Part shown: in pieces, positions 1 through 64,000 of the stretch
How the letters are laid out: every line of letters begins with the position of its first letter
How positions within the stretch are numbered: position 1 is the first letter of the stretch
NCBI GenBank assembly: GCA_021203365.1
Contig: JAJQBI010000021.1
Coordinates: 1-64,000, forward strand
DNA from: Clostridiales bacterium
GTDB taxonomy: Bacteria > Bacillota > Clostridia > Lachnospirales > Lachnospiraceae
Reading direction: 5' to 3'
DNA length: 64,000 nt
Notes under the pieces: model-generated
Told to the model about the DNA's origin: nothing
Database searches by the model: none
What the model saw: only the letters and a program-made list of their open reading frames with translations
Made by a program: the position numbers and the translations under genes

Positions 1-41
1 TACGGATATGTAAACTGCAATTACCTGTATTAAATGTTATG

Positions 42-79
42 AAAAAAGCGGCAGGCCCCAAAAGGGTCTGCCGTTTTTT
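42..79. terminator. bidirectional intrinsic terminator
   Basis: A 10-bp stem (49-58 with 64-73, one G:T pair) and a 5-base loop are flanked by six A on the left and six T on the right, so the hairpin can stop transcripts from either side. On the minus strand it lies just beyond the aminotransferase stop and probably ends the iorA-iorB-aminotransferase transcript. Confidence 0.8.
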
Positions 80-147
80 ATGGAAAATTCTGATTTTATT
101 TTCTCCGGAGAACCACCCGGGCGAACCTCCTCTGTCCGGCGTTTCGC

Positions 148-1350
148 TTAATGATTTGCCGGCGTCAGGCCATATTCTGCCGCCAGCTTTTTAAACTCCG
201 GAAGGGAATTCATGATCGTCTCATAGGACACACAGTAGGCAATCCGCACAAACCCCGGGCAGGCAAAGGATGTCCCCGGAACAACGAGGATATTGTATTT
301 CTTCGCCGCCTCACAGAAGGCTTTTTCATCCGGAACAGGAGACTTCATAAACAGATAAAAAGCCCCCTGGGGCTTCACACAGGTAAACCCGCAGTCCACA
401 AGGCCATCATACAGGGCCTTTCGGTTCCTGTCATAGGCCGCCACATCCGTTTTCTCATCCACACATTTTCCGATCACCTTCTGCATCAGAGAGGGCGCGT
501 TCACACTTCCGCCGATTCGGTTGGCAATGGCGGCGGCTGTGATTACCTCCTCGCTTCCGTCCAGTTCATCCGGGATCAACAGATAACCGATACGCTCTCC
601 CGGAAGAGAGAGAGATTTGCTGTAGGAATATCCCACCACCGTGTTTTTATAGTATTTCGTCAGCCACGGAACTTCCACACCGTCATAAACCAGTTCACGA
701 TAGGGCTCGTCTGAGATCAGACAGATAAAAGTCCCGTATTCTTTCTGTTTTTTCTCCAGAATTCCGGCCAGCTTTTTGATCGTCTCTTCCGTGTAAACCA
801 CACCGGTGGGATTATGGGGAGTATTCACGATCACAGCTTTGGTCAGCGGCGTGATCTTCTGTTCAAATTCTTCAAGGTTTGGCTGAAAGGTTTCCGTATC
901 CGGCGCGATCTCCACAAGCTTTCCATCATAATTGCCCACATAGGCGCCATATTCCAGGAAATAGGGGGCAAAGACAATCACCTCGTCCCCCGGGTTCAGA
1001 ATCGTCTTTAAAATCACGTTCAGGCCGCTGGCCGCTCCCACGGTCATAATCAGATTTTTCGCGGAAAAGGCCGTGCCAAAGCGGCGGTTCAGAGATTCCG
1101 CAATTGTCTGACGCACATCCTCAAAGCCAGCATTGCTCATATAACCGTGAAGCACCACCGGGTCTGTCTCACGGGCCAGATCAATAATGGCCTGCCGCAC
1201 GCTTTCCGGCGCCGGCACGCTGGGATTCCCCAGACTGAAATCATATACCTTATCTGCGCCATAGATGGCCCGAAGGCGGTTGCCTTCCTCAAACATCATG
1301 CGAACCGCAGAGTTATTTCGCACAAAACCTTTCATCTTGTCTGCTATCAT
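148..1350 (-). CDS. PLP-dependent aminotransferase, class I/II
   Basis: A 400-residue fold-type I aminotransferase of usual length. The PLP-binding lysine sits in the motif SYSKSLSLPGERIGY, and the NTPHNPTG and SDEPYREL motifs typical of aspartate/aromatic aminotransferases of this subclass are present. It is the third gene of a minus-strand run after iorA and iorB, 46 bases behind iorB. That neighbourhood suggests it supplies the 2-oxo acids (aryl- or branched-chain pyruvates) that the ferredoxin oxidoreductase then decarboxylates; this role is inferred from context, because substrate choice cannot be read from the sequence. No disruption is seen. Confidence 0.88.
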   Translation of the reverse strand: MIADKMKGFVRNNSAVRMMFEEGNRLRAIYGADKVYDFSLGNPSVPAPESVRQAIIDLARETDPVVLHGYMSNAGFEDVRQTIAESLNRRFGTAFSAKNLIMTVGAASGLNVILKTILNPGDEVIVFAPYFLEYGAYVGNYDGKLVEIAPDTETFQPNLEEFEQKITPLTKAVIVNTPHNPTGVVYTEETIKKLAGILEKKQKEYGTFICLISDEPYRELVYDGVEVPWLTKYYKNTVVGYSYSKSLSLPGERIGYLLIPDELDGSEEVITAAAIANRIGGSVNAPSLMQKVIGKCVDEKTDVAAYDRNRKALYDGLVDCGFTCVKPQGAFYLFMKSPVPDEKAFCEAAKKYNILVVPGTSFACPGFVRIAYCVSYETIMNSLPEFKKLAAEYGLTPANH

Positions 1351-1396
1351 CGCTTATTCTTCCTTTCATCTGTTTCCGTCCCACGTAGGAAATCAC

Positions 1397-1972
1397 TCAG
1401 GCCACTGCATCCATACCGACCTGCAGAGCCTTTTTGTTCAGCTCCAGAAACCGGGGCTTGATATTGGCTTCCAGAATCGCATCCCAGTCAATGTGCTCCA
1501 GTCCCATGGATTTGATAATGGTACCGAGCAGAATAATATTGGCCGCCTTTTCATTTCCAAGCTCTCCGGCCAGGCGGGTGGCATCCACCACCTTGGCCCG
1601 GGCATGCTTCTCAATTTCTTCCATCACATCCTCCGGGTAAACCTCATCCCCCGTGATAACCGACATGGAGGGAATTTCCTCGTTGTTTACCACAAGGGTG
1701 CCGCCCTCCCGGAGATAATCCAGTGCGCGAAGAGCCTCCATTTTCTCAAAGGAGACTACAATGTCCGCTTTCCCCTTTTCGATAACCGGGGACATAACCT
1801 TCTCTCCATAGCGTACCTGGGAGGAAACGCACCCCCCCCCCCCCCGGGACATTCCGTGGATCTCGCTCATCTTCACATCGTAGCCCGCTTCCATCAGGCC
1901 GCTGGTCAGAATCTTGCTGGCAAGAATTGTTCCCTGACCACCCACACCAACCAGTAAAATACTCTTTGTCAT
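1397..1972 (-). CDS. iorB: indolepyruvate ferredoxin oxidoreductase, beta subunit
   Basis: Small subunit of the TPP- and ferredoxin-dependent 2-oxo acid oxidoreductase that converts aryl pyruvates to aryl-acetyl-CoA. I choose the ATG at 1972, which opens on MTKSILLVGVGGQGT, the glycine-rich N-terminus of the family; it overlaps the iorA stop as ATGA (1969-1972), a sign of translational coupling. The reading frame is open but crosses a run of 14 C (14 G in the coding strand) at 1832-1845. At that spot the family normally reads MSQRGGS; here it reads MSRGGGGCV, so the Q is lost and one residue gained. This may be an assembly artefact or a slippery tract. Confidence 0.9.
   Translation of the reverse strand: MTKSILLVGVGGQGTILASKILTSGLMEAGYDVKMSEIHGMSRGGGGCVSSQVRYGEKVMSPVIEKGKADIVVSFEKMEALRALDYLREGGTLVVNNEEIPSMSVITGDEVYPEDVMEEIEKHARAKVVDATRLAGELGNEKAANIILLGTIIKSMGLEHIDWDAILEANIKPRFLELNKKALQVGMDAVA
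1832..1845 (-). repeat. 14-bp homopolymer G tract inside iorB
   Basis: Fourteen consecutive C on the plus strand (G in the coding strand) fall in a conserved glycine-containing motif of iorB. Tracts of this length are prone to sequencing error and to slipped-strand mutation. The flanking codons match the family, the tract itself does not. Confidence 0.95.
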
Positions 1973-3753
1973 GGTCTTTCGTCCTCCTTCACAATGGCGT
2001 TCTTGGGGCATACCTGCGCGCACACATCACATCCCACACACTGTCCGGGATGAATCGTAACCTTCTTTGTGTCCCCGTGATAAATGGTAGCCGGACAGCC
2101 CACCTTCAGACACTGCTTACATCCCACACATTTCTCCGGGTCCACTTTATTCTTTGTGGTGTACAGCGCGTCAAATTCCGCTCTGTCCTCCTTCGAAAAT
2201 TTCTTGAGTACGCAGGGCCAGCGGGTGATGATCACCGACGGCTCGTCCAGAGCCAGACACGCGTCCAGAGCGGCGTCCACCTCGTCCAGCCGGTTGGGGT
2301 TGACCACATAGACATGCTTTATGCCGATGGCCCGCACCAGATCCTCAATCTTAATCAACGTTGTCTCCTCGCCCTTCACCGTATAGCCGGTTCCCGGGTT
2401 TTCCTGGTGGCCGGTCATACCCGTAATCCGGTTGTCCAGGATAATGTTCACTGTATTGCTTCCATTATACACCGTATTAATCAGAGAATTGATACCTGTG
2501 TGGAAGAAGGTGGAATCCCCCAGAACCGTTACAACTCTCCTGCCTGTTCCAAGGGCATTGAACGCCTTCTGCGCGCCATGACCGATGCTGATGCTGGCAC
2601 CCATACATACAGTGGAATCCATGGCCTGGTACGGCTTCGTAGCCGCCAGTGTATAGCAGCCGATGTCGCCGCTGATCATGATATCCTTCCGCTTGCCCAG
2701 GCGGTAAAACAGCCCTCTGTGAGGACAGCCGGCACAGAACGTGGGCGCACGCCCGATCAGTTTACTGCGGTCAAATTCCGTGACTTTATTAGGTTTGCCG
2801 GTGACGCAGGCACGGATCACATCCGGTGTCAGCTCTCCCGTAAACGGGAAAAGCTCCTTTCCGATGCATTCACATCCCTGCTGCCTAACAAATTCCTCAA
2901 TATATGGGTCATTTTCTTCCAGTATGTAAACCTTCTCCACCTGTGAACAGAAATCCTTCACAAGCTTTGCCGGAAGCGGGTTAGTAAATCCAAGCTTCAG
3001 ATAGGACGCATTTTCCCCGAATACCTCCCTTGCGTAATAATAACAGATACCGGAGGCGATCACGCCGATTTTCCGGTCTCCCATCTCCATACGGTTAAAG
3101 GGCGTTGTCTCACTGTAGGCCGCAAGCTTTTTTATCCGCTCCTCCAGCTTTACGCGCATGTTCCTTGACATTGCGGGAAGACAGACATATTTCGCCGGAT
3201 TCTTTTTCCATTCCTTCGGAGAAACCTCCTTGCGGTCAGACAGCTCCACAATGGACTTGGAGTGGCAGACACGGGTGGTCAGACGAATTATAAAAGGAGT
3301 GTCGTATTCCTCTCCCAGCTCATAAGCCGCCCGGACCATATCGATGCATTCCTGACTGTCCGCGGGCTCCAGCATGGCAATTTTGGCCGCTTTGGCGTAA
3401 TTACGGTTGTCCTGCTCATTCTGAGAGGAAAACATCCCGGGTTCATCCGCGGTTACAATCACATTTCCCGCGTTTACTCCCATGTACGACCAGGTAAACA
3501 TAGGATCCGCCGCCACGTTCATTCCCACATGCTTCATGGAAACCATGCTGCGGACTCCGGCAATGGACGCACCGATCGCCCCTTCCATAGCCACCTTTTC
3601 GTTGGGCGACCACTCCGCGTAGATCTCGTCGTATGTGGCAAGATTTTCCAGGATCTCCGTACTGGGAGTTCCCGGATAGGCGGACGCGTAACGTACCCCC
3701 GCCTCATAAGCTCCTCTGGCGACCGCCTCGTCGCCTGTCATCAGTTTTTTCAT
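1969..3753 (-). CDS. iorA: indolepyruvate ferredoxin oxidoreductase, alpha subunit
   Basis: Large catalytic subunit of indolepyruvate:ferredoxin oxidoreductase, about 594 residues. The N-terminus carries the pyruvate-oxidoreductase-type fold (YPGTPSTEI near residue 30), the middle a CAGCPHRG motif and the TPP/Mg region (GDSTFFHTG, then LDNRITGMTG), and the last 60 residues two ferredoxin-type 4Fe-4S motifs (CVGCKQC and CVGCDVC). Of two adjacent ATGs I take the second (3753), placed 5 bases behind AAGGAGG; the upstream in-frame extension has no family match. It is translationally coupled to iorB. The enzyme feeds reduced ferredoxin from amino-acid fermentation. Confidence 0.93.
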   Translation of the reverse strand: MKKLMTGDEAVARGAYEAGVRYASAYPGTPSTEILENLATYDEIYAEWSPNEKVAMEGAIGASIAGVRSMVSMKHVGMNVAADPMFTWSYMGVNAGNVIVTADEPGMFSSQNEQDNRNYAKAAKIAMLEPADSQECIDMVRAAYELGEEYDTPFIIRLTTRVCHSKSIVELSDRKEVSPKEWKKNPAKYVCLPAMSRNMRVKLEERIKKLAAYSETTPFNRMEMGDRKIGVIASGICYYYAREVFGENASYLKLGFTNPLPAKLVKDFCSQVEKVYILEENDPYIEEFVRQQGCECIGKELFPFTGELTPDVIRACVTGKPNKVTEFDRSKLIGRAPTFCAGCPHRGLFYRLGKRKDIMISGDIGCYTLAATKPYQAMDSTVCMGASISIGHGAQKAFNALGTGRRVVTVLGDSTFFHTGINSLINTVYNGSNTVNIILDNRITGMTGHQENPGTGYTVKGEETTLIKIEDLVRAIGIKHVYVVNPNRLDEVDAALDACLALDEPSVIITRWPCVLKKFSKEDRAEFDALYTTKNKVDPEKCVGCKQCLKVGCPATIYHGDTKKVTIHPGQCVGCDVCAQVCPKNAIVKEDERP

Positions 3754-3949
3754 CATGACCTCCTTCTCCCGGCTGTATAATTGAATCGGCAAAAGATATT
3801 CGCCGAAGTGATGCACAGATTTTCTGTTTATTATGCGCAAAACAGAGGGAGCGCAGTCCGCAGTCCCTCCGGTTCGAATGTCTGGTATTATGGCATGCAT
3901 TTCGGGCAGATGTCACACATCCGTTATGGGAATCGGTTCACCTGAACGT

Positions 3950-4423
3950 TTACAGCATCGACTTTACTCTGCCTTCAATATTCTTGTTAAAATTAATCAC
4001 CTCATGTACATATTCCGTATTCATGTAGGATGACGTGATAATAAAATCCGCCGTTGACTTGTTATTTGCCATGGGAATATCATAAACCTGCGCAATTCTC
4101 AGCAGTGCCTTCACGTCCGGGTCATGGGGCTGGGCTTCCAGCGGATCTGAGAAAAATACAACCAGATCTATACCGCCCTCCACTATCTTAGCGCCGATCT
4201 GCTGATCTCCGCCGAGAGGTCCGCTGTTATATCCCTTCACCGGAAGTCCGGTCTGTTCCGCAATCAGTCTGGCAGTGGTACCGGTCCCGCAGAGAAAATG
4301 CTTCTGAAGAATCTCCTTGTTCTCCTCACACCAGTTGATCAGGTCATGTTTCTTTCCGTCATGGGCAATCAGAGCAATTCGTTTCTGTTTACCAATCGTA
4401 AAAGGAATGTATTCGTTTTTCAT
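3950..4423 (-). CDS. mgsA: methylglyoxal synthase
   Basis: A 157-residue cytoplasmic enzyme that converts dihydroxyacetone phosphate to methylglyoxal and phosphate, a bypass of lower glycolysis used when sugar phosphates build up. Family motifs are complete: the GTTA phosphate-binding turn near residue 47, GPLGGDQQIGA with the catalytic aspartate, and DPLEAQPHDPDVKALLR with the conserved histidine. It stands alone on the minus strand between the ior operon and the ATP synthase operon. Confidence 0.95.
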   Translation of the reverse strand: MKNEYIPFTIGKQKRIALIAHDGKKHDLINWCEENKEILQKHFLCGTGTTARLIAEQTGLPVKGYNSGPLGGDQQIGAKIVEGGIDLVVFFSDPLEAQPHDPDVKALLRIAQVYDIPMANNKSTADFIITSSYMNTEYVHEVINFNKNIEGRVKSML

Positions 4424-4738
4424 AATGTTACCTCCTCACATAAAGGCAGGAGCGGCGTGAAACATTTTTTGTCTCACTGCCGGCCACATGCAGTACTTTC
4501 CCAATAACTCATGCACGCCTGTTTCAATATATGCCCCGGAGGCTTTTGCTATGATCGTAAAGTCATACCCGATCACATCCGGGCACGACAATAGTATAAC
4601 ACATTTTTCCTGGATAGAACACCGAAAAATTTGTGTCCCGCAAATATAATTGGTCGAAATCTCACAAAGTTTTTCTCTCACCGTTCCTGAAATTCCCGAC
4701 ATTTGTACCAAATTTACTGTCTAAACCTTATGAAATGC
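4424..4738. other. mgsA upstream region, no gene
   Basis: About 315 bases without a believable coding region. On the minus strand there is a TATACT -10-like box at 4593-4598, about 170 bases before mgsA, but no convincing -35 element. I see no known riboswitch in the implied long leader. Confidence 0.4.
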
Positions 4739-4775
4739 CTGAAGCGACAAAAGGTATTTTTCCGCTTTAATACAT
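4739..4775. repeat. decayed left end of the MITE-like repeat
   Basis: This stretch matches the left terminus of the repeat at 22513-22710 (core GAAGCGACAAAAGGTATTTT), but the second half of the small hairpin has mutated (TTTTTCCGC instead of TTTTGTCGC) and the rest of the element is missing. Confidence 0.55.
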
Positions 4776-4801
4776 TCCCACACAGGAAGCCGCCTGAATT
4801 T

Positions 4802-4838
4802 AAAAGCCCCACAGCACAAATCCGGCCGCGGAGCTTTT
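4802..4838 (-). terminator. ATP synthase operon terminator
   Basis: An 11-bp stem with two G:T pairs (4802-4812 with 4828-4838) lies 12 bases beyond the atpC stop, with the T-run inside the 3' arm of the stem on the minus strand. Confidence 0.6.
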
Positions 4839-4849
4839 CTACGGATCTC

Positions 4850-5251
4850 TTAATTCTTCACACTCAGCCTTACCAGCGCCCGGTTCAGCTTTGCCTGGGC
4901 ATTGGCGTATTCACGGTCTGTAAGGCCCTGCCTTGCCAGCCGCTCCTCCGCCCGTTTTTTTGCCTCCTGCGCACGGTTTGCGTCAATGTCTTCCTTCCAC
5001 TCCCAGGTGGTGGCCAGGACACGGCAGGTGCCATCCATAACAGACAGCATACCGCCGATACAGGCCGCATACCGTGTGGTTCCGTCTTCAAATACGACGT
5101 GAGCCTCTCCCATACCCAGGGCTGTACAGAAATTGCAATGTCCCGCAAGCACCGCCAGATCTCCGGTAATGCTCCTGCACACCAGGCGTGCAACCTCTCC
5201 CTCAAACAAAAGTCCGTCCGGCGTTCCGATCCGCAAAGGAAAATTACTCAT
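4850..5251 (-). CDS. atpC: ATP synthase F1 epsilon subunit
   Basis: 133 residues, the usual length for epsilon. The N-terminal beta-sandwich carries the family pattern (FPLRIGTPDGLLFEGEV at the start, LAVLAGHCNF near residue 35), and the C-terminal helical hairpin contains RAEERLARQG and AQAKLNRALVRL. Last gene of the ATP synthase operon, 14 bases after atpD. It couples F1 to the rotor and can inhibit ATP hydrolysis. Confidence 0.92.
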   Translation of the reverse strand: MSNFPLRIGTPDGLLFEGEVARLVCRSITGDLAVLAGHCNFCTALGMGEAHVVFEDGTTRYAACIGGMLSVMDGTCRVLATTWEWKEDIDANRAQEAKKRAEERLARQGLTDREYANAQAKLNRALVRLSVKN

Positions 5252-5265
5252 AGACGGTCTCCTTT

Positions 5266-7561
<2,296 letters not shown>

Positions 7562-7581
7562 GGGATTCCTCCTTTTTCCGA

Positions 7582-9111
7582 TTATTTAGCCGGCTTTGTG
7601 CTGAGGAACTGCTCCGTGTAATCCTTCAGCGCCTGCTTCAGATTCTCTTCCGTCTCCTCATCCAGCTTTCCGCTCTCACGAATGGCCTGCATGGCCGCAG
7701 CACCCTGGGCATTGGTATCCAGGAACGGATACAGCCCGGCCTCATAGGCGCGGACATCCTCTACCGCCACATCCGTCAGATTTCCCCTGTTTACAGCATA
7801 GAGAACCGCCACCTGCTTTTCCACCGGAATCGGGGAATTCTGGTTCTGCTTCAGAACCTCCACCAGGCGGGCTCCCTGATCCAGACGGGATTTCGTATCC
7901 GCGTCCAGGTCAGAGCCGAACTGAGCAAAGCTCTGCAGCTCCCGATACTGGGAATAAATCAGCTTCAGAGTACCGGCAACCTTTTTCATTGCTTTAATCT
8001 GCGCGTTTCCGCCTACACGGGATACGGAAATACCCGGATTCACCGCCGGCATGACACCGGAATGGAACAGCTCTGTCTCCAGGAAAATCTGTCCGTCCGT
8101 GATGGAAATTACATTGGTGGGGATATAGGCAGACACGTCCCCCGCCTGTGTCTCAATAATAGGCAGCGCAGTCAGGGAACCGCCTCCGTGAGCCTCGTCC
8201 AGCTTTGCCGCCCGCTCCAGCAGTCTGGAATGCAGATAAAAAACATCGCCGGGGTATGCCTCACGGCCCGGGGGTCTTCGAATCAGCAGGGAAAGAGCAC
8301 GGTAGGCCACCGCGTGCTTGCTCAGATCATCATAAATGATCAGCACATGTTTTCCCTGGTGCATAAAATATTCGCCCATCGCACAGCCCGAATAGGGGGC
8401 GATATACTGCAGCGGACTTGCCTCCGAAGCGGTGGCAGCCACGATAATGGTGTAATCCATGGCCCCGTTTCGGGAAAGGGTCTCAGACAGCGCGGCCACA
8501 GTTGAGCGCTTCTGTCCGATCGCCACATAAATACAGATCACATCTTTTCCCTTCTGGTTAATGATCGTATCCGTAGCGATTGTAGTCTTGCCGGTCTGAC
8601 GGTCACCGATAATCAGCTCCCTCTGCCCACGGCCAATGGGAATCATAGAATCAATGGCCTTGATTCCGGTCTGGAGCGGTTCAAATACCGGCTGACGATC
8701 GCAGATCCCCGGTGCCCGGTTCTCGATCGGGCGATATTCCTTTGCCGTAATCGGTCCGGCCCCGTCAATGGGCTGACCCAGAGCATTGACAACCCTGCCG
8801 ATCATCGCTTCTCCCACCGGAACAGAAACCACCTTTCCGGTACGTTTTACAGTCTGTCCTTCCTGGATCTTTTCTCCGGAGCCAAACAACACGATGGAGA
8901 CACTGTTTTCTTCCAGGTTCTGCGCCATTCCAAAACTGCCGTCCTCAAATTCCAGCAATTCCCCGGACATACAGTTCACAAGGCCGCTGGCTCTGGCAAT
9001 GCCGTCGCCAACAATCAGAACCGTTCCTGTTTCGTCCTGATGAATCGCATTCTCATAATATTTGATCTGGCTGCGGATGACCTTTGATATTTCTTCAGGT
9101 TTTAATTGCAT
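7582..9111 (-). CDS. atpA: ATP synthase F1 alpha subunit
   Basis: Regulatory nucleotide-binding subunit of F1, about 509 residues. I take the ATG at 9111 because [12 protein letters not shown] aligns with the usual N-terminus; an in-frame ATG four codons upstream (9123) sits too close to AAGG. The Walker A motif GDRQTGKT and the [16 protein letters not shown]-type segment (here [14 protein letters not shown]) are conserved. Preceded by atpH, followed by atpG. Confidence 0.95.
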
Positions 9112-9141
9112 GGTCTCATCCATCCTTAATAAATTATATCG

Positions 9142-9681
9142 TTACATCACTACTTCCTTCAGCATTCTGGAAATTCCGGAGATACGGCCCTGTACGGTTC
9201 CGTCCAGCTGCTTTCCCTCCAGTTCCACCCGAAGCCCGGCCACCACGGAAGGATCTGTTCTCTGTACAAGCACGATCTGCTTTCCGCTCTGCTTTTCCAG
9301 CTTTTCCTTCAGCGCTGACGCCTGCTCCGCGCTGAGCGGAGCCGCGCTGGTCACCACCGCTTCGGCTATATTGTGGTCAATGTTATAACGCCGTGTAAAT
9401 TCCTGGCAGCATCCCGCATATTCCCCCAGGATTCCCCTTTCACACAGCAGCTTCAGAAAACTTACCAGATACCGCTGAGCCTGATTTCCAAACGCGGCCT
9501 CAATCAGTCCGGTTCTCTCCTCCTTGGGAATGGATGGCTCACACAAAAGAGCCAGATAATCCGGATTTTCCCTGAAAAGATCCTGAATTACCCGCATTTC
9601 CTCCTGTATGATATCGGTAAGCGACTCCTCGGCGGCAAGGTCATATAAACTGCCGCCATACACTCTGGCCGTCTGCGTCAT
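9142..9681 (-). CDS. atpH: ATP synthase F1 delta subunit
   Basis: 179-residue peripheral-stalk subunit (OSCP-like) connecting F1 to subunit b. The N-terminal helical domain begins ARVYGGSLYDLAAEE, and the C-terminal portion has DPSVVAGLRVELEGKQLDGT, the usual delta signature. Its ATG overlaps the atpF stop by 4 bases, which suggests coupled translation. Confidence 0.93.
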   Translation of the reverse strand: MTQTARVYGGSLYDLAAEESLTDIIQEEMRVIQDLFRENPDYLALLCEPSIPKEERTGLIEAAFGNQAQRYLVSFLKLLCERGILGEYAGCCQEFTRRYNIDHNIAEAVVTSAAPLSAEQASALKEKLEKQSGKQIVLVQRTDPSVVAGLRVELEGKQLDGTVQGRISGISRMLKEVVM

Positions 9682-10181
9682 ACTCCCTCACCCACATTCG
9701 AAATAAAATCGTCAATCAGCTTCGTATGGTCTTCCTCCCGGATCTCCCGTTCAAGCACCTTTCCGGCAATCTCCACCGCCATACTTCCAATCTCATCCTT
9801 AATCTCGTTGACCGCCTTCCGCTTCTCCTGAGCGATGTCGCTCTCCGCCTTCTCTTTTATGGTGGCCGCCTGCCTGGAAGCCTCACGGAGAATCTCCTCA
9901 CTCTGAACCGTGGCTGTCTTCTGCGCGGTTGTCAGAATATCATTCGCCTTCGTCTTTGCCTCCTGCATATTCTGCTCATACTCGGCCTTCATGGACTGCG
10001 CCTCCTCCTTCGCCTTAACGGCGTCCTGGATCTGGGCGTCCGCAGCCGCCTTGCGCTTCGCCACAATATCGTTAATCGGCTTGAACAGAAAACGCTTGAT
10101 CAGATACATCTGAAGCAAAAGATTACAAATCTGAAAGACGAAGGTCCACGGTACAAGTCCGACTAAATTCTGTATTTCCAT
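9678..10181 (-). CDS. atpF: ATP synthase F0 b subunit
   Basis: 167-residue peripheral stalk protein: one membrane helix near residues 10-28, then a long charged coiled coil rich in A, K, E and Q through residue 150. The motif KRFLFKPINDIVAKRK after the membrane segment is typical of b. It overlaps atpH by 4 bases. Confidence 0.93.
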   Translation of the reverse strand: MEIQNLVGLVPWTFVFQICNLLLQMYLIKRFLFKPINDIVAKRKAAADAQIQDAVKAKEEAQSMKAEYEQNMQEAKTKANDILTTAQKTATVQSEEILREASRQAATIKEKAESDIAQEKRKAVNEIKDEIGSMAVEIAGKVLEREIREEDHTKLIDDFISNVGEGV

Positions 10182-10263
10182 GTCGTAACCTCCTTTTTCG
10201 TCTTCTGCCGTGAAATATTCATATGGCAGGCCTGTCCATCTTCCACGGCAATTTCATTTCGAA

Positions 10264-11368
<1,105 letters not shown>

Positions 11369-11447
11369 ATTGCTTTCCACCTCCTGTCTGGCTGCATTTT
11401 CCAGTATAACGTTTTCGAAATACCCGCCTTTCGTAAACCAGCCGCGT

Positions 11448-11867
11448 TTACGATGACTTTTTGAAAATCCCGGTCAGCTTTATGCCGATACTGGGAAGAA
11501 GCAGCGGTATAATCCCTGCCACGAACTGAAAGCATGGCGCGGCGATGGCGGCAATCATCCACAGAACCTGAAGCATAAACCGCTGGGAGTAACTGGCCTT
11601 TACCCTCGTCCGGGCACTGTCCTCATCCGCGCAGGCAGCGGCGCTCTGCACCATCAGCCCCATCAGAAAGAAATTGAGAATGGCAACCGCACCTCCGCAA
11701 AGCCCTCCTAAAATAACAGTGTAATCAAAGGGAACCGTCTCCGGCATTGTCAGATGCAGAACCGCAAACACGGCCCACATCACAACTGTCCCGACAATCG
11801 TCATAATGGCCACCCGGCGCGTTTCTTTCTTTACCGCCGGCTGAACCTGGCTAAACAGTCCGCTCAT
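11448..11867 (-). CDS. ATP synthase subunit I family protein
   Basis: 139-residue membrane protein with four predicted hydrophobic segments (about residues 20-40, 48-70, 95-112 and 114-130). Position directly in front of atpB, size and a GGAVAILNFFLMG-type helix 2 fit the ATP_synt_I family, whose members assist c-ring assembly or Mg2+ uptake. Sequence conservation is weak in this family, so the call relies partly on context. Confidence 0.8.
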   Translation of the reverse strand: MSGLFSQVQPAVKKETRRVAIMTIVGTVVMWAVFAVLHLTMPETVPFDYTVILGGLCGGAVAILNFFLMGLMVQSAAACADEDSARTRVKASYSQRFMLQVLWMIAAIAAPCFQFVAGIIPLLLPSIGIKLTGIFKKSS

Positions 11868-11878
11868 TCCCTGTCCTC

Positions 11879-12145
11879 CTATATATGCCTGTTAAACGAT
11901 ATTTTTTCTCTGTCAGTTTTTTCTTTTTTCTCTTTTTTTATCACGGAAAGATAAAATTTGTATGCGAAGGTTCCACTTCCGCCGAGGCCAAAAAAGAAGC
12001 CAGGCAGATATATCCAGCTTCCAAGCCCCACACAGGATGTCAGCCACCAGCACAGTGCAAGGCAGAGAAGAACCGGCGTGACGAGAGACAGCCCAAGCTG
12101 TCCGATCAGAGTTAAATTCTTAATGATTTCCGCACCTTTTTTCAT
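11879..12145 (-). CDS. AtpZ/AtpI-type small membrane protein
   Basis: 88 residues with two hydrophobic hairpin segments (residues 10-33 and 40-65) and a basic tail. It opens the ATP synthase operon and is separated from the subunit I gene by only 11 bases. The two-helix pattern with a GLGGSGTFAYKFY turn fits AtpZ/AtpI proteins, believed to help rotor assembly or carry divalent cations. No catalytic motif is expected. Confidence 0.8.
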   Translation of the reverse strand: MKKGAEIIKNLTLIGQLGLSLVTPVLLCLALCWWLTSCVGLGSWIYLPGFFFGLGGSGTFAYKFYLSVIKKEKKEKTDREKISFNRHI

Positions 12146-12195
12146 ATGTTATTCCCCATTGAAACCACCGTGCAGCAAAAAATAAAACTTTTATT

Positions 12196-12224
12196 ATTAT
12201 AACAATTTCCCAGATACATATCAA
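12196..12224 (-). promoter_or_regulatory. ATP synthase operon promoter
   Basis: On the minus strand TTGATA (12219-12224) is followed after exactly 17 bases by a consensus TATAAT (12196-12201), about 50 bases before the first gene of the atp operon. The surrounding DNA is very AT-rich. Confidence 0.75.
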
Positions 12225-12380
12225 GTAAATTCTGGAGTTATTTCAAAATTTTGTCAAAATATTATCAGTATTTTCTTTGTTCATTCTAATTTCTTTTATT
12301 TATTTAAATTGCTTTTATTTTAAAATCCTCTTCCTTTTGAAATCTGAAATTAACAGCAAAACAGAAAAATAATTTTGACA

Positions 12381-12409
12381 TTGACGATGCTTTCCAATTG
12401 GATTATAAT
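12381..12409 (+). promoter_or_regulatory. promoter of the activase-family operon
   Basis: TTGACG (12381-12386), a 17-base spacer and a perfect TATAAT (12404-12409) precede the first gene of the plus-strand three-gene unit by about 45 bases. Confidence 0.75.
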
Positions 12410-12424
12410 CATTTAATTATAATC
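12401..12424. promoter_or_regulatory. inverted repeat over the -10 box, putative operator
   Basis: GATTATAAT and ATTATAATC form a perfect 9-bp inverted repeat around CATTTA. It covers the -10 box and the expected transcription start, where a bound repressor would block RNA polymerase. The regulator is not identifiable here. Confidence 0.5.
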
Positions 12425-12454
12425 AACCGGGATATGTTGAAAGGCAAACCTTAT

Positions 12455-13387
12455 ATGAAAAACGAAAAAGCGATAACCATAGGATTGCCAAGAGGACTGC
12501 TCTATCACAGATATAAGATTCTCTGGCAGAATTATTTTCAGAATCTGGGTTTTAAAACCCGCGAAAGTGCTCCTACCAGCCGCATGGTAATGGAGGACGG
12601 AGCCAGACTCGCCCCAGATGAGGCCTGCCTGTCTGAGAAGATTTTTCTCGGGCATGTCAATTCCCTCATCGGCAAATGTGATTACATATTTATTCCCCGT
12701 GTGGCAAACCTGGGCCGTAACCTGGATATGTGCGTCCGTTTCAGCGCACTGTATGATACAACGCGGTGCGTCTTTTGGGAAACCGGTCAGAAATTTCTGA
12801 CCTGCAGCATAGACGTAGTAAACGGACAGCGTGAAGAAGATGCATTCTGTGCTCTGGGGCAGTCTCTCGGCTGTTCCGTCAGAGATTCAAAAAAAGCCTG
12901 GAAGTCCGCAAAGAAAATGGAAGAGCAGGCATGGGATTCCGCGGTAAAAGAACAGGAACGGCTGTATAAATCCCAGGCCTTAAAGATTCTTGTTGTGGGA
13001 CACAGCTACATTCTGGAAGATCCTTATGTAGGCGGCGTAATCCTTCAAAATTTACAGAAGCTGAATGTGATTCCCATCCGGGCAGATATCACAGACCGGG
13101 AATACGTCATAAAACACAGTCCGGATCTCAGCCCCACCTGCCGGTGGGTCATGAGCCGCGAACTGATAGGCAGTATCCTCCAGCACAGAAATAAGACAGA
13201 CGGAATCATTCTGGTCACGGCTTTTCCCTGCGGCCCGGACTCCATGGTAAACGATCTTCTCACCCGCAGCATCCACAGAATTCCCGTACTTCAGCTTATC
13301 GCAGACAGTCAGAGCGGAACCGCGGGCGTGGAAACCCGTCTGGAAAGCTTTGTGGATATCATCCGTATGAAAAAGGGAGAGCTTTAA
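12455..13387 (+). CDS. 2-hydroxyacyl-CoA dehydratase/activase-related protein (DUF2229-like), first gene
   Basis: About 310 residues from the ATG at 12455; an upstream in-frame ATG would lie inside the promoter/leader. It opens with ITIGLPRGLLYHRYK, the hallmark of the DUF2229 portion of large activase-related proteins, and has cysteines in DEACLS, DMCVRF and FPCGPDSM that could hold an iron-sulfur cluster. In many Clostridia related sequences are parts of one very long polypeptide with activase domains; here they are three short, tightly packed genes. Function is unknown; electron transfer to, or activation of, a dehydratase-like partner is an inference. Confidence 0.75.
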   Translation: MKNEKAITIGLPRGLLYHRYKILWQNYFQNLGFKTRESAPTSRMVMEDGARLAPDEACLSEKIFLGHVNSLIGKCDYIFIPRVANLGRNLDMCVRFSALYDTTRCVFWETGQKFLTCSIDVVNGQREEDAFCALGQSLGCSVRDSKKAWKSAKKMEEQAWDSAVKEQERLYKSQALKILVVGHSYILEDPYVGGVILQNLQKLNVIPIRADITDREYVIKHSPDLSPTCRWVMSRELIGSILQHRNKTDGIILVTAFPCGPDSMVNDLLTRSIHRIPVLQLIADSQSGTAGVETRLESFVDIIRMKKGEL

Positions 13388-14469
13388 TGAGTAATAATAC
13401 ACCTGAAAGAAAAATTGCCACACTGCGGTATGCACAGTACAGCGCGGCGTTTAAATATCTGGTAGAAAAAGGTCTGGATTCCACCTTCATTCTGCAGCCA
13501 AAGCTGACACAGCGCACCGAGAAAATCGGTGAAAAATACAGTCCGGATATGGTCTGCACCCCCTTTAAGACGATTCTTGGCAGCCTGGTTGAAGCCCTGG
13601 AAGCCGGGGCCAATATGATCATTATGCCCGGCGGCATCTGCCGCCTGTCTTATTACGGAGAGCTGTCCAGAAAGATCCTGCTGGATGAGGGCTATGAATT
13701 CCAGTTTATAAATCTGAACGCCTACTCTATGTCCGGGAAAAAGAAAGACCTTCTGAAAGCCATAAAGGCAATCAACCCGAAAATTAAACCGTCACACTTT
13801 ATTTCCGCCGGTCTGGAAGCCATAAAGATGGTAGAATACCTGGACGAAATCACTTATGAATATTATAAGGGCTGCGGCTTCGATCCCACCGGCATGTGGA
13901 AAAAATCATACAGAAAATTCCTCTCTTCCATGTACCGTGCAGATTCCAAGGCCTCCATCGAGAAGGCATATTACAGCACAAAGCGGGATTTTGATACAAT
14001 TCCGCTCCAGAAACCTCCCCATCCGTTAAAGGTGGGAATTCTTGGTGAATTCTATACGGCGGTGGATTCCTTTTCCAACCGCGAAGTGGAACAGAAGCTG
14101 GCGGATATGGGCGTGGAGGTCCACCGCTGGATGAATATTTCACACAGACTGCTGCATTATCCCGGAGAAAAAAATCTGAATGTAGAGATCAGGGAGTACT
14201 GCACCTACGAAATGGGTCCCACCTCCACCGCAAATATCTGGGCCGCCAAACACTATGCGGAACAGGGCTTTCACGGACTGATCCACATCAAATCAGCCAA
14301 CTGCACACCGGAGATTGATATTGTTCCCATTTTACAGTCGCTGAGCGCCCGATACAAAATCCCGCTCCTCATACTCACCTGCGACACGCAGACCAGTGAT
14401 GTGGGGCTGATGACCCGGCTGGAAGCTTTTTATGATATGATTGAAGCGAAAGGAAGAGAGCTGAAATGA
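13387..14469 (+). CDS. 2-hydroxyacyl-CoA dehydratase-like protein, second gene
   Basis: 360 residues; the start overlaps the previous stop by one base (TAATG). It resembles the C-terminal portion of activase-related giant proteins and the HgdB-like dehydratase fold: CTPFKTILGSLVEALEAGAN, PGGICRLSYYGE and IKSANCTPEIDIVP hold cysteines spaced as in cluster-binding dehydratase-like subunits, and the middle carries KVGILGEFYTAVDSFSN. No substrate can be assigned. It is coupled to both neighbours and likely forms a complex with them. Confidence 0.75.
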   Translation: MSNNTPERKIATLRYAQYSAAFKYLVEKGLDSTFILQPKLTQRTEKIGEKYSPDMVCTPFKTILGSLVEALEAGANMIIMPGGICRLSYYGELSRKILLDEGYEFQFINLNAYSMSGKKKDLLKAIKAINPKIKPSHFISAGLEAIKMVEYLDEITYEYYKGCGFDPTGMWKKSYRKFLSSMYRADSKASIEKAYYSTKRDFDTIPLQKPPHPLKVGILGEFYTAVDSFSNREVEQKLADMGVEVHRWMNISHRLLHYPGEKNLNVEIREYCTYEMGPTSTANIWAAKHYAEQGFHGLIHIKSANCTPEIDIVPILQSLSARYKIPLLILTCDTQTSDVGLMTRLEAFYDMIEAKGRELK

Positions 14470-15416
14470 CACAGGCATATCTTGGCATTGACGTGGGGTC
14501 TATTTCCACAAAAGGTGTCATTATAGATGATAAAAACAATATTCTCAGCAGTGCTTACATCTGGACAGAGGGCGATCCCATCGGAGCTGTCAAAAAGCTT
14601 CTCCGGCTGCTGGAAAAAGATTTCCCGAAGGAACGCTGCAAAATTGTGGCCACAGGGACAACGGGAAGCGCCCGAAAACTGACTGGCGTAGTCGTGGGCG
14701 CTACCACAGTCAAAAATGAGATTACCGCCCACGCCGTGGGGACTACAACCTTTTACCCTGACGTCCGCACCATTCTGGAAATCGGCGGGCAGGACTCAAA
14801 AATTATTCTTGTGGAAAACGGCGTAGCCGTAGATTATGCAATGAACACGCTGTGTGCGGCCGGAACCGGCGCTTTTCTATCAAGTCAGGCAAAACGGCTT
14901 GGCATTGAAGCGGAGGATATCGCCTCCTACGCGCTCCGTTCCAAACACCCCACGCCCATTGCCGCCAGATGTACCGTATTTGCCGAATCCGACCTGGTTC
15001 ACAAAATACAGATGGGCCACACAAAGGAGGACATCCTGGCCGGCATCTGTGACGCGGTTGTAGCCAACTACCTTAACAATGTGGGCAAAGGCAAAAAAAT
15101 CATTTCGCCGGTTGTTTTTCAGGGCGGCGTCAGCAAAAACAAAGGGGTTGTGGCCGCCTTTGAAAAGGCTCTGGGTACACAGGTGACTGTAGATGAAAAC
15201 AGCCATCTGATGGGAGCTCTGGGTGTGGCAATCATCGCGCGAAGAACAGAGGCCCGGCGTGATTTTGATTTTTCAGTGAAGGACATGGAATTCTACACTC
15301 GGGACGCTTCCTGCGGACGCTGTCCCAACAACTGCGAAATCATCTGTGTTTACCAGGGAAAAGAACTGATCGACGCCTGGGGCAACCGCTGCGAGCGGGG
15401 CGCCATGCTCCATTAG
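14466..15416 (+). CDS. acyl-CoA dehydratase activase (HgdC/BcrAD-like ATPase)
   Basis: 316-residue ASKHA-fold ATPase. GIDVGSISTKGVI is the phosphate-1 loop and LEIGGQDSKII the second. The two cysteines that bridge a 4Fe-4S cluster in the activator of 2-hydroxyglutaryl-CoA dehydratase are present (LCAAGTGAFL and ARCTVFAES). A C-terminal extension has CGRCPNNCEIIC and NRCERG, as in the large activase-related proteins, and may bind a further cluster. The start overlaps the previous gene as ATGA. Expected role: ATP-driven low-potential electron transfer to a partner, probably the two preceding proteins. Confidence 0.88.
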   Translation: MTQAYLGIDVGSISTKGVIIDDKNNILSSAYIWTEGDPIGAVKKLLRLLEKDFPKERCKIVATGTTGSARKLTGVVVGATTVKNEITAHAVGTTTFYPDVRTILEIGGQDSKIILVENGVAVDYAMNTLCAAGTGAFLSSQAKRLGIEAEDIASYALRSKHPTPIAARCTVFAESDLVHKIQMGHTKEDILAGICDAVVANYLNNVGKGKKIISPVVFQGGVSKNKGVVAAFEKALGTQVTVDENSHLMGALGVAIIARRTEARRDFDFSVKDMEFYTRDASCGRCPNNCEIICVYQGKELIDAWGNRCERGAMLH

Positions 15417-15434
15417 AATGAATCCCTGCAGCGC

Positions 15435-15476
15435 AAAAAGCACCGGAGGCAGCTCTAAAAGCCTTCCCTCCGGTGC
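15435..15476 (-). terminator. terminator between convergent genes
   Basis: A perfect 10-bp stem (15440-15449 with 15467-15476) is followed on the minus strand by five T. It lies 24 bases beyond the stop of the minus-strand binding-protein gene and 20 bases after the stop of the plus-strand activase. Confidence 0.8.
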
Positions 15477-15499
15477 CCGTCTAACCTGTATGATATCTC

Positions 15500-16603
15500 T
15501 TAATACAGAAAATTCTCACTGGCCGCGTCGTCAATGGTTTCCGCGTCAATCCAGGCGGATTCCAGAACAATGGGAGAATCCACCTCTGTTCCCATGCTCA
15601 TGGCCTGCACTGCCGCCCAGATCGTCTGATACCCGATGGCATAGGGATCCTGGGAAACCACCCCAATCTCATCCCCGCTGCGGATGGCTTCCTGCTGTTT
15701 CTCCGTGGCATCCACGCCAACCATGACAGCCGTACACTCCCTGGCCTTGTCTGTTCCAAGATAAAGCTCCGAAATATCCGCATTGGTACAGAATACGCCT
15801 CCCAGAGACGGATATTCCTCCAGCACTTCCTCTATGGCTGTCTGCATATCATCCACCTCGTCCTGGTAGACTACCTCCACAACCTCAATATCCTCATAAC
15901 TTTCTATAGTTTCCAGGAATCCGCTCACCCGGTCCTGAATGCTCTGCGTCTTTTCCTGCGCAGAGAAAACCGCTACCTGTCCGCTTTCTCCCATGGCCGC
16001 CGCCAGCTGTCCGCCAGCCTCCTGCCCGATCTGCTCATTATCCGAACTGCAGTGGGCGAAAACCATTTCCTGCTCCTCCTCGCTGACTCCGGAATCAAAG
16101 GTAACCACCGGAATTCCGTTCTCCCGGGCCCCTTCCAGCTGTGCCTGACAGGAATCCGAATCACTGACTGAAATACAGATGGCCGTCGGATTCTCAGAAA
16201 TCACCGCGTCCAGCGTATTGATCTGCGTCTCCACATCCAGCTCACTGTCCGCCCCCTCAAACGTCATTGTGATCTGTTCGCTCTTGGAAAAGCCATAAGC
16301 CTCATTGACCGCACTCACTGCGGCTGACATTCCCCGCTTTATCTCACTCCAGAATTCTCCCTTTGTGCTTTTGCTGACAACCGCAATTCTCGCGCCTGCC
16401 GGAAGATCGAGAGAGGTGTCAATTTCCGGAAGCTGGGAACTCTCCCCGTCTTCCGCGCTCTCCTGTACCTCCTCCGCCTCGGTTGTTTCCTGTACGCCTG
16501 CTGTCAGAGGATCCACCTGATCTTTCACCTCTTCTCTCCGGGCGCCAAATGCCACACCCAGCAGCAACAGCAACGCCACAGATACGACCGCCGCCTTTTT
16601 CAT
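15500..16603 (-). CDS. sugar ABC transporter substrate-binding protein (orphan)
   Basis: About 367 residues of the type I periplasmic binding protein family (ribose/galactose type): ARIAVVSKSTKGEFWSEI begins the first lobe, and PTAICISVSDSD and GIPVVTFDSGV are the usual strand/loop motifs. I start at MKKAAVV (16603), which gives an N-terminal signal sequence with no lipobox cysteine, so it is probably a signal-anchored or released protein. An acidic linker (EETTEAEEVQESAEDGE) follows. No permease or ATPase gene is adjacent, so its transporter or sensor partner lies elsewhere. Confidence 0.82.
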   Translation of the reverse strand: MKKAAVVSVALLLLLGVAFGARREEVKDQVDPLTAGVQETTEAEEVQESAEDGESSQLPEIDTSLDLPAGARIAVVSKSTKGEFWSEIKRGMSAAVSAVNEAYGFSKSEQITMTFEGADSELDVETQINTLDAVISENPTAICISVSDSDSCQAQLEGARENGIPVVTFDSGVSEEEQEMVFAHCSSDNEQIGQEAGGQLAAAMGESGQVAVFSAQEKTQSIQDRVSGFLETIESYEDIEVVEVVYQDEVDDMQTAIEEVLEEYPSLGGVFCTNADISELYLGTDKARECTAVMVGVDATEKQQEAIRSGDEIGVVSQDPYAIGYQTIWAAVQAMSMGTEVDSPIVLESAWIDAETIDDAASENFLY

Positions 16604-16707
16604 GCTTCTGTCTCCTTTTTCCATTTTACATATTCTTAATAATTCTGCTACATATTTTTACACTATACTCTTTTTTTCTGCCTCCGTCCATAGATTTAAA
16701 AGTTTTT

Positions 16708-17403
16708 TCACAATTCATCTTCCCGAAAATCCCTGAAAGCTTCTCCCTCCGGGAAAGTCTCAAAACACATTTTTTCTCCGCCGACCGGGTGAAAAAATGT
16801 CAGACGGAAGGCACACAGGCCCAGAGGTACGCTTTCTTTCTCTGCAGGATTATATTTCCGGTCTCCCAGAAGAGGCATTCCCCTCCCCGACAGCTGGACA
16901 CGAATCTGGTGATGACGTCCTGTTTTCAGGCATATTTTCAGAAGGTACTTTTCCTCCCCGCCCGAGGACTGCCTTACTCCCAGCACATGATAGGACAGCT
17001 CCGCCCGTTTTGCTCCCGGGGTCCCACGTGACACAGAGACGGAGCTGTTCCTTCTCCCGTCTTTTTTCAGATAATCCACAAGCACATCCTGTTCCTTTGG
17101 AGGCTTTCCCCGGGTCACTGCCAGATATTCCTTAACCATACAGCCCTTCGTCATCTGCTTTGCCAGGTCTGCGGCGGAAGCCGATGTTTTGGCAAAAACC
17201 AGAAGTCCCTCCACAGGCTGGTCCAGCCGGTGAACCACTCCAATATATGGGGAATTTTCATGATTTTTTAAAGCGAGATAATTTCGAAGCCCGCTTTCCA
17301 GATCCGGCGTTCCCACACGCGCGCACTGTACAGCCAGACCTGCCGGCTTTCTGTACACCAGAATTTCCTTATCCTCATAAAGGATCCGCTCTTCCACACC
17401 CAC
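16708..17403 (-). CDS. RluA-family RNA pseudouridine synthase
   Basis: About 231 residues. The catalytic motif HRLDQPVEGLLVFAKT with its active aspartate is intact, and the TGRHHQIRVQL motif of the fold is present. There is no S4 RNA-binding domain, as in short RluA/YqcB-like enzymes. I prefer the GTG at 17403, nine bases behind GGGGGAGG, over a TTG farther upstream. It isomerises uridine in rRNA or tRNA; the exact site is not predictable. Confidence 0.88.
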   Translation of the reverse strand: MGVEERILYEDKEILVYRKPAGLAVQCARVGTPDLESGLRNYLALKNHENSPYIGVVHRLDQPVEGLLVFAKTSASAADLAKQMTKGCMVKEYLAVTRGKPPKEQDVLVDYLKKDGRRNSSVSVSRGTPGAKRAELSYHVLGVRQSSGGEEKYLLKICLKTGRHHQIRVQLSGRGMPLLGDRKYNPAEKESVPLGLCAFRLTFFHPVGGEKMCFETFPEGEAFRDFREDEL

Positions 17404-17488
17404 TTTTGTCCGCCTCCCCCGCAAAAGTTTCTCAAATCAGAATCTCTCGGCATAAAGCCGCTTTTTTAGACAGCTGAAAGTATATCAC

Positions 17489-17542
17489 AAAAAAATAAGA
17501 CGGTCATCATTTTTTTCTGACTTCAAAAATGATGACCGTCTT
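17489..17542 (-). terminator. long perfect terminator hairpin of the candidate RNA
   Basis: An 18-bp perfect stem (17497-17514 with 17525-17542) and 10-base loop is followed on the minus strand by ATTTTTTT. It does not belong to either flanking gene: the pseudouridine synthase starts downstream of it, and aconitase already has its own terminator near 18650. Confidence 0.85.
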
Positions 17543-18474
17543 AAAATTCTTCGTTATTCAATTTTTCTACCTCGTTTTTTAAATCAAGCCTTATCTTTAA
17601 CCGGAATTTTCTCGTTCTATCTATCCATAAAACCTGTCCCGATTCTCTCTATTCAGATGTTGTAATTCCGTTCCTCGTATATATTCTACATATCTTTTCT
17701 TATTTCCTGCTCATAAACGATATGATATTATAACCACTCGATTATTTAGAAAGTTTTACAGATTTTGAATCATAATTCACGGGTTATGATTCATTTATAT
17801 TCAATTGGAAGAAATGTCGGCTATACTTTTTCCTCTTTATAAACAATTTCGAACTTAACTGATTAAATCTAAAACCGCTTATCTTTTCTGCTTTGCTTTC
17901 CGGATTGCCTTCCGGTAAAGTAAGCCGTTTATATACACCTGTTCGCTATATTCAGTATACCTACTGGAAAAAGTTCCTGGTTCCATTCTTCTGTCTTAAT
18001 ATCTTTCTTCAGATATTCTTCTGATGCAAAGCTTCAACCCACACCCTTTTGGTTCTGATCTGGATTTCAAAATATCGTTCTCATCTGTCCGAATTCTTCT
18101 CAGGTATTGTTCCCCCTGATGAATTATCGCGATAAGGGTTATACTCTTTCTGAAAAAGTTTCTTTACACTATTTCGGAAATCTTTGTATCAGGTCTGTGA
18201 CATCTGTTCAATATGAAAAACCGATTCTATAATTACCTTGGATACGTCTCTGCCCCGCTCTCTCTTTCTTATCATCTGTCGGAGAGTCCTCTCTGGCTGT
18301 TCTTCACGGATACTTCGTATCAGGTCTTTCTCGCAGGAAATCCGGTTCCTGTCACATTCATATTGAGGATTCTGTTATGCTTTTCCCAATGGAATCACCT
18401 TTCCTTTCTATAACCTTTTCCTTTGTTCTTAATACTCTGGATAGGTTTTTTGTTTTTCTCTCTTGTTTTTTGAT
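17489..18474 (-). ncRNA. candidate large structured non-coding RNA, about 0.98 kb
   Basis: This interval has no credible reading frame on either strand, is visibly more AT-rich than its neighbours, and on the minus strand is purine-rich. It is bounded by its own strong promoter (18481-18509) and its own 18-bp terminator. In between I find perfect local hairpins: 17767-17775/17784-17792 (9 bp), 17900-17904/17911-17915, 17999-18005/18011-18017 (7 bp), 18309-18313/18317-18321 and 18334-18339/18346-18351 (6 bp), a 12-bp palindrome at 18124-18135, and a repeated 15-base motif (one mismatch) near 18182 and 18313. Size and architecture recall large ornate RNAs such as ROOL, GOLLD or OLE, but I cannot assign it to any of them. 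A decayed gene remains the alternative. Confidence 0.5.
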
Positions 18475-18480
18475 GAGTTT

Positions 18481-18509
18481 ATAATAACACTTCCGGGCTA
18501 ATTTGTCAA
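18481..18509 (-). promoter_or_regulatory. near-consensus promoter of the candidate RNA
   Basis: On the minus strand a perfect TTGACA (18504-18509), a 17-base spacer and TATTAT (18481-18486), with a run of A/T immediately upstream resembling an UP element. This is among the strongest-looking promoters in the window, and it reads into a region without genes. Confidence 0.8.
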
Positions 18510-18644
18510 CACATTTTTTGATTATTTTTAAAATAAATTATTTTTTGTTATTTTAGTTTTTATCTAAACTGTTAATTGTCTATATTTTCTATTATTTTTT
18601 GAATATTTAAACAAATACAGCGACTCAATCCGCCAAAGAGCCTG

Positions 18645-18669
18645 AAAAGCCCGCGGCTTTCGCCGCGGG
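18645..18669 (-). terminator. aconitase terminator
   Basis: An 8-bp all-GC stem (18650-18657 with 18662-18669) closed by a GAAA tetraloop on the minus strand, followed by CTTTTC, lies 37 bases after the aconitase stop codon. Confidence 0.75.
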
Positions 18670-18705
18670 TTCCAGGTCTGACCTCCACAGGAAAATCAGA
18701 CTTTC

Positions 18706-20965
18706 TTATTTCCGGTTGTAATTAATAAGACATCCCCTGAGAATAATCTGCCGTTCATGGTCTGTGAGATCGCCCAGAGTTACGGCAAATTCCCTTAATG
18801 AACCGTCACGGACCGTATAAACCTTAATCTCATCGGCTTTCTCTTCCACAGCTCTGCGAATACCAGGAATAAAAAGGTAGTCCCCATTGCAGAAGGGAAG
18901 ATCTCCCCCTGGAATCAGAAATGGAAGCATTCCCCAGTTGATCAGATTGGAACGGTAACGCTTGGTGGCGTACTCGTTGGCAATATTGGCCCAGCCTCCC
19001 AGAACCTTCTGGCAGGAGGCCGCCTGCTCCCGGGCGGAACCGTCGCCCGGCTTTACCGCAAATATGGTACTGCCCACACCAAGGCTGTCTCTTCCCACAT
19101 CCGGCCAGGTCTTTTTGATGGTGTCCATCACCGGCTTCAGCTCAGGAAGCGCTTCCGCCGGACACCGGTCTTCCTGGATGGCCTTCTGTGCCTTCTGTAC
19201 CTCCTTGGCCCGTCCCACATAGGCCGGATCCTTTCTGGAGAGGGTAAACTCCGCCAGGCCAAGAGGGTTGGAACGGTAAGAGGAGGTTTCCCCGGATGGA
19301 ATCAGCTCATCTGTGGTGGTTACCGGATCATGGATTTCCGACACCACCTTCAGCAGCAGGTTCTCTGCCAGAGGCGGCATCTCCGGCCAGTCCTTGATGT
19401 TTGGACCAAACTGGATCTCCACACTGGGATCCGCCACACCTTTGCTGTCAAAAACCCGATTCTCATAGATGGATTTATCAAAATAATATTTCGGGCAGCG
19501 GTATTCGCCTGTGTATTCCTCCGCGGAAGTCAGAAAGCCCCTGTTTGCTGCGGTTGCGGCGATGGATCGGGCATCCATGAGCGCCACCGAGGAAATCTGG
19601 CCGTTCTGAATTTTGGAGCCTTCACGGTTGGGGAAGTTCCGGGTGGCGTGACGAATGCTGAGGGCATTGTTCGCCGGGGTATCTCCGGCCCCAAAACAGG
19701 GACCGCAAAATGCAGTTTTCACCACGGCGCCGGTTCCGATCAGCTCCGCCAGAACCCCGTTTTTCGCCAGCTCCATATAAATGGGTGTGCTGGCCGGATA
19801 TACGCTGAGTGTAAAGGCATCCGCGCCGATATGCGCCCCCCGGAGAATATCCGCGGCGGCACAGATATTTTCAAACCCGCCGCCTGCGCAGCCGGCGATA
19901 ATTCCCTGCTCCACATAAAGCTTTCCGTCTATCACCTTATCACGAAGCGTATAGGGAACCTTCCCGTCCAGACTGACCTGGGCTCTCTTTTCCACATCCG
20001 CAAGGATATCATCCAGATTTGCCTTCAGCTCGTCAATGGTATAGGTGTTGCTTGGATGAAAAGGCATGGCGATCATGGGTTTGATCTCACTCAGATCGAT
20101 CTCCACACAGCCGTCGTAATAGGCAATTTCCCCCGGCTTCAGCTCTTTGTAGGCTTCCTCCCTGCCATGAATCTCATAAAATTCCCGGATCTTCTCATCG
20201 GTCTGCCAGATGGAGGAAAGGCAGGTCGTCTCTGTGGTCATGACGTCGATCCCGATGCGAAAATCCGCGCTTAAGCCGGCCACGCCGGGGCCCACAAATT
20301 CCATTACCCTGTTTTTCACATAACCATTGCCGAATACCCTGCCGATAATGGCCAGCGCCACATCCTGGGGCCCCACTCCCGGACGGGGACTTCCCTTCAG
20401 ATAAATGGCGATGACACCGGGCATGGGAATGTCATAGGTCTGGGACAAAAGCTGTTTTACCAGCTCGCCGCCCCCCCTCTCCCATGGCCATGGTTCCCAG
20501 CGCGCCGTAGCGGGTGTGACTGTCCGACCCCAGAATCATTTTGCCGCCCTCGGCCAGCATTTCTCTTGCAAACTGATGAATCACAGCCTGATGAGGCGGC
20601 ACATAGACACCGCCATACTTTTTCGCACAGGTGAGACCAAACATGTGATCATCCTCATTGATCGTCCCTCCCACTGCACAGAGGGAATTATGGCAGTTGG
20701 TCAGCACATAGGGGATGGGAAATTTTTCCAGGCCGGACGCCCGGGCCGTCTGGATAATACCCACGAAGGTGATGTCATGAGAGGTCAGTTTATCAAATTT
20801 AATCTGGAGCTTCTCCATATTATCAGAGGTGTTATGGGATTTCAGGATGGACCAGGCGATGGTGTTCTGACAGGCCTGTTCTCTGGACACGGGGAGGTTT
20901 GCCTCATTTTCCGGAATAATGTCCCGGCCGTTTTTCAGAAAGATGCCGCCGTCGTAGAGTTTCAT
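18706..20965 (-). pseudogene. aconitate hydratase, interrupted by one frameshift
   Basis: The enzyme interconverts citrate and isocitrate with a 4Fe-4S cluster. The N-terminal part (20965 to about 20475) and the C-terminal part (about 20470 to 18706) are in different frames. The change occurs at seven G (20471-20477 on the plus strand): removing one G gives continuous [17 protein letters not shown] and an ordinary full-length protein of about 752 residues. All landmarks are present: [47 protein letters not shown] and NREGSK, with the CxxC cluster ligands. So the gene is either functional with a sequencing error or very recently broken. Preceded by its own promoter and a folded leader. Confidence 0.88.
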
Positions 20966-21061
20966 AGGAAATTCCTCCGTTCTTTATTGGTTTGCCTTCG
21001 AGCCGTGTACACACGGCACAGAGCCGTTGGCTTGCTCTCACCCGTCAGGTGATATGAACTG
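20966..21061 (-). promoter_or_regulatory. structured 5' leader of aconitase
   Basis: The roughly 95-base leader holds three consecutive small hairpins on the minus strand: TCACC/GGTGA, AGCC/GGCT with an AAC loop, and the palindrome GCCGTGT-GT-ACACGGC. The ribosome binding site (CGGAGG) follows after an unpaired A-rich stretch. No known riboswitch is recognised; the function is open. Confidence 0.35.
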
Positions 21062-21067
21062 GACATC

Positions 21068-21096
21068 ATTATAATTGATTTTTTCTTATTAATCAA
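21068..21096 (-). promoter_or_regulatory. aconitase promoter
   Basis: Minus-strand TTGATT (21091-21096), a 17-base spacer, then a perfect TATAAT (21068-21073). Confidence 0.7.
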
Positions 21097-21175
21097 GGGT
21101 ATATGGGATTCCGATCTGTCCGGAAGGTATCAGAGGATGGAATTTTCGAAGTTTAAAAAAACAGTCTCCTGTATC

Positions 21176-21203
21176 TTGCTTTTCCTCCGGATTCCTGTAT
21201 AAT
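21176..21203 (+). promoter_or_regulatory. promoter of the 88-residue hypothetical gene
   Basis: TTGCTT (21176-21181), a 16-base spacer and a perfect TATAAT (21198-21203), about 40 bases ahead of the start codon. Confidence 0.65.
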
Positions 21204-21243
21204 ACTGTGCAGGTAAGCCGGCTGCGCAGCGAAGGAGGTTCAT

Positions 21244-21510
21244 ATGTTTCGTTTATGGGGAAAAATCTGGAAAGACAATCATATGACGCGGGATACGGTT
21301 TTTTCAGACGACCGCGCGGATACAAGAACACACAAGGTGTTCCGCGGACTGGAGCAGATATGCGTGGAATTTGATCTGGGACATCCCATCTGGCTGGACA
21401 AGAATATACGGGATTTCCAGAAGCACGACCGGGTGAAATTCACCCAGGATAATTTCATTGAGGGGATTGACTTTGATTCCCTGGAAATTCAGATCATTGA
21501 GGAGGATTAG
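21244..21510 (+). CDS. conserved small protein, function unknown
   Basis: 88 residues behind an ideal ribosome binding site (AAGGAGG, 5-base spacing) and a good promoter. The protein is soluble, acidic and rich in D, F and H (VEFDLGHPIWLDKNI, FIEGIDFDSLEIQII), with no signal or membrane segment. I do not recognise a domain, although proteins of this look are common in Lachnospiraceae. Its stop codon overlaps the stop of the convergent DUF2238-like gene by 4 bases. Confidence 0.75.
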   Translation: MFRLWGKIWKDNHMTRDTVFSDDRADTRTHKVFRGLEQICVEFDLGHPIWLDKNIRDFQKHDRVKFTQDNFIEGIDFDSLEIQIIEED

Positions 21511-22448
21511 GGCGATGCCCCATCCTCCTTCTCTTTTCTCGTTTTCTTCTCCTTTTTCGTTTTCTCCTCTTTTTCCAGCGTATTCTGAGCGATACGCATG
21601 TAATCCTGTTCTTTTGTTTTTTTACGGGGAACAAAAAGGGAGACAATTCCCTCGTTTTCTTTTCTTTTCGCATAGAAATATCCGATAATGGAAAAAAACA
21701 GAGCCCCCACAAAATTGACCAGCAGATCCTTCATGGTATCAATCAGACCGATATCCAGGTACCCGCCGAGATTCAGGGCCTCCTGGGTTCCGTCGCCGTA
21801 GACAAGAATTACATTCTGGATATCCCGGAGAGTCACTGGGGTCTGTCCGCCGGAGGAGTCAAGCATGATTGAGCTGATGGAGGATACAATGGCATCCTTC
21901 TGCATGTCCAGCCCCATAAACCAGTCCATTCCAAATTCGAAGAATTCCCAGATCAGACCCACCGTCATGGAAAAACAGAAGGCCACCATAGCCAGAAAGC
22001 CCGGAGACAGTTCAAAGACGATCTTCTCGTTTTTATGCAGTACCATCACGGCGGAAAAGCCAATGGCCGCACACAGAAATCCGTTCAGGGTGTGCAGCAT
22101 GGTATCCCAGAATGGAATATGGACATAAAACTCATTCAGCTCTCCCAGAATCTCCGCCGCAAAGATAAAACAAAGAATGGTAATTTCCAGTCCCGGAGGC
22201 GCCTCCACCTTCAGCTGCACCTGAAACCAGCTGGGCAGATACAGAAGAGCCATGGTCAGCAGGCACAGGAAAAATCCCTGGTAGTTTCCAAGAAAAAACT
22301 GGCGCACCATGCTTACGATCACCAGAATTCGGAGGACACAAAAAACCAGAAAAGAGCTTTTGTGCTCCTTCAGCTCCATATCCAGTGCCTGCCGAAAAGC
22401 CTGCTTCAGTTTCTTCTCAGTTTCTTTTTCTTCCTTTGTTTTCCTCAT
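21507..22448 (-). CDS. DUF2238/YjdF-like multi-spanning membrane protein
   Basis: 313 residues with about seven hydrophobic segments between residues 30 and 265. The conserved features of the DUF2238/YjdF group are visible: DTMLHTLNGFLCAAIGF in the middle, LIWEFFEFGMDW, and DTMKDLLVNFVGA near the end. Both termini are unusually charged; the last 30 residues are almost only K, E and R, which suggests a disordered cytoplasmic tail. The biochemical function of the family is unknown. Confidence 0.78.
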   Translation of the reverse strand: MRKTKEEKETEKKLKQAFRQALDMELKEHKSSFLVFCVLRILVIVSMVRQFFLGNYQGFFLCLLTMALLYLPSWFQVQLKVEAPPGLEITILCFIFAAEILGELNEFYVHIPFWDTMLHTLNGFLCAAIGFSAVMVLHKNEKIVFELSPGFLAMVAFCFSMTVGLIWEFFEFGMDWFMGLDMQKDAIVSSISSIMLDSSGGQTPVTLRDIQNVILVYGDGTQEALNLGGYLDIGLIDTMKDLLVNFVGALFFSIIGYFYAKRKENEGIVSLFVPRKKTKEQDYMRIAQNTLEKEEKTKKEKKTRKEKEDGASP

Positions 22449-22512
22449 AAATTCCTTTCAGTCTGTAAAACAGGCGGCAAAAAACATTTTGCCGCCACGA
22501 TGTCTCAAAAAA

Positions 22513-22710
22513 ATGATTGAAGCGACAAAAGGTATTTTGTCGCTATGATACACGGATTTCTCCGCACTTCGTGCTCCCGAAATCCTGACAACATTCGAAA
22601 TCCGCTCATTTTTCTACGAAAAATGGCTACTTTCTCATGTTGTTCGGGACCCAATCTCATGAATGCTGATGCAAGCATCTGCATTCATGACCTTTTGTCC
22701 CTTGTATCAT
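22513..22710. mobile_element. MITE-like repeat, complete copy, 198 bp
   Basis: Imperfect terminal inverted repeats of 20 bp (22513-22532 and 22691-22710; 17 of 20 match, core GACAAAAGG) bound a non-coding element. Next to the left end is a 9-bp hairpin (GCGACAAAA/TTTTGTCGC); next to the right end a longer one (TCATGAATGC/GCATTCATGA, continued by GATGC/GCATC). It is flanked by A-runs that could be a target duplication. The right end stops 5 bases beyond the pgi stop codon. Related sequences occur near 4739, 26401 and 63949. Confidence 0.7.
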
Positions 22711-22715
22711 AAAAA

Positions 22716-24062
22716 TCACAATCTCTTAAGAAGCGCTTCTCTCTCCTTCTCATACCCCGGTTTGCCCAGAAGGGCGAACATATTTTTCTTATAGCTCTCC
22801 ACGCCCGGCTGATTAAAGGGATTTACTCCCAGAAGATATCCGCTCAGACCGCAGGCAAACTCAAAGAAATAAAACAGCTGCCCCAGAGAATACTCATTCT
22901 GCTCCGGGATGTCCACCCGGAGATTGGGAACCTGTCCGTCTGTATGGGCAAGAATTGTACCGTTCATTGCGCTCTTGTTTACAAAATCCACCGTCCGGCC
23001 GGCCAGATAATTCAGGCCGTCCAGATCCACCGGTTCTTCCCCAAGAGTAATCTCCGCTCCTGATTTCTCCACATTCAGGACCGTTTCAAACAGAATACGG
23101 TTTCCGTCCTGGATAAACTGACCCATGGAATGAAGATCCGTGGTCAGGTCCACCGCGGCCGGGAAGATTCCCTTCTGATCCTTCCCCTCACTCTCTCCGT
23201 AAAGCTGTTTCCACCACTCATTTATGTAATGAAGGCTTGGCTCATAATTTGCCAGAATCTCCACCGTCTTGCCCTTGCGCAGAAGAATGTTCCGAACTGC
23301 GGCATATTTCATGGCGTCATTGTCCTCAAAGGGACTGTTCAGAGCAAGCTCCCGCCCGGAAGCCGCTCCTTCCATAAGCTTATCCAGATCTGCGCCGCTG
23401 ACTGCGATGGGCAGAAGGCCTACCGCGGTAAGGACAGAAAAACGCCCGCCCACATCATCCGGCACTACAAATTCCTCGTAGCCTTCCTCATCGGCCACTT
23501 TTTTCAGGGCTCCTCTGGCTTTGTCCGTAGTCGCGTAGATTCTCTTCGCGGCCTCCTCCTTGCCATATTTCTTCTCAAGAATTCCCTTAAACACACGGAA
23601 GGCGATGGCCGGCTCCGTAGTCGTTCCGGATTTGGAAATCATATTTATGGAAAAATCACGGTCTCCAACTACATCAATCAGGCCCTGGATATAGCTGCTG
23701 CTGATGCTGTTCCCCACAAAATAAATCTCGGGAGTTCTGCGGGCTTCCTTTGATATATTGTTATAGAAACCATGCCGGAGGAACTCCACCGCCGCTCTGG
23801 CGCCCAGATAGGAGCCTCCGATTCCGATCACAAGAAGGACCTCCGAATCGCTCTGAATCTTCTTTGCCGCGGCTTTTATACGGGCAAATTCCTCTTTATC
23901 ATAGTTTACCGGAAGATCAATCCATCCAAGGAAATCATTTCCCGCCCCGGTTCCGGAAATCAGGGTCTCCCTGGCGGCCTGTGTCAGGACCTTCATGGAT
24001 TCCATCTCATGATCTGCAATAAAACAGCCGGCTTTTGAATAATCAAATGTAACTTTGCTCAT
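22716..24062 (-). CDS. pgi: glucose-6-phosphate isomerase
   Basis: 448 residues from the ATG at 24062 ([12 protein letters not shown]); the upstream extension is not conserved. It interconverts glucose 6-phosphate and fructose 6-phosphate in glycolysis. The sugar-phosphate site motif [14 protein letters not shown], the [12 protein letters not shown] segment and the C-terminal [14 protein letters not shown] signature are complete. Single gene; a MITE-like repeat sits directly after its stop codon. Confidence 0.96.
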
Positions 24063-24181
24063 GGCTTTTCTCTCCTTTACATGGAAGCTTATCTCTTTCT
24101 CCTGGACGGCAGACACCCGCCGCCGCGCTGTACTCAGTATAACAAACTCCACAAAATTCCACAAGGTTTTTTATAATGGAG

Positions 24182-24778
24182 TCAGGCATTCATAAACTCC
24201 CGTATGATATCCCGCATAATCTCTTCCTCTTCCGGGCTGAGCATTTTGCTGAAATGACTTCCGGAGGCAGCTGTCTGACGTATGCTGGAAGTAATTTTAT
24301 CCACAACCTCCTCCTGAAGAACCGGATCCTCCTTTTTGGCCTTTGGCAGCTGAGTGGCCCAGCGCCGGGTCTGCTCCACATAATCCGCCAGGGAGCGCAT
24401 GACAAGCTCCTCCTGCCAGGAAAAATCCAGTGCCTGACGAAGAAGAAGGAGACAGACCGGAACGGCGGCTCCCGCGTACAGATAGCCAAGGGAAATCCCT
24501 TCTTCCATATCCAGATATGTACTCAGAAACAGTGCCAGGCCCAAAAGCGCCGTGGACAGAAGCGCAGGGTACCACACCAGACGGTTCATCCGGTGGAGAA
24601 GCCTGTCCCTGGTTTTCCACAGAGTCAGCCATTTTTCCTTCAGACTGGAAAATCGATCTGTACTTCGAATGCTTCTTCTGTAAGTAAGATTGGTCGCCAG
24701 CATGCTCACCGCACCCGCCGCGCCCACCACGGTCATGGCGTAAAGCAGCACCTGCAGGTTCATAATTGTTTCCAGCAT
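24182..24778 (-). CDS. membrane protein of unknown function
   Basis: 198 residues from the ATG at 24778, behind AAAGGAGG. Three hydrophobic segments (about residues 8-28, 67-88 and 95-112) are followed by a soluble C-terminal half ending in acidic helices (SPEEEEIMRDIIREFM). Basic residues between helix 1 and 2 place that loop in the cytoplasm. I do not recognise a family; it stands between murF and pgi on the same strand. Confidence 0.65.
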   Translation of the reverse strand: MLETIMNLQVLLYAMTVVGAAGAVSMLATNLTYRRSIRSTDRFSSLKEKWLTLWKTRDRLLHRMNRLVWYPALLSTALLGLALFLSTYLDMEEGISLGYLYAGAAVPVCLLLLRQALDFSWQEELVMRSLADYVEQTRRWATQLPKAKKEDPVLQEEVVDKITSSIRQTAASGSHFSKMLSPEEEEIMRDIIREFMNA

Positions 24779-24994
24779 AATGTCTTTTCCTCCTTTTCGG
24801 TCCTGTCTGAAAACATTATACCGCCCGTTTCCGGCCATGAAAACAAAAATCGTTCGTCAAATTCCCGCAGGTTTTCCCGGAAATTATCCAGAAAAAGCAC
24901 GCCTTCGCCAAAATGAAAAAAGGAACCAGCGTTTTTTCTTTTCCGGCACACAAACTCTGTCGAAGAAGAAACAATTCCGTCGGTTCCTCTGTAT

Positions 24995-26389
24995 TCACAA
25001 TTCCTGAAGCGCTTTCACCACTTCCTCAAACCTCATAAAATGAGAGGCCTTTACCAGCACCGTATCCCCGGCCCGGATGTAGCGGCGCAGGTTCTTTATA
25101 AGGCTGTCCCGGTCGGGCTCATAGATCACCTGTCCTCCGGATCCGGTCTCCCGGGCCGCCTCCGCCATATGCCTGGCAAGCGGGCCCGCACAGATGCACA
25201 CCTCCAGATCCCGGGTCCCCGCATAGGCGCCCACCTGTCTGTGAAGCTCCCCGGCTTCCTCCCCCAGTTCTCCCATATCTCCCAGGATAGCCACCCTGCG
25301 GCCGGAGCCGTCCTGAAGCACATCCAGAGAGGCCTTCATTGACATGGGACTGGCGTTATAGCAGTCGTCCACAATCAGAAGCTTCTCCGTCTCAATCATA
25401 TGAAAACGTCCGGAAATAGATTCCTGCTGCTCAATTCCCCGCTGAATCTCCCCGTCGGTCAGGCCGTAAATCACGCCCACCGCCGCAGCCGCCAGGGCAT
25501 TGTAAAGCATATGCCGCCCGGGCATGGGAATATCCACACAAAAGGTCCTCTCACCGGCAGCCGGACCGTCGTCCTCCCGTATATGTATCCGACAGGACAT
25601 TCCCTTCAGGCCCCGGCTTTGCACCTGGTCACAGTATACCTGCGCATTTTTTCCCAGTCCAAAGAAAACCGGCTGAATTCCCTGATACTCCCTCACACGG
25701 ATCAGCTTATCGTCGTCCCCGTTGAGCACAATATGGCCGTCCGGCTTCAGATATTGAAAAATCTCCGTTTTGGCCCGGAACACCCCGTCCCGGTCTCCCA
25801 GAAATTCCAGATGGCAGGTACCGATGTTGGTAATCACGCAGGTATCCGGCCGGGCAATTTCCCCCAGCCGGCTCATCTCCCCGAAATTGCTGATTCCCAT
25901 TTCCAGAACGGCAATCTCATCGCTCTCCCTCAGCCGGAAAACCGTCAGGGGAAGTCCCAGCTCATTGTTAAAATTCCCCAGGGTTTTCAGAGTCCGATAA
26001 CGCTGGGACAGTACCGAGGCGATGGTCTCCTTGGTGCTGGTCTTTCCCACGCTTCCCGTGACACCCACAACGGGAATGTGAAGTCCCTCCAGATAAAAAG
26101 CCGCGATTTTTTTGACAGCCTCCAAAGAGGAGGAGACCAGAATCCAGGGGTGGGACTCATCCTCCAGGGGCCGCTCCGAAAGCGTGGCCAGCGCCCCCTC
26201 TGCCATTACCTGAGGAATAAAGCGGTGGGCATCCACCCGCTCGCCCACAATAGGAATAAAAAGGGCGTCTTTTTCCACCTTGCGGCTGTCCGTCGTGACA
26301 GAGGAAACTTCCCTTTCGTACAGATCCTTTTGGCCATGATATTCGCCTCCGCAGACCTGTGTGATGTTTTTCAGTGTCAGATTTTTCAT
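24995..26389 (-). CDS. murF: UDP-N-acetylmuramoyl-tripeptide--D-alanyl-D-alanine ligase
   Basis: 464-residue Mur ligase that adds D-Ala-D-Ala to UDP-MurNAc-tripeptide, the last cytoplasmic step of the peptidoglycan precursor. The ATP-binding loop GVTGSVGKTSTKE and the motifs MGISNFGEMSRL and DDCYNASPMSMKASL identify MurF. It follows ddl, which makes its substrate. A partial MITE-like repeat lies only 11 bases upstream of the start codon, just before the AGGA ribosome binding site. Confidence 0.95.
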   Translation of the reverse strand: MKNLTLKNITQVCGGEYHGQKDLYEREVSSVTTDSRKVEKDALFIPIVGERVDAHRFIPQVMAEGALATLSERPLEDESHPWILVSSSLEAVKKIAAFYLEGLHIPVVGVTGSVGKTSTKETIASVLSQRYRTLKTLGNFNNELGLPLTVFRLRESDEIAVLEMGISNFGEMSRLGEIARPDTCVITNIGTCHLEFLGDRDGVFRAKTEIFQYLKPDGHIVLNGDDDKLIRVREYQGIQPVFFGLGKNAQVYCDQVQSRGLKGMSCRIHIREDDGPAAGERTFCVDIPMPGRHMLYNALAAAAVGVIYGLTDGEIQRGIEQQESISGRFHMIETEKLLIVDDCYNASPMSMKASLDVLQDGSGRRVAILGDMGELGEEAGELHRQVGAYAGTRDLEVCICAGPLARHMAEAARETGSGGQVIYEPDRDSLIKNLRRYIRAGDTVLVKASHFMRFEEVVKALQEL

Positions 26390-26400
26390 AAAATTATCCT

Positions 26401-26497
26401 ATGATTGAAGCGACAAAAGGTGTTTTGTCGCTATGATACACGGATTTCCTCACAGAGTGCCCTGCGGGTGTCCGCACTACATGCTCCCGAAATCCTC
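26401..26497. mobile_element. MITE-like repeat, left half only
   Basis: Begins with the same 20-bp terminus and hairpin as the complete copy (loop GGTG instead of GGTA), continues through the conserved ATGATACACGGATTTC and TGCTCCCGAAATCCT segments with a 20-base insertion between them, then ends without a right terminus. It occupies the ddl-murF spacer. Confidence 0.65.
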
Positions 26498-26519
26498 ATT
26501 CGCTTTGCCGGCAGAGATC

Positions 26520-27554
26520 TCACGCGTATTTTTTCATGGACACGCGAACCAGTTCCTCACAGAGTGTGGGGAAATCCATACCCAGCGCGGCCGCTTCCTG
26601 AGGGATCAGACTGGTGGGCGTCATTCCGGGAAGTGTGTTTGCCTCCAGGCAGAACATTTCGCCGTTTTCCCGCATCATAAAATCCAGCCTGCAGTAAGCC
26701 TCCAGTCCCAGAGCCCTGGCGCCCTTCCGGGCAAAGGCCTGCATGCGCTCCGTCTGTTCCGGAGACAGCTCCGCCGGACAGGTCTCCACAGTGGAGCCCG
26801 CCTGATATTTATTTTTATAATCGTAGAATCCAACCAGAGGGGCAATCTCAATGACAGGATAGGCCTGACCGTCCACCACGGCCACGGAAAACTCCCGTCC
26901 CTGAATATACTCCTCCACCACAACCTGATCCTCGTATGCGCCGGCGTCCTCCAGAGCTTTCTCATACTCCGCCGCATCCCGGGCAATATACACACCCACA
27001 CTGGAGCCGCCGCAGCAGGTTTTCACCACCACCGGGAAATCCATGCCCAGCTCCCGGATGTCTCTCACAAAAGAATCCCGGCTCATGGTTACCCCTCTGG
27101 GGGTGGGAACCCCGCCCATGGCAAAAAACTTCTTGGTGATTCCCTTGTCCATGGCAAGGGCACTGCTCAGATAGCCGGTTCCCGTATATCGGATTCCCAG
27201 CAGGTCAAAGGCGGCCTGCACTCTTCCGTCCTCCCCGTTGGCCCCGTGAAGGCCCAGGAACACAATATCCGCCAGCTGGCAGAGCCGCAGAATATTGGGG
27301 CCAAAGAAGCTTTTCCGGGTTTTCTCAAGGTCCCCCAGCTTTTCATCAAAGGCCCTCATGTATGCGGAAGCCGCATCCACATCATAGCGCTCCGGGAAAG
27401 GTTCCTCCCAGTTCACGGTTTCCAGTCCTCCGAAGATATCCGCCAGAATCGCCGGATGTCCCTTCTGCCGTAAGGCCTTACAGACCTCCGTCCCTGTCAC
27501 AATGGAAATGGAGCGTTCCGTGCTGGTTCCTCCCGCCAATACCAGAATGTTCAT
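26520..27554 (-). CDS. ddl: D-alanine--D-alanine ligase
   Basis: 344-residue ATP-grasp enzyme from the ATG at 27554 (MNILVLAGGTSTERS). It joins two D-alanines for peptidoglycan. Landmarks: LGLHGANGEDGRVQAAF, TCCGGSSVGVYIA in the ATP-binding loop, and CLEANTLPGMTPTSLIP at the metal/product site. It lies between an aminotransferase and murF on the same strand, a sensible cell-wall pair. Confidence 0.94.
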   Translation of the reverse strand: MNILVLAGGTSTERSISIVTGTEVCKALRQKGHPAILADIFGGLETVNWEEPFPERYDVDAASAYMRAFDEKLGDLEKTRKSFFGPNILRLCQLADIVFLGLHGANGEDGRVQAAFDLLGIRYTGTGYLSSALAMDKGITKKFFAMGGVPTPRGVTMSRDSFVRDIRELGMDFPVVVKTCCGGSSVGVYIARDAAEYEKALEDAGAYEDQVVVEEYIQGREFSVAVVDGQAYPVIEIAPLVGFYDYKNKYQAGSTVETCPAELSPEQTERMQAFARKGARALGLEAYCRLDFMMRENGEMFCLEANTLPGMTPTSLIPQEAAALGMDFPTLCEELVRVSMKKYA

Positions 27555-27570
27555 CTTCTCAACTCCCTGC

Positions 27571-28857
27571 TTACTTCGTCTCCAGAAGCTTCTCCACACT
27601 GACAAGCTTTACACAGAGTACAAATATCTCCGCCGCTTTTCCAAGCTCCTCCAGAGTGGGATAGGTAGGCGCGATCCGGATGTTGGAATCCTTCGGGTCA
27701 ATTCCGTAGGGGAATGTAGCCCCGGCCCCGGTCATAATCACACCGGCTTCTTTGGCTTTCGCCACAATCTTCTTCGCGCAGCCCTCCATGGACTCAAAGG
27801 AAATGAAATACCCGCCGTGAGGCTTGGTCCACTCCCCGATTTCCAGACCGCCCAGCTCTCTCTCCAGGGTATCCTCCACCAGCTCAAACTTCGGCAGAAT
27901 CATCTGCCCCTGTTTTTTCATATGGGCGTGAAGGCCGTCCAGATCCTTAAAATAGCGCACATGGCGCAGCTGATTCAGCTTGTCATGTCCGATGGTCTGT
28001 ATATTCATAAATTTCCGGAAATCCTCCAGATTGGCTTTGGACGCCGCCAGGGAAGCGATTCCGGAGCCTGGAAAGCTGATCTTGGAGGTGGACGCGAATT
28101 TATAGACCATATCCGGGTTTCCGGCCTTCTCGCATTCTCCCAGAATCTCCAGAAGGAAATCATGATTGTCCTTATACAGATGATGAATACAGTAAGCGTT
28201 GTCCCAGTAGATACGGAAATCCGGCGCAGCGGGTTTCAGCCGGGCAAATCTTCTCACTGTCTCGTCGGAATAGGTGATTCCCTGGGGATTGGAATATTTC
28301 GGCACACACCAGATTCCCTTGATCGCCTCATCCTCAGAGACCAGCGCCTCCACCATGTCCATATCCGGCCCGGTGGGCGTCATGGGGATATTGATCATCT
28401 CAATTCCGAAAAACTCTGTAATTTTAAAGTGCCGGTCATACCCTGGCACCGGGCACAGGAACTTCACCTTATCCAGCTTACACCAGGGGGTATGTCCCAT
28501 GACGCCGTGGGTCATGGACCGGGAAATGCTGTCAAACATAACGTTCAGACTGGAGTTCCCATATATGATAATATTCTCCGGATCCACCTCGGACATGGCC
28601 GCAAGAAGCCGCTTCGCCTCCGGAATTCCGTCGATCACTCCGTAATTCCGGCAGTCCACGCCGGTTTCACAGCGAAGATCCGCATTCCCATGCAGGACGT
28701 CCATCATTCCCATGGAAAGGTCAAGCTGGTCCGTCCCCGGCTTTCCTCTGGACATGTCAAGCTTAAGTCCCAGAGCTTTCACATCTGCGTACTGCTGATC
28801 CAGTTCCTTTTTAAGAACAAGGAGTTCTTCCCTGCTCCTCTCACTGTATTTTTTCAT
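27571..28857 (-). CDS. aspartate aminotransferase-type enzyme (MocR-like aminotransferase family)
   Basis: 428-residue PLP enzyme of the family formerly confused with MocR regulators but lacking a DNA-binding domain (subgroup typified by mycobacterial and corynebacterial aspartate aminotransferase). Markers: LDMSRGKPGTDQLDLS at the N-terminus, IIIYGNSSLNVMFDS, VPKYSNPQGITYSDETV, and FASTSKISFPGSG with the PLP lysine. It starts 16 bases upstream of ddl and may be co-transcribed with it; amino-donor provision for the wall pathway is only an inference. Confidence 0.88.
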   Translation of the reverse strand: MKKYSERSREELLVLKKELDQQYADVKALGLKLDMSRGKPGTDQLDLSMGMMDVLHGNADLRCETGVDCRNYGVIDGIPEAKRLLAAMSEVDPENIIIYGNSSLNVMFDSISRSMTHGVMGHTPWCKLDKVKFLCPVPGYDRHFKITEFFGIEMINIPMTPTGPDMDMVEALVSEDEAIKGIWCVPKYSNPQGITYSDETVRRFARLKPAAPDFRIYWDNAYCIHHLYKDNHDFLLEILGECEKAGNPDMVYKFASTSKISFPGSGIASLAASKANLEDFRKFMNIQTIGHDKLNQLRHVRYFKDLDGLHAHMKKQGQMILPKFELVEDTLERELGGLEIGEWTKPHGGYFISFESMEGCAKKIVAKAKEAGVIMTGAGATFPYGIDPKDSNIRIAPTYPTLEELGKAAEIFVLCVKLVSVEKLLETK

Positions 28858-28923
28858 AATATGCCTTTCCTCCTCGTCCGCGTCCTCCTTTCCGGAATCA
28901 GCGGAAAATTTTATTCAAATGCC

Positions 28924-28952
28924 ATTTTAGTATGGAAAACACAGCTTGTCAA
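28924..28952 (-). promoter_or_regulatory. promoter of the aminotransferase-ddl-murF run
   Basis: Minus-strand perfect TTGACA (28947-28952), 17-base spacer, TAAAAT (28924-28929), about 65 bases upstream of the start codon. Confidence 0.75.
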
Positions 28953-29060
28953 TTTTTTTTCATAAAGAAACCGCCATTCCCATATGGAATCCCCCGCTTC
29001 CTTTCTGTTATGGGAAAACTCTCCCCATAACCGGTCGTTTTTGGCCCCTGGCAAATTCTT

Positions 29061-29089
29061 TTGACGTATGCGGCAATTCCGGGTATAAT
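29061..29089 (+). promoter_or_regulatory. promoter of the methyltransferase gene
   Basis: TTGACG (29061-29066), 17-base spacer and a perfect TATAAT (29084-29089). With the divergent promoter at 28924-28952 it accounts for the 318-base spacer 28858-29175, in which I see nothing else. Confidence 0.75.
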
Positions 29090-29175
29090 GAAAAGCAAAA
29101 GGCCGCGCAGGGATTCAGAGACAGCTCTGTCCTTCAGGCGAAGCCTCAGATTTCAGAGAAAGCAGGACTTGGACG

Positions 29176-30108
29176 ATGTGGATTGCGGATAAATGGACGG
29201 AATATGAGATACTGGATACCTCCCGGGGAGAGAAGCTGGAGCGGTGGGGAGATTATCTCCTGGTGCGGCCGGATCCCCAGGTGATCTGGGATACTCCAAG
29301 GGTAAACCGGGGCTGGAAAAACAGAAACGCCCATTATCACCGAAGCAGCCGCGGAGGCGGGGAATGGGAGTTTTTCAATCTGCCAGAGCAGTGGGAAATC
29401 CACTACCAGAGCCCGGTTTTTCCGGACAGGCTCACCTTCCGGCTGAAGCCCTTCAGCTTTAAGCACACAGGGCTTTTTCCGGAACAGGCCGCCAACTGGG
29501 ACTGGTTCGGGGAAAAAATCCGTCAGGCCCACCGCCCGGTGAAGGTCTTAAATCTTTTTGCGTACACCGGAGGCGCTACCCTGGCCGCGGCCGCGGCCGG
29601 CGCCTCTGTCACTCACGTAGATGCCTCCAAAGGCATGGTCACCTGGGCAAAGGAAAACGCTGCGGCCTCCGGCCTGTCAGAAGCGCCCATCCGCTGGCTG
29701 GTGGACGACTGTATGAAATTTGTGGAACGGGAAATCCGGCGGGGGAATCACTACGACGGGATTATCATGGATCCGCCCTCCTACGGCCGGGGTCCCAGGG
29801 GGGAGGTCTGGAAAATCGAGGACGCCATTCATCCTCTCATCGGACGCTGTGTCCGGCTTCTTGGCGAAAATCCCCTGTTTTTCCTGGTGAATTCCTATAC
29901 CACAGGACTGGCCCCTGCGGTGCTGACCTATCTGCTCTCCACAGAGCTGAAATCCTTTGGGGGACAGACAGATTCCCAGGAGCTGGGCCTTCCCGTTACG
30001 GACAGCGGACTTTATCTCCCCTGCGGAGCCTCCGGAAGGTGGTCCGATCCCACCCTTACAGGTCTTCGGACAGCAGGCAACAAATCCATCGTAAGAAAAG
30101 GAGCGTGA
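29176..30108 (+). CDS. SAM-dependent methyltransferase, RlmI/RlmK-like
   Basis: 310 residues. The C-terminal two thirds form a class I methyltransferase: VLNLFAYTGGATLAAA is the SAM-binding motif I, VTHVDASKGMVTWAKEN motif II, and IIMDPPSYGRG the DPPY-type catalytic motif of base methyltransferases. The pattern matches the Methyltrans_SAM family that modifies 23S rRNA, but without the N-terminal PUA domain of RlmI. A Cys-rich small gene follows 4 bases after the stop. Confidence 0.85.
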   Translation: MWIADKWTEYEILDTSRGEKLERWGDYLLVRPDPQVIWDTPRVNRGWKNRNAHYHRSSRGGGEWEFFNLPEQWEIHYQSPVFPDRLTFRLKPFSFKHTGLFPEQAANWDWFGEKIRQAHRPVKVLNLFAYTGGATLAAAAAGASVTHVDASKGMVTWAKENAAASGLSEAPIRWLVDDCMKFVEREIRRGNHYDGIIMDPPSYGRGPRGEVWKIEDAIHPLIGRCVRLLGENPLFFLVNSYTTGLAPAVLTYLLSTELKSFGGQTDSQELGLPVTDSGLYLPCGASGRWSDPTLTGLRTAGNKSIVRKGA

Positions 30109-30112
30109 TCTT

Positions 30113-30310
30113 ATGGGTACTGATTCAGCGACAGGCGCCGCTGGGGAAATCCCCTACTCTCTCTCATCGGGCTATGACCGCACCGCGTGCAGAGGCTGCG
30201 TCTGTTCCACCTGCTTTGAGCAGGAATTCTGCGACCGTTGCAGCACATGCGAGAACCTCTCCCGCAAGAAGGAACACTGCAGCGCATATGAGGGTTCCTA
30301 CAATTACTGA
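30113..30310 (+). CDS. cysteine-rich small protein
   Basis: 65 residues with 8 cysteines, in the pattern C-x2-C-x-C-x2-C-x5-C-x2-C-x2-C and one further downstream, a good metal-binding arrangement (zinc or iron-sulfur). It has its own ribosome binding site (AAAAGGAG) and is almost certainly co-transcribed with the methyltransferase. There is no signal sequence. Function unknown. Confidence 0.7.
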   Translation: MGTDSATGAAGEIPYSLSSGYDRTACRGCVCSTCFEQEFCDRCSTCENLSRKKEHCSAYEGSYNY

Positions 30311-30321
30311 GAGAATAAGAC

Positions 30322-30365
30322 GAAAAAGAAAAACAACGTGCAAAAACACGTTGTTTTTCTTTTTC
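30322..30365. terminator. bidirectional terminator with 19-bp perfect stem
   Basis: 30322-30340 pairs perfectly with 30347-30365 around a CAAAAA loop; A-rich and T-rich outer arms make it usable in both directions. It separates the convergent Cys-rich gene and HD-domain gene and overlaps the last codon and stop of the latter. Confidence 0.9.
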
Positions 30366-30861
30366 ACTGCATCAGAATTGTCACTCCGGGATGTCTGCTG
30401 GAGAAAAAAGGCATATTCAGCATTTCCAGTGTAGCACAGATCTTATCCGCTCCCACCACGATCCATCCTTCTCTGCTGGAAGGCATCGGCCCCATGGGAA
30501 ACATATGGGTCAGAATAATGCCGCGCACCCTCCCGTCAATTCCAAACACTTCTTCACTGGTCCAGGCGGCCGCCTTGGGATGAAAAAACGCCTGATGGAT
30601 CTCTCCTTCCGGAATCTTATCCTTAAAGTCGTAGACACAAAAATCATGAAGCATCCCGGCCACCGCGCAAAGTCTCTCGTCACAGCCCGCGTCCTTCGCC
30701 ATCTTCCAGGCAATATAAGAGACATTGAAACTGTGCTCCAGCCGGCTGTAGCCGCGATGATGCCGGTATCCGGCAAGCCTTAAAAACACCTTATTTCTAA
30801 GAATCGGCCTTACGATTTCCAGAAATTCCGGCTGGATTTTCTCGGAAAAAACCAGCTTCAA
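30364..30861 (-). CDS. HD-domain phosphohydrolase
   Basis: 165 residues with a compact HD metal site: EHSFNVSYIAWKM, GMLHDFCVYDF and a later H-rich ILTHMFPMG segment. Proteins like this hydrolyse nucleotides or cyclic nucleotides; the substrate is unknown. Start appears to be TTG at 30861 behind GGGAGGGG. The gene stands alone between convergent and divergent neighbours. Confidence 0.8.
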   Translation of the reverse strand: MKLVFSEKIQPEFLEIVRPILRNKVFLRLAGYRHHRGYSRLEHSFNVSYIAWKMAKDAGCDERLCAVAGMLHDFCVYDFKDKIPEGEIHQAFFHPKAAAWTSEEVFGIDGRVRGIILTHMFPMGPMPSSREGWIVVGADKICATLEMLNMPFFSSRHPGVTILMQ

Positions 30862-30922
30862 CGAAATCGCCCCTCCCTGTATGATTCATTCCCTTTTCGC
30901 CCGCAAATACAGTTTATCTTTT

Positions 30923-31942
30923 TTATTTGCTTCTCTCTTTGATCTTGGCAAACACACTCTGCAGCACAATGAAGAAGCACAGAAGCGCGGCCACCGCAAT
31001 GTTGGACCAGGAGCTCAGCAGCTTTCCGTTGGTCTTCACCAGCGTGGAGATCGTACCGTTGATCAGCACGCCGAAGAAGGAGCCGATCACATTTCCCACT
31101 CCGCCGGTGAGCAGCGTACCGCCGATAACGGCGGAGGAGATGGCGTCCATCTCAAGGCCGGTGGCCTGCTGTACGTTTCCGGTCAGGGTATTCATACAAT
31201 AACAGATTCCGCCGATGGAGCAGAGGAAGGAGGAGAGTACATAGGCCTTCATCTTCGTCTTTTTTACATCCAGTCCCATCATGGTGGCGGACTGCTCACT
31301 GCCGCCCACCGCATACAGGCTGCGGCCGAACTTGGTGTAGCGCAGCATCAGGAAAATCACAACCAGCACCACCAGGGCGATAATTACATGAAGGCGCACA
31401 TAGGGCACCTGCACCACGCCCTTGCTGTTGGTATAGGATCCGATTCCAAAGGGCATATATATCTTAATGCCGGCCAGTGTTTTAAACAGGCCGTCACTGA
31501 TGGACACCTGATCCGTACAGATTACAGCGGTCATACCTCTGGCAAAGAACATCCCGGCCATGGTGACAATAAACGGCTGAATATCCAGATATCCTACCAG
31601 GAAACCGATCACCCCGCCGAACACAAGGCCGATCGCCAGCACCAGAACGCACAGGAGGATGGGATTCCATCCCCAGTTGGTGATCCCAACCGCCAGGAAC
31701 ATACAGTCCATGGCAATCAGTGCGCCAACGGAAATATCGATCCCGCCGGTAAGCATGACGCAGGTCATCCCCGCCGCCACACACAGAAGGCCGGAATTAT
31801 TGATCAGAATGTTCAGGAAGGTCTGGAAGTGGGAAAAACCCTTGCTTCCGTAAATAATACAGCCGATGACATACATGACGATAAACAGGCCGATGGTGAT
31901 CAGAAGAAGCAGCGTATTGCTGTTAATTGATTTTTTCTTCAT
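30923..31942 (-). CDS. yjfF: sugar ABC transporter permease, YjfF-like
   Basis: 339 residues from the ATG at 31942, with 9 to 10 hydrophobic segments and the BPD_transp_2 signature TGGIDISVGALIAM. It is the second permease of a YtfQRT-YjfF-type importer whose gene order (binding protein, ATPase, permease, permease) is exactly that of the E. coli galactofuranose system. Related systems import other furanose sugars, so specificity is not settled. It follows the first permease after one base. Confidence 0.85.
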   Translation of the reverse strand: MKKKSINSNTLLLLITIGLFIVMYVIGCIIYGSKGFSHFQTFLNILINNSGLLCVAAGMTCVMLTGGIDISVGALIAMDCMFLAVGITNWGWNPILLCVLVLAIGLVFGGVIGFLVGYLDIQPFIVTMAGMFFARGMTAVICTDQVSISDGLFKTLAGIKIYMPFGIGSYTNSKGVVQVPYVRLHVIIALVVLVVIFLMLRYTKFGRSLYAVGGSEQSATMMGLDVKKTKMKAYVLSSFLCSIGGICYCMNTLTGNVQQATGLEMDAISSAVIGGTLLTGGVGNVIGSFFGVLINGTISTLVKTNGKLLSSWSNIAVAALLCFFIVLQSVFAKIKERSK

Positions 31943-31943
31943 C

Positions 31944-33005
31944 TTACTGCACCCCCTTGGCAAGCGCTTTCTGCGCAGATCTCTTCTTGAAAAATGCCTT
32001 GAAAGGCGGAGCCTGAATGGAAACAATAATAATTACAATAATTGCCTTGAAGACCGGAGCCACATTGGTGGATACGCCCAGTGCGTACAGGGTGGTGGTG
32101 ATCGCCTGAATGGTATAAGCACCGATGATAGAGCCCGCCAGACTGAACTTGCCGCCGCCCAGGCTGTTTCCGCCCAGGGCTACCGCCAGGATGGCGTCCA
32201 TCTCGTAATTCAGTCCAATGTTGTTGGAATCGGCTGAATAAATACGGGAAGAAGCCACAATACCGGAAATTCCGGCACACAGTCCACTGATGATATAGGT
32301 GAGGAAAATGATCCTCGCAGAATTCAGACCCGCGATTCGGGAAGCCTTTTTGTTAATTCCAACACTCTGCACATAAAGCCCCAGGGCTGTCTTGCGAAGA
32401 AGCAGAGTGATGATGAGAATACAAAGTACCGCGATCACAATAGGCGTGGGAATAAATCCCAGATATCCGCCGAAAAACTTATAGGAATCGTTCCGTACAT
32501 ATACAATCAGGTTGTTGCAAAGCAGAAGACCGATGGCCCGGGCCGCCGAGTACAGAATCAGAGTGGCCACCATGGGCTGTACATTCAGATAGGCCACCAG
32601 TGCTCCGTTAAAAGCACCGCACAGACATCCCAGAAGGATACCTCCCAGTACACCCACGATCAGGGGAACCGCCAGGTCACTGGTAGAGGAAACCCCATAT
32701 CCGGCCAGCAGCATACAGCAGAAGCAGGCGGACAGGGACATGACAGAACCCACGGAAATATCGGTTCCCGCGGAAGAGGAAACCACCAGGGTCATTCCAA
32801 TAGCCAGAATCGCCACCTCACTGCCGCGGTTCAGCACATCGATCAGACGCCCGTAAAGCACGCCGTTCCGGATGGAGATGGTGAAAAAGTTCAGCGCAAA
32901 ATTTCCACAGGCTACATCATATACAATATTGGCCGCCATAACCAGAATCATACAGAAAATTGGCAGAAACAGCCTCATACTGGTAATTTTTCTGATTTTA
33001 CTCAT
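31944..33005 (-). CDS. ytfT: sugar ABC transporter permease, YtfT-like
   Basis: About 353 residues. The ATG at 33005 is 9 bases behind GGAGG; a GTG at 33014 lies directly on the ribosome binding site. Many transmembrane segments; SSSAGTDISVGSVMSLS and LGGNSLGGGKFS are the conserved permease motifs. It overlaps the ATPase gene by 8 bases. First membrane subunit of the importer. Confidence 0.87.
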   Translation of the reverse strand: MSKIRKITSMRLFLPIFCMILVMAANIVYDVACGNFALNFFTISIRNGVLYGRLIDVLNRGSEVAILAIGMTLVVSSSAGTDISVGSVMSLSACFCCMLLAGYGVSSTSDLAVPLIVGVLGGILLGCLCGAFNGALVAYLNVQPMVATLILYSAARAIGLLLCNNLIVYVRNDSYKFFGGYLGFIPTPIVIAVLCILIITLLLRKTALGLYVQSVGINKKASRIAGLNSARIIFLTYIISGLCAGISGIVASSRIYSADSNNIGLNYEMDAILAVALGGNSLGGGKFSLAGSIIGAYTIQAITTTLYALGVSTNVAPVFKAIIVIIIVSIQAPPFKAFFKKRSAQKALAKGVQ

Positions 33006-34518
33006 CTGCGCCACCTCCCGCTATCGCTTTCATTACGTGCTCCTGTGTCAGATCTTCTGTGATCTCGCCCACCTTGGCGCCGTCACGCAAGACCTCCATC
33101 TTGGAACAGGTACGAAGCATTTCATCAATCTCCGAGGAGATAAAGACAATACTCTTACCCTCCCCTGCCAGCTGCAGCACAAGCTTCTGAATCTCCGTCT
33201 TGGTTCCGATATCAATTCCACGGGTGGGCTCATCCAGGATCAGGAAATCCGGATCCGTAGCCAGCCACCGCCCCAGGATTACCTTCTGCTGATTTCCACC
33301 GGACAGCTGCCGGATCAGAGTTTCCCGGCTGGCGGTCTTGATCTGCAGAACCTCAATGTATTTATCCGCAATCTTGATCTGTTCACTCATGGGAATCAGC
33401 CGGAACATTCCCCGCTTCGCCTGGAGGGCGAGAATAATATTTTCACGGACCGACAGATCCCCGATAATGCCTTCCGCCTTGCGGTCGTCCGGAAGAAGTC
33501 CCATGCCCAGCTTCATGGCGTCAATGGGCGCATTGATTTTTACTTCTTTTCCGTCCACTTTAAGCGTACCGGTCTGGGCCTTATCCGCGCCATAGATGGA
33601 ACGGGCCAGCTCGCTTCGCCCGGAACCCAGAAGTCCGGTCAGACCCACAACCTCTCCCTTATGTATGGTCAGATCAAAGGGCTTGATTGTTCCCTTATGG
33701 CTCAGGCCCTTTGCTTCTATCTCAACAGGCTCATTGGTAAAGTCCTTTGCCTCGTCTGTCTTGATCGCCGCCAGATCGTCAAAATCCTTCCCCATCATAG
33801 CCGCCACCAGCTTCACACGGGGCAGCTCCGCAATGGGATACTCATCCACAAGCTGGCCGTTTCGGAGCACGGTAATCCGGTCGCACACCGCGTACACCTG
33901 CTCCAGGAAATGGGTGACAAATATAATCCCAACTCCCTGATCCCGCAGACGGCGCATCAGGGTAAACAGCTTCGCCACTTCATTGTCGTCCAGGGAGGAG
34001 GTGGGCTCATCCAGGATCAGCACCTTGCACTCCATATCCACCGCGCGGGCAATGGCAATCATCTGCTGCAGAGCCAGAGAATACTCCTCCAGAGTCTGCG
34101 TAACGTCAATCTTCATGTCCAGATCATCCACGATCTTCTGGGATTTCTTATTCATAGTCTTCCAGTCGATGGTTCCAAACCTGGTTTTCGGCTCACGGCC
34201 GATAAATAAATTCTCCGCCACACTTAAATTGGGGCAGAGGTTTACCTCCTGGTAAACCGTGGAGATGCCCTTCTTCTGGGCATCCAGTGTGGAGTGGTTG
34301 ACGACGGGGCCGTCAATCCCATCCAGACGTATCTCGCCGGCTTCAAAATCATTGATTCCGGTCAGGCATTTGATCAGAGTGGATTTTCCAGCTCCGTTCT
34401 CGCCCATCAACGCATGGATCTCTCCCTTTCGCAGGGTAAAATCCACGTTGTCAAGAGCTTTGACCCCCGGAAATGTCATTGAAATGCCGCGCATGGTCAA
34501 TACAACATTATTTTCCAT
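32998..34518 (-). CDS. ytfR: sugar ABC transporter ATP-binding protein, YtfR-like
   Basis: 506 residues from the ATG at 34518, with two tandem ATPase domains as in RbsA/MglA/YtfR. Domain 1: GENGAGKST Walker A, LILDEPTSSLDD Walker B. Domain 2: degenerate GLLGSGRSE, signature LSGGNQQKV, LILDEPTRGIDIG. The upstream open frame is intergenic hairpin DNA. Energises the adjacent permeases. Confidence 0.92.
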   Translation of the reverse strand: MENNVVLTMRGISMTFPGVKALDNVDFTLRKGEIHALMGENGAGKSTLIKCLTGINDFEAGEIRLDGIDGPVVNHSTLDAQKKGISTVYQEVNLCPNLSVAENLFIGREPKTRFGTIDWKTMNKKSQKIVDDLDMKIDVTQTLEEYSLALQQMIAIARAVDMECKVLILDEPTSSLDDNEVAKLFTLMRRLRDQGVGIIFVTHFLEQVYAVCDRITVLRNGQLVDEYPIAELPRVKLVAAMMGKDFDDLAAIKTDEAKDFTNEPVEIEAKGLSHKGTIKPFDLTIHKGEVVGLTGLLGSGRSELARSIYGADKAQTGTLKVDGKEVKINAPIDAMKLGMGLLPDDRKAEGIIGDLSVRENIILALQAKRGMFRLIPMSEQIKIADKYIEVLQIKTASRETLIRQLSGGNQQKVILGRWLATDPDFLILDEPTRGIDIGTKTEIQKLVLQLAGEGKSIVFISSEIDEMLRTCSKMEVLRDGAKVGEITEDLTQEHVMKAIAGGGADE

Positions 34519-34555
34519 ATTTCCCTCCTGTACCGCGGATTGTCTGACCTGAAAA

Positions 34556-34583
34556 GGGGAGACCTGATATTCCAGGTCTCCCC
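34556..34583 (-). terminator. intercistronic hairpin between binding protein and ATPase genes
   Basis: A perfect 11-bp stem (34556-34566 with 34573-34583) followed by CTTTTC on the minus strand. Such leaky terminators commonly let the binding protein be made in excess over ATPase and permease. Confidence 0.7.
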
Positions 34584-34689
34584 GGGAAATCAACTGCTAT
34601 TTCCCTGTTGCTGTCCTATGAATCTCTGTTTTCCGGATTTCCCGGAAATCCGCCGGAAACTCCTGCAGGAATCTTCCCGGTTTTCAAAA

Positions 34690-35709
34690 TTAATACTGAG
34701 CTTCTACGATCTCATCCGTAACAACGGTGCAGGTCTGCTCAACGCCGTCTACCTCAAAGGTGGATACGGTATCATCATAGGTATACCAGTGCTCTTCCAT
34801 GTATACTTCAGTCTCAGGAGTCTCACCGGCCTCAAGCTGCTGAATAACTTCCTCTACAAACGGAGCCGCAAGAGGATTGCACTCGAAGTCCGCGTTGATG
34901 TCGCCGCTCTGAACCAGCTCCAGACCTGCGGTGCAGGCGTCAAAGGAGATCAGGATCACGTCGCCGTCTACTCCATAGGAGATTCCGGCCGCGGTCATGG
35001 CATCGATGGCGCCAAAAGCTTCATTATCATTCTGGCAAACCACTACGTTAAACTGTCCCTCATAGGACTTGATGTAGGACTCCATAACTTCCTGTCCGCC
35101 GGACTGTGTGAAGTCGCCGTCCTGAGAATCCAGAATTGTCCAGCCTTCTGCGTCTGCAATCTCACTGAAGCCCTCGGTACGTCCGATCGTAGCGGATGCG
35201 CCGGTGGTTCCCTCGATTACCAGAGCGTTAATTTCCTCAATTCCGTTGGCTTCCGCATATGCCTTCAGCCACTCGCCCGCTGCAAGACCCTCGGTCTTGA
35301 AGTTAGAGCCTACCCATGAAACATATTTGTCAGAATCTTCGATCGTACGGTCAATTACGATTACCGGGATTCCAGCGTCCTCACACTCGGTGAGAGCCTC
35401 ATCCCATCCGGTGGATACGATGGGGTCAACGATGATGTAATCCACATCCTGCTCGATAAAGGTACGGATCGCCTCCAGCTGGGTGGCGGAATCGTTATCG
35501 CAGTCTACAAACTGAAGATCATAGCCGTTGTCTTCGGTAAATACATCCTGGCAGGACTGTGTGGAAGCAGTACGCCAGTCAGACTCATGTCCAACCTGTG
35601 CGAAGCCAACAACAATCAGATCGCTGTCCTCGGCCATTACCGGTACCGCTGCAAGAGCTCCGCTTAAAGTCATGGCTGCTGCCAGGGCAACTGCAAGTTT
35701 TTTCTTCAT
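34690..35709 (-). CDS. ytfQ: sugar-binding protein, YtfQ-like
   Basis: 339 residues with a Sec signal ending VPVMAED and no lipobox cysteine, so it is exported rather than lipid-anchored. The mature part follows the YtfQ subfamily closely: VVGFAQVGHESDWRTA at the start, YIIVDPIVSTGWDEAL, IPVIVIDRTIED and VILISFDACTAGL. It is the extracellular component of the following ABC importer. It is paralogous to the lipoprotein at 37167-38189. Confidence 0.9.
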   Translation of the reverse strand: MKKKLAVALAAAMTLSGALAAVPVMAEDSDLIVVGFAQVGHESDWRTASTQSCQDVFTEDNGYDLQFVDCDNDSATQLEAIRTFIEQDVDYIIVDPIVSTGWDEALTECEDAGIPVIVIDRTIEDSDKYVSWVGSNFKTEGLAAGEWLKAYAEANGIEEINALVIEGTTGASATIGRTEGFSEIADAEGWTILDSQDGDFTQSGGQEVMESYIKSYEGQFNVVVCQNDNEAFGAIDAMTAAGISYGVDGDVILISFDACTAGLELVQSGDINADFECNPLAAPFVEEVIQQLEAGETPETEVYMEEHWYTYDDTVSTFEVDGVEQTCTVVTDEIVEAQY

Positions 35710-35779
35710 AGTTAGATCCTCTCTTTCTTGAAAAATATGATTTTTCGTTCTGACCTTCCGGCCATTTTCCTATGTTTGT

Positions 35780-35808
35780 ATTTTACACAGGCATTTTGTA
35801 TAAGTCAA
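35780..35808 (-). promoter_or_regulatory. promoter of the ytfQRT-yjfF-like operon
   Basis: Minus-strand TTGACT (35803-35808), 17-base spacer, TAAAAT (35780-35785), about 70 bases ahead of the binding-protein gene. Confidence 0.75.
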
Positions 35809-35809
35809 C

Positions 35810-36133
35810 ATTTTTTTATGCATTTCGCTCAATTCAGCCTTTTTAACAATACCAATTTTTTCTCTCTGGAAGAATCCTAAAGTACCAATATGTTTTCCGG
35901 AAACTTCCAGGCTGAAAAAGTTGATTTTTCTTTGTTTTTTTACCCGGAAAGTTAAAAATCTTACGCCTGAAACCACATTTTTTTCTTTTTTTCTTCTTGT
36001 AATTCTGCCCATCCCGCGGAAATTTCCTGAAATTATTCTTTCATAAGATGAAATTTTTTAACTTTCTTTTCTGATAATCCTCTTTCCCGCCTTCCGGTAT
36101 CCGGAGGAATTTTTTACCCGCAGCCAAAAAAAT
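35810..36133. other. AT-rich spacer without a gene
   Basis: About 320 bases between the regulator stop and the transporter promoter. I see only AT-rich sequence and a small TCCGG/CCGGA hairpin near 36100 that might end the regulator transcript. A site for the neighbouring GntR-type regulator would be expected here, but no clear palindrome stands out. Confidence 0.4.
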
Positions 36134-37165
36134 TTACCTTTTCTGCAGAGTCCAGGAAAACTCCATGCCGGACTCCGGTTTCCCGGAAATCATATTCTGA
36201 AGCTTCTCAGCCGCCGTTCTTCCAAGAGAAGCCTCCCCGCACACAAGTCTTTCCATGGCCTGTATCTCCGCTCCCCGGGATTCCCGCTCCGCGAAACACA
36301 GCACGGCAAAATCCTCCGGGACAGACACTCCCATACCTTTCAGCGCCCGGATCAGAAGCCAGGCCAATTCCTCCTTCTGGCAGATCACAGCCGTACATTC
36401 CCGAAAAAGTCTCCGGCTCACATCCGCAAAGAAGCCTTCCTCCGGGGACAGATGCGTGGGGCGCCAGAAATAACAGCGGTCCATCATGGGCAATCCGTAA
36501 TCCCGGACGGCCGAGACACAGGCTCCATAGCGAAGAAGCTCCCCCCGGCTGTATCCCTCTCCCAGAAGTCCGATTCTGGTATGACCCTGTCCGGCCAGAT
36601 GCCGGACCGCCAGATAACTCCCTGCCACCGGATCCATGGAAACACACACTACATCTTCCAGGCCTTCATAGGCTCCCTTCAGAAACACAAGAGGGATTTC
36701 CATATTCTGAAGCCTTCGATACAGATCCAGATTGGGATTGGGAAGAGCAGAGCATGTTCCCTCCACACATATCCCATCCACCGGGCGCTGAATGAGATTC
36801 AGCAGGATCTCCCTTTCCCGGCTGATCCGGTTTCCGGTAAAAAACATCTGAAGGCTGCAGCCTCCCGCGGAAAAAAAGCTCTGGAAATCCAGAATTTCCC
36901 TGGACGGAAGATTTTCCGCCAGACCCGTGGTAATCAGTGCCACCTTTTTCGGCTCTTCCCTGGGCGCCCCCAGGATATAATTCCCGCTTCCCTGCCTTTT
37001 TTCAATATAATTCTCCTTCTGAAGAAGGGCAAGGGCCTGCCGGACAGTCTGACGGCTGACGCCGTGGATCTGACACAGCTCTCTCTCTGTGGGAAGCCGT
37101 CCACGGGTGCCGGAATCGATCTGTTCTTTTAATTTATCTGCCAGAACGCGGTATTTCGCCGTCAT
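36134..37165 (-). CDS. GntR-type regulator with LacI-like sugar-binding domain
   Basis: 343 residues: an N-terminal winged helix of the GntR family (residues 1-70, LPTERELCQIHGVSRQTVRQ) fused to a periplasmic-binding-protein-like sensor (residues 75-340, HLAGQGHTRIGLLGEGYS), the architecture of AraR. It is encoded one base after the binding lipoprotein and directly before the importer operon, so it most likely represses the importer until a sugar binds. Confidence 0.88.
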   Translation of the reverse strand: MTAKYRVLADKLKEQIDSGTRGRLPTERELCQIHGVSRQTVRQALALLQKENYIEKRQGSGNYILGAPREEPKKVALITTGLAENLPSREILDFQSFFSAGGCSLQMFFTGNRISREREILLNLIQRPVDGICVEGTCSALPNPNLDLYRRLQNMEIPLVFLKGAYEGLEDVVCVSMDPVAGSYLAVRHLAGQGHTRIGLLGEGYSRGELLRYGACVSAVRDYGLPMMDRCYFWRPTHLSPEEGFFADVSRRLFRECTAVICQKEELAWLLIRALKGMGVSVPEDFAVLCFAERESRGAEIQAMERLVCGEASLGRTAAEKLQNMISGKPESGMEFSWTLQKR

Positions 37166-37166
37166 C

Positions 37167-38189
37167 TCAATACCCCCGGGCGGAAATAAATTCCTCTGTC
37201 AGGTCTTCCGGCTCAAAGAGAGTTTCCTCCACATACTCTTCCTTCTCCGGCTCCTCCCCGGCTTCCAGCTGCCGGATAATTTCCTCCACTCTGGGGCCAT
37301 GAAGAGGGTTACATTCCACATTCACGTTCATTTCTCCTTCCATACAGGCTCTCAGGCCTGCCTCCGTAGCGTCAAAGGAAATCAGAATCACGTCTCCGCC
37401 CTCCCCGTAGGTAATGCCCGCCTCGTCCAGCGCCTGCATGGCGCCAAAGGCCTCACTGTCGTTTTCACAGTAAAGGACGTCAATGTCGTCTCCCACCTCC
37501 TCCAGGATTTCCCGCATAACCTCACAGGCCTTCGCCTGGGTAAATTCTCCCACCTCCCGGGCGGCCAGATGCCAGTTCTCATGGGTCTTCAGCCCCTCAT
37601 CCAGGCCTTCCGTCCGGCCGATCTGCGCGGAGGACCCCAGGGTCCCCTGAATATGGACAATGGAGATGTCTTCCTCCTGACGCCCCTGCGCCTCCAGATA
37701 GTCGGAAAGCCAGTCCACGGCCAGTTTTCCTTCCGCGTACATATCTGACCCCACCCAGGCGGTATAAAGGCTGTCATCCTCCACATCCACCTGACGGTCC
37801 ATGACAATCACCGGGACACCGGCCTCCTTTGCCTCCGAAAGGACCTCATCCCATCCTGTCTCCACCACAGGAGCAATCACAATATAATCCACCTCCAGAA
37901 GAATAAAATTCCGTATGGCGGTAATCTGATTCTCCTGCTTCTGCTGGGCATCCTCCACCAGAAGATTATACCCGTTTTCCTCCGTAAAGGTTTCCTTCAC
38001 CGACTCTGTGTTGGCCACTCTCCAGTCCGACTCATTGCCCAGCTGAGAGAATCCCACTGTGATAAGACTGGATTCCATCAGTTCTTCCTTTGCATTTTCC
38101 TCCGTCTGCCCCCCGCAGCCTGGGGCAAGGCAAAGACAAAGACCGGCCGCCAGCACTGCCGCCGTCCGCTTTCTGCTCAGTCCCTTCAA
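37167..38189 (-). CDS. sugar-binding lipoprotein, sensor partner of the two-component system
   Basis: 340 residues with a type II signal peptide (lipobox LAPGC near residue 25). The mature domain is a clear paralogue of the importer's YtfQ-like protein (TVGFSQLGNESDWRVAN, YIVIAPVVETGWDEVL, VILISFDATEAGL). The gene overlaps the histidine kinase gene as ATGA (38186-38189), and no permease is attached to this unit, so I infer it presents sugar to the kinase rather than only to the transporter. Confidence 0.85.
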   Translation of the reverse strand: MKGLSRKRTAAVLAAGLCLCLAPGCGGQTEENAKEELMESSLITVGFSQLGNESDWRVANTESVKETFTEENGYNLLVEDAQQKQENQITAIRNFILLEVDYIVIAPVVETGWDEVLSEAKEAGVPVIVMDRQVDVEDDSLYTAWVGSDMYAEGKLAVDWLSDYLEAQGRQEEDISIVHIQGTLGSSAQIGRTEGLDEGLKTHENWHLAAREVGEFTQAKACEVMREILEEVGDDIDVLYCENDSEAFGAMQALDEAGITYGEGGDVILISFDATEAGLRACMEGEMNVNVECNPLHGPRVEEIIRQLEAGEEPEKEEYVEETLFEPEDLTEEFISARGY

Positions 38190-39658
38190 TCTTCCTGCCT
38201 CCTCTCTCCCATTCTCGGGCTTACCGGCTGCTTCTCACCGGCCGGTCTTTTTGGAATGTGGACCTTCACACAGGTACCTTCCCCTTCCCGGCTGAAAATT
38301 TCCAGTCCATATTCCGCGCCAAAGAAAAGCTGCAGCCGCTCCTGCACCGTGGCATAGCCAAAGCCAATCCGGGTGCCTTCTCCCGCACCCTCCCGCACCT
38401 GACGAAGCCTTTCCTCATCCATGCCTGCGCCATTGTCCGTAACCGTGAGAAGGAGCCTGTCTCCATCCTCTTCCCCGGTAACTGTGATCACACCCAGGCC
38501 CCTCTTCCGCTTAATCCCGTGATACAGCGCGTTTTCCACCAGGGGCTGCAGAGTCAGCTTGGGAATCTCATACTGATAAAGACTGTCATCAATGGAAATT
38601 TTGTATTGAAGAATATCCTTATAGCGAACCTGCTGGATCTCCAGATAACTGCGGACATGCTGCTCTTCCTCCCGCAGGGTAATCACATCCCGTCCCTTGC
38701 TGAGAGAGGAGCGGAAATAGCCGGACAGACTGGTTACCATTTCCACTGCCTGCTGGTACTGTTCCATCTCAATCAGCCAGATGATGGTATCCAGGGTATT
38801 ATACAGAAAATGGGGGTTGATCTGCGCCTGCAGAAGAGCAAGCTCTGCGCTGCGCAGACTGATCTGTTCCTGACGGCTCTGTTCCAGCAGCCGGTTCAGG
38901 CGTTCCACCATCTGCTCCACCCCATTGCTCAGCGTCTGGATCTCATACTCCTGCGCCTCCACCGGATCCTGCACCGTCAGATCGCCCTCTGAAATCCCAC
39001 GCACCCGCACACACAGCGCGCCGATGGGATCCGTGATGGAACGGCCGAATTTCAGAGATCTGCGCACATTTACAGTGAGAAGAAGTATGACAAAAACAAT
39101 CAGAAGCCCTGTCTCCAGATAAAGCATGTGTGTCATCCGCTCCTGCAGGCTGTCCAGCTGTACCGCCTCATAGTAGAGATAGGTGTACATATATTCCTGA
39201 ATCATCTCTGTCAGCACATAAATATTATTTTCCAGCTGCAGAGACCGCTCATCATAGGATTCCGTCTCCTCAATCTGAGACATCTTGCTCTCCAGGCTGG
39301 CACAGAGCTTAACCACAGAGTTGATGGCATCCCGGCTCTCCTTCTGCGTGGTGGTATCCCGAAGATCCTGGGCAAGTGCCTGGGCATCCTGCACGGTTTC
39401 CACCGGAAGTCCCTGGGAATACCGGCTTTCCACCACGTAATAATACATCTCCAGGTCAATGGTTTCCTTGAAGTCCTGGTTGAATTCCGAGGCTGTGGTC
39501 ACATTGTGAAGAATTCCGCGGTAACTGCTGCTGTAGGAGATCAGCACAGAAAAAATCACGGCAATCAGGGCAAGCACCGGCACAAACTGATAGGTGGTAA
39601 GCTGGCGCAGCTTGCCTTCCAGAGTCACCGGTTTTGTCTTTTTTCTTCGCCCGCTCAT
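38186..39658 (-). CDS. sensor histidine kinase, YesM-type
   Basis: 490 residues from the ATG at 39658. Two membrane helices (about 22-42 and 180-200) flank an extracellular domain of some 140 residues; then comes a HAMP linker and the His_kinase domain with the phospho-accepting histidine in QINPHFLYNTLD, and a HATPase domain with NALYHGIK and DNGAGMDEE. Overlaps both neighbours by 4 bases. It probably reads the bound state of the sugar-binding lipoprotein. Confidence 0.92.
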   Translation of the reverse strand: MSGRRKKTKPVTLEGKLRQLTTYQFVPVLALIAVIFSVLISYSSSYRGILHNVTTASEFNQDFKETIDLEMYYYVVESRYSQGLPVETVQDAQALAQDLRDTTTQKESRDAINSVVKLCASLESKMSQIEETESYDERSLQLENNIYVLTEMIQEYMYTYLYYEAVQLDSLQERMTHMLYLETGLLIVFVILLLTVNVRRSLKFGRSITDPIGALCVRVRGISEGDLTVQDPVEAQEYEIQTLSNGVEQMVERLNRLLEQSRQEQISLRSAELALLQAQINPHFLYNTLDTIIWLIEMEQYQQAVEMVTSLSGYFRSSLSKGRDVITLREEEQHVRSYLEIQQVRYKDILQYKISIDDSLYQYEIPKLTLQPLVENALYHGIKRKRGLGVITVTGEEDGDRLLLTVTDNGAGMDEERLRQVREGAGEGTRIGFGYATVQERLQLFFGAEYGLEIFSREGEGTCVKVHIPKRPAGEKQPVSPRMGERRQED

Positions 39659-41265
39659 CCTTTTCGTCCCCCCGCGCGATAATCTCTGGGTGTACATCCC
39701 TGGGTTTTTCGAAACACAAAGCTGAAATAATGGGGATCCTTATAGCCCACCAGACCGGCGATCTCCGCGGAGCGCCTGTCCGTCTGGCGAAGAAGCTCCT
39801 TTGCCTTTTCCATGCGCTTTTCCGTGAGATACTCCACAAAGGTCCTGCGCATTTCCTGGCTGAAAACAGCGCTCAGATAATTGGCGCTGACATTGGTGTG
39901 CGCCGCCACATCCTTCAGGGAAATATTCTCGTCCGTATAATTCTGATCAATATACTCCACAGCCTGACGGATAATGTCCTTATGCTGGCTTCTGGATTCC
40001 CTTTCCCGCAGCTCCAGCGCCCGGGTCAGCACAGCGGCAAAATACTCCTTCAGCTCCCGTATGCTGACGTTTCGTCCGATCATGGCCATCACATCCAGAT
40101 CTTCCAGAAATTCCTCCTGGCTGCAGCCCAGCCCTTCTACATAGGACAAAGCGGTAAAACGCACATTGAGCATAAGGTACTGACTGAACAGCCGGGACTG
40201 GACGGGCTCCTTCAGGCTGTCCACATATTCGGAGACAAATTCAGGCACCTCCTCCGGCGCCCCGTTTTGCAGAAAGCCCAGCAGAATTCCCGGATCAATT
40301 TTATTCATATCCAGATTCTTCAGACTGCTCTCCTCATCCCCGGGCTGCATCTGCCTCACAGTCTCCCTGGTCAGGATATGCTGACCGGGCATCAGATGCC
40401 GGTAGGACAGAATACGGGACAGCTCAGAAAAGCTTCCCGAAAGAGCGCTCAGGCGCTGGATCGGTTCCCCCACCGCCACATACCAGGCAGCCTCGTCCGC
40501 GGAAAACCGGGTCAGCTTTTCCTGAATGGTCTCCACACAGCGGGCCGTAAAATTCTCCACCTGAACAGGCTCTCCCTTTACCAGCACTGCGTATGTGGTG
40601 AAATTCCAGCGAAACACCAGAAATTCCGGATACTGGCCAAAAAACCGGGTCAGTTCCTCCTCCGCCACGGCGAGCTGCTCTGAATCCCTGGACTCGTTCT
40701 GGATGCTGTAAAGGACCAGATTATAGCACTGCGCGTGAATTTCCAGGTTCAGCTCCCGCGCTCTCTCATAGATTTCCTCCACGCTCAGCGCTCCGGCCAC
40801 CAGCTTTTCGAAAAAACGGCGCCGGGAAAACTGGTCGTATTCCTGCATCTCACTGCGGAATTTTTCCAGATAGTTTTTCTGCTCCTGTTCACTGTCAATA
40901 CTCTCCCGAACCTCCTGAAGGGTTTTGATCAGCATGGTCTTTGTGATCGGCTTAAGCAGATACTGCTTCACCCCGATATGCATGGCCTCCCTGGCGTATT
41001 CAAAATCGTCATAACCGCTGACAATGATAATCTTCGTATCCGGCAGCTCCCGGCTGACTATTTTGGACAGAGCCAGCCCATCCATAAAGGGCATCCGTAT
41101 ATCCGTGATCAGAACGTCCGGTTTCACCTTCCGGATCAGGGGAAGAGCTTCCTCGCCGTCCCCCGCCTCCCCTGCGAAATCATATCCGTACTGCTGCCAG
41201 GGAATAATGGCCCGAAGGCCCTCCCGTATAATCGTCTCATCTTCCACCAGAAATATTTTCAGCAT
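39655..41265 (-). CDS. AraC-family response regulator, YesN-type
   Basis: 536 residues: receiver domain (1-125) with the acceptor aspartate in VLITDIRMPFMDG and lysine in YLLKPITK; a middle region of about 300 residues without a recognised domain; and a C-terminal AraC DNA-binding domain with two helix-turn-helix units (DVAAHTNVSANYLSAVF and AEIAGLVGYKDPHYFS). First gene of the three-component unit, 14 bases behind pyrC. Confidence 0.92.
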   Translation of the reverse strand: MLKIFLVEDETIIREGLRAIIPWQQYGYDFAGEAGDGEEALPLIRKVKPDVLITDIRMPFMDGLALSKIVSRELPDTKIIIVSGYDDFEYAREAMHIGVKQYLLKPITKTMLIKTLQEVRESIDSEQEQKNYLEKFRSEMQEYDQFSRRRFFEKLVAGALSVEEIYERARELNLEIHAQCYNLVLYSIQNESRDSEQLAVAEEELTRFFGQYPEFLVFRWNFTTYAVLVKGEPVQVENFTARCVETIQEKLTRFSADEAAWYVAVGEPIQRLSALSGSFSELSRILSYRHLMPGQHILTRETVRQMQPGDEESSLKNLDMNKIDPGILLGFLQNGAPEEVPEFVSEYVDSLKEPVQSRLFSQYLMLNVRFTALSYVEGLGCSQEEFLEDLDVMAMIGRNVSIRELKEYFAAVLTRALELRERESRSQHKDIIRQAVEYIDQNYTDENISLKDVAAHTNVSANYLSAVFSQEMRRTFVEYLTEKRMEKAKELLRQTDRRSAEIAGLVGYKDPHYFSFVFRKTQGCTPRDYRAGGRKG

Positions 41266-41279
41266 TGAGGCCCTCCCTT

Positions 41280-42545
41280 TTAAATGCAGGAATAAACAAT
41301 CTCCCCGCCGCAGACGGTGTAATGTATTTTTCCATAAAGAGTCTTTCCGAGAAAAGGGGAATTGGCGGACTTTGAGACAAAGTGGTCCACTGTCCAGGCT
41401 TCCTCCGGGTCAAAAATCACAAAATCCGCCGGGGCGCCCGGGGCGATCACCCCGCCTGGAAGATGGTACAGGGCGGCCGGATTTACCGTCATTTTCTCCA
41501 GAAGCTCCATGATCGTCAGATGCCCCGGCCTTACCAGGGAAGTAATTCCAAGGCCCAGGGAGGTTTCCAGACCGATGATCCCGCTGGGCGCCTGGGTGAG
41601 GGGAAGCGCCTTCTGCTCCCGCGTATGGGGCGCGTGATCTGTGGCGATAAGGTCGATGGTCCCATCTGCCAGCCCCCGCAGGATGGCCCGGCGGTCTTCC
41701 TCCCGGCGAAGAGGCGGATTCATCTTGGCCATGGTTCCACAGGTCAGAAGAGCCTCGTCTGTAAGGGTAAAATGGTGCGGCGTAGCCTCTGCGTGAATAT
41801 GGGCGCCCAGCTCCTTTGCCATACGCACCAGGGCCACGGAATTGCCGGAGCTGATATGCTGAATCACCACCTGCGCCCCTGTGTGCAGAGCCAGCATACA
41901 GTCCCGGGCCACCAGAACCTCCTCCGCCACGGCAGGAGAACCGGTGATTCCCAGCGTCTCTGCCACCGGACCCTGATGAATACCATTTTCCGTAATAAAG
42001 GATTTATCCTCCTCGTGAAGACTGATGGGAAGTCCCAGCTGCGCGGCCTGCTTCATGGCCTCAAAGCACACGCCGGCGTCCATCAGTGGAATGCCGTCGT
42101 CTGTAAAACCACAGGCACCCGCCGCCTTCAGCGCCGCCAGGTCATTGATCCGCGTCCCCTGAAGCCCCTGTGTGACGGAGGCGGTCTGATATATCCGGAT
42201 TTTTTCCCCGGCGGCCCGGGTCAGAATGTCCCGGAGAGTTTCTGCACAGTCCACTACGGGGACGGTGTTTGCCATACAGATGACCGAAGTCACTCCCCCT
42301 CTGGCGGCGGCCAGAGAACCGGTATGCAGGGTTTCCTTCTCCGTCTGACCCGGATCCCGGAAATGGACATGGGTGTCCACCAGGCCGGGAGCTACGGTCA
42401 GACCGGTGAGATCCAGAACCTTTTCGCCCTCCTTTATTTTAAGCGCAGGTCCTGTTTCCCGGATGACGCCCTCCTCCTCGCGTATGTCACAGATACCGGC
42501 CTGCCGGCTTTTGGGATCGATCACAAAACCATTTTTCAGAATCAT
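41280..42545 (-). CDS. pyrC: dihydroorotase
   Basis: 421-residue class I dihydroorotase, third step of pyrimidine synthesis. The metal-binding HVHFRDPG is at about residue 60; GACGFTDDG, HIHAEATPHHFTL and LIATDHAPHT complete the active site. No other pyr gene is adjacent. Being 14 bases upstream of the response regulator it may share a transcript with the sensor genes, probably by genome packing rather than shared function. Confidence 0.93.
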   Translation of the reverse strand: MILKNGFVIDPKSRQAGICDIREEEGVIRETGPALKIKEGEKVLDLTGLTVAPGLVDTHVHFRDPGQTEKETLHTGSLAAARGGVTSVICMANTVPVVDCAETLRDILTRAAGEKIRIYQTASVTQGLQGTRINDLAALKAAGACGFTDDGIPLMDAGVCFEAMKQAAQLGLPISLHEEDKSFITENGIHQGPVAETLGITGSPAVAEEVLVARDCMLALHTGAQVVIQHISSGNSVALVRMAKELGAHIHAEATPHHFTLTDEALLTCGTMAKMNPPLRREEDRRAILRGLADGTIDLIATDHAPHTREQKALPLTQAPSGIIGLETSLGLGITSLVRPGHLTIMELLEKMTVNPAALYHLPGGVIAPGAPADFVIFDPEEAWTVDHFVSKSANSPFLGKTLYGKIHYTVCGGEIVYSCI

Positions 42546-42653
42546 GGAGGTTCTCCTTTTCGCGTTTATTCATGAGTGATTCACACATGACGTGTCTGTA
42601 TATTCTTAAGAAATCTTAGCATTCTTTTTCCCTTTTTTCAATACGAAAACCTG

Positions 42654-42683
42654 TTGAATACAGGCGTCTCCCTGTGGTATAGT
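42654..42683 (+). promoter_or_regulatory. promoter of the isomerase-xylulokinase operon
   Basis: TTGAAT (42654-42659), an 18-base spacer and TATAGT (42678-42683), about 60 bases before the isomerase gene, in the spacer divergent from pyrC. Confidence 0.6.
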
Positions 42684-42745
42684 AAAAAAACAGGATTTAA
42701 AAAAGAAAAGCAGTAAAAATACAGAAGAACAGAAAGGAAAAAGAT

Positions 42746-44230
42746 ATGAACAACCTGCCGGAAATAAAAGTCGGAATTGTAGCCGTAAGTCGTGACTGCT
42801 TCCCGGAAAGTCTTTCCGTGAACCGCCGGAAAGCCCTTGTAGAAGCCTATGAAAGGAAATATGACCCGAAGGACATCTATGAGTGTCCGGTCTGTATTGT
42901 GGAGAGTGAAATCCATATGGTACAGGCCCTGGAGGACATCAAGGCCGCCGGCTGCAATGCCCTGGCCGTTTATCTCGGAAATTTCGGTCCGGAGATTTCT
43001 GAAACTCTGCTTGCCAAACACTTTGACGGCCCGAAAATGTTTGTGGCGGCTGCTGAGGAATCCGGAAAGGATCTGGTGCAGGGACGGGGCGACGCCTACT
43101 GCGGCATGCTCAACGCCAGTTATAATCTGAAGCTTCGCAATGTCAGGGCTTACATTCCGGAATACCCTGTGGGAACCGCGGAGGAATGCGCGGACATGAT
43201 CCACCAGTTCCTTCCCATCGCCAGAGCCGTCTACGGCCTGAGCAACCTGAAAATCATAAGCTTCGGCCCCCGTCCCCTGAACTTCCTGGCCTGCAACGCC
43301 CCCATTCAGCAGCTGTATAATCTGGGCGTTGAGATTGAGGAGAATTCCGAGCTTGACCTGTTTGAGGCCTTCAACCATCACGCCGGAGATCCCCGCATTC
43401 CGGCAGTGGCAAAGGAAATGGAAGCGGAGCTGGGCGCCGGCAACAAAAAGCCGGAAATTCTGGAGAAGCTTGCCCAGTACGAAATCACACTCAAGGACTG
43501 GGTAGAGGAGCACAGAGGATATCGAAAATTTGTGGCCATCGCCGGAAAATGCTGGCCGGCCTTCCAGACTCAGTTCGGCTTTGTTCCCTGTTACGTAAAC
43601 AGCCGCCTGACCGGCCAGGGGATCCCTGTATCCTGTGAGGTCGACATTTACGGTGCCTTAAGCGAATTCATCGGCGCCGTGATCAGCCAGGATGCCGTTA
43701 CCCTTCTGGATATTAACAATACGGTTCCGGCAGATCTCTATGAGGAGGATATCCAGGGCAAATACAATTATACACAGAAGGACACCTTCATGGGCTTCCA
43801 CTGTGGGAACACCGCCTCCGGGAAGCTGGTTTCCTGTGAGATGAGATACCAGATGATCATGGCCAGAAGCCTTCCTGAGGAAGTGACTCAGGGAACCCTG
43901 GAAGGAGATCTTCTGCCCGGACCCATTACCTTCTATCGCCTTCAGAGCACCTCAGACAATATTCTGCGGGCGTACATTGCCCAGGGCGAGGTTCTCCCCG
44001 TGGCCACCCGCTCCTTTGGCTCCGTTGGAATCTTTGCCATCCCGGAAATGGGCCGCTTCTACCGCCATGTTCTGATCGAAAAGAATTATCCCCACCACGG
44101 CGCGGTGGCCTTCGGACATTTCGGGAAAGAGCTGTTTGAGGTATTTAAATACATCGGTGTCCCCGTGGAGGAAATCAGCTACAACCAGCCCGCGGGAGTG
44201 CGGTACCCGTCGGAAAATCCCTGGGTCTGA
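42746..44230 (+). CDS. L-fucose isomerase-family sugar isomerase
   Basis: 494 residues. Overall pattern and size fit the L-fucose/L-arabinose isomerase superfamily (aldose-ketose isomerases using a metal and two acidic residues); the ends carry CPVCIVESEIHMVQAL and the C-terminal HHGAVAFGHFGKELFEVF segment of the fucose isomerase C-terminal-like fold. Paired with xylulokinase 33 bases downstream, it probably produces a ketopentose. FucI-like enzymes also act on D-arabinose, but the natural substrate is open. Confidence 0.8.
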   Translation: MNNLPEIKVGIVAVSRDCFPESLSVNRRKALVEAYERKYDPKDIYECPVCIVESEIHMVQALEDIKAAGCNALAVYLGNFGPEISETLLAKHFDGPKMFVAAAEESGKDLVQGRGDAYCGMLNASYNLKLRNVRAYIPEYPVGTAEECADMIHQFLPIARAVYGLSNLKIISFGPRPLNFLACNAPIQQLYNLGVEIEENSELDLFEAFNHHAGDPRIPAVAKEMEAELGAGNKKPEILEKLAQYEITLKDWVEEHRGYRKFVAIAGKCWPAFQTQFGFVPCYVNSRLTGQGIPVSCEVDIYGALSEFIGAVISQDAVTLLDINNTVPADLYEEDIQGKYNYTQKDTFMGFHCGNTASGKLVSCEMRYQMIMARSLPEEVTQGTLEGDLLPGPITFYRLQSTSDNILRAYIAQGEVLPVATRSFGSVGIFAIPEMGRFYRHVLIEKNYPHHGAVAFGHFGKELFEVFKYIGVPVEEISYNQPAGVRYPSENPWV

Positions 44231-44263
44231 CAGGGCTTTCCCACTATGGAAGGAGTCTGAAAA

Positions 44264-45721
44264 ATGTATTATATAGGAGTGGATCTTGGCACCTCCGCAG
44301 TAAAGCTTTTACTTATGAGAGAGGACAGCGTCATCGAAAAAATCGTCTCCAGAGAGTACCCCCTGTATTTTCCCCATCCCGGCTGGTCTGAACAGTCCCC
44401 CGAGGACTGGTACGAAAAAACTCTGGAAGGAATCCGCGCCCTGACAGAGGGGATTGATTCCTCTCTGGTGGCGGGGATCGGAATTGGCGGACAGATGCAC
44501 GGACTGGTCACCCTGGATGAAAAAGACCAGGTGATCCGGCGGGCCATCCTCTGGAATGACGGGCGCACCGGGGCGGAAACCGACTACCTGAATCAGGAAA
44601 TCGGAAAAGAACGGCTTTCAGAATATACGGCGAACATCGCCTTTGCCGGCTTTACAGCCCCCAAAATCCTGTGGATGCAAAGACATGAGCCAGAGAATTT
44701 CCGGAAGATCCAGAAGATCATGCTGCCCAAGGACTACGTAGCCTACCGTCTCACCGGTTCTTTTGCAACCGATTTTTCCGACGCCTCCGGGATGCTGCTT
44801 CTGGATGTGAAAAACCGCCGCTGGTCTCCGGAAATGCTGGAAATCTGCGGCATCCGAAAGGAACAGCTTCCAAAGCTTTACGAAAGCTGGGAACCCATCG
44901 GCACACTGAAGCCGGAGATTGTGGCCGTCTTAGGCCTCTCTCCTGAGGTGAAGGTGGTGGCCGGAGCCGGAGACAATGCCGCTGCGGCTGTTGGAACAGG
45001 TACCGTTGGCGACGACGCCTGCAATCTCTCCCTTGGAACCTCCGGGACCATTTTTATCTCCAGCGGGCGCTTCGGAGTGGACGCCAATAACGCCCTTCAT
45101 TCCTTCGCCCATGCAGATGGAGGCTACCATCTTATGGGCTGTATGTTAAGCGCCGCCTCCTGCAACAAATGGTGGGCGGAAGAGATCCTGCACACCACAG
45201 ATTACGGGGCGGAGCAGGCCCTCATTCAAAAGCCGGGGGAAAATCAGGTATATTTCCTTCCTTACCTGATGGGGGAGCGCTCTCCCCACAACAACCCGGA
45301 TGCCAGAGGTGTGTTTTTCGGAATGTCCATGGACACCACCCGGGCGGATATGACCCAGGCGGTCCTGGAAGGCGTAGCCTTTGGTCTTCGGGATTCCCTG
45401 GAAGTCGCCAGGAGTCTGGGACTTCAGATCCCGCGCACCAAAATATGCGGCGGCGGCGCCAAAAGCCCTCTGTGGCGGACAATCATTGCCAATGTGATGA
45501 ACCTGCAGGTGGACGTACCGGAAAATGAGGAGGGCCCGGCGCTGGGAGGCGCCATGCTGGCGGCTGTAGGCTGCGGCGCCTATCCGGATGTAAAAACCGC
45601 TGCCGGAAAGATCGTCCGGGTGAAAGAAACCATCACTCCGGATCCGGTACTGGTGGAAAAATATGAGCAGAAATACTCCAGATTCCGCACCCTGTATCCG
45701 GCAATGAAGAGCCTGTTCTGA
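44264..45721 (+). CDS. xylB: xylulokinase
   Basis: 485-residue FGGY-family sugar kinase. ATP- and sugar-site motifs: GVDLGTSAVKLLL at the start, GIGIGGQMHGLV and LWNDGRTGAE near residues 70-100 (the xylulokinase-type sugar-binding segment), NLSLGTSGTIFI, and the FGGY signature GGGAKSPLWRTIIANV. Phosphorylates D-xylulose or a close ketopentose for the pentose phosphate pathway. Co-transcribed with the isomerase. Confidence 0.9.
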   Translation: MYYIGVDLGTSAVKLLLMREDSVIEKIVSREYPLYFPHPGWSEQSPEDWYEKTLEGIRALTEGIDSSLVAGIGIGGQMHGLVTLDEKDQVIRRAILWNDGRTGAETDYLNQEIGKERLSEYTANIAFAGFTAPKILWMQRHEPENFRKIQKIMLPKDYVAYRLTGSFATDFSDASGMLLLDVKNRRWSPEMLEICGIRKEQLPKLYESWEPIGTLKPEIVAVLGLSPEVKVVAGAGDNAAAAVGTGTVGDDACNLSLGTSGTIFISSGRFGVDANNALHSFAHADGGYHLMGCMLSAASCNKWWAEEILHTTDYGAEQALIQKPGENQVYFLPYLMGERSPHNNPDARGVFFGMSMDTTRADMTQAVLEGVAFGLRDSLEVARSLGLQIPRTKICGGGAKSPLWRTIIANVMNLQVDVPENEEGPALGGAMLAAVGCGAYPDVKTAAGKIVRVKETITPDPVLVEKYEQKYSRFRTLYPAMKSLF

Positions 45722-45802
45722 CAGCTTCTCCACAGACACCGCGAGGGTATTTTCATCCATCTGCGGCACAATTGGCCAGAGGATAAAATACCCTCTTTCT
45801 AT

Positions 45803-45831
45803 TTGACATTTCCGGTATTTTATGCTATTCT
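45803..45831 (+). promoter_or_regulatory. promoter of the CorC-like transporter leader
   Basis: Perfect TTGACA (45803-45808), 17-base spacer, TATTCT (45826-45831). The start codon is about 200 bases farther on, leaving a long leader. Confidence 0.75.
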
Positions 45832-45837
45832 TCTTCT

Positions 45838-46034
45838 CATAAAATGGGAAGGGTGTGATTTCATACATGGACGACAGCGCCGACGGCGATTGTGAGACGA
45901 TGCAATATCCTGCGAATGTATCTGCTCCATGTGATATTATGAATAAGCTGAAAAATTAAGACATGGTCTGCTCCCGCATCCGGAGAAGCAGGTTGTGTCT
46001 TTTTGTGCATATTGTGATCAATGGAGGAGAAAAC
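45838..46034 (+). promoter_or_regulatory. riboswitch-like leader of the CorC/CNNM transporter
   Basis: A three-way junction can form: P1 45865-45870 with 45927-45932 (ACATGG/CCATGT), P2 45878-45881 with 45885-45888 (CGCC/GGCG), P3 45899-45904 with 45917-45922. It is followed by an intrinsic terminator at 45958-46004. The left arm of the terminator contains a second ACATGG (45961-45966), which could capture the 3' strand of P1 and act as antiterminator. This is the layout of a transcription-terminating riboswitch. I do not recognise the aptamer class. Confidence 0.5.
45958..46004 (+). terminator. leader terminator in front of the CorC-like gene
   Basis: Nested stems AAGACA/TGTCTT (45958-45963 with 45996-46001) and CTGC/GCAG with an inner TCC/GGA, then T-rich TTTTTG. 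It lies 31 bases upstream of the start codon, so it can only serve as an attenuator. Confidence 0.6.
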
Positions 46035-47333
46035 ATGTTACAGTCAATCATACTGCTGCTGATTCTGATTGCAGTGAATGCGGTATTTTCCAGCGCGGAA
46101 ATCGCCGTTCTCTCTCTGAACACAGGAAAGCTTCAGAAGATGGCCGCACAGGGCGACCAAAGAGCCAAAAGGCTTCTCACCCTCACAGAACAGCCGGCTC
46201 ATTTTCTGGTGACCATACAGGCCGTTGTCACCCTGGCAGGCTTTTTACAGAGTGCCCTGGCCGCAAAGCAGTTTTCCGGCCCGCTGGCCGCCTGGCTGGC
46301 CAGAACCGGACTTCCCCTGCCACAGGCGGTTTTGAAGGGGATAAGTCTTGTGGCGATTGCCCTCATACTCTCTTATTTTTCCCTGGTTTTCGGGGAACTG
46401 CTGCCCAAGCGCATGGCAATGAAAAACCCGGAGGCCCTTTCCCTTTCTCTGTCCGGCCTGCTTAAGGGCGCCGCCATCCTGTTTACACCCCTCGTCTGGC
46501 TCCTGACGGTTTCCACCGGCGGCCTTCTCCGTCTGATGGGCATCGACCCGGAAGCGGAGGAAGAAAAGGTCACGGAGGAGGAGATTCGCACCCTGCTCAG
46601 CGAAGGCAATGAACAGGGAACCATCCGGGAGGAAGAGAGCGAGATGATCGAGAATGTCTTTGAATTCAACGACACCTCCGCGGATGAGATCTGTACTCAC
46701 CGCCGGGACGTGGTACTGCTCCATATGGAGGACTCCCAGGAGGAATGGAGAGAGACCATCTACAGCAACCGGCACACCTTTTATCCTGTCTGTGGGGAGA
46801 CCACAGACGACGTGATCGGGATTCTGAACACCAAGGATTATTTTCGCTCGGACGACCGATCCAGAGAGTTTATCCTCTCCCACGCCTGTGACCCGCCCTT
46901 TTTTGTGCAGGAGACCATGAAGGCAAACCTGATCTTCCGCAAAATGAAGGAAAAAAGAATATACTTCGCGGTTGTTCTGGACGAATACGGCGGCTTCTCC
47001 GGCATCGTAACCCTCCACGACATCGTGGAAACCCTGGTGGGCGATCTCAGTGACCGGGGTGAGCCGATCCGCCCGGAGGATGTGGCAAAGCGCGGGGACG
47101 GGAGCTGGACCATTCAGGGAAGCGCCATGCTGGATGACGTGGCGGACGCCCTTGGAATCGAACTTCCGGTTCACACATACGACACCTTCAGCGGATATGT
47201 CTGCGGAGTAATTCAGCGGGTTCCGGCCAACGGGGAGGAATTCAGCTGCCAGACCGACCGCCTGCGCATAACCGTCCGCCAGGTAAAAAATCACATGGTG
47301 GTGGAAGCCATTGTGTGGATAAAAGAATCATAA
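46035..47333 (+). CDS. CorC/CNNM-family ion transporter (DUF21-CBS protein)
   Basis: 432 residues from the ATG at 46035 (behind GGAGG); the upstream extension is leader RNA. Domain order: DUF21/CNNM membrane domain with four helices (1-195), a linker with EEEIRTLLSEGNEQG, two CBS domains (about 205-330; VFEFNDTSADEI and FAVVLDEYGGFSGIVT) and a C-terminal CorC_HlyC domain. Such proteins, often misnamed hemolysins, move Mg2+ or Na+/Mg2+. The leader in front suggests RNA-level control by an ion or metabolite. Confidence 0.9.
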   Translation: MLQSIILLLILIAVNAVFSSAEIAVLSLNTGKLQKMAAQGDQRAKRLLTLTEQPAHFLVTIQAVVTLAGFLQSALAAKQFSGPLAAWLARTGLPLPQAVLKGISLVAIALILSYFSLVFGELLPKRMAMKNPEALSLSLSGLLKGAAILFTPLVWLLTVSTGGLLRLMGIDPEAEEEKVTEEEIRTLLSEGNEQGTIREEESEMIENVFEFNDTSADEICTHRRDVVLLHMEDSQEEWRETIYSNRHTFYPVCGETTDDVIGILNTKDYFRSDDRSREFILSHACDPPFFVQETMKANLIFRKMKEKRIYFAVVLDEYGGFSGIVTLHDIVETLVGDLSDRGEPIRPEDVAKRGDGSWTIQGSAMLDDVADALGIELPVHTYDTFSGYVCGVIQRVPANGEEFSCQTDRLRITVRQVKNHMVVEAIVWIKES

Positions 47334-47342
47334 GGAGGAAAA

Positions 47343-47900
47343 ATGGCCGGTTTTACCAGGGAAATCATTATGCGGACACTGATGGAGCTGCTGAATGAAA
47401 AACCACTGACAAAAATTACGGTAAAGGATATTGTAGAGCGCTGCGGAGTGAACCGGAATACTTTTTATTATCATTTCCGGGATATCCCGGACGTGGTAAA
47501 TGCCATTATAAAACGGGAAATCGACAGAATTATGGAGAAGAGATTTGACGAATGGAATAATCTGGCCGACTGTCTTGATTCCGTATTCGAGGAAATCCGC
47601 GCGAACCAGAAGGCCATGCTTCACATTTACCGTTTTGTGGATCGCAGTATTTTTGCGGACTATCTGAACCGAATCTGCGAATCTATGTTGTCCGAATATG
47701 TTTCCCGGAAAAGGCAGGAGAAGAACGTGTCTGAAAAGGACGCGGAAATCCTGGTTCACTATTACAGGTGTACGTTTGTGGGAATTCTTCTGGACTGGCT
47801 GGACAATAATATGCCGGAAAACGTCGAAGAGGATATCCGTCGTTTTCTCCAGATCGGGCATACGATGATCAATATAGATGGCCAAAGCCCGGATAAATGA
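47343..47900 (+). CDS. TetR/AcrR-family regulator
   Basis: 185 residues: N-terminal TetR helix-turn-helix (residues 5-50; ITVKDIVERCGVNRNTFYYHF) and an all-helical ligand/dimer domain resembling the TetR_C_7/DhaS-like group. It begins 9 bases after the CorC gene. It likely controls the following DUF308/radical SAM genes or its own operon. Confidence 0.88.
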   Translation: MAGFTREIIMRTLMELLNEKPLTKITVKDIVERCGVNRNTFYYHFRDIPDVVNAIIKREIDRIMEKRFDEWNNLADCLDSVFEEIRANQKAMLHIYRFVDRSIFADYLNRICESMLSEYVSRKRQEKNVSEKDAEILVHYYRCTFVGILLDWLDNNMPENVEEDIRRFLQIGHTMINIDGQSPDK

Positions 47901-47959
47901 AGAATTCCGGTCCTGTGTACAGACATTGTGAACAGAAACCATGTGACTTGGTTAATTTT

Positions 47960-47996
47960 GAATTTGTGTTCGAAATTTGGGCACAAATTCTTTTTT
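47960..47996 (+). terminator. terminator of tetR gene, possibly also an operator
   Basis: GAATTTGTG and CACAAATTC (47960-47968 with 47982-47990) form a 9-bp inverted repeat followed by six T, 59 bases after the tetR stop. The AT-rich arms are weak for a terminator, and the symmetric spacing would also suit a TetR operator upstream of the DUF308 gene. Confidence 0.5.
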
Positions 47997-48067
47997 GTCT
48001 ATTTATATTCCAGAAAAAACTTCTATAATAGCTGAAAGAGACAGGGAGAAGAAAGGAGAAAAGACAG

Positions 48068-48646
48068 ATGGAATCCTTGCGATCTTTAAAATTAGCCAAA
48101 AACGGATATATTATCATGTCCCTCCTTTTCTGCGCTGCGGGTGTCTGTATGATTGCAAAACCGGAGGAGGCTCTTGATATTTTCTGTATTGTCATGGGAA
48201 TTCTTCTTCTGGCCTACGGCGTGATAAAAATCATCGGTTATTTTTCCAGAGATTTTTACTGTCTGGCCTTTCAGTTTGATTTTGCTTTCGGCATTCTGCT
48301 GATGGCGGTTGGAGTGATCATGCTTATCCGCAAAAATGTAGTGATCAACCTGATTTATGTAATGTTTGGGCTGTTGATCCTGACAGACGCGCTTTTCAAG
48401 ATACAGACTGCAATGGACGCGAAAAAATTTGGCCTTACCCTGTGGTGGAGAATTCTGCTGATCGCTCTTTGCACCGGCGTATTTGGCGTCGTTCTGCTGG
48501 TACGCCCCCTTGAGGCGGCCCAGGCAATGATGCGGCTGACAGGGGTTTCCATTATTCTGGAGGGACTTCTCAACCTTTGCGTGGCAATTTACACTGTAAA
48601 GGTCTTGGAAGACCGTTCTTCACATACAATAAAAGGCGGGTTCTGA
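48068..48646 (+). CDS. DUF308/HdeD-like membrane protein
   Basis: 192 residues with six hydrophobic segments arranged as three repeats of two, the DUF308 pattern (for example LLFCAAGVCMIAKPEEALD and LLMAVGVIMLIRKN). Family members such as HdeD are linked to acid and membrane stress, but the mechanism is unknown. A perfect TATAAT -10 box lies at about 48025. It precedes the radical SAM gene by 41 bases. Confidence 0.82.
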   Translation: MESLRSLKLAKNGYIIMSLLFCAAGVCMIAKPEEALDIFCIVMGILLLAYGVIKIIGYFSRDFYCLAFQFDFAFGILLMAVGVIMLIRKNVVINLIYVMFGLLILTDALFKIQTAMDAKKFGLTLWWRILLIALCTGVFGVVLLVRPLEAAQAMMRLTGVSIILEGLLNLCVAIYTVKVLEDRSSHTIKGGF

Positions 48647-48687
48647 CCGCCGGACACTGACAAGGACTACGAAAGAGGAGTCACAAT

Positions 48688-50076
48688 ATGAAACTAAAAA
48701 TTCTTGACAAGGCAAAACAGGCTGCCATCGGCGCCGCTGTCTCCAAAGGGCTGGAATACCTGGAGGGAGATCCGGAGACAAATATACCAAAGCTGATGGA
48801 TCTGATTGACAAGGTCGCCCCCGAGGGATGGTATTCGCCGCAGAGAGCCGCTTTCCGAAGCGCGATCGAAGAAAAAAACAACTGGTATAATCTGATTCTG
48901 CGGTTCTATGATCTGGATCCGGGAGTACGCTCAGCCTTTTTCCGCAATTTTATTATCAACTCCAGTCTGAAGGGGAGCGCACGCCAGAATGAGGTGATGA
49001 CCGCCAACGACTGCAATGTACCCTGGGCCATTCTTCTGGACCCCACCAGCGCCTGCAATCTTCACTGCACCGGCTGCTGGGCGGCGGAATACGGCCATAA
49101 GCTGAACCTGACCCTGGAGGACATTGACTCCATCGTAAGGCAGGGCAAGGAGCTTGGCACCTATATGTACATTTACACCGGCGGGGAACCCATGGTTCGC
49201 AAGAAAGACCTGATTAAGATCTGCGAAATGCATCCGGACTGCGAATTTCTCTCCTTCACCAATGGCACCCTCATCGATGAGGAATTCTGCCAGGAGATGC
49301 TCCGTGTGAAAAACTTTGTTCCGGCCATCAGCCTGGAAGGATCCGAGGAAACCACGGACGGGCGCCGCGGGCAGGGTGTTTACGGAAAGGTACACAAAGC
49401 CATGGAGCTTCTGAAGAGCCACAAGCTGGCCTTCGGCATCTCCTGCTGCTATACCTCCGCCAACGTGGAAGCGGTGAGCAGTGAAGAGTTCTATGACTAC
49501 ATGATTGACAGCGGTGCTTTCTTTGTCTGGTATTTCCATTTCATGCCGGTTGGAAACGCCTCCTCCAAGGAGCTTATGCCCAGCCCCCAGCAGCGCCGCC
49601 TGATGTATGAAAAAATCCGTGAATACAGGGGCACCAAAGCTATCTTCGGTATGGACTTCCAGAATGACGCAGAGTACGTGGGCGGCTGCATCGCCGGAGG
49701 AAGGCGCTACCTGCACATCAACGCCAACGGGGATGTGGAACCCTGTGTGTTTATCCACTATTCCAATGTGAACATTCACGATGTCTCCCTTCTGGACGCA
49801 CTGAAGAGTCCGCTGTTCATGGAATATCACAGAGGTCAGCCCTTCAATGACAATATGCTCCGCCCCTGCCCCATGCTGGAGAATCCGCAGAAGCTTCGCG
49901 GTATGGTAGAGCGCTCCGGTGCGAAATCCACAGACCTGGAGTCCCCGGAGAGCGTAGAGCATCTCTGCGGAAAATGTGATGAATACGCGGAGAACTGGAA
50001 GGAAAGCGCGGAGGAAATCTGGAACACTACTCTGGAAAAGAAGAAAGCCAAAGCGGAAGCTGCAGCCGGAAAATAA
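48688..50076 (+). CDS. radical SAM protein with C-terminal cysteine cluster
   Basis: 462 residues. The radical SAM cluster motif is SACNLHCTGCW near residue 120, followed by YTGGEPMVRK (the GGE motif). A C-terminal region has further cysteines (EPCVF, RPCPM, HLCGKC) that could hold an auxiliary cluster, similar to SPASM/twitch domains. The first 100 residues are a helical domain of unknown role. No precursor peptide gene is visible next to it. The neighbouring DUF308 and TetR genes suggest envelope or stress function, by context only. Confidence 0.85.
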   Translation: MKLKILDKAKQAAIGAAVSKGLEYLEGDPETNIPKLMDLIDKVAPEGWYSPQRAAFRSAIEEKNNWYNLILRFYDLDPGVRSAFFRNFIINSSLKGSARQNEVMTANDCNVPWAILLDPTSACNLHCTGCWAAEYGHKLNLTLEDIDSIVRQGKELGTYMYIYTGGEPMVRKKDLIKICEMHPDCEFLSFTNGTLIDEEFCQEMLRVKNFVPAISLEGSEETTDGRRGQGVYGKVHKAMELLKSHKLAFGISCCYTSANVEAVSSEEFYDYMIDSGAFFVWYFHFMPVGNASSKELMPSPQQRRLMYEKIREYRGTKAIFGMDFQNDAEYVGGCIAGGRRYLHINANGDVEPCVFIHYSNVNIHDVSLLDALKSPLFMEYHRGQPFNDNMLRPCPMLENPQKLRGMVERSGAKSTDLESPESVEHLCGKCDEYAENWKESAEEIWNTTLEKKKAKAEAAAGK

Positions 50077-50129
50077 AGCCTGGAGAGAAAGCCTGTGGCT
50101 GAACTCATCCGGAAAAACACGAATCAAAA

Positions 50130-50188
50130 AGGCCACTCCCATGAGCGCCCGGAATCAGGGCTGTCATGGGGGTGGCCTGATTTTTTTC
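50130..50188 (+). terminator. terminator after the radical SAM gene
   Basis: A 15-bp stem with one G:T pair (50130-50144 with 50164-50178) followed by GATTTTTTT, 54 bases after the stop codon. Confidence 0.9.
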
Positions 50189-50220
50189 AGGAGACATTCC
50201 CATTTTTCGGGAAATCCTCC

Positions 50221-50249
50221 TTGCAACCGACAGGGTTTCTCTTTATAAT
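50221..50249 (+). promoter_or_regulatory. plsC promoter
   Basis: TTGCAA (50221-50226), 17-base spacer, perfect TATAAT (50244-50249), immediately after the preceding terminator. Confidence 0.65.
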
Positions 50250-50331
50250 AAAAAACAGGTGCGGAGAAAAAACATGGCCGCAAATCAGCGTCCGGCCGCA
50301 TTCGAATACAGATCACAGAGAGGAACCCCAT

Positions 50332-51072
50332 ATGATACGTACCGTTTTTGTCGTCCTGTTCATTGTTTTATTTCTCATCCTGTCCATCCCCGTGCTCATT
50401 GTGGAATGGATCATCGGAAAATTTAATCCACAGCTCCGTGATTTCAGTTCCCTTCGGATCGTGCAGTGGGCCTTCCGTGTAATCCTGTGGATATCCGGTA
50501 CAAAAGTGGATATCCTCGGAGAAGAAAACGTTCCGAAGGACGCGCCGGTTCTCTACATAGGAAATCACCGCAGCTTCTTTGACATTGTCATCAGCTACAG
50601 CCGGTGTCCTCTCCGAACCGGTTATGTGGCCAAAAAGGAAATGGAGGTCATTCCCCTCCTTTCCACATGGATGCGACGCCTCCACTGTCTTTTCCTGGAC
50701 CGGGAGGATATCAAGCAGGGGCTGAAAACCATCCTCACCGCTATTGAAAAGGTAAAATCCGGGATCTCCATCTGCATCTACCCGGAAGGCACAAGAAGCC
50801 GCTCCCAGGATGAAACACAGATGCTGGATTTCCACGACGGAGCCTTCAAGATCGCTACAAAATCCAAATGTCCCATTATCCCTGTGGCGGTTGTCCACAC
50901 ATCTGCGATCCTGGAGGATCATTTCCCCGGCATCCGGTCCGCCCATGTGATTCTGGAATACGGAAAGCCCATTTATCCGGATCAGCTTTCAAAAGAAGAA
51001 CAGCGCCACCTGAGCGACTACACCCGGAAGATTCTTACAGAGATGATCCGGAAGAACCGGGAGCGGATCTGA
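50332..51072 (+). CDS. plsC: 1-acyl-sn-glycerol-3-phosphate acyltransferase
   Basis: 246 residues from the ATG at 50332; the upstream open frame runs through the terminator and promoter. N-terminal membrane helix (3-25), then the acyltransferase blocks NHRSFFD (catalytic H-x4-D), FLDRED, and YPEGTRSRS, as in PlsC. It makes phosphatidic acid at the membrane. Monocistronic. Confidence 0.9.
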   Translation: MIRTVFVVLFIVLFLILSIPVLIVEWIIGKFNPQLRDFSSLRIVQWAFRVILWISGTKVDILGEENVPKDAPVLYIGNHRSFFDIVISYSRCPLRTGYVAKKEMEVIPLLSTWMRRLHCLFLDREDIKQGLKTILTAIEKVKSGISICIYPEGTRSRSQDETQMLDFHDGAFKIATKSKCPIIPVAVVHTSAILEDHFPGIRSAHVILEYGKPIYPDQLSKEEQRHLSDYTRKILTEMIRKNRERI

Positions 51073-51173
51073 AGATCTGCTCCTGTATATAATACATTTT
51101 TACGGAAATGTAAAGTTTTCTACCGGCCTTGTAAAGGAAGCCTTAAATGTAAATCAAACCTTTTTCAAGTCTA

Positions 51174-51202
51174 TTGAATCCCCATTTTTTCAGTGTTATA
51201 CT
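51174..51202 (+). promoter_or_regulatory. promoter of the secreted phosphatase gene
   Basis: TTGAAT (51174-51179), 17-base spacer, TATACT (51197-51202). Transcription would begin at the base of the hairpin noted next. Confidence 0.65.
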
Positions 51203-51210
51203 TGCGTCGT

Positions 51211-51259
51211 CAAAAGGGTACGGCTGCAGGGGCTGACTGCCCGCGGCCATACCCTTTTG
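51211..51259 (+). promoter_or_regulatory. hairpin at the 5' end of the phosphatase mRNA
   Basis: CAAAAGGGTA (51211-51220) pairs perfectly with TACCCTTTTG (51250-51259) around a 29-base GC-rich loop, at the predicted mRNA start. It may protect the 5' end or serve as a regulator site; there is no T-run, so it is not a normal terminator. Confidence 0.4.
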
Positions 51260-51341
51260 CTGTACCCCCGGCCGGATATAAAACAACATAAAAGAGCGGG
51301 TCTGTGAAAGCGGACGCCGCAGATTATGGAGGCAGACTATT

Positions 51342-52940
51342 ATGAAAAGAAAAGTCATTGCAGGAATACTTGCGGTTATGAGCCTTACCATCGCCTGTCC
51401 CTCTGTCTATGCAGCTACAGAGCATTACACCGACAGCAGTGTAGTGGGAGACGCGGACGCCTGGCAGGAATACCAGGATAACTGGGAGGAGCTTTCGGCT
51501 GATTACACAAAGGTTTCCCTGACACCAGGCACAGATGAGACTGAACTGAACTTCGCATGGTACAGCCAGAAAACAGAGGAGGACGCCACCCCGGTCGTAC
51601 ATTTTGGCACAGACCCGGACAACCTGGAAGCGTTCACCGGAACCGCAGGCGATGTGGATGAATCTCTCACCGGAGAGACCGCCTACGAATACAACCACGT
51701 AACCGTAACCGGCCTCACCGCAAACACAACCTATTATTATACCGTGGAAAGAAACGGCGAGGAAAGCGAAGCCGTAGAATATACAACACAGGATACAGAC
51801 ACAGTAAAGATTCTCTATGTAGGCGATCCGCAGATCGGAGCCTCCAAGGGACAGACGCAGAACGGAGCGGAGCTTGTGGCCGATGAGGGCAGCGCAAACA
51901 CGGCCGCAGAAAATGACGGTTTCTCCTGGAACCGCACCTTAAGCATCGCCGCTTCCCTGAACGAAGACTTAAGCTTCATCATTTCCGCAGGCGACCAGGT
52001 AAATAAAACCGGAAAGGCAAAAGAAGAAGAGTACGCGGCTTACTTAAGCGCGGACGTGCTGAGCAGTCTTCCGGTTGCGACCACCATCGGAAATCATGAT
52101 TCCCTCAACGCAGACTATACATATCATTTCAACAACCCCAACACCACTGACTACGGCACCACAGAAGCCGGCGGGGATTACTATTACTCCTACGGCGACG
52201 GTCTGTTCATTGTCCTCAACACCAACAACTATAATGTAGCGGAGCACGCAGAAGCGATCGCAGAGGCCACCGAGGCTTATCCGGACGCCGTATGGCGCGT
52301 TGTTACCATCCATCAGGATATCTACGGAACCGGCGCGGATCACTCTGACACAGACGGCATGATTCTGCGCACACAGCTGACCCCGGTATTTGACGAATAC
52401 GACATCGACGTAGTCCTTCAGGGCCATGACCATACCTACAGCCGCAGCAAGCTTCTCTATGGCGACGGCCAGACACATTCCAGCTATGAATTCCAGCTGA
52501 ATGAGGATGGAACGGATTACGACTGGGATCACGCCTACAATGTAGACACAGACGAGCAGATTTCCCTGAATCCGGAGGAAGGCGACGAGGAAGCCGAAGC
52601 CGCCAAAGAAGCCTTTACCGAGGATAACAGCTGCTATACCATCGAGGATGTGGACGGCGATACCGTAACCGATCCCGAGGGAGTCCTTTACATGACCGCC
52701 AACTCGGCCAGCGGCTCCAAGTATTACGAGCTTATCTCCACACAGCAGGATTACATCGCGGCACGCAGCCAGAACTGGCTTCCCTCTTACTCTGTAATCA
52801 CCATGGATTCCGAATCCTTCAGCATCGAGACCTACCAGATTACCGATGAGGGTGAAGTGGAAACCATCGACGAAGCATTTACCATTATTAAGACCGATGG
52901 CTCCGCCACAGCAGAGGAAGCGGACGCAGCGGCAGAATAA
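51342..52940 (+). CDS. secreted purple-acid-phosphatase-like metallophosphoesterase
   Basis: 532 residues with a Sec signal peptide (cleavage after VYAA near residue 25). An N-terminal fibronectin-like domain (about 55-145) precedes a calcineurin-like phosphoesterase domain: VGDPQIGA, SAGDQVN, GNHDS, and LQGHDHTYSR give the two-metal ligand set. An acidic insert lies between residues 400 and 430. There is no sortase motif or lipobox, so the enzyme is probably released and scavenges phosphate from organic esters. Confidence 0.88.
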   Translation: MKRKVIAGILAVMSLTIACPSVYAATEHYTDSSVVGDADAWQEYQDNWEELSADYTKVSLTPGTDETELNFAWYSQKTEEDATPVVHFGTDPDNLEAFTGTAGDVDESLTGETAYEYNHVTVTGLTANTTYYYTVERNGEESEAVEYTTQDTDTVKILYVGDPQIGASKGQTQNGAELVADEGSANTAAENDGFSWNRTLSIAASLNEDLSFIISAGDQVNKTGKAKEEEYAAYLSADVLSSLPVATTIGNHDSLNADYTYHFNNPNTTDYGTTEAGGDYYYSYGDGLFIVLNTNNYNVAEHAEAIAEATEAYPDAVWRVVTIHQDIYGTGADHSDTDGMILRTQLTPVFDEYDIDVVLQGHDHTYSRSKLLYGDGQTHSSYEFQLNEDGTDYDWDHAYNVDTDEQISLNPEEGDEEAEAAKEAFTEDNSCYTIEDVDGDTVTDPEGVLYMTANSASGSKYYELISTQQDYIAARSQNWLPSYSVITMDSESFSIETYQITDEGEVETIDEAFTIIKTDGSATAEEADAAAE

Positions 52941-52954
52941 GGCGGTCGGATATC

Positions 52955-54130
52955 TTGGATTTTTATAAAAAGCAGGGCGGGCAGCCGGTGAGAAAAAGGG
53001 CTGCCCGCTGGCTTATCCTTATACTTGGGTGCATTTTATTTTTTACATTCATCCTCAGACTGAACCAGGTCGAAAAAACAGAGCTTGTCAACCGCAGCGG
53101 ACAGACCTTTGAAAAAGCCACAGTCACAGAAATCCTGGAGGACAATCTCCAGGCGGACGGCAGCCGCGTGGGGGAACAAAAAGTCACAGTCAGAATGGAT
53201 TCCGGCGAAAAAAAGGGGGAAGAGCTGACCGTCACCAGCAGCTCCGGTTACCTCTTTGGCGCCGGCTGCGAAATTGGAATGCATGTCATCATCATTCAAA
53301 GTCTTTCCGGGGAAACCGTAGTGGCCAGCGTCTATACACAGGATCGGGAATGGGTGATTTACCTGTTCGCCGCTCTCTATATCCTTCTTCTCTGCCTGGT
53401 CGGCGGCAGGCAGGGCGCCCGGGGAAGTGTGGGACTGATTTTCACCTTTTTCTGCATTCTTTTTGTATACCTGCCCATGATTTACCGGGGATTTTCCCCC
53501 TTCTGGACAGCCGTGTTCGTCTGCTCCCTCACCACCGTCGTGACCATGTATCTCATCGGAGGACCCACAAGAAAAACCCTGGCGGCCATCCTGGGCACCA
53601 TAATCGGAGTTCTGTGCGCCGGACTGAGCGCCTGGTTCTTCAGCTTTCTTTCCGGCATTACGGGATACAATGTATCTGACATAGAAACTCTGATGACACT
53701 TTGGAACACCAACGGAATTCATGTGGGCGGCCTGCTTTTTTCCGGCCTGCTGATTTCCAGTCTGGGGGCCGTAATGGACGTGGGAATGTCCGTCAGCAGC
53801 TCCATGGCTGAGATTCTGAAACAGAATCCGGAAATTACCGGAAGGGAACTGTTCCGGGCCGGGATTCAGGTAGGGCGGGACATGATGGGCACAGACAGCA
53901 ACACCCTGCTTTTGTCCTTTACGGGAAGCAGCGTGAGCATGTTTCTTCTGGATTATGCCTACGATCTCCCCTACCGGCAGATCATCAATTCCAACAACAT
54001 CGGAATCGCCATTATGCAGGGGCTGTGCGGAAGCTTCGGGATCGTTCTTTCCGTTCCCTTTACCGTACTTTTTGCCTGCGTCCTCTACAGGGGAAAACCT
54101 GTATTGCTTCCGGCTCACCCCCAGAGGTGA
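52955..54130 (+). CDS. YibE/F-family membrane protein
   Basis: 391 residues: one N-terminal helix (19-37), an extracytoplasmic beta-rich segment (45-120), then about seven helices with GYNVSDIETLM, HVGGLLFSGLLISSLGAVMDV and MGTDSNTLLLSFTGSS, all typical of YibE/F. Function of the family is unknown. The likely start is a TTG at 52955, 15 bases after the phosphatase stop and preceded by AAGGCGG, so it is probably read from the same mRNA. Confidence 0.82.
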   Translation: MDFYKKQGGQPVRKRAARWLILILGCILFFTFILRLNQVEKTELVNRSGQTFEKATVTEILEDNLQADGSRVGEQKVTVRMDSGEKKGEELTVTSSSGYLFGAGCEIGMHVIIIQSLSGETVVASVYTQDREWVIYLFAALYILLLCLVGGRQGARGSVGLIFTFFCILFVYLPMIYRGFSPFWTAVFVCSLTTVVTMYLIGGPTRKTLAAILGTIIGVLCAGLSAWFFSFLSGITGYNVSDIETLMTLWNTNGIHVGGLLFSGLLISSLGAVMDVGMSVSSSMAEILKQNPEITGRELFRAGIQVGRDMMGTDSNTLLLSFTGSSVSMFLLDYAYDLPYRQIINSNNIGIAIMQGLCGSFGIVLSVPFTVLFACVLYRGKPVLLPAHPQR

Positions 54131-54222
54131 TACAGTTTCCCATATATAGTGCAGTCAGGACCTTCCAGTTTATTCTCTGGCTGCACACTTTCCTTCTTTT
54201 TATTTACAGGAATACCTTCCCG

Positions 54223-54274
54223 AAAAGAGCCACTGTCAGACCGCGTATAAACACGGAACGACAATGGCTCTTTT
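54223..54274. terminator. bidirectional terminator
   Basis: AAAAGAGCCA (54223-54232) pairs with TGGCTCTTTT (54265-54274), with an inner GTC/GAC. It lies between the convergent YibE/F and PP2C genes; a second weaker hairpin occurs at about 54148-54184. Confidence 0.75.
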
Positions 54275-54295
54275 CATCCTTCACAATTCTTTTTT

Positions 54296-55030
54296 TTAAT
54301 ATATAAATACCGCGGCCGCGGAATTGTTGTCCCGCTTTTTCCCGCAGACCGCCCGCAGGGATCCCCGCAGACGCGCAAGCCAGTCTCCCGGACTTTCGCA
54401 CATCGCCAGAGTCTCTTCCATCTCCTCAGAAGTCAGGCCTTCCCACAGTCCGTCGCTGCACAGAAGAAATGCCGCTTCCTGTTCCTTCAGGGTCATTACC
54501 GGCGAAATCTCCGCTTCTACCCCCTCCGGCTCTCCCATGGCCTGCCAGATCGCGCTCCGGCCGATTCCCGGGGGCGGCGTCTCCCCCCGGGACTCCCACA
54601 GTGCGCGCACACTGTGATCCTGTGTGACATGAACAAGCTTTCCCTCAAGGAACATATACAGCCTTGAGTCCCCCACATGTCCCCAGACTACCTTACAGGA
54701 GCCATCCTCTTCCTTTTCCAGCCAGAGTGTAACACAGGTGGCCTGTGCCCGGCTGTGTCCGCCCTGCATGACAACCACCAGGCTGTTCACATCCTCCATT
54801 GCCTCTTTCAGGGCTTTTCCGTCCCCGCCCTCAAAAAGCTCTTTCCTTTCCTGAAAAACCTCGGCCATGCGTTTGGTGACCACCGTCGCCGCGGTACTGC
54901 CGCCGCCCTGTCCTCCCACTCCGTCGGCAAGCACCACGCAGGCTCTGTTCCCCAGATCCTCGGTTTCCACACGATCCTCATTTATGATTCGATCCCCAAT
55001 ATCTGAATACCAGGAAATCTGCCAGATCAT
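54296..55030 (-). CDS. PP2C-family serine/threonine phosphatase
   Basis: 244 residues. Metal-binding aspartates are in NEDRVE, VLADGVGGQG, HVGDSRLY and CSDGLWEG, so the enzyme should be active. Cytoplasmic, no membrane helix. Last gene of the six-gene minus-strand unit; expected to reverse phosphorylation by the kinase encoded two genes upstream. Confidence 0.92.
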   Translation of the reverse strand: MIWQISWYSDIGDRIINEDRVETEDLGNRACVVLADGVGGQGGGSTAATVVTKRMAEVFQERKELFEGGDGKALKEAMEDVNSLVVVMQGGHSRAQATCVTLWLEKEEDGSCKVVWGHVGDSRLYMFLEGKLVHVTQDHSVRALWESRGETPPPGIGRSAIWQAMGEPEGVEAEISPVMTLKEQEAAFLLCSDGLWEGLTSEEMEETLAMCESPGDWLARLRGSLRAVCGKKRDNNSAAAVFIY

Positions 55031-55135
55031 TTTTATCCTCCCTCTCTCCGTTTTTCAGTCACCGGCTCCTTCCGGTTTTCCCGTCCTGGACAATTTGGCT
55101 CCCATCCGGTACTTTCCGGTCACCGGCTCCGGCAA

Positions 55136-57436
55136 TTACAGCTCCTGCCTGCGGCGAAGCGCCAGATAGGTAGCCGCGATAAGCAATATACAGATAACGG
55201 CCAGCGCCATCCAGCTTTTCGGAATGGGATTGGACAGCTGCAGGACAGCCCCCTCAAAGGTATAGCGTGAATTGTAGACGGTATCTTCTCCCAGGCCCGC
55301 AGCCAGAAGACTGGACGTATCTGTGCCATACTGCGCGGGCAGCGCATTGATATCCGCGGATGCGCCATAGGCCAGACAGGCCCACTGGCAGCTTACGATC
55401 CAGGAAATTTTTTCCGCCGCGCCGGACAGACTGCAGATGATCTGTGAAAACAGAATCTGCGGAATCAGAAGCAGCGGGGCAGCCATGACCGCCTGATCAG
55501 ACCGGCTGACAATGGCAGAGGTGAGAAGTCCCATCATGGCCGCAGAAAACGCGGTCAGGTAGGTGGTGATCAGATATTCCAGAAACGGAAGATCCACAAG
55601 CACCATTCCTTCCTCCGGATGCCCGATCATCGTCCAGACAACCCCAAGAAGCAGCAGACTCTGAACGAAAATAAAGCCGCCCAGGACCAGGATCTTGGAA
55701 CACTGGTATGCCCCTGATTTCAGGCCCGCCATCCGCTCCCTTTCCATGATCGTCCGCTCCTTGCACACCTCCTGAATGGCCTGAAACAGTCCGATCCAAA
55801 AGCTGCAGCAGGCCAGGCTCAGCGCAAATTTTTCCGTATCGCCCGCCGCCTCGAAGGCGTGCATGGATCCGTGAAAGGCAATGTAGAGAAACAGGCCAAG
55901 TCCGGGCGCCATGAGAAGCTGCATGGCAAGCTTCTTTTTGTCATTCCATATGATCTCAATATAACGGGAGGCCAGAATTCCCATCTGCCGCAGGGAGGAA
56001 GCCTTTTTCTTCTCTTTTTTAACCGCCGGCTGACTCATGCGCCGAAAACCGGGGGTCTGTGTGTGATCATAGCGTTTTCTCCACTCTTCCGGGTGCTCCG
56101 AAACCAGATTATACACATCCACCAGATCCCGGACGCCGAAAAATTTCCGGGTCTGTGCCGGACTTCCGAAAAAGCAGAGCCTTCCGCCCCGTCCCATGAA
56201 AAGGATCTTGTCGCACAGATCCAGGTTCAGCGGCGTATGCGTCACCAGGATCACGGTTTTTCCCCTTTCCGTCATCTTCTTCAGCGTATGCATCAGGTTC
56301 TTTTCGGTTCCCGGGTCCAGACCGGAGGTGGGCTCATCCAGGAAGAAGATTCCCGGATCCGACAAAAGCTCCACGGCGATGCTGGCCCTTTTTTTCTGTC
56401 CGCCGCTGAGACTGCGGATCATGGTCTTTTCATGACCGGTAAGCTCCAGCATCTGAAGCACAGACTGTATCCTCTCCTGGATCTCTTCCTTCTTTACATC
56501 GTCCTGCATCCGCAGACGGGCCGAATAATACAGCATCCGCTCCAGTGTCAGATCATCATAGACAATGTCCTGCTGGGGAACATAACCGATCATCTTTTTC
56601 AGACTCTCAAAACCGGTTTTAATATTTTCACCCTGAATCAGGACTGTCCCCTCCTGAAACCTGGTACAGCCGCTGATGCATTTCATCACACTGCTTTTTC
56701 CGGCGCCGGATCCCCCGACAATGGCCACCAGCTCTCCAGGCTGAATCTGGAAGCTCACACTGTCCACAATCACCTTCTGGCCACGGTCCGCCTTTACTCT
56801 TTTTGTAAGCTGAGTCACCTCTATGCCACAGCCGTTTTTCTTCCGGTAATAAACCAGCTCGCCGGCGCGATACAGAAATGTGGTATCCCCAATCATAAAG
56901 CGATCCATAGGGGAAAGCCGTCTGCCTTCTCTTCCCAGCGCGTAGCCGTTGTAACGGATCACACTGTTTCCCTCCGGCCGGATAAAATACTCCCGGCCCC
57001 GCCGGAACAGTCGGGCATGGACTCTGGAAACACTCATATGCGCCAGGGGAATCTCACAGTCCGCCTGCCGTCCGATGCGTATTACATCCGCTCCCAGCCG
57101 GTAATGCTGATAATTATCCTGTGCCGGCGACATGGAGCAGACAAAAATTACCCGGTCGCTGTGCTCCTCAGAGCCAATGTATATTTTCAGGCCGTCCGAA
57201 AGCCTCCATTGCTGAATTGCCTCCTCATTGATAAACAGCCCGTTCAGACTCTGACGGTCCACGACTTTCCAGACGCCCTGTTCTTTCACAAACATGCCAT
57301 GCGCGCTGGATACAATCCGGGAGCTGAGCACAATGTCATTGGTCGGCGCACGTCCGAAGGTAACCTGATTTTTTCCGTATTTCTCCAGGTTCACTGTGTA
57401 CGGCGGGTCATTTTTCAGAAAAACAGTAAGATACAT
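55136..57436 (-). CDS. FHA-FHA-ABC transporter fusion (ABCG-like exporter)
   Basis: 766 residues. Two phosphothreonine-binding FHA domains (about 25-85, FGRAPTNDIVLSS; about 118-180, IRIGRQADCEI and SVSRVHARLF) precede an ABC ATPase (220-440; GGSGAGKSS, SLSGGQKKR, FLDEPTSGLDPG) and a C-terminal ABC-2 membrane domain with six helices. This domain order is that of mycobacterial Rv1747, which is controlled by kinase PknF. It is encoded 24 bases after the kinase, so I infer phosphorylation-controlled export of an unknown substrate. Confidence 0.92.
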   Translation of the reverse strand: MYLTVFLKNDPPYTVNLEKYGKNQVTFGRAPTNDIVLSSRIVSSAHGMFVKEQGVWKVVDRQSLNGLFINEEAIQQWRLSDGLKIYIGSEEHSDRVIFVCSMSPAQDNYQHYRLGADVIRIGRQADCEIPLAHMSVSRVHARLFRRGREYFIRPEGNSVIRYNGYALGREGRRLSPMDRFMIGDTTFLYRAGELVYYRKKNGCGIEVTQLTKRVKADRGQKVIVDSVSFQIQPGELVAIVGGSGAGKSSVMKCISGCTRFQEGTVLIQGENIKTGFESLKKMIGYVPQQDIVYDDLTLERMLYYSARLRMQDDVKKEEIQERIQSVLQMLELTGHEKTMIRSLSGGQKKRASIAVELLSDPGIFFLDEPTSGLDPGTEKNLMHTLKKMTERGKTVILVTHTPLNLDLCDKILFMGRGGRLCFFGSPAQTRKFFGVRDLVDVYNLVSEHPEEWRKRYDHTQTPGFRRMSQPAVKKEKKKASSLRQMGILASRYIEIIWNDKKKLAMQLLMAPGLGLFLYIAFHGSMHAFEAAGDTEKFALSLACCSFWIGLFQAIQEVCKERTIMERERMAGLKSGAYQCSKILVLGGFIFVQSLLLLGVVWTMIGHPEEGMVLVDLPFLEYLITTYLTAFSAAMMGLLTSAIVSRSDQAVMAAPLLLIPQILFSQIICSLSGAAEKISWIVSCQWACLAYGASADINALPAQYGTDTSSLLAAGLGEDTVYNSRYTFEGAVLQLSNPIPKSWMALAVICILLIAATYLALRRRQEL

Positions 57437-57460
57437 ATCGGTTCTCCTTCTCTTCCGGAT

Positions 57461-59962
57461 TTATCCCTGATATTCATTCCCTTCCCAGATCCCCGCCTGT
57501 GCAACAGAACCATCGGCATGGTAAAGAATTCCATAGCCGTTCTTATATCCGTTCACAAACTCTCCCTTATAGCTGGAGCCGTCCGCACTGGTGAGCACAC
57601 CATAACCATTTTCATGCTCATCCGCCCATTCACCTGCGTAACTATTACCGTTCGCATAATGGAATATACCCTTTCCATTCAGTTCCCCTTGCGTCCACTC
57701 GCCAGCATAGTAGGCTCCACTGACGTACTCACATACACCGTATCCATTCCGGCTGCCGTTTGACCACTCGCCCGCATATTTCTCTCCATTGGCACAATAA
57801 AGTACAACGCATCCATTCAGCTTCCCGTTCGACCACTCGCCCACATATTTATCCCCGTTGGACCAGTAATATGCACCATAATTCAGGCTCCCGTTCAACC
57901 ACTCGCCCACATATTTATCCCCATTTTCGAAATAATATACACTATAACCATTCGCGTGGCCGTCTTCTCCCTGTTCTCCCTCATATTTTTCAGAGACCTC
58001 TCCAATATTATAAATATCATAAACCGAAGCCTGTGCCTCTGCAGCCTTTGCATCCTCCTCTGCAGCTTTTGCAACCTCCTCCGCATCTACGGCCGCGTCC
58101 GCGGCAGATTGCGCCTCCTTCGCAGCCTCTTCCGCCTTTTTCACGGCCGCGGCGGATTCTGTCTCAGACTGCGCGGTGGACGCTTCCGACGTCCCATCTG
58201 TCTTTGCGTCTTCTTCAGATTCTTCGTCGGACGTTGGGAACACCGTCACGGCAGATTCCGAGGCGGCGGAAGATTCCGCTTCTTCCGCAGATTCCACGGC
58301 AGTGGTAGGCGCCGGCGTCTCTGTCGCTTCAGCTGCCGCTTTGGTTTCATCCGGATTGTCCCCTTTCCCGGAAACAATTCCGGACACGATCAGACTGAAG
58401 ACAATCCCCACCACCAGCACTCCCACTACTGCCGGAAACCATTTTGGCAGACGAAATCCTTTCTTTTCACTTTTTCCGCGGGAAGTCCCAACAGCGGTCC
58501 CATTTCCTTTCCCGGATCTGTCTCTGTAATCTGTATTTCCGTATCCGCCTCCCCCGGTTCCGAAAATAGCGCCATATCCCGCTCCGTAGGCATCCCCACC
58601 TCCTGTATTGTGAGTGCCTGTATCTTCGACTCTGTAAGGATCCGCATTTCCGGTTCCATAGGAATCTGAGCGTTCCACGCTGTAGGGATTTGTGTTTCCG
58701 ATTCCGTAGGGATCCGACTGCTCTGTACGGTCAGAATTTCTGTTTCCGCTGTCATAAGAATCCACCGGCTCTGCAACATAAGGATTCGCATATCCAGTGC
58801 CGGCACCATAAGGATCCTCCCTTTTCTTTCCATAGAGCTTTCTGTTCTCCCCCTCATTTGGCTCGCTTCCCCCGGTTCCGGAGGAAGCCGTACCGCCGGA
58901 GGAGCTGGTTTTCTTTTCCTTATTTGACTCGTTTCCCCCGGTTCCGGAGGAATCCATGCCGCCGGAGGATATGGTTTTCTTTTTCTTTTCATCCACAGGC
59001 TCCAGCCAGGTTCCGTACAGTCCATGATACAGCTCATTCATGTTCTGGATTCTTTTCCGGTAATCCAGCTCCAGGCCTTTCAGCAAAGTCTCCCGGATTC
59101 CCCGGGGAAGATTTTTTCCGCCTCTCTCAAGAGATTCCTCCCGAAGCTTCGCGTCCTTCAGCTTCTCCCCGGTAAGATTGTTCCATATACAGACACAGAG
59201 TTCATATACATCGATCCAGGGCCCTTGGTTCTCCGCCGTGGGATTATACTGTTCCGGAGCGGCATACCCATATTTTACCGTAACAGACAATGTCTCATTT
59301 TGTATCTGCACCGGGCGCGCTGAACCGAAATCCAGGATCTTCAGACTTCCGTCCTGCTGAATCATAATATTGTCCATGCTCAGATCCCGGTGAATAATTC
59401 CCTCCCGGTGCATTTTATGTAAGGACTTTATCAGTGGAGCAAAACGCCGGATATCCACCGTGCCGTGCTGGCCGCAGTACGCCCGGAGAGTCATGCCTTC
59501 TATATAATCCATCACAATATACACCGTATTGTTTTCCGAAAAAAAGTCTTCCACACGGACAAGCCCCGGGCAATCCTCAAAACGCCGGATCAGCCTCGCC
59601 TCCCGCTCCACCCGGCTGATTTCCTTCCGGTAGGCCTCCTTGCTGGCCTCATCATTTTCCCGGTACAGTCTGACCGACCTGGATACCGTATTATCCCGGC
59701 TGACCAGAGCCTTGGAATAAAACTCTTTGATCGCCACAACGCGGGCAAATTTCGCGTCCCAGCCTATATAGGTAATACCGAAACCGCCTTCCCCTACCGA
59801 GCGTCCCAGTTCATAGCGCCCATTCTGCAACAGCTGCCCGGCCGGCAGAGTATAAAACTCCTGCTGATAATATTCCTCCATAAAGCCACAGTGCGGACAC
59901 TGCCGCTGTCCCGAAGGAATCATCCGCATACAGCCGATACATCTCTTTTCTCCCGTTTCCAT
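57461..59962 (-). CDS. Hanks-type Ser/Thr kinase with extracellular MORN repeats
   Basis: 833 residues from the ATG at 59962. Order: zinc ribbon (CIGCMRM, CPHCGF), kinase domain (about 45-310; VGEGGFGITY, VAIKEF, HRDLSMDN, DFGSA, APEQY, all catalytic residues present), a low-complexity linker of repeats such as DPYGIGNTNPY (about 360-500), one membrane helix near 515-535, an Ala/Glu-rich probably coiled segment (540-650), and seven to eight MORN repeats (YVGEWxNG type) to the end. The MORN part should lie outside the cell. It forms a unit with the FHA-ABC transporter and PP2C genes. Confidence 0.92.
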   Translation of the reverse strand: METGEKRCIGCMRMIPSGQRQCPHCGFMEEYYQQEFYTLPAGQLLQNGRYELGRSVGEGGFGITYIGWDAKFARVVAIKEFYSKALVSRDNTVSRSVRLYRENDEASKEAYRKEISRVEREARLIRRFEDCPGLVRVEDFFSENNTVYIVMDYIEGMTLRAYCGQHGTVDIRRFAPLIKSLHKMHREGIIHRDLSMDNIMIQQDGSLKILDFGSARPVQIQNETLSVTVKYGYAAPEQYNPTAENQGPWIDVYELCVCIWNNLTGEKLKDAKLREESLERGGKNLPRGIRETLLKGLELDYRKRIQNMNELYHGLYGTWLEPVDEKKKKTISSGGMDSSGTGGNESNKEKKTSSSGGTASSGTGGSEPNEGENRKLYGKKREDPYGAGTGYANPYVAEPVDSYDSGNRNSDRTEQSDPYGIGNTNPYSVERSDSYGTGNADPYRVEDTGTHNTGGGDAYGAGYGAIFGTGGGGYGNTDYRDRSGKGNGTAVGTSRGKSEKKGFRLPKWFPAVVGVLVVGIVFSLIVSGIVSGKGDNPDETKAAAEATETPAPTTAVESAEEAESSAASESAVTVFPTSDEESEEDAKTDGTSEASTAQSETESAAAVKKAEEAAKEAQSAADAAVDAEEVAKAAEEDAKAAEAQASVYDIYNIGEVSEKYEGEQGEDGHANGYSVYYFENGDKYVGEWLNGSLNYGAYYWSNGDKYVGEWSNGKLNGCVVLYCANGEKYAGEWSNGSRNGYGVCEYVSGAYYAGEWTQGELNGKGIFHYANGNSYAGEWADEHENGYGVLTSADGSSYKGEFVNGYKNGYGILYHADGSVAQAGIWEGNEYQG
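58840..58985 (-). repeat. tandem repeat in the kinase linker
   Basis: Two adjacent units of about 60 bp encode KKTISSGGMDSSGTGGNES and KKTSSSGGTASSGTGGSEP. A second repeat family (DPYG-x-GN units) follows at about 58600-58800. Their near-identity suggests recent expansion and likely length variation between strains. Confidence 0.65.
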
Positions 59963-60026
59963 TTTCTTCCTCTTTCCCCGGGGCTCCTTCCACACACATA
60001 CAAACCCCGAATTCACTTCCTGTCGT

Positions 60027-60917
60027 TTAATCCGAAAGCCTTATGCCGCAATAAGGGCAGTATTCTCCGCCCCGGATTATCTCTCTTCCGCAGGCAGGAC
60101 ATTGAACATACATTTTTCTGTCCTCTTCCATTCCTGTTCCCAGACTTACCGGTGCTCCGCAGCATGGACAGAACAGCGCATCCTCACCGAGGATTTCCCC
60201 ACACATTTTACAGCGAAGCTCTGAAAACACCTCCTGCTCCGTTTCCGGATTCTGTACTGTTTCAATTTGAAGGAGCAGTGGACTGCGGATCCGAAACACT
60301 GTCACAAACGCCTTCTGAAAACAGACATAAAACAGAACAAGCAGGACCACCGTCATACAATAAACCACCACTTCTCTGTCAATTTTCCAGTACAGCTCCC
60401 CGTTGGCTACAGAACGCATAACAACCGCCCAGACAACAACCGCGGTAACCTCCATAACATATATGGAATACACCCTGTTTTTCAGCAGAATCCCTTCCAC
60501 AAGAAGAAGAATTACGATCACTGTCTCCCTCATGATTACTCCCACATACTGCCTGGTTTTCAGATAGGGCAGGGAATTATAGTAATATGCAATTTTGCCT
60601 GCGACACTGACCACCGCGTAAAAAATCGGATAGACACAGTCGTCACAGGAAGCGTAGATTACCGTAAAAGAAAAAGAAAGGGCGCAGAGGATGGTAATCA
60701 CCAGCGAAATATTCTTTGCCAGCTGATAGGACAATCCCAGAGTACCTGTCAGAAACATAGAGGTCAGCACCGCGTAGGCGATCCCTGACAGCAGAGCCAA
60801 AAGATAAACCAGCCAGCTGTCCGCAATTTTCCCCAGAACAACCGGCATGCCGGAAGACTTCTGTCCGGCCATATCGGGAATACCCGCCCTGTCGTAGTTT
60901 ACTCTTCCCACTCTCAT
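60027..60917 (-). CDS. membrane protein with two C-terminal zinc ribbons
   Basis: 296 residues from the ATG at 60917 (RBS GGAGAAGGGGG). Six or seven hydrophobic segments (about 32-210), then two zinc-ribbon modules: CKMCGEI with CPCCGAP, and CPACGRE with CPYCGIR at the C-terminus. The kinase next to it also carries a zinc ribbon, which hints at a shared assembly. Family not recognised. Confidence 0.75.
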   Translation of the reverse strand: MRVGRVNYDRAGIPDMAGQKSSGMPVVLGKIADSWLVYLLALLSGIAYAVLTSMFLTGTLGLSYQLAKNISLVITILCALSFSFTVIYASCDDCVYPIFYAVVSVAGKIAYYYNSLPYLKTRQYVGVIMRETVIVILLLVEGILLKNRVYSIYVMEVTAVVVWAVVMRSVANGELYWKIDREVVVYCMTVVLLVLFYVCFQKAFVTVFRIRSPLLLQIETVQNPETEQEVFSELRCKMCGEILGEDALFCPCCGAPVSLGTGMEEDRKMYVQCPACGREIIRGGEYCPYCGIRLSD

Positions 60918-61017
60918 ACCCCCTTCTCCTTGTGTAATAAGTTCAAGGCTTCGAAAATCATGGCAAAAGATCTCCGGAAACACACATCTGCGTTTACCCG
61001 GAAGCTCTTTTCTGTAC

Positions 61018-62664
61018 TCACAGCAGTTCCTGTGCGTTCAACAGCAGCGTCCTTACAAAAACCGTATCCACAGTATTCCCGTCCAACAGCACGATCGCGC
61101 TGTTTACCAGGGAAGCGGCATCCGGGCTGGTATCTGTAAGAGATGTCGCCGCGCTTTCCAGCAGGCTGCGAATGGCCGCCTTATCCACATCGGCATCCGT
61201 ATCCAGAAGAGCGATTGCGCTCTCCAGCGCCGCAGCAGCTCCGTCCGCACCATCAACATCCACCTCCGCGCGGCCGTCCGCTCCGGTTGCGGTTTCCACA
61301 GCGGAAACGGCCGTCTCTTCCCCTGTTCCCGTTTCCGAAGCCGTAAGATCATAGTTTACAAGATAAATCTCCGTGGAACCACCGCTGTAGCCTCTCTCCA
61401 CCAGAAGATAACTGCCGTCTCCGGACAGATCAATGTCTGAGTACTCCTCCGCAACTGGAAGGATCATATTCCCGTGCCAGTCCATTAACCCATAATTATA
61501 ATCCTCATCGGTTACTTTGTACAGTAAGCCGGAGCTGTAGCTTAAAGCGTAGACCCTGTCGTAATCCGCGAGGATCGTATCCGCTCCATCCGCCGCGATC
61601 AGATGCTCCTGCCCTTCCGCGTCCGTGTAAATGGCTGACGCTCCGTTCACCTCCATAAGGGCTTCCGCATAGGACGGCGTCAGAGTAACGTTTCCGCCTT
61701 CCGTCACAAACCCGATTTTTCCATCTGCTTCCACAGCAAAATAGCCTGCGGCGTTATATCCGTAGCTGCTGTAGTCTTCGCCTACCGGCAAATCATAGCT
61801 GGTCAGAATATTCTCATATTCTACCGGCAGAACAAGCTGTCCCTGTTCATCAATCAGACCGTAAGCCTCCATACCGGCATTGGAAACCTCCGCATACCCT
61901 CCGCGGAAATCAGATATATAGTCGTAAGTCAGTTCGAGGATCACATTGCCCGCCGCGTCCTTCAGCCCGTAAAGGCCATCCTCATAAAACCGGTTAATCT
62001 CATACAGATCACTGATCCCTTCCGGTTCTGAATAGATGCTGCCTAAACCGGAAGCGACAACCGAAAAGCTGCTGTCATACGTTGAAACCGAGTCTGTCTC
62101 CCGATCCCGTATATTGATATACTTTCCTATGGCATCCGCTTCCATAAAGTGATCTCTTGTAAGAGTACCGGCAACCACAGCCGTATCGCCGTCCACATAG
62201 TATATATCAACGGTATCAATCAGAAAATAGACATTTGACCGGTCACTGAACCAGTAGGTCATTGTAAAATCATAATTCGAAGTATCGGATTCCGCCATTT
62301 TGTACGCCAGAATCCAGTGACTGCTCAGGATATCTATATAGGTATACTCAAACGGAACCAGTTCCTCACCGGAAACCGTCAGTACACCGTTGTTATTCAC
62401 ATCATCCGTATACAGAGCCGACTCCAGATATCCGCAGGAAAAAGAAAACGAGGACGCATAAATCCTCTCTGTCAGCTCAGTACCGTCTGTCCGCATCAGA
62501 CCATAACCGGAATCCCCTCCCACACGCAGAAGATTCGTGTCGTAAATCCAGTATGCACTCTCCTCCAGGGTGTTCACCAGCTCCAGTGTGGTTTCCGCCT
62601 CCACAGAAAAAGGCATGCACAGCAGCCCGGCCGCCGCCCCCAAGACAAACCATTTCTTTTTCAT
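61018..62664 (-). CDS. secreted WG-repeat protein
   Basis: 548 residues with a Sec signal (cleavage after SVEA). Repeated units with the WG-repeat look follow (YGLMRTDGTEL, YGLKDAAGNVILEL, YGLIDEQGQLVLP, KIGFVTEGGNVTL, YGLMDWHGNMILP). The C-terminus has an acidic/Ala-rich linker and two related helical units of about 30 residues (ESAIALLDTDADVD and NSAIVLLDGNTVD). Probably a surface recognition or scaffold protein; no enzyme motif seen. Confidence 0.82.
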   Translation of the reverse strand: MKKKWFVLGAAAGLLCMPFSVEAETTLELVNTLEESAYWIYDTNLLRVGGDSGYGLMRTDGTELTERIYASSFSFSCGYLESALYTDDVNNNGVLTVSGEELVPFEYTYIDILSSHWILAYKMAESDTSNYDFTMTYWFSDRSNVYFLIDTVDIYYVDGDTAVVAGTLTRDHFMEADAIGKYINIRDRETDSVSTYDSSFSVVASGLGSIYSEPEGISDLYEINRFYEDGLYGLKDAAGNVILELTYDYISDFRGGYAEVSNAGMEAYGLIDEQGQLVLPVEYENILTSYDLPVGEDYSSYGYNAAGYFAVEADGKIGFVTEGGNVTLTPSYAEALMEVNGASAIYTDAEGQEHLIAADGADTILADYDRVYALSYSSGLLYKVTDEDYNYGLMDWHGNMILPVAEEYSDIDLSGDGSYLLVERGYSGGSTEIYLVNYDLTASETGTGEETAVSAVETATGADGRAEVDVDGADGAAAALESAIALLDTDADVDKAAIRSLLESAATSLTDTSPDAASLVNSAIVLLDGNTVDTVFVRTLLLNAQELL

Positions 62665-62842
62665 AGTTGCTCCTTTCCTTCTTCATATGTATTCAGATTT
62701 TTTCCGCGGGACAGACCGGATCTCAGGGCAGAGAGCACCGATATCCATACACTCCTCACGAAAAACACATATGTTCATTGTACCATGATTCCAAATCCGT
62801 CACAACAGAATAATTATGCATTTTCTGATTTTATAAAAGCTT

Positions 62843-63895
62843 TCATTGTATCACAGCTCCCAGCTGACAATAATAACTGGTAGGGGCAATCGTTTCCCAG
62901 ATCGATATCCCATCTTCATAGTCGTAAACTGTATGGGAACTGTCTATATAGCGAATATACACATAATTTCCATCCTGCATGTCAATATAAAACCGGTACT
63001 GTTCATCCCCGTTTTCTATATACGCAAAACAATAATAACCTTTCTCATCATAATAATAGTACGCTGTGTACACATCTGCCCCGGCATACACAGACGCATC
63101 CATTGCTCCGGGCGGAATTACTCTTTCCCGAAGGATTCCATTTCCATCTGTGTAAGACTTTATCCCGTTTTCATCCACGGTTTCCGAAAAAGAACTTTCA
63201 TTTCCGTTTATGGAATTATAAACCTGACGGATATGCAGAATTTTTACCGGATCCGAGTACTCTCCTCCCAGAAGCTCCCGCATCTCACATGTAAAATTCG
63301 AGGTATCCATTTCCACATATGTGAGAGAATCACTATACCACGATTCCAGTAGAAACATCACCAGACCATTTTCATACTCCATGCCGCGGGGATGAAACGC
63401 ACTGGAATCAGAAAGCTTCTGCTGCGCAAGCACCTTTCCCTCTGCGTCCAGCGCCAGAAACTGTATCTGCATTCCCCCGATATAAAGCTCTCCATTATCC
63501 CCATACACAAAATCGCTGACATTTGTAAGCGCGGTCTCTGTTTTCCACTTTACGGAGCCGTCCGCTATATTAAGGCAGGTCAGATAGAAGCCTTCCGAGT
63601 TGCTGTCAAAATAATAAAAGAAGTCTCCATTTTGTCCCAGGTTCACGTATGAAGCCGCATCTCCGGCGATTGCCCCATCCTCCGAAACCACCTCCCAGCA
63701 GACTTCTCCTTCCTCATTATACCCGGCTATGATTCCATGCCCCCATTCCAAACCCGTACTGTCATCCTGCCACGACTCCTCTCTCCACTCAGCCGTAACC
63801 GCCATTTTATCGGCATATACATCCATACTTTCACAGGGCCCGAAGGCAAGACACAGGGCCATCAGCATTCCTGTTCTGTATATTTTCTTCTTCAT
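62843..63895 (-). CDS. exported beta-propeller-like protein, function unknown
   Basis: 350 residues from the ATG at 63895 (RBS AGAGG). Signal peptide at residues 1-28 (ending DVYA), no lipobox in the expected position. The mature part has repeated strands of PQQ/quinoprotein-like type (GSVKWKTETA, GELYIGGMQIQFLALDAEGKVLA), suggesting a beta-propeller. First visible gene of the kinase operon; more may lie beyond the window edge. Confidence 0.72.
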   Translation of the reverse strand: MKKKIYRTGMLMALCLAFGPCESMDVYADKMAVTAEWREESWQDDSTGLEWGHGIIAGYNEEGEVCWEVVSEDGAIAGDAASYVNLGQNGDFFYYFDSNSEGFYLTCLNIADGSVKWKTETALTNVSDFVYGDNGELYIGGMQIQFLALDAEGKVLAQQKLSDSSAFHPRGMEYENGLVMFLLESWYSDSLTYVEMDTSNFTCEMRELLGGEYSDPVKILHIRQVYNSINGNESSFSETVDENGIKSYTDGNGILRERVIPPGAMDASVYAGADVYTAYYYYDEKGYYCFAYIENGDEQYRFYIDMQDGNYVYIRYIDSSHTVYDYEDGISIWETIAPTSYYCQLGAVIQ

Positions 63896-63948
63896 ATTCA
63901 CCTCTGACAATTCACCCACAGGGCGTCTGCGGTGCCACGTGGGTCGAT

Positions 63949-64000
63949 ACCCAATCTCACGAATGCCGATGCAGAAATCTGCACTCATGCCCTTTCATTT
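63949..64000. mobile_element. right end of a MITE-like repeat, cut by the window edge
   Basis: Matches the right part of the complete element (GATACCCAATCTCACGAATG, then GATGCAGAAATCTGCACTCATG), including its long hairpin in altered form. It would lie upstream of the kinase operon. Confidence 0.5.

Follow-up and report, generated by a model that had tools for sequence, protein, structure and literature searches.

To our knowledge, few classes of bacterial RNA approach 1 kb in length. Two of them, ROOL and GOLLD, are carried by phages or prophages, frequently close to tRNA islands, and both, like OLE, form homo-oligomers. The dual-function RNA RNAIII of Staphylococcus aureus is also long and structured and contains a short ORF with its own ribosome-binding site. 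In the parts of PMC12286853 that deal with them, ROOL, GOLLD and OLE are described as RNAs of 0.5–1 kb with extensive covarying structure that includes a pseudoknot; they are counted there among the best described large RNAs, and their functions are said to remain poorly understood. The same parts state that ribosomes bind GOLLD in pull-downs and that OLE could sequester RpsU (PMC12286853). STAB-SD elements, as in the cry3A leader, bind the 30S subunit and block RNase J1 according to the portion of PMC4113751 that treats them.

The window, by which we mean the whole 64-kb stretch of DNA that was analysed, which comes from a gut bacterium of the genus Blautia, contains on its minus strand a transcription unit (17489–18509) located between an aconitase gene and a gene for an RluA-type pseudouridine synthase (Table 1). 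Comparison of homologous loci shows this putative unit to be conserved, with a covarying core, a predicted ribosome-binding site and a short frame that would run beside or through the core. We read its product as a free-standing structured RNA of about 1 kb that represents a new Lachnospiraceae family, is engaged by ribosomes and would act in trans, and we assign this reading a probability of roughly 0.6.

Like ROOL, GOLLD and OLE, the RNA is about 1 kb in length and has a covarying core structure with a pseudoknot. Unlike them, it is mostly present as one chromosomal copy, is syntenic within Blautia, has no adjacent tRNA genes and has a strong Shine–Dalgarno (SD) sequence and a short ORF beside its core. 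There is no tRNA gene in the 64-kb window or in the 57 loci studied from other genera; the association of ROOL and GOLLD with phages or prophages and tRNA islands is not seen here. An identity as a phage element was rejected because no phage record matches the interval and no viral contig has the Blautia pattern; three viral contigs have the family pattern, one of them a true copy at the edge of a prophage. In L250 (1–1860), which is a viral contig, and in L222, the 3′ end of the RNA gene marks the beginning of a prophage that carries a tyrosine-integrase-like gene. Since the sequence there diverges by eye from close relatives inside the terminator stem, the 3′ end of the RNA may be a phage attachment site.

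No Rfam 15 model matches the interval at the gathering threshold, and ROOL, GOLLD and OLE are absent among the 18 Rfam matches obtained up to an E value of 10; no match was found either in 12 relatives at the gathering threshold or in four relatives at E = 0.1. The weak matches to the interval (FasX at E = 0.03, and others) fall below their gathering scores, many of them on the terminator hairpin, and were taken as chance. An earlier note on this DNA had proposed an orphan structured RNA, either a diverged member of a class such as ROOL, GOLLD or OLE or a new one. The orphan character is supported by the covariation and by the absence of a kept protein frame, two points on which the note had said that it could fail, and by the lack of an Rfam match; as Rfam gives no match in the interval or its relatives, 'new' is favoured and descent from one of the three named classes finds no support in Rfam. 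The sole gathering match in the window is a Clostridiales-1 RNA (RF01699; 22546–22709, minus strand, 121.9 bits), which is likewise a Clostridiales RNA but is 166 nt long, occupies a separate locus and does not match this interval. A literature search of titles and the beginnings of abstracts, with full text mainly from open-access papers, found no description of the RNA. The 3161 gut motifs of 27–219 bp reported in the part of PMC8040213 that describes them could include pieces of it, and the word Blautia is absent from the main texts of PMC8040213 and PMC11109978. Assignment to the large structured RNAs is well supported; we call this a putative new family within that known kind of bacterial RNA, with a ribosome-engaged design that appears to be unusual.

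Table 1. Positions of the features discussed, numbered along the window.
Feature	Position	Strand	Remark
RluA-type pseudouridine synthase, neighbour	16708..17424	-	Pfam PF00849
Promoter-like site of rluA itself	17507-17479	-	-10 at 17479-17484; 9/12 matches
Candidate RNA	17489..18474	-	Predicted start near 18474 to end of terminator T-run; blocks conserved in 57 aligned Blautia sequences
Intrinsic terminator, 19-bp stem	17496..17543	-	Arms 17496-17514 / 17525-17543, 10-nt loop, then T-run
Probable micro-ORF2, TTG AAT AAC GAA GAA TTT TAA	17541..17561	-	Stop is the first three bases of the terminator stem
GAGGT, probable SD of micro-ORF2	17569..17573	-	Read from sequence and alignment
3′ domain: covarying hairpin, then (U)UCUAA...UUAUGAGCAGGAAAU	17696..17796	-	Alignment A2; pairs 631-656, 635-652
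Core for covariance models R1 and R3	18151..18406	-	
Hairpin motif GUGUAAAGAAAC, covarying stem	18158..18169	-	Pairs 343-356, 337-362 (family-wide alignment)
Pseudoknot, 3′ strand	18197..18202	-	UGUCAC in window, UACCAC in most other genera
Helix P1, 3′ strand	18208..18217	-	Covariation
Pseudoknot, 5′ strand	18350..18355	-	GUGACA in window, GUGGUA in most other genera
Helix P1, 5′ strand	18357..18366	-	Covariation
Micro-ORF1, TTG GGA AAA GCA TAA	18375..18389	-	4 codons and stop in window
SD1: AGAAAGG, 3 nt, GGTGATTCC	18391..18409	-	Extended complement of 16S rRNA 3′ tail
Promoter TTGACA-17-TATTAT, TG before -10	18481..18509	-	11/12 matches
Aconitase, C-terminal part, neighbour	18706..20448	-	Pfam PF00330

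Transcription unit and distribution

The alignment of 57 Blautia sequences shows conserved blocks over the whole unit, the promoter and the terminator included. The minus-strand promoter sequence described in the earlier note is confirmed: the aligned −35 hexamer is TTGACA in all 57 and the best −10 lies at a spacing of 17 nt in 56 of them. Promoter-like sites are common here (11 in a 3-kb region, with 4.3 expected in shuffles), which makes the match weak by itself; it is strong by virtue of its conservation across Blautia. The terminator, noted before as an 18-bp stem with a T-run, is a perfect inverted repeat of 19 bp; a simple terminator scan with a loop limit of 8 missed this hairpin and returned four others, with 3.2 expected. 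Substitutions in the stem preserve pairing within Blautia, and the stem sequences differ in other genera. A terminator-like hairpin, picked by a script that may have chosen wrongly in some cases, is present in 53 of the 57 non-Blautia loci; its end lies 348–817 nt downstream from where the core begins.

Among the lesser signals listed previously, the duplicated 15-base motif (18182–18196 and 18313–18327, 93% identical) and a 12-bp palindrome, read from the sequence, are both present. The 'five perfect local hairpins' could not be reproduced, the repeat search giving one inverted repeat of at least 12 nt. The folding energy with the terminator has a z score of −5.6 (20 shuffles); without it the value is −3.4, and that of the opposite strand is −3.0 (60 shuffles each). 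As the opposite strand folds nearly as well, folding energy alone says little. The unit exceeds chance by conservation and covariation, not by single-sequence signals.

A blastn search of 64 Blautia genomes gave matches in 57, and loci were fetched from 58 Blautia genomes besides the window's own, making 59 loci; two of these (L110 and L111), which represent one copy split over two contigs, were left out of the Blautia alignment. One blastn match (G035) is a chance match without a counterpart in the R3 search, and two genomes missed by blastn (G008 and G032) hold the RNA. The core is found in 58 of the 64 genomes, namely 57 of those fetched, as scored by R3, and the window's own; the six Blautia genomes without the RNA stood outside the covariance-model search. 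In the window's own genome the interval is single copy, a second match being the other arm of the terminator.

Of the two covariance models of the core, R1 was built from alignment A1 (40 of the 57 aligned Blautia sequences) and applied at E ≤ 0.1, and R3 from alignment A4 (53 family-wide sequences, comprising 46 of the 57 non-Blautia loci and seven from Blautia) and applied at E ≤ 0.01. Of 397 Lachnospiraceae genomes, 61 are positive for the core with R1 and 87 with R3, the latter spread over 73 of 334 genera, so that the family occurs in about a fifth of the genomes examined from this major gut group. There is one R3 match per genome in 83 of the 87 positive genomes. Two copies of the core were seen in some genomes, about 3 kb apart in one (G386, contig C24, 101790–102055 and 104632–104901) and on separate contigs, C7 and C12, in another (G169). 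Searches at the level of the order (295 genomes) and the class (391 genomes) gave ten and three positives, all of them Lachnospiraceae. In the searches done the family is confined to Lachnospiraceae, a limit to be read with the number of genomes from other families in the order and class sets not given. The model of the 3′ domain (R2) performs poorly outside Blautia, matching 15 of 64 sources at E ≤ 1.

The covarying core

The predicted core comprises two helices (P1 and P2), a third that is weaker (P3), a hairpin and an H-type pseudoknot. Covariation within Blautia was evaluated on 53 sequences, four short ones having been dropped, with a tree-based null model of our own implementation that follows R-scape. 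RNAalifold proposed 143 pairs for the Blautia alignment. A test confined to these 143 gives 18 significant pairs; a test of every column pair gives three at E ≤ 0.05, two of them nested and one in the pseudoknot (E = 0.05). In the family-wide alignment the five top-scoring of all column pairs have E ≤ 0.01 and lie in P1, P2 and the hairpin, and the two listed pseudoknot pairs are not significant in this all-pairs test (E values of 2 and 43).

In A4, from which the structure itself was written, 88.5% of cells are paired, compared with 74.7% in shuffles and 32–41% when slid, and two-sided changes occur in 21 of 28 pairs; its pseudoknot has standard pairs in 100% of cells and two-sided changes in three of five pairs. 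In 20 held-out loci used in no model (alignment A5), 91.5% of cells pair, the nested helices being fitted by the model. The A5 pseudoknot, which lies outside the model and whose columns were picked by eye, pairs in 98.3% of cells, and three of its six pairs show changes on both sides. The weakest helix is P3, with about 71% of cells paired in both alignments. The covariation analysis of homologues suggested in the earlier note thus came out in favour of structure: it supports three short helices and the H-type pseudoknot and, less strongly, a fourth helix. This support applies to the core of the 1-kb RNA. RNAalifold proposes an alternative in which the UCAC closing the pseudoknot is paired instead with the SD (GGTGA), so that the SD may compete for it. 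In the 3′ domain, the (U)UCUAA...UUAUGAGCAGGAAAU element presumably resembles the 11-nt tetraloop receptor.

Two further elements were seen by eye. Where a TPR-like gene follows the RNA (for example in L201, L208, L218 and L227), a conserved CUCCGAUU close to the 3′ end shows complementarity to AAUCGGAG of the core and, in part, to the SD; a long-range helix or switch is possible. A (G/A)ACGAGAAA string recurs in hairpin loops of the 5′ part or the 3′ domain of non-Blautia members (L173, L174, L178 and L207); in Blautia a similar hairpin carries CCGUGAA.

The main alternative named beforehand was a decayed purine-rich gene, and the RNA strand is indeed purine-rich (0.61 on average inside the RNA) and without a long ORF. 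The core is, however, kept with covariation in 73 genera, and no protein frame is conserved on the RNA strand in the 57 Blautia sequences. The covariation and the absence of a kept frame led us to reject this alternative, which we regard as next to impossible. No minus-strand ORF of at least 40 residues with an ATG, GTG or TTG start lies inside the interval. The longest ORF on the RNA strand has a median of 39 residues, compared with 40 in a reversed control, and at most nine of the 57 share the phase of an ORF of at least 40 residues at any one column (12 in the control).

For the opposite strand, the corresponding median is 63 residues against 52 in the control, and the longest ORF reaches at least 60 residues in 33 against 17 of the 57; the phase of an ORF of at least 40 residues is shared by 27 of 57, against 21 in a composition control. 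This strand is pyrimidine-rich and has few stops. The longest plus-strand ORF inside the interval (66 residues, 18213–18413) was dismissed as a protein, its length being congruent modulo three in 18 of 57 and free of in-frame stops in ten. No conserved protein is evident to us on this strand, where phase sharing is close to the control value; the excess above the control is explained only in part. In a scattering of loci, L177 and L199 among them, an opposite-strand ORF of at least 90 residues overlaps the RNA. The earlier statement that the interval has 'no credible ORF' holds in that no long ORF is kept on either strand; it fails to cover a strong predicted ribosome-binding site and a very short ORF, often accompanied by a second.

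Ribosome-binding site and short reading frames

Directly 5′ of P1, the Blautia layout is AGAAAGG-n-GGTGATTCC-(ATG/GTG/TTG). The 16S 3′ end GGCTGGATCACCTCCTTTCT is present in two of three Blautia genomes searched. A duplex scan ranks SD1 first among the anti-SD sites of the RNA in all 55 Blautia sequences scored (two of the 57 have too little upstream RNA), with a mean of −19.7 kcal/mol; it also ranks first in 50 of the 57 non-Blautia loci, where it is mostly AGGAGG-like.

An ATG, GTG or TTG start for micro-ORF1 is found in 56 of 57 Blautia sequences, followed by TAA (30), TAG (20) or TGA (6), and the ORF has exactly three codons in 46 of the 56. A stop within seven codons occurs in this frame in 52 of 56 sequences, compared with 19 and 13 in the other frames. 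In the 57 loci from other genera ORF1 ranges from 2 to 35 codons with variable first residues, and in most of them it covers the 5′ halves of P1 and of the pseudoknot helix in a single frame (QYxSG). The start lies mostly 24 or 27 and sometimes 30 nt from P1. This distance is divisible by three in 47 of 55 non-Blautia loci and in 16 of 20 held-out loci, and, where ORF1 reaches P1, in 41 of 44 and 16 of 19, respectively. In Blautia, ORF1 reaches P1 in four of 56 sequences and the distance drifts between 22 and 26 nt, being a multiple of three in 30 of 56. These frame counts omit one Blautia sequence of 57 (no start) and two of the other 57 loci (no recognised P1) and are non-independent owing to shared ancestry. 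By eye the consensus P1 can be read without a stop in another frame too, and the P1 frame is therefore not explained by avoidance of stops. We take this as translation through P1 in most genera, with the constraint probably lost in Blautia, where ORF1 was presumably shortened.

One rival explanation treats the locus as the mRNA of a short peptide with a very long structured 3′ part, the ORF1 peptide (MDN...QYVSGMA... or MG...QYESG...) being the product that the structure only controls. It would account for the AGGAGG-type sites with their start codons and for the conservation of the frame through QYxSG in most non-Blautia loci. It sits poorly with the Blautia sequences, in which 46 of 56 ORFs have three codons and yet the RNA core is kept, and with the variable lengths and first residues elsewhere; the conserved QYxSG, moreover, coincides with the covarying strands of P1 and the pseudoknot. 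We consider it rather unlikely.

A second rival takes the RNA as a structural molecule of the ROOL, GOLLD or OLE kind, a multimer or scaffold, in which SD1 binds the 30S subunit to block a 5′ exonuclease and any translation is incidental. The size, fold and pseudoknot agree with this, as do the resemblance of the extended complement of the 16S tail to STAB-SD (PMC4113751, in the portion on these elements) and the binding of GOLLD by ribosomes stated in the relevant part of PMC12286853. SD1, however, lies about 65 nt inside the predicted transcript, being closer to the 5′ end in relatives such as L084, and the conservation of frame outside Blautia together with the interchange of start codons points to real translation. 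This explanation we hold to be doubtful, if somewhat less so than the peptide mRNA.

Both STAB-SD and SD1 are SD-like complements to the 16S 3′ end within a long RNA, and the complementarity is observed here; SD1 differs in preceding a conserved start codon and a short ORF inside a free-standing, terminated RNA. The conserved start codon speaks against a purely non-translated, STAB-SD-like role. With RNAIII, compared here through Rfam alone, the RNA shares length, structure and a short ORF with a ribosome-binding site, but the ORF overlaps the core helices in most non-Blautia loci and has mostly three codons in Blautia. The interchange of start codons, the SD and the conservation of frame support translation of the short ORF; a regulatory role in trans, as in a dual-function RNA of this type, may accompany it.

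A second short frame, micro-ORF2, lies at the 3′ end. In Blautia it starts with TTG in 55 of 57 sequences and has six codons in 51 of these 55, with TAA (27), TGA (18) or TAG (10) as the stop, located at or in the base of the terminator stem. Candidates picked by script, some wrongly as judged by eye, occur in 28 of the 57 non-Blautia loci, 21 of them with six codons, and start with TTG (25), ATG (2) or GTG (1). The other two frames also stop within seven codons (51 and 55 of 55) and many non-Blautia loci keep AATTAAATA without a start codon, so the conservation may partly serve the RNA. That micro-ORF2 is a genuine ORF is probable, if short of proven.

Three other candidates were set aside. 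A GTG or ATG followed immediately by TAA or TGA is kept in 54 of 56 sequences and was not counted as an ORF, since it belongs to the hairpin motif and its closing pair covaries. ATGAGCAGGAAATAA forms a four-codon frame in 30 of 46, with a stop that is not kept elsewhere. In two Blautia loci, an inverted extra copy of micro-ORF2 and the 5′ arm of the terminator lies some 400 nt upstream (L072, 2860–2906; L073, 3154–3200); it was rejected as a paralogue, being a short inverted fragment.

Proposed mode of action and neighbouring genes

In the mechanism we propose for a ribosome-engaged RNA, a 30S subunit or ribosome would load at SD1, immediately 5′ of the core. In other genera the translating ribosome would open P1 and the pseudoknot; in Blautia, where the ORF mostly has three codons, it would park just before them. 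The supply of ribosomes would then determine how the RNA folds and how long it lasts. The 3′ micro-ORF of Blautia and many relatives may place a second ribosome against the terminator. The RNA itself would act in trans as a ribosome-engaged structured RNA. The statements on 30S binding by STAB-SD, on GOLLD and ribosomes and on OLE and RpsU make ribosome engagement plausible rather than demonstrated. As a tentative generalization, which we would not yet rely on, there may be a class of large trans-acting ribosome-capturing RNAs with an unusually strong anti-SD site and a minimal ORF near one end and, in Blautia and many relatives, a second micro-ORF at the terminator, the two being separated by a ribosome-gated pseudoknotted body.

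If ribosome capture is the correct reading, the RNA would be a sensor of translation capacity or an RNA that tethers ribosomes, and the peptide would be dispensable, having eroded to three codons in Blautia. The overlap of frame and pseudoknot in most genera, set against three codons in Blautia, would be a natural experiment that separates ribosome engagement from the peptide and makes the dealings of large RNAs with ribosomes directly testable. Its occurrence in species available in culture, Blautia luti and B. schinkii among them, together with one match in nearly every positive genome, makes deletion and structural work possible.

A third rival explanation concerns the genes around the RNA. 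Of 58 Blautia loci, 49 have rluA downstream on the same strand and 46 have aconitase upstream, several of the remainder being truncated by the end of a contig; an RluA-type gene also follows in ten of the 57 other loci. Together with the position of the micro-ORF2 stop at the terminator stem, this arrangement would suit a long leader or attenuator that acts in cis on the gene behind it (rluA in Blautia), in which ribosomes at micro-ORF2 melt the terminator and RNA polymerase passes. However, rluA has its own promoter-like sequence after the terminator and is on the other strand in one Blautia locus, and many non-Blautia loci have no micro-ORF2 start. Elsewhere the downstream gene is TPR-like (19 of 57), is something else or is on the opposite strand; an aconitase-like gene is upstream in 13, and in the remaining loci other genes adjoin on both strands. 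One RluA-like and one TPR-like member among these neighbours were checked against Pfam. A constant downstream gene, as expected of a cis-regulatory leader or attenuator, is thus not found across Blautia and the 57 other loci, and we judge this explanation very unlikely. As the neighbours differ between loci and strands, the RNA is better described as a free-standing gene than as the leader of any one gene.

In the window, the aconitase gene appears at 20432–20448 as two overlapping ORFs in different frames, possibly through a frameshift or an assembly error; in a relative (L178) it is a single ORF.
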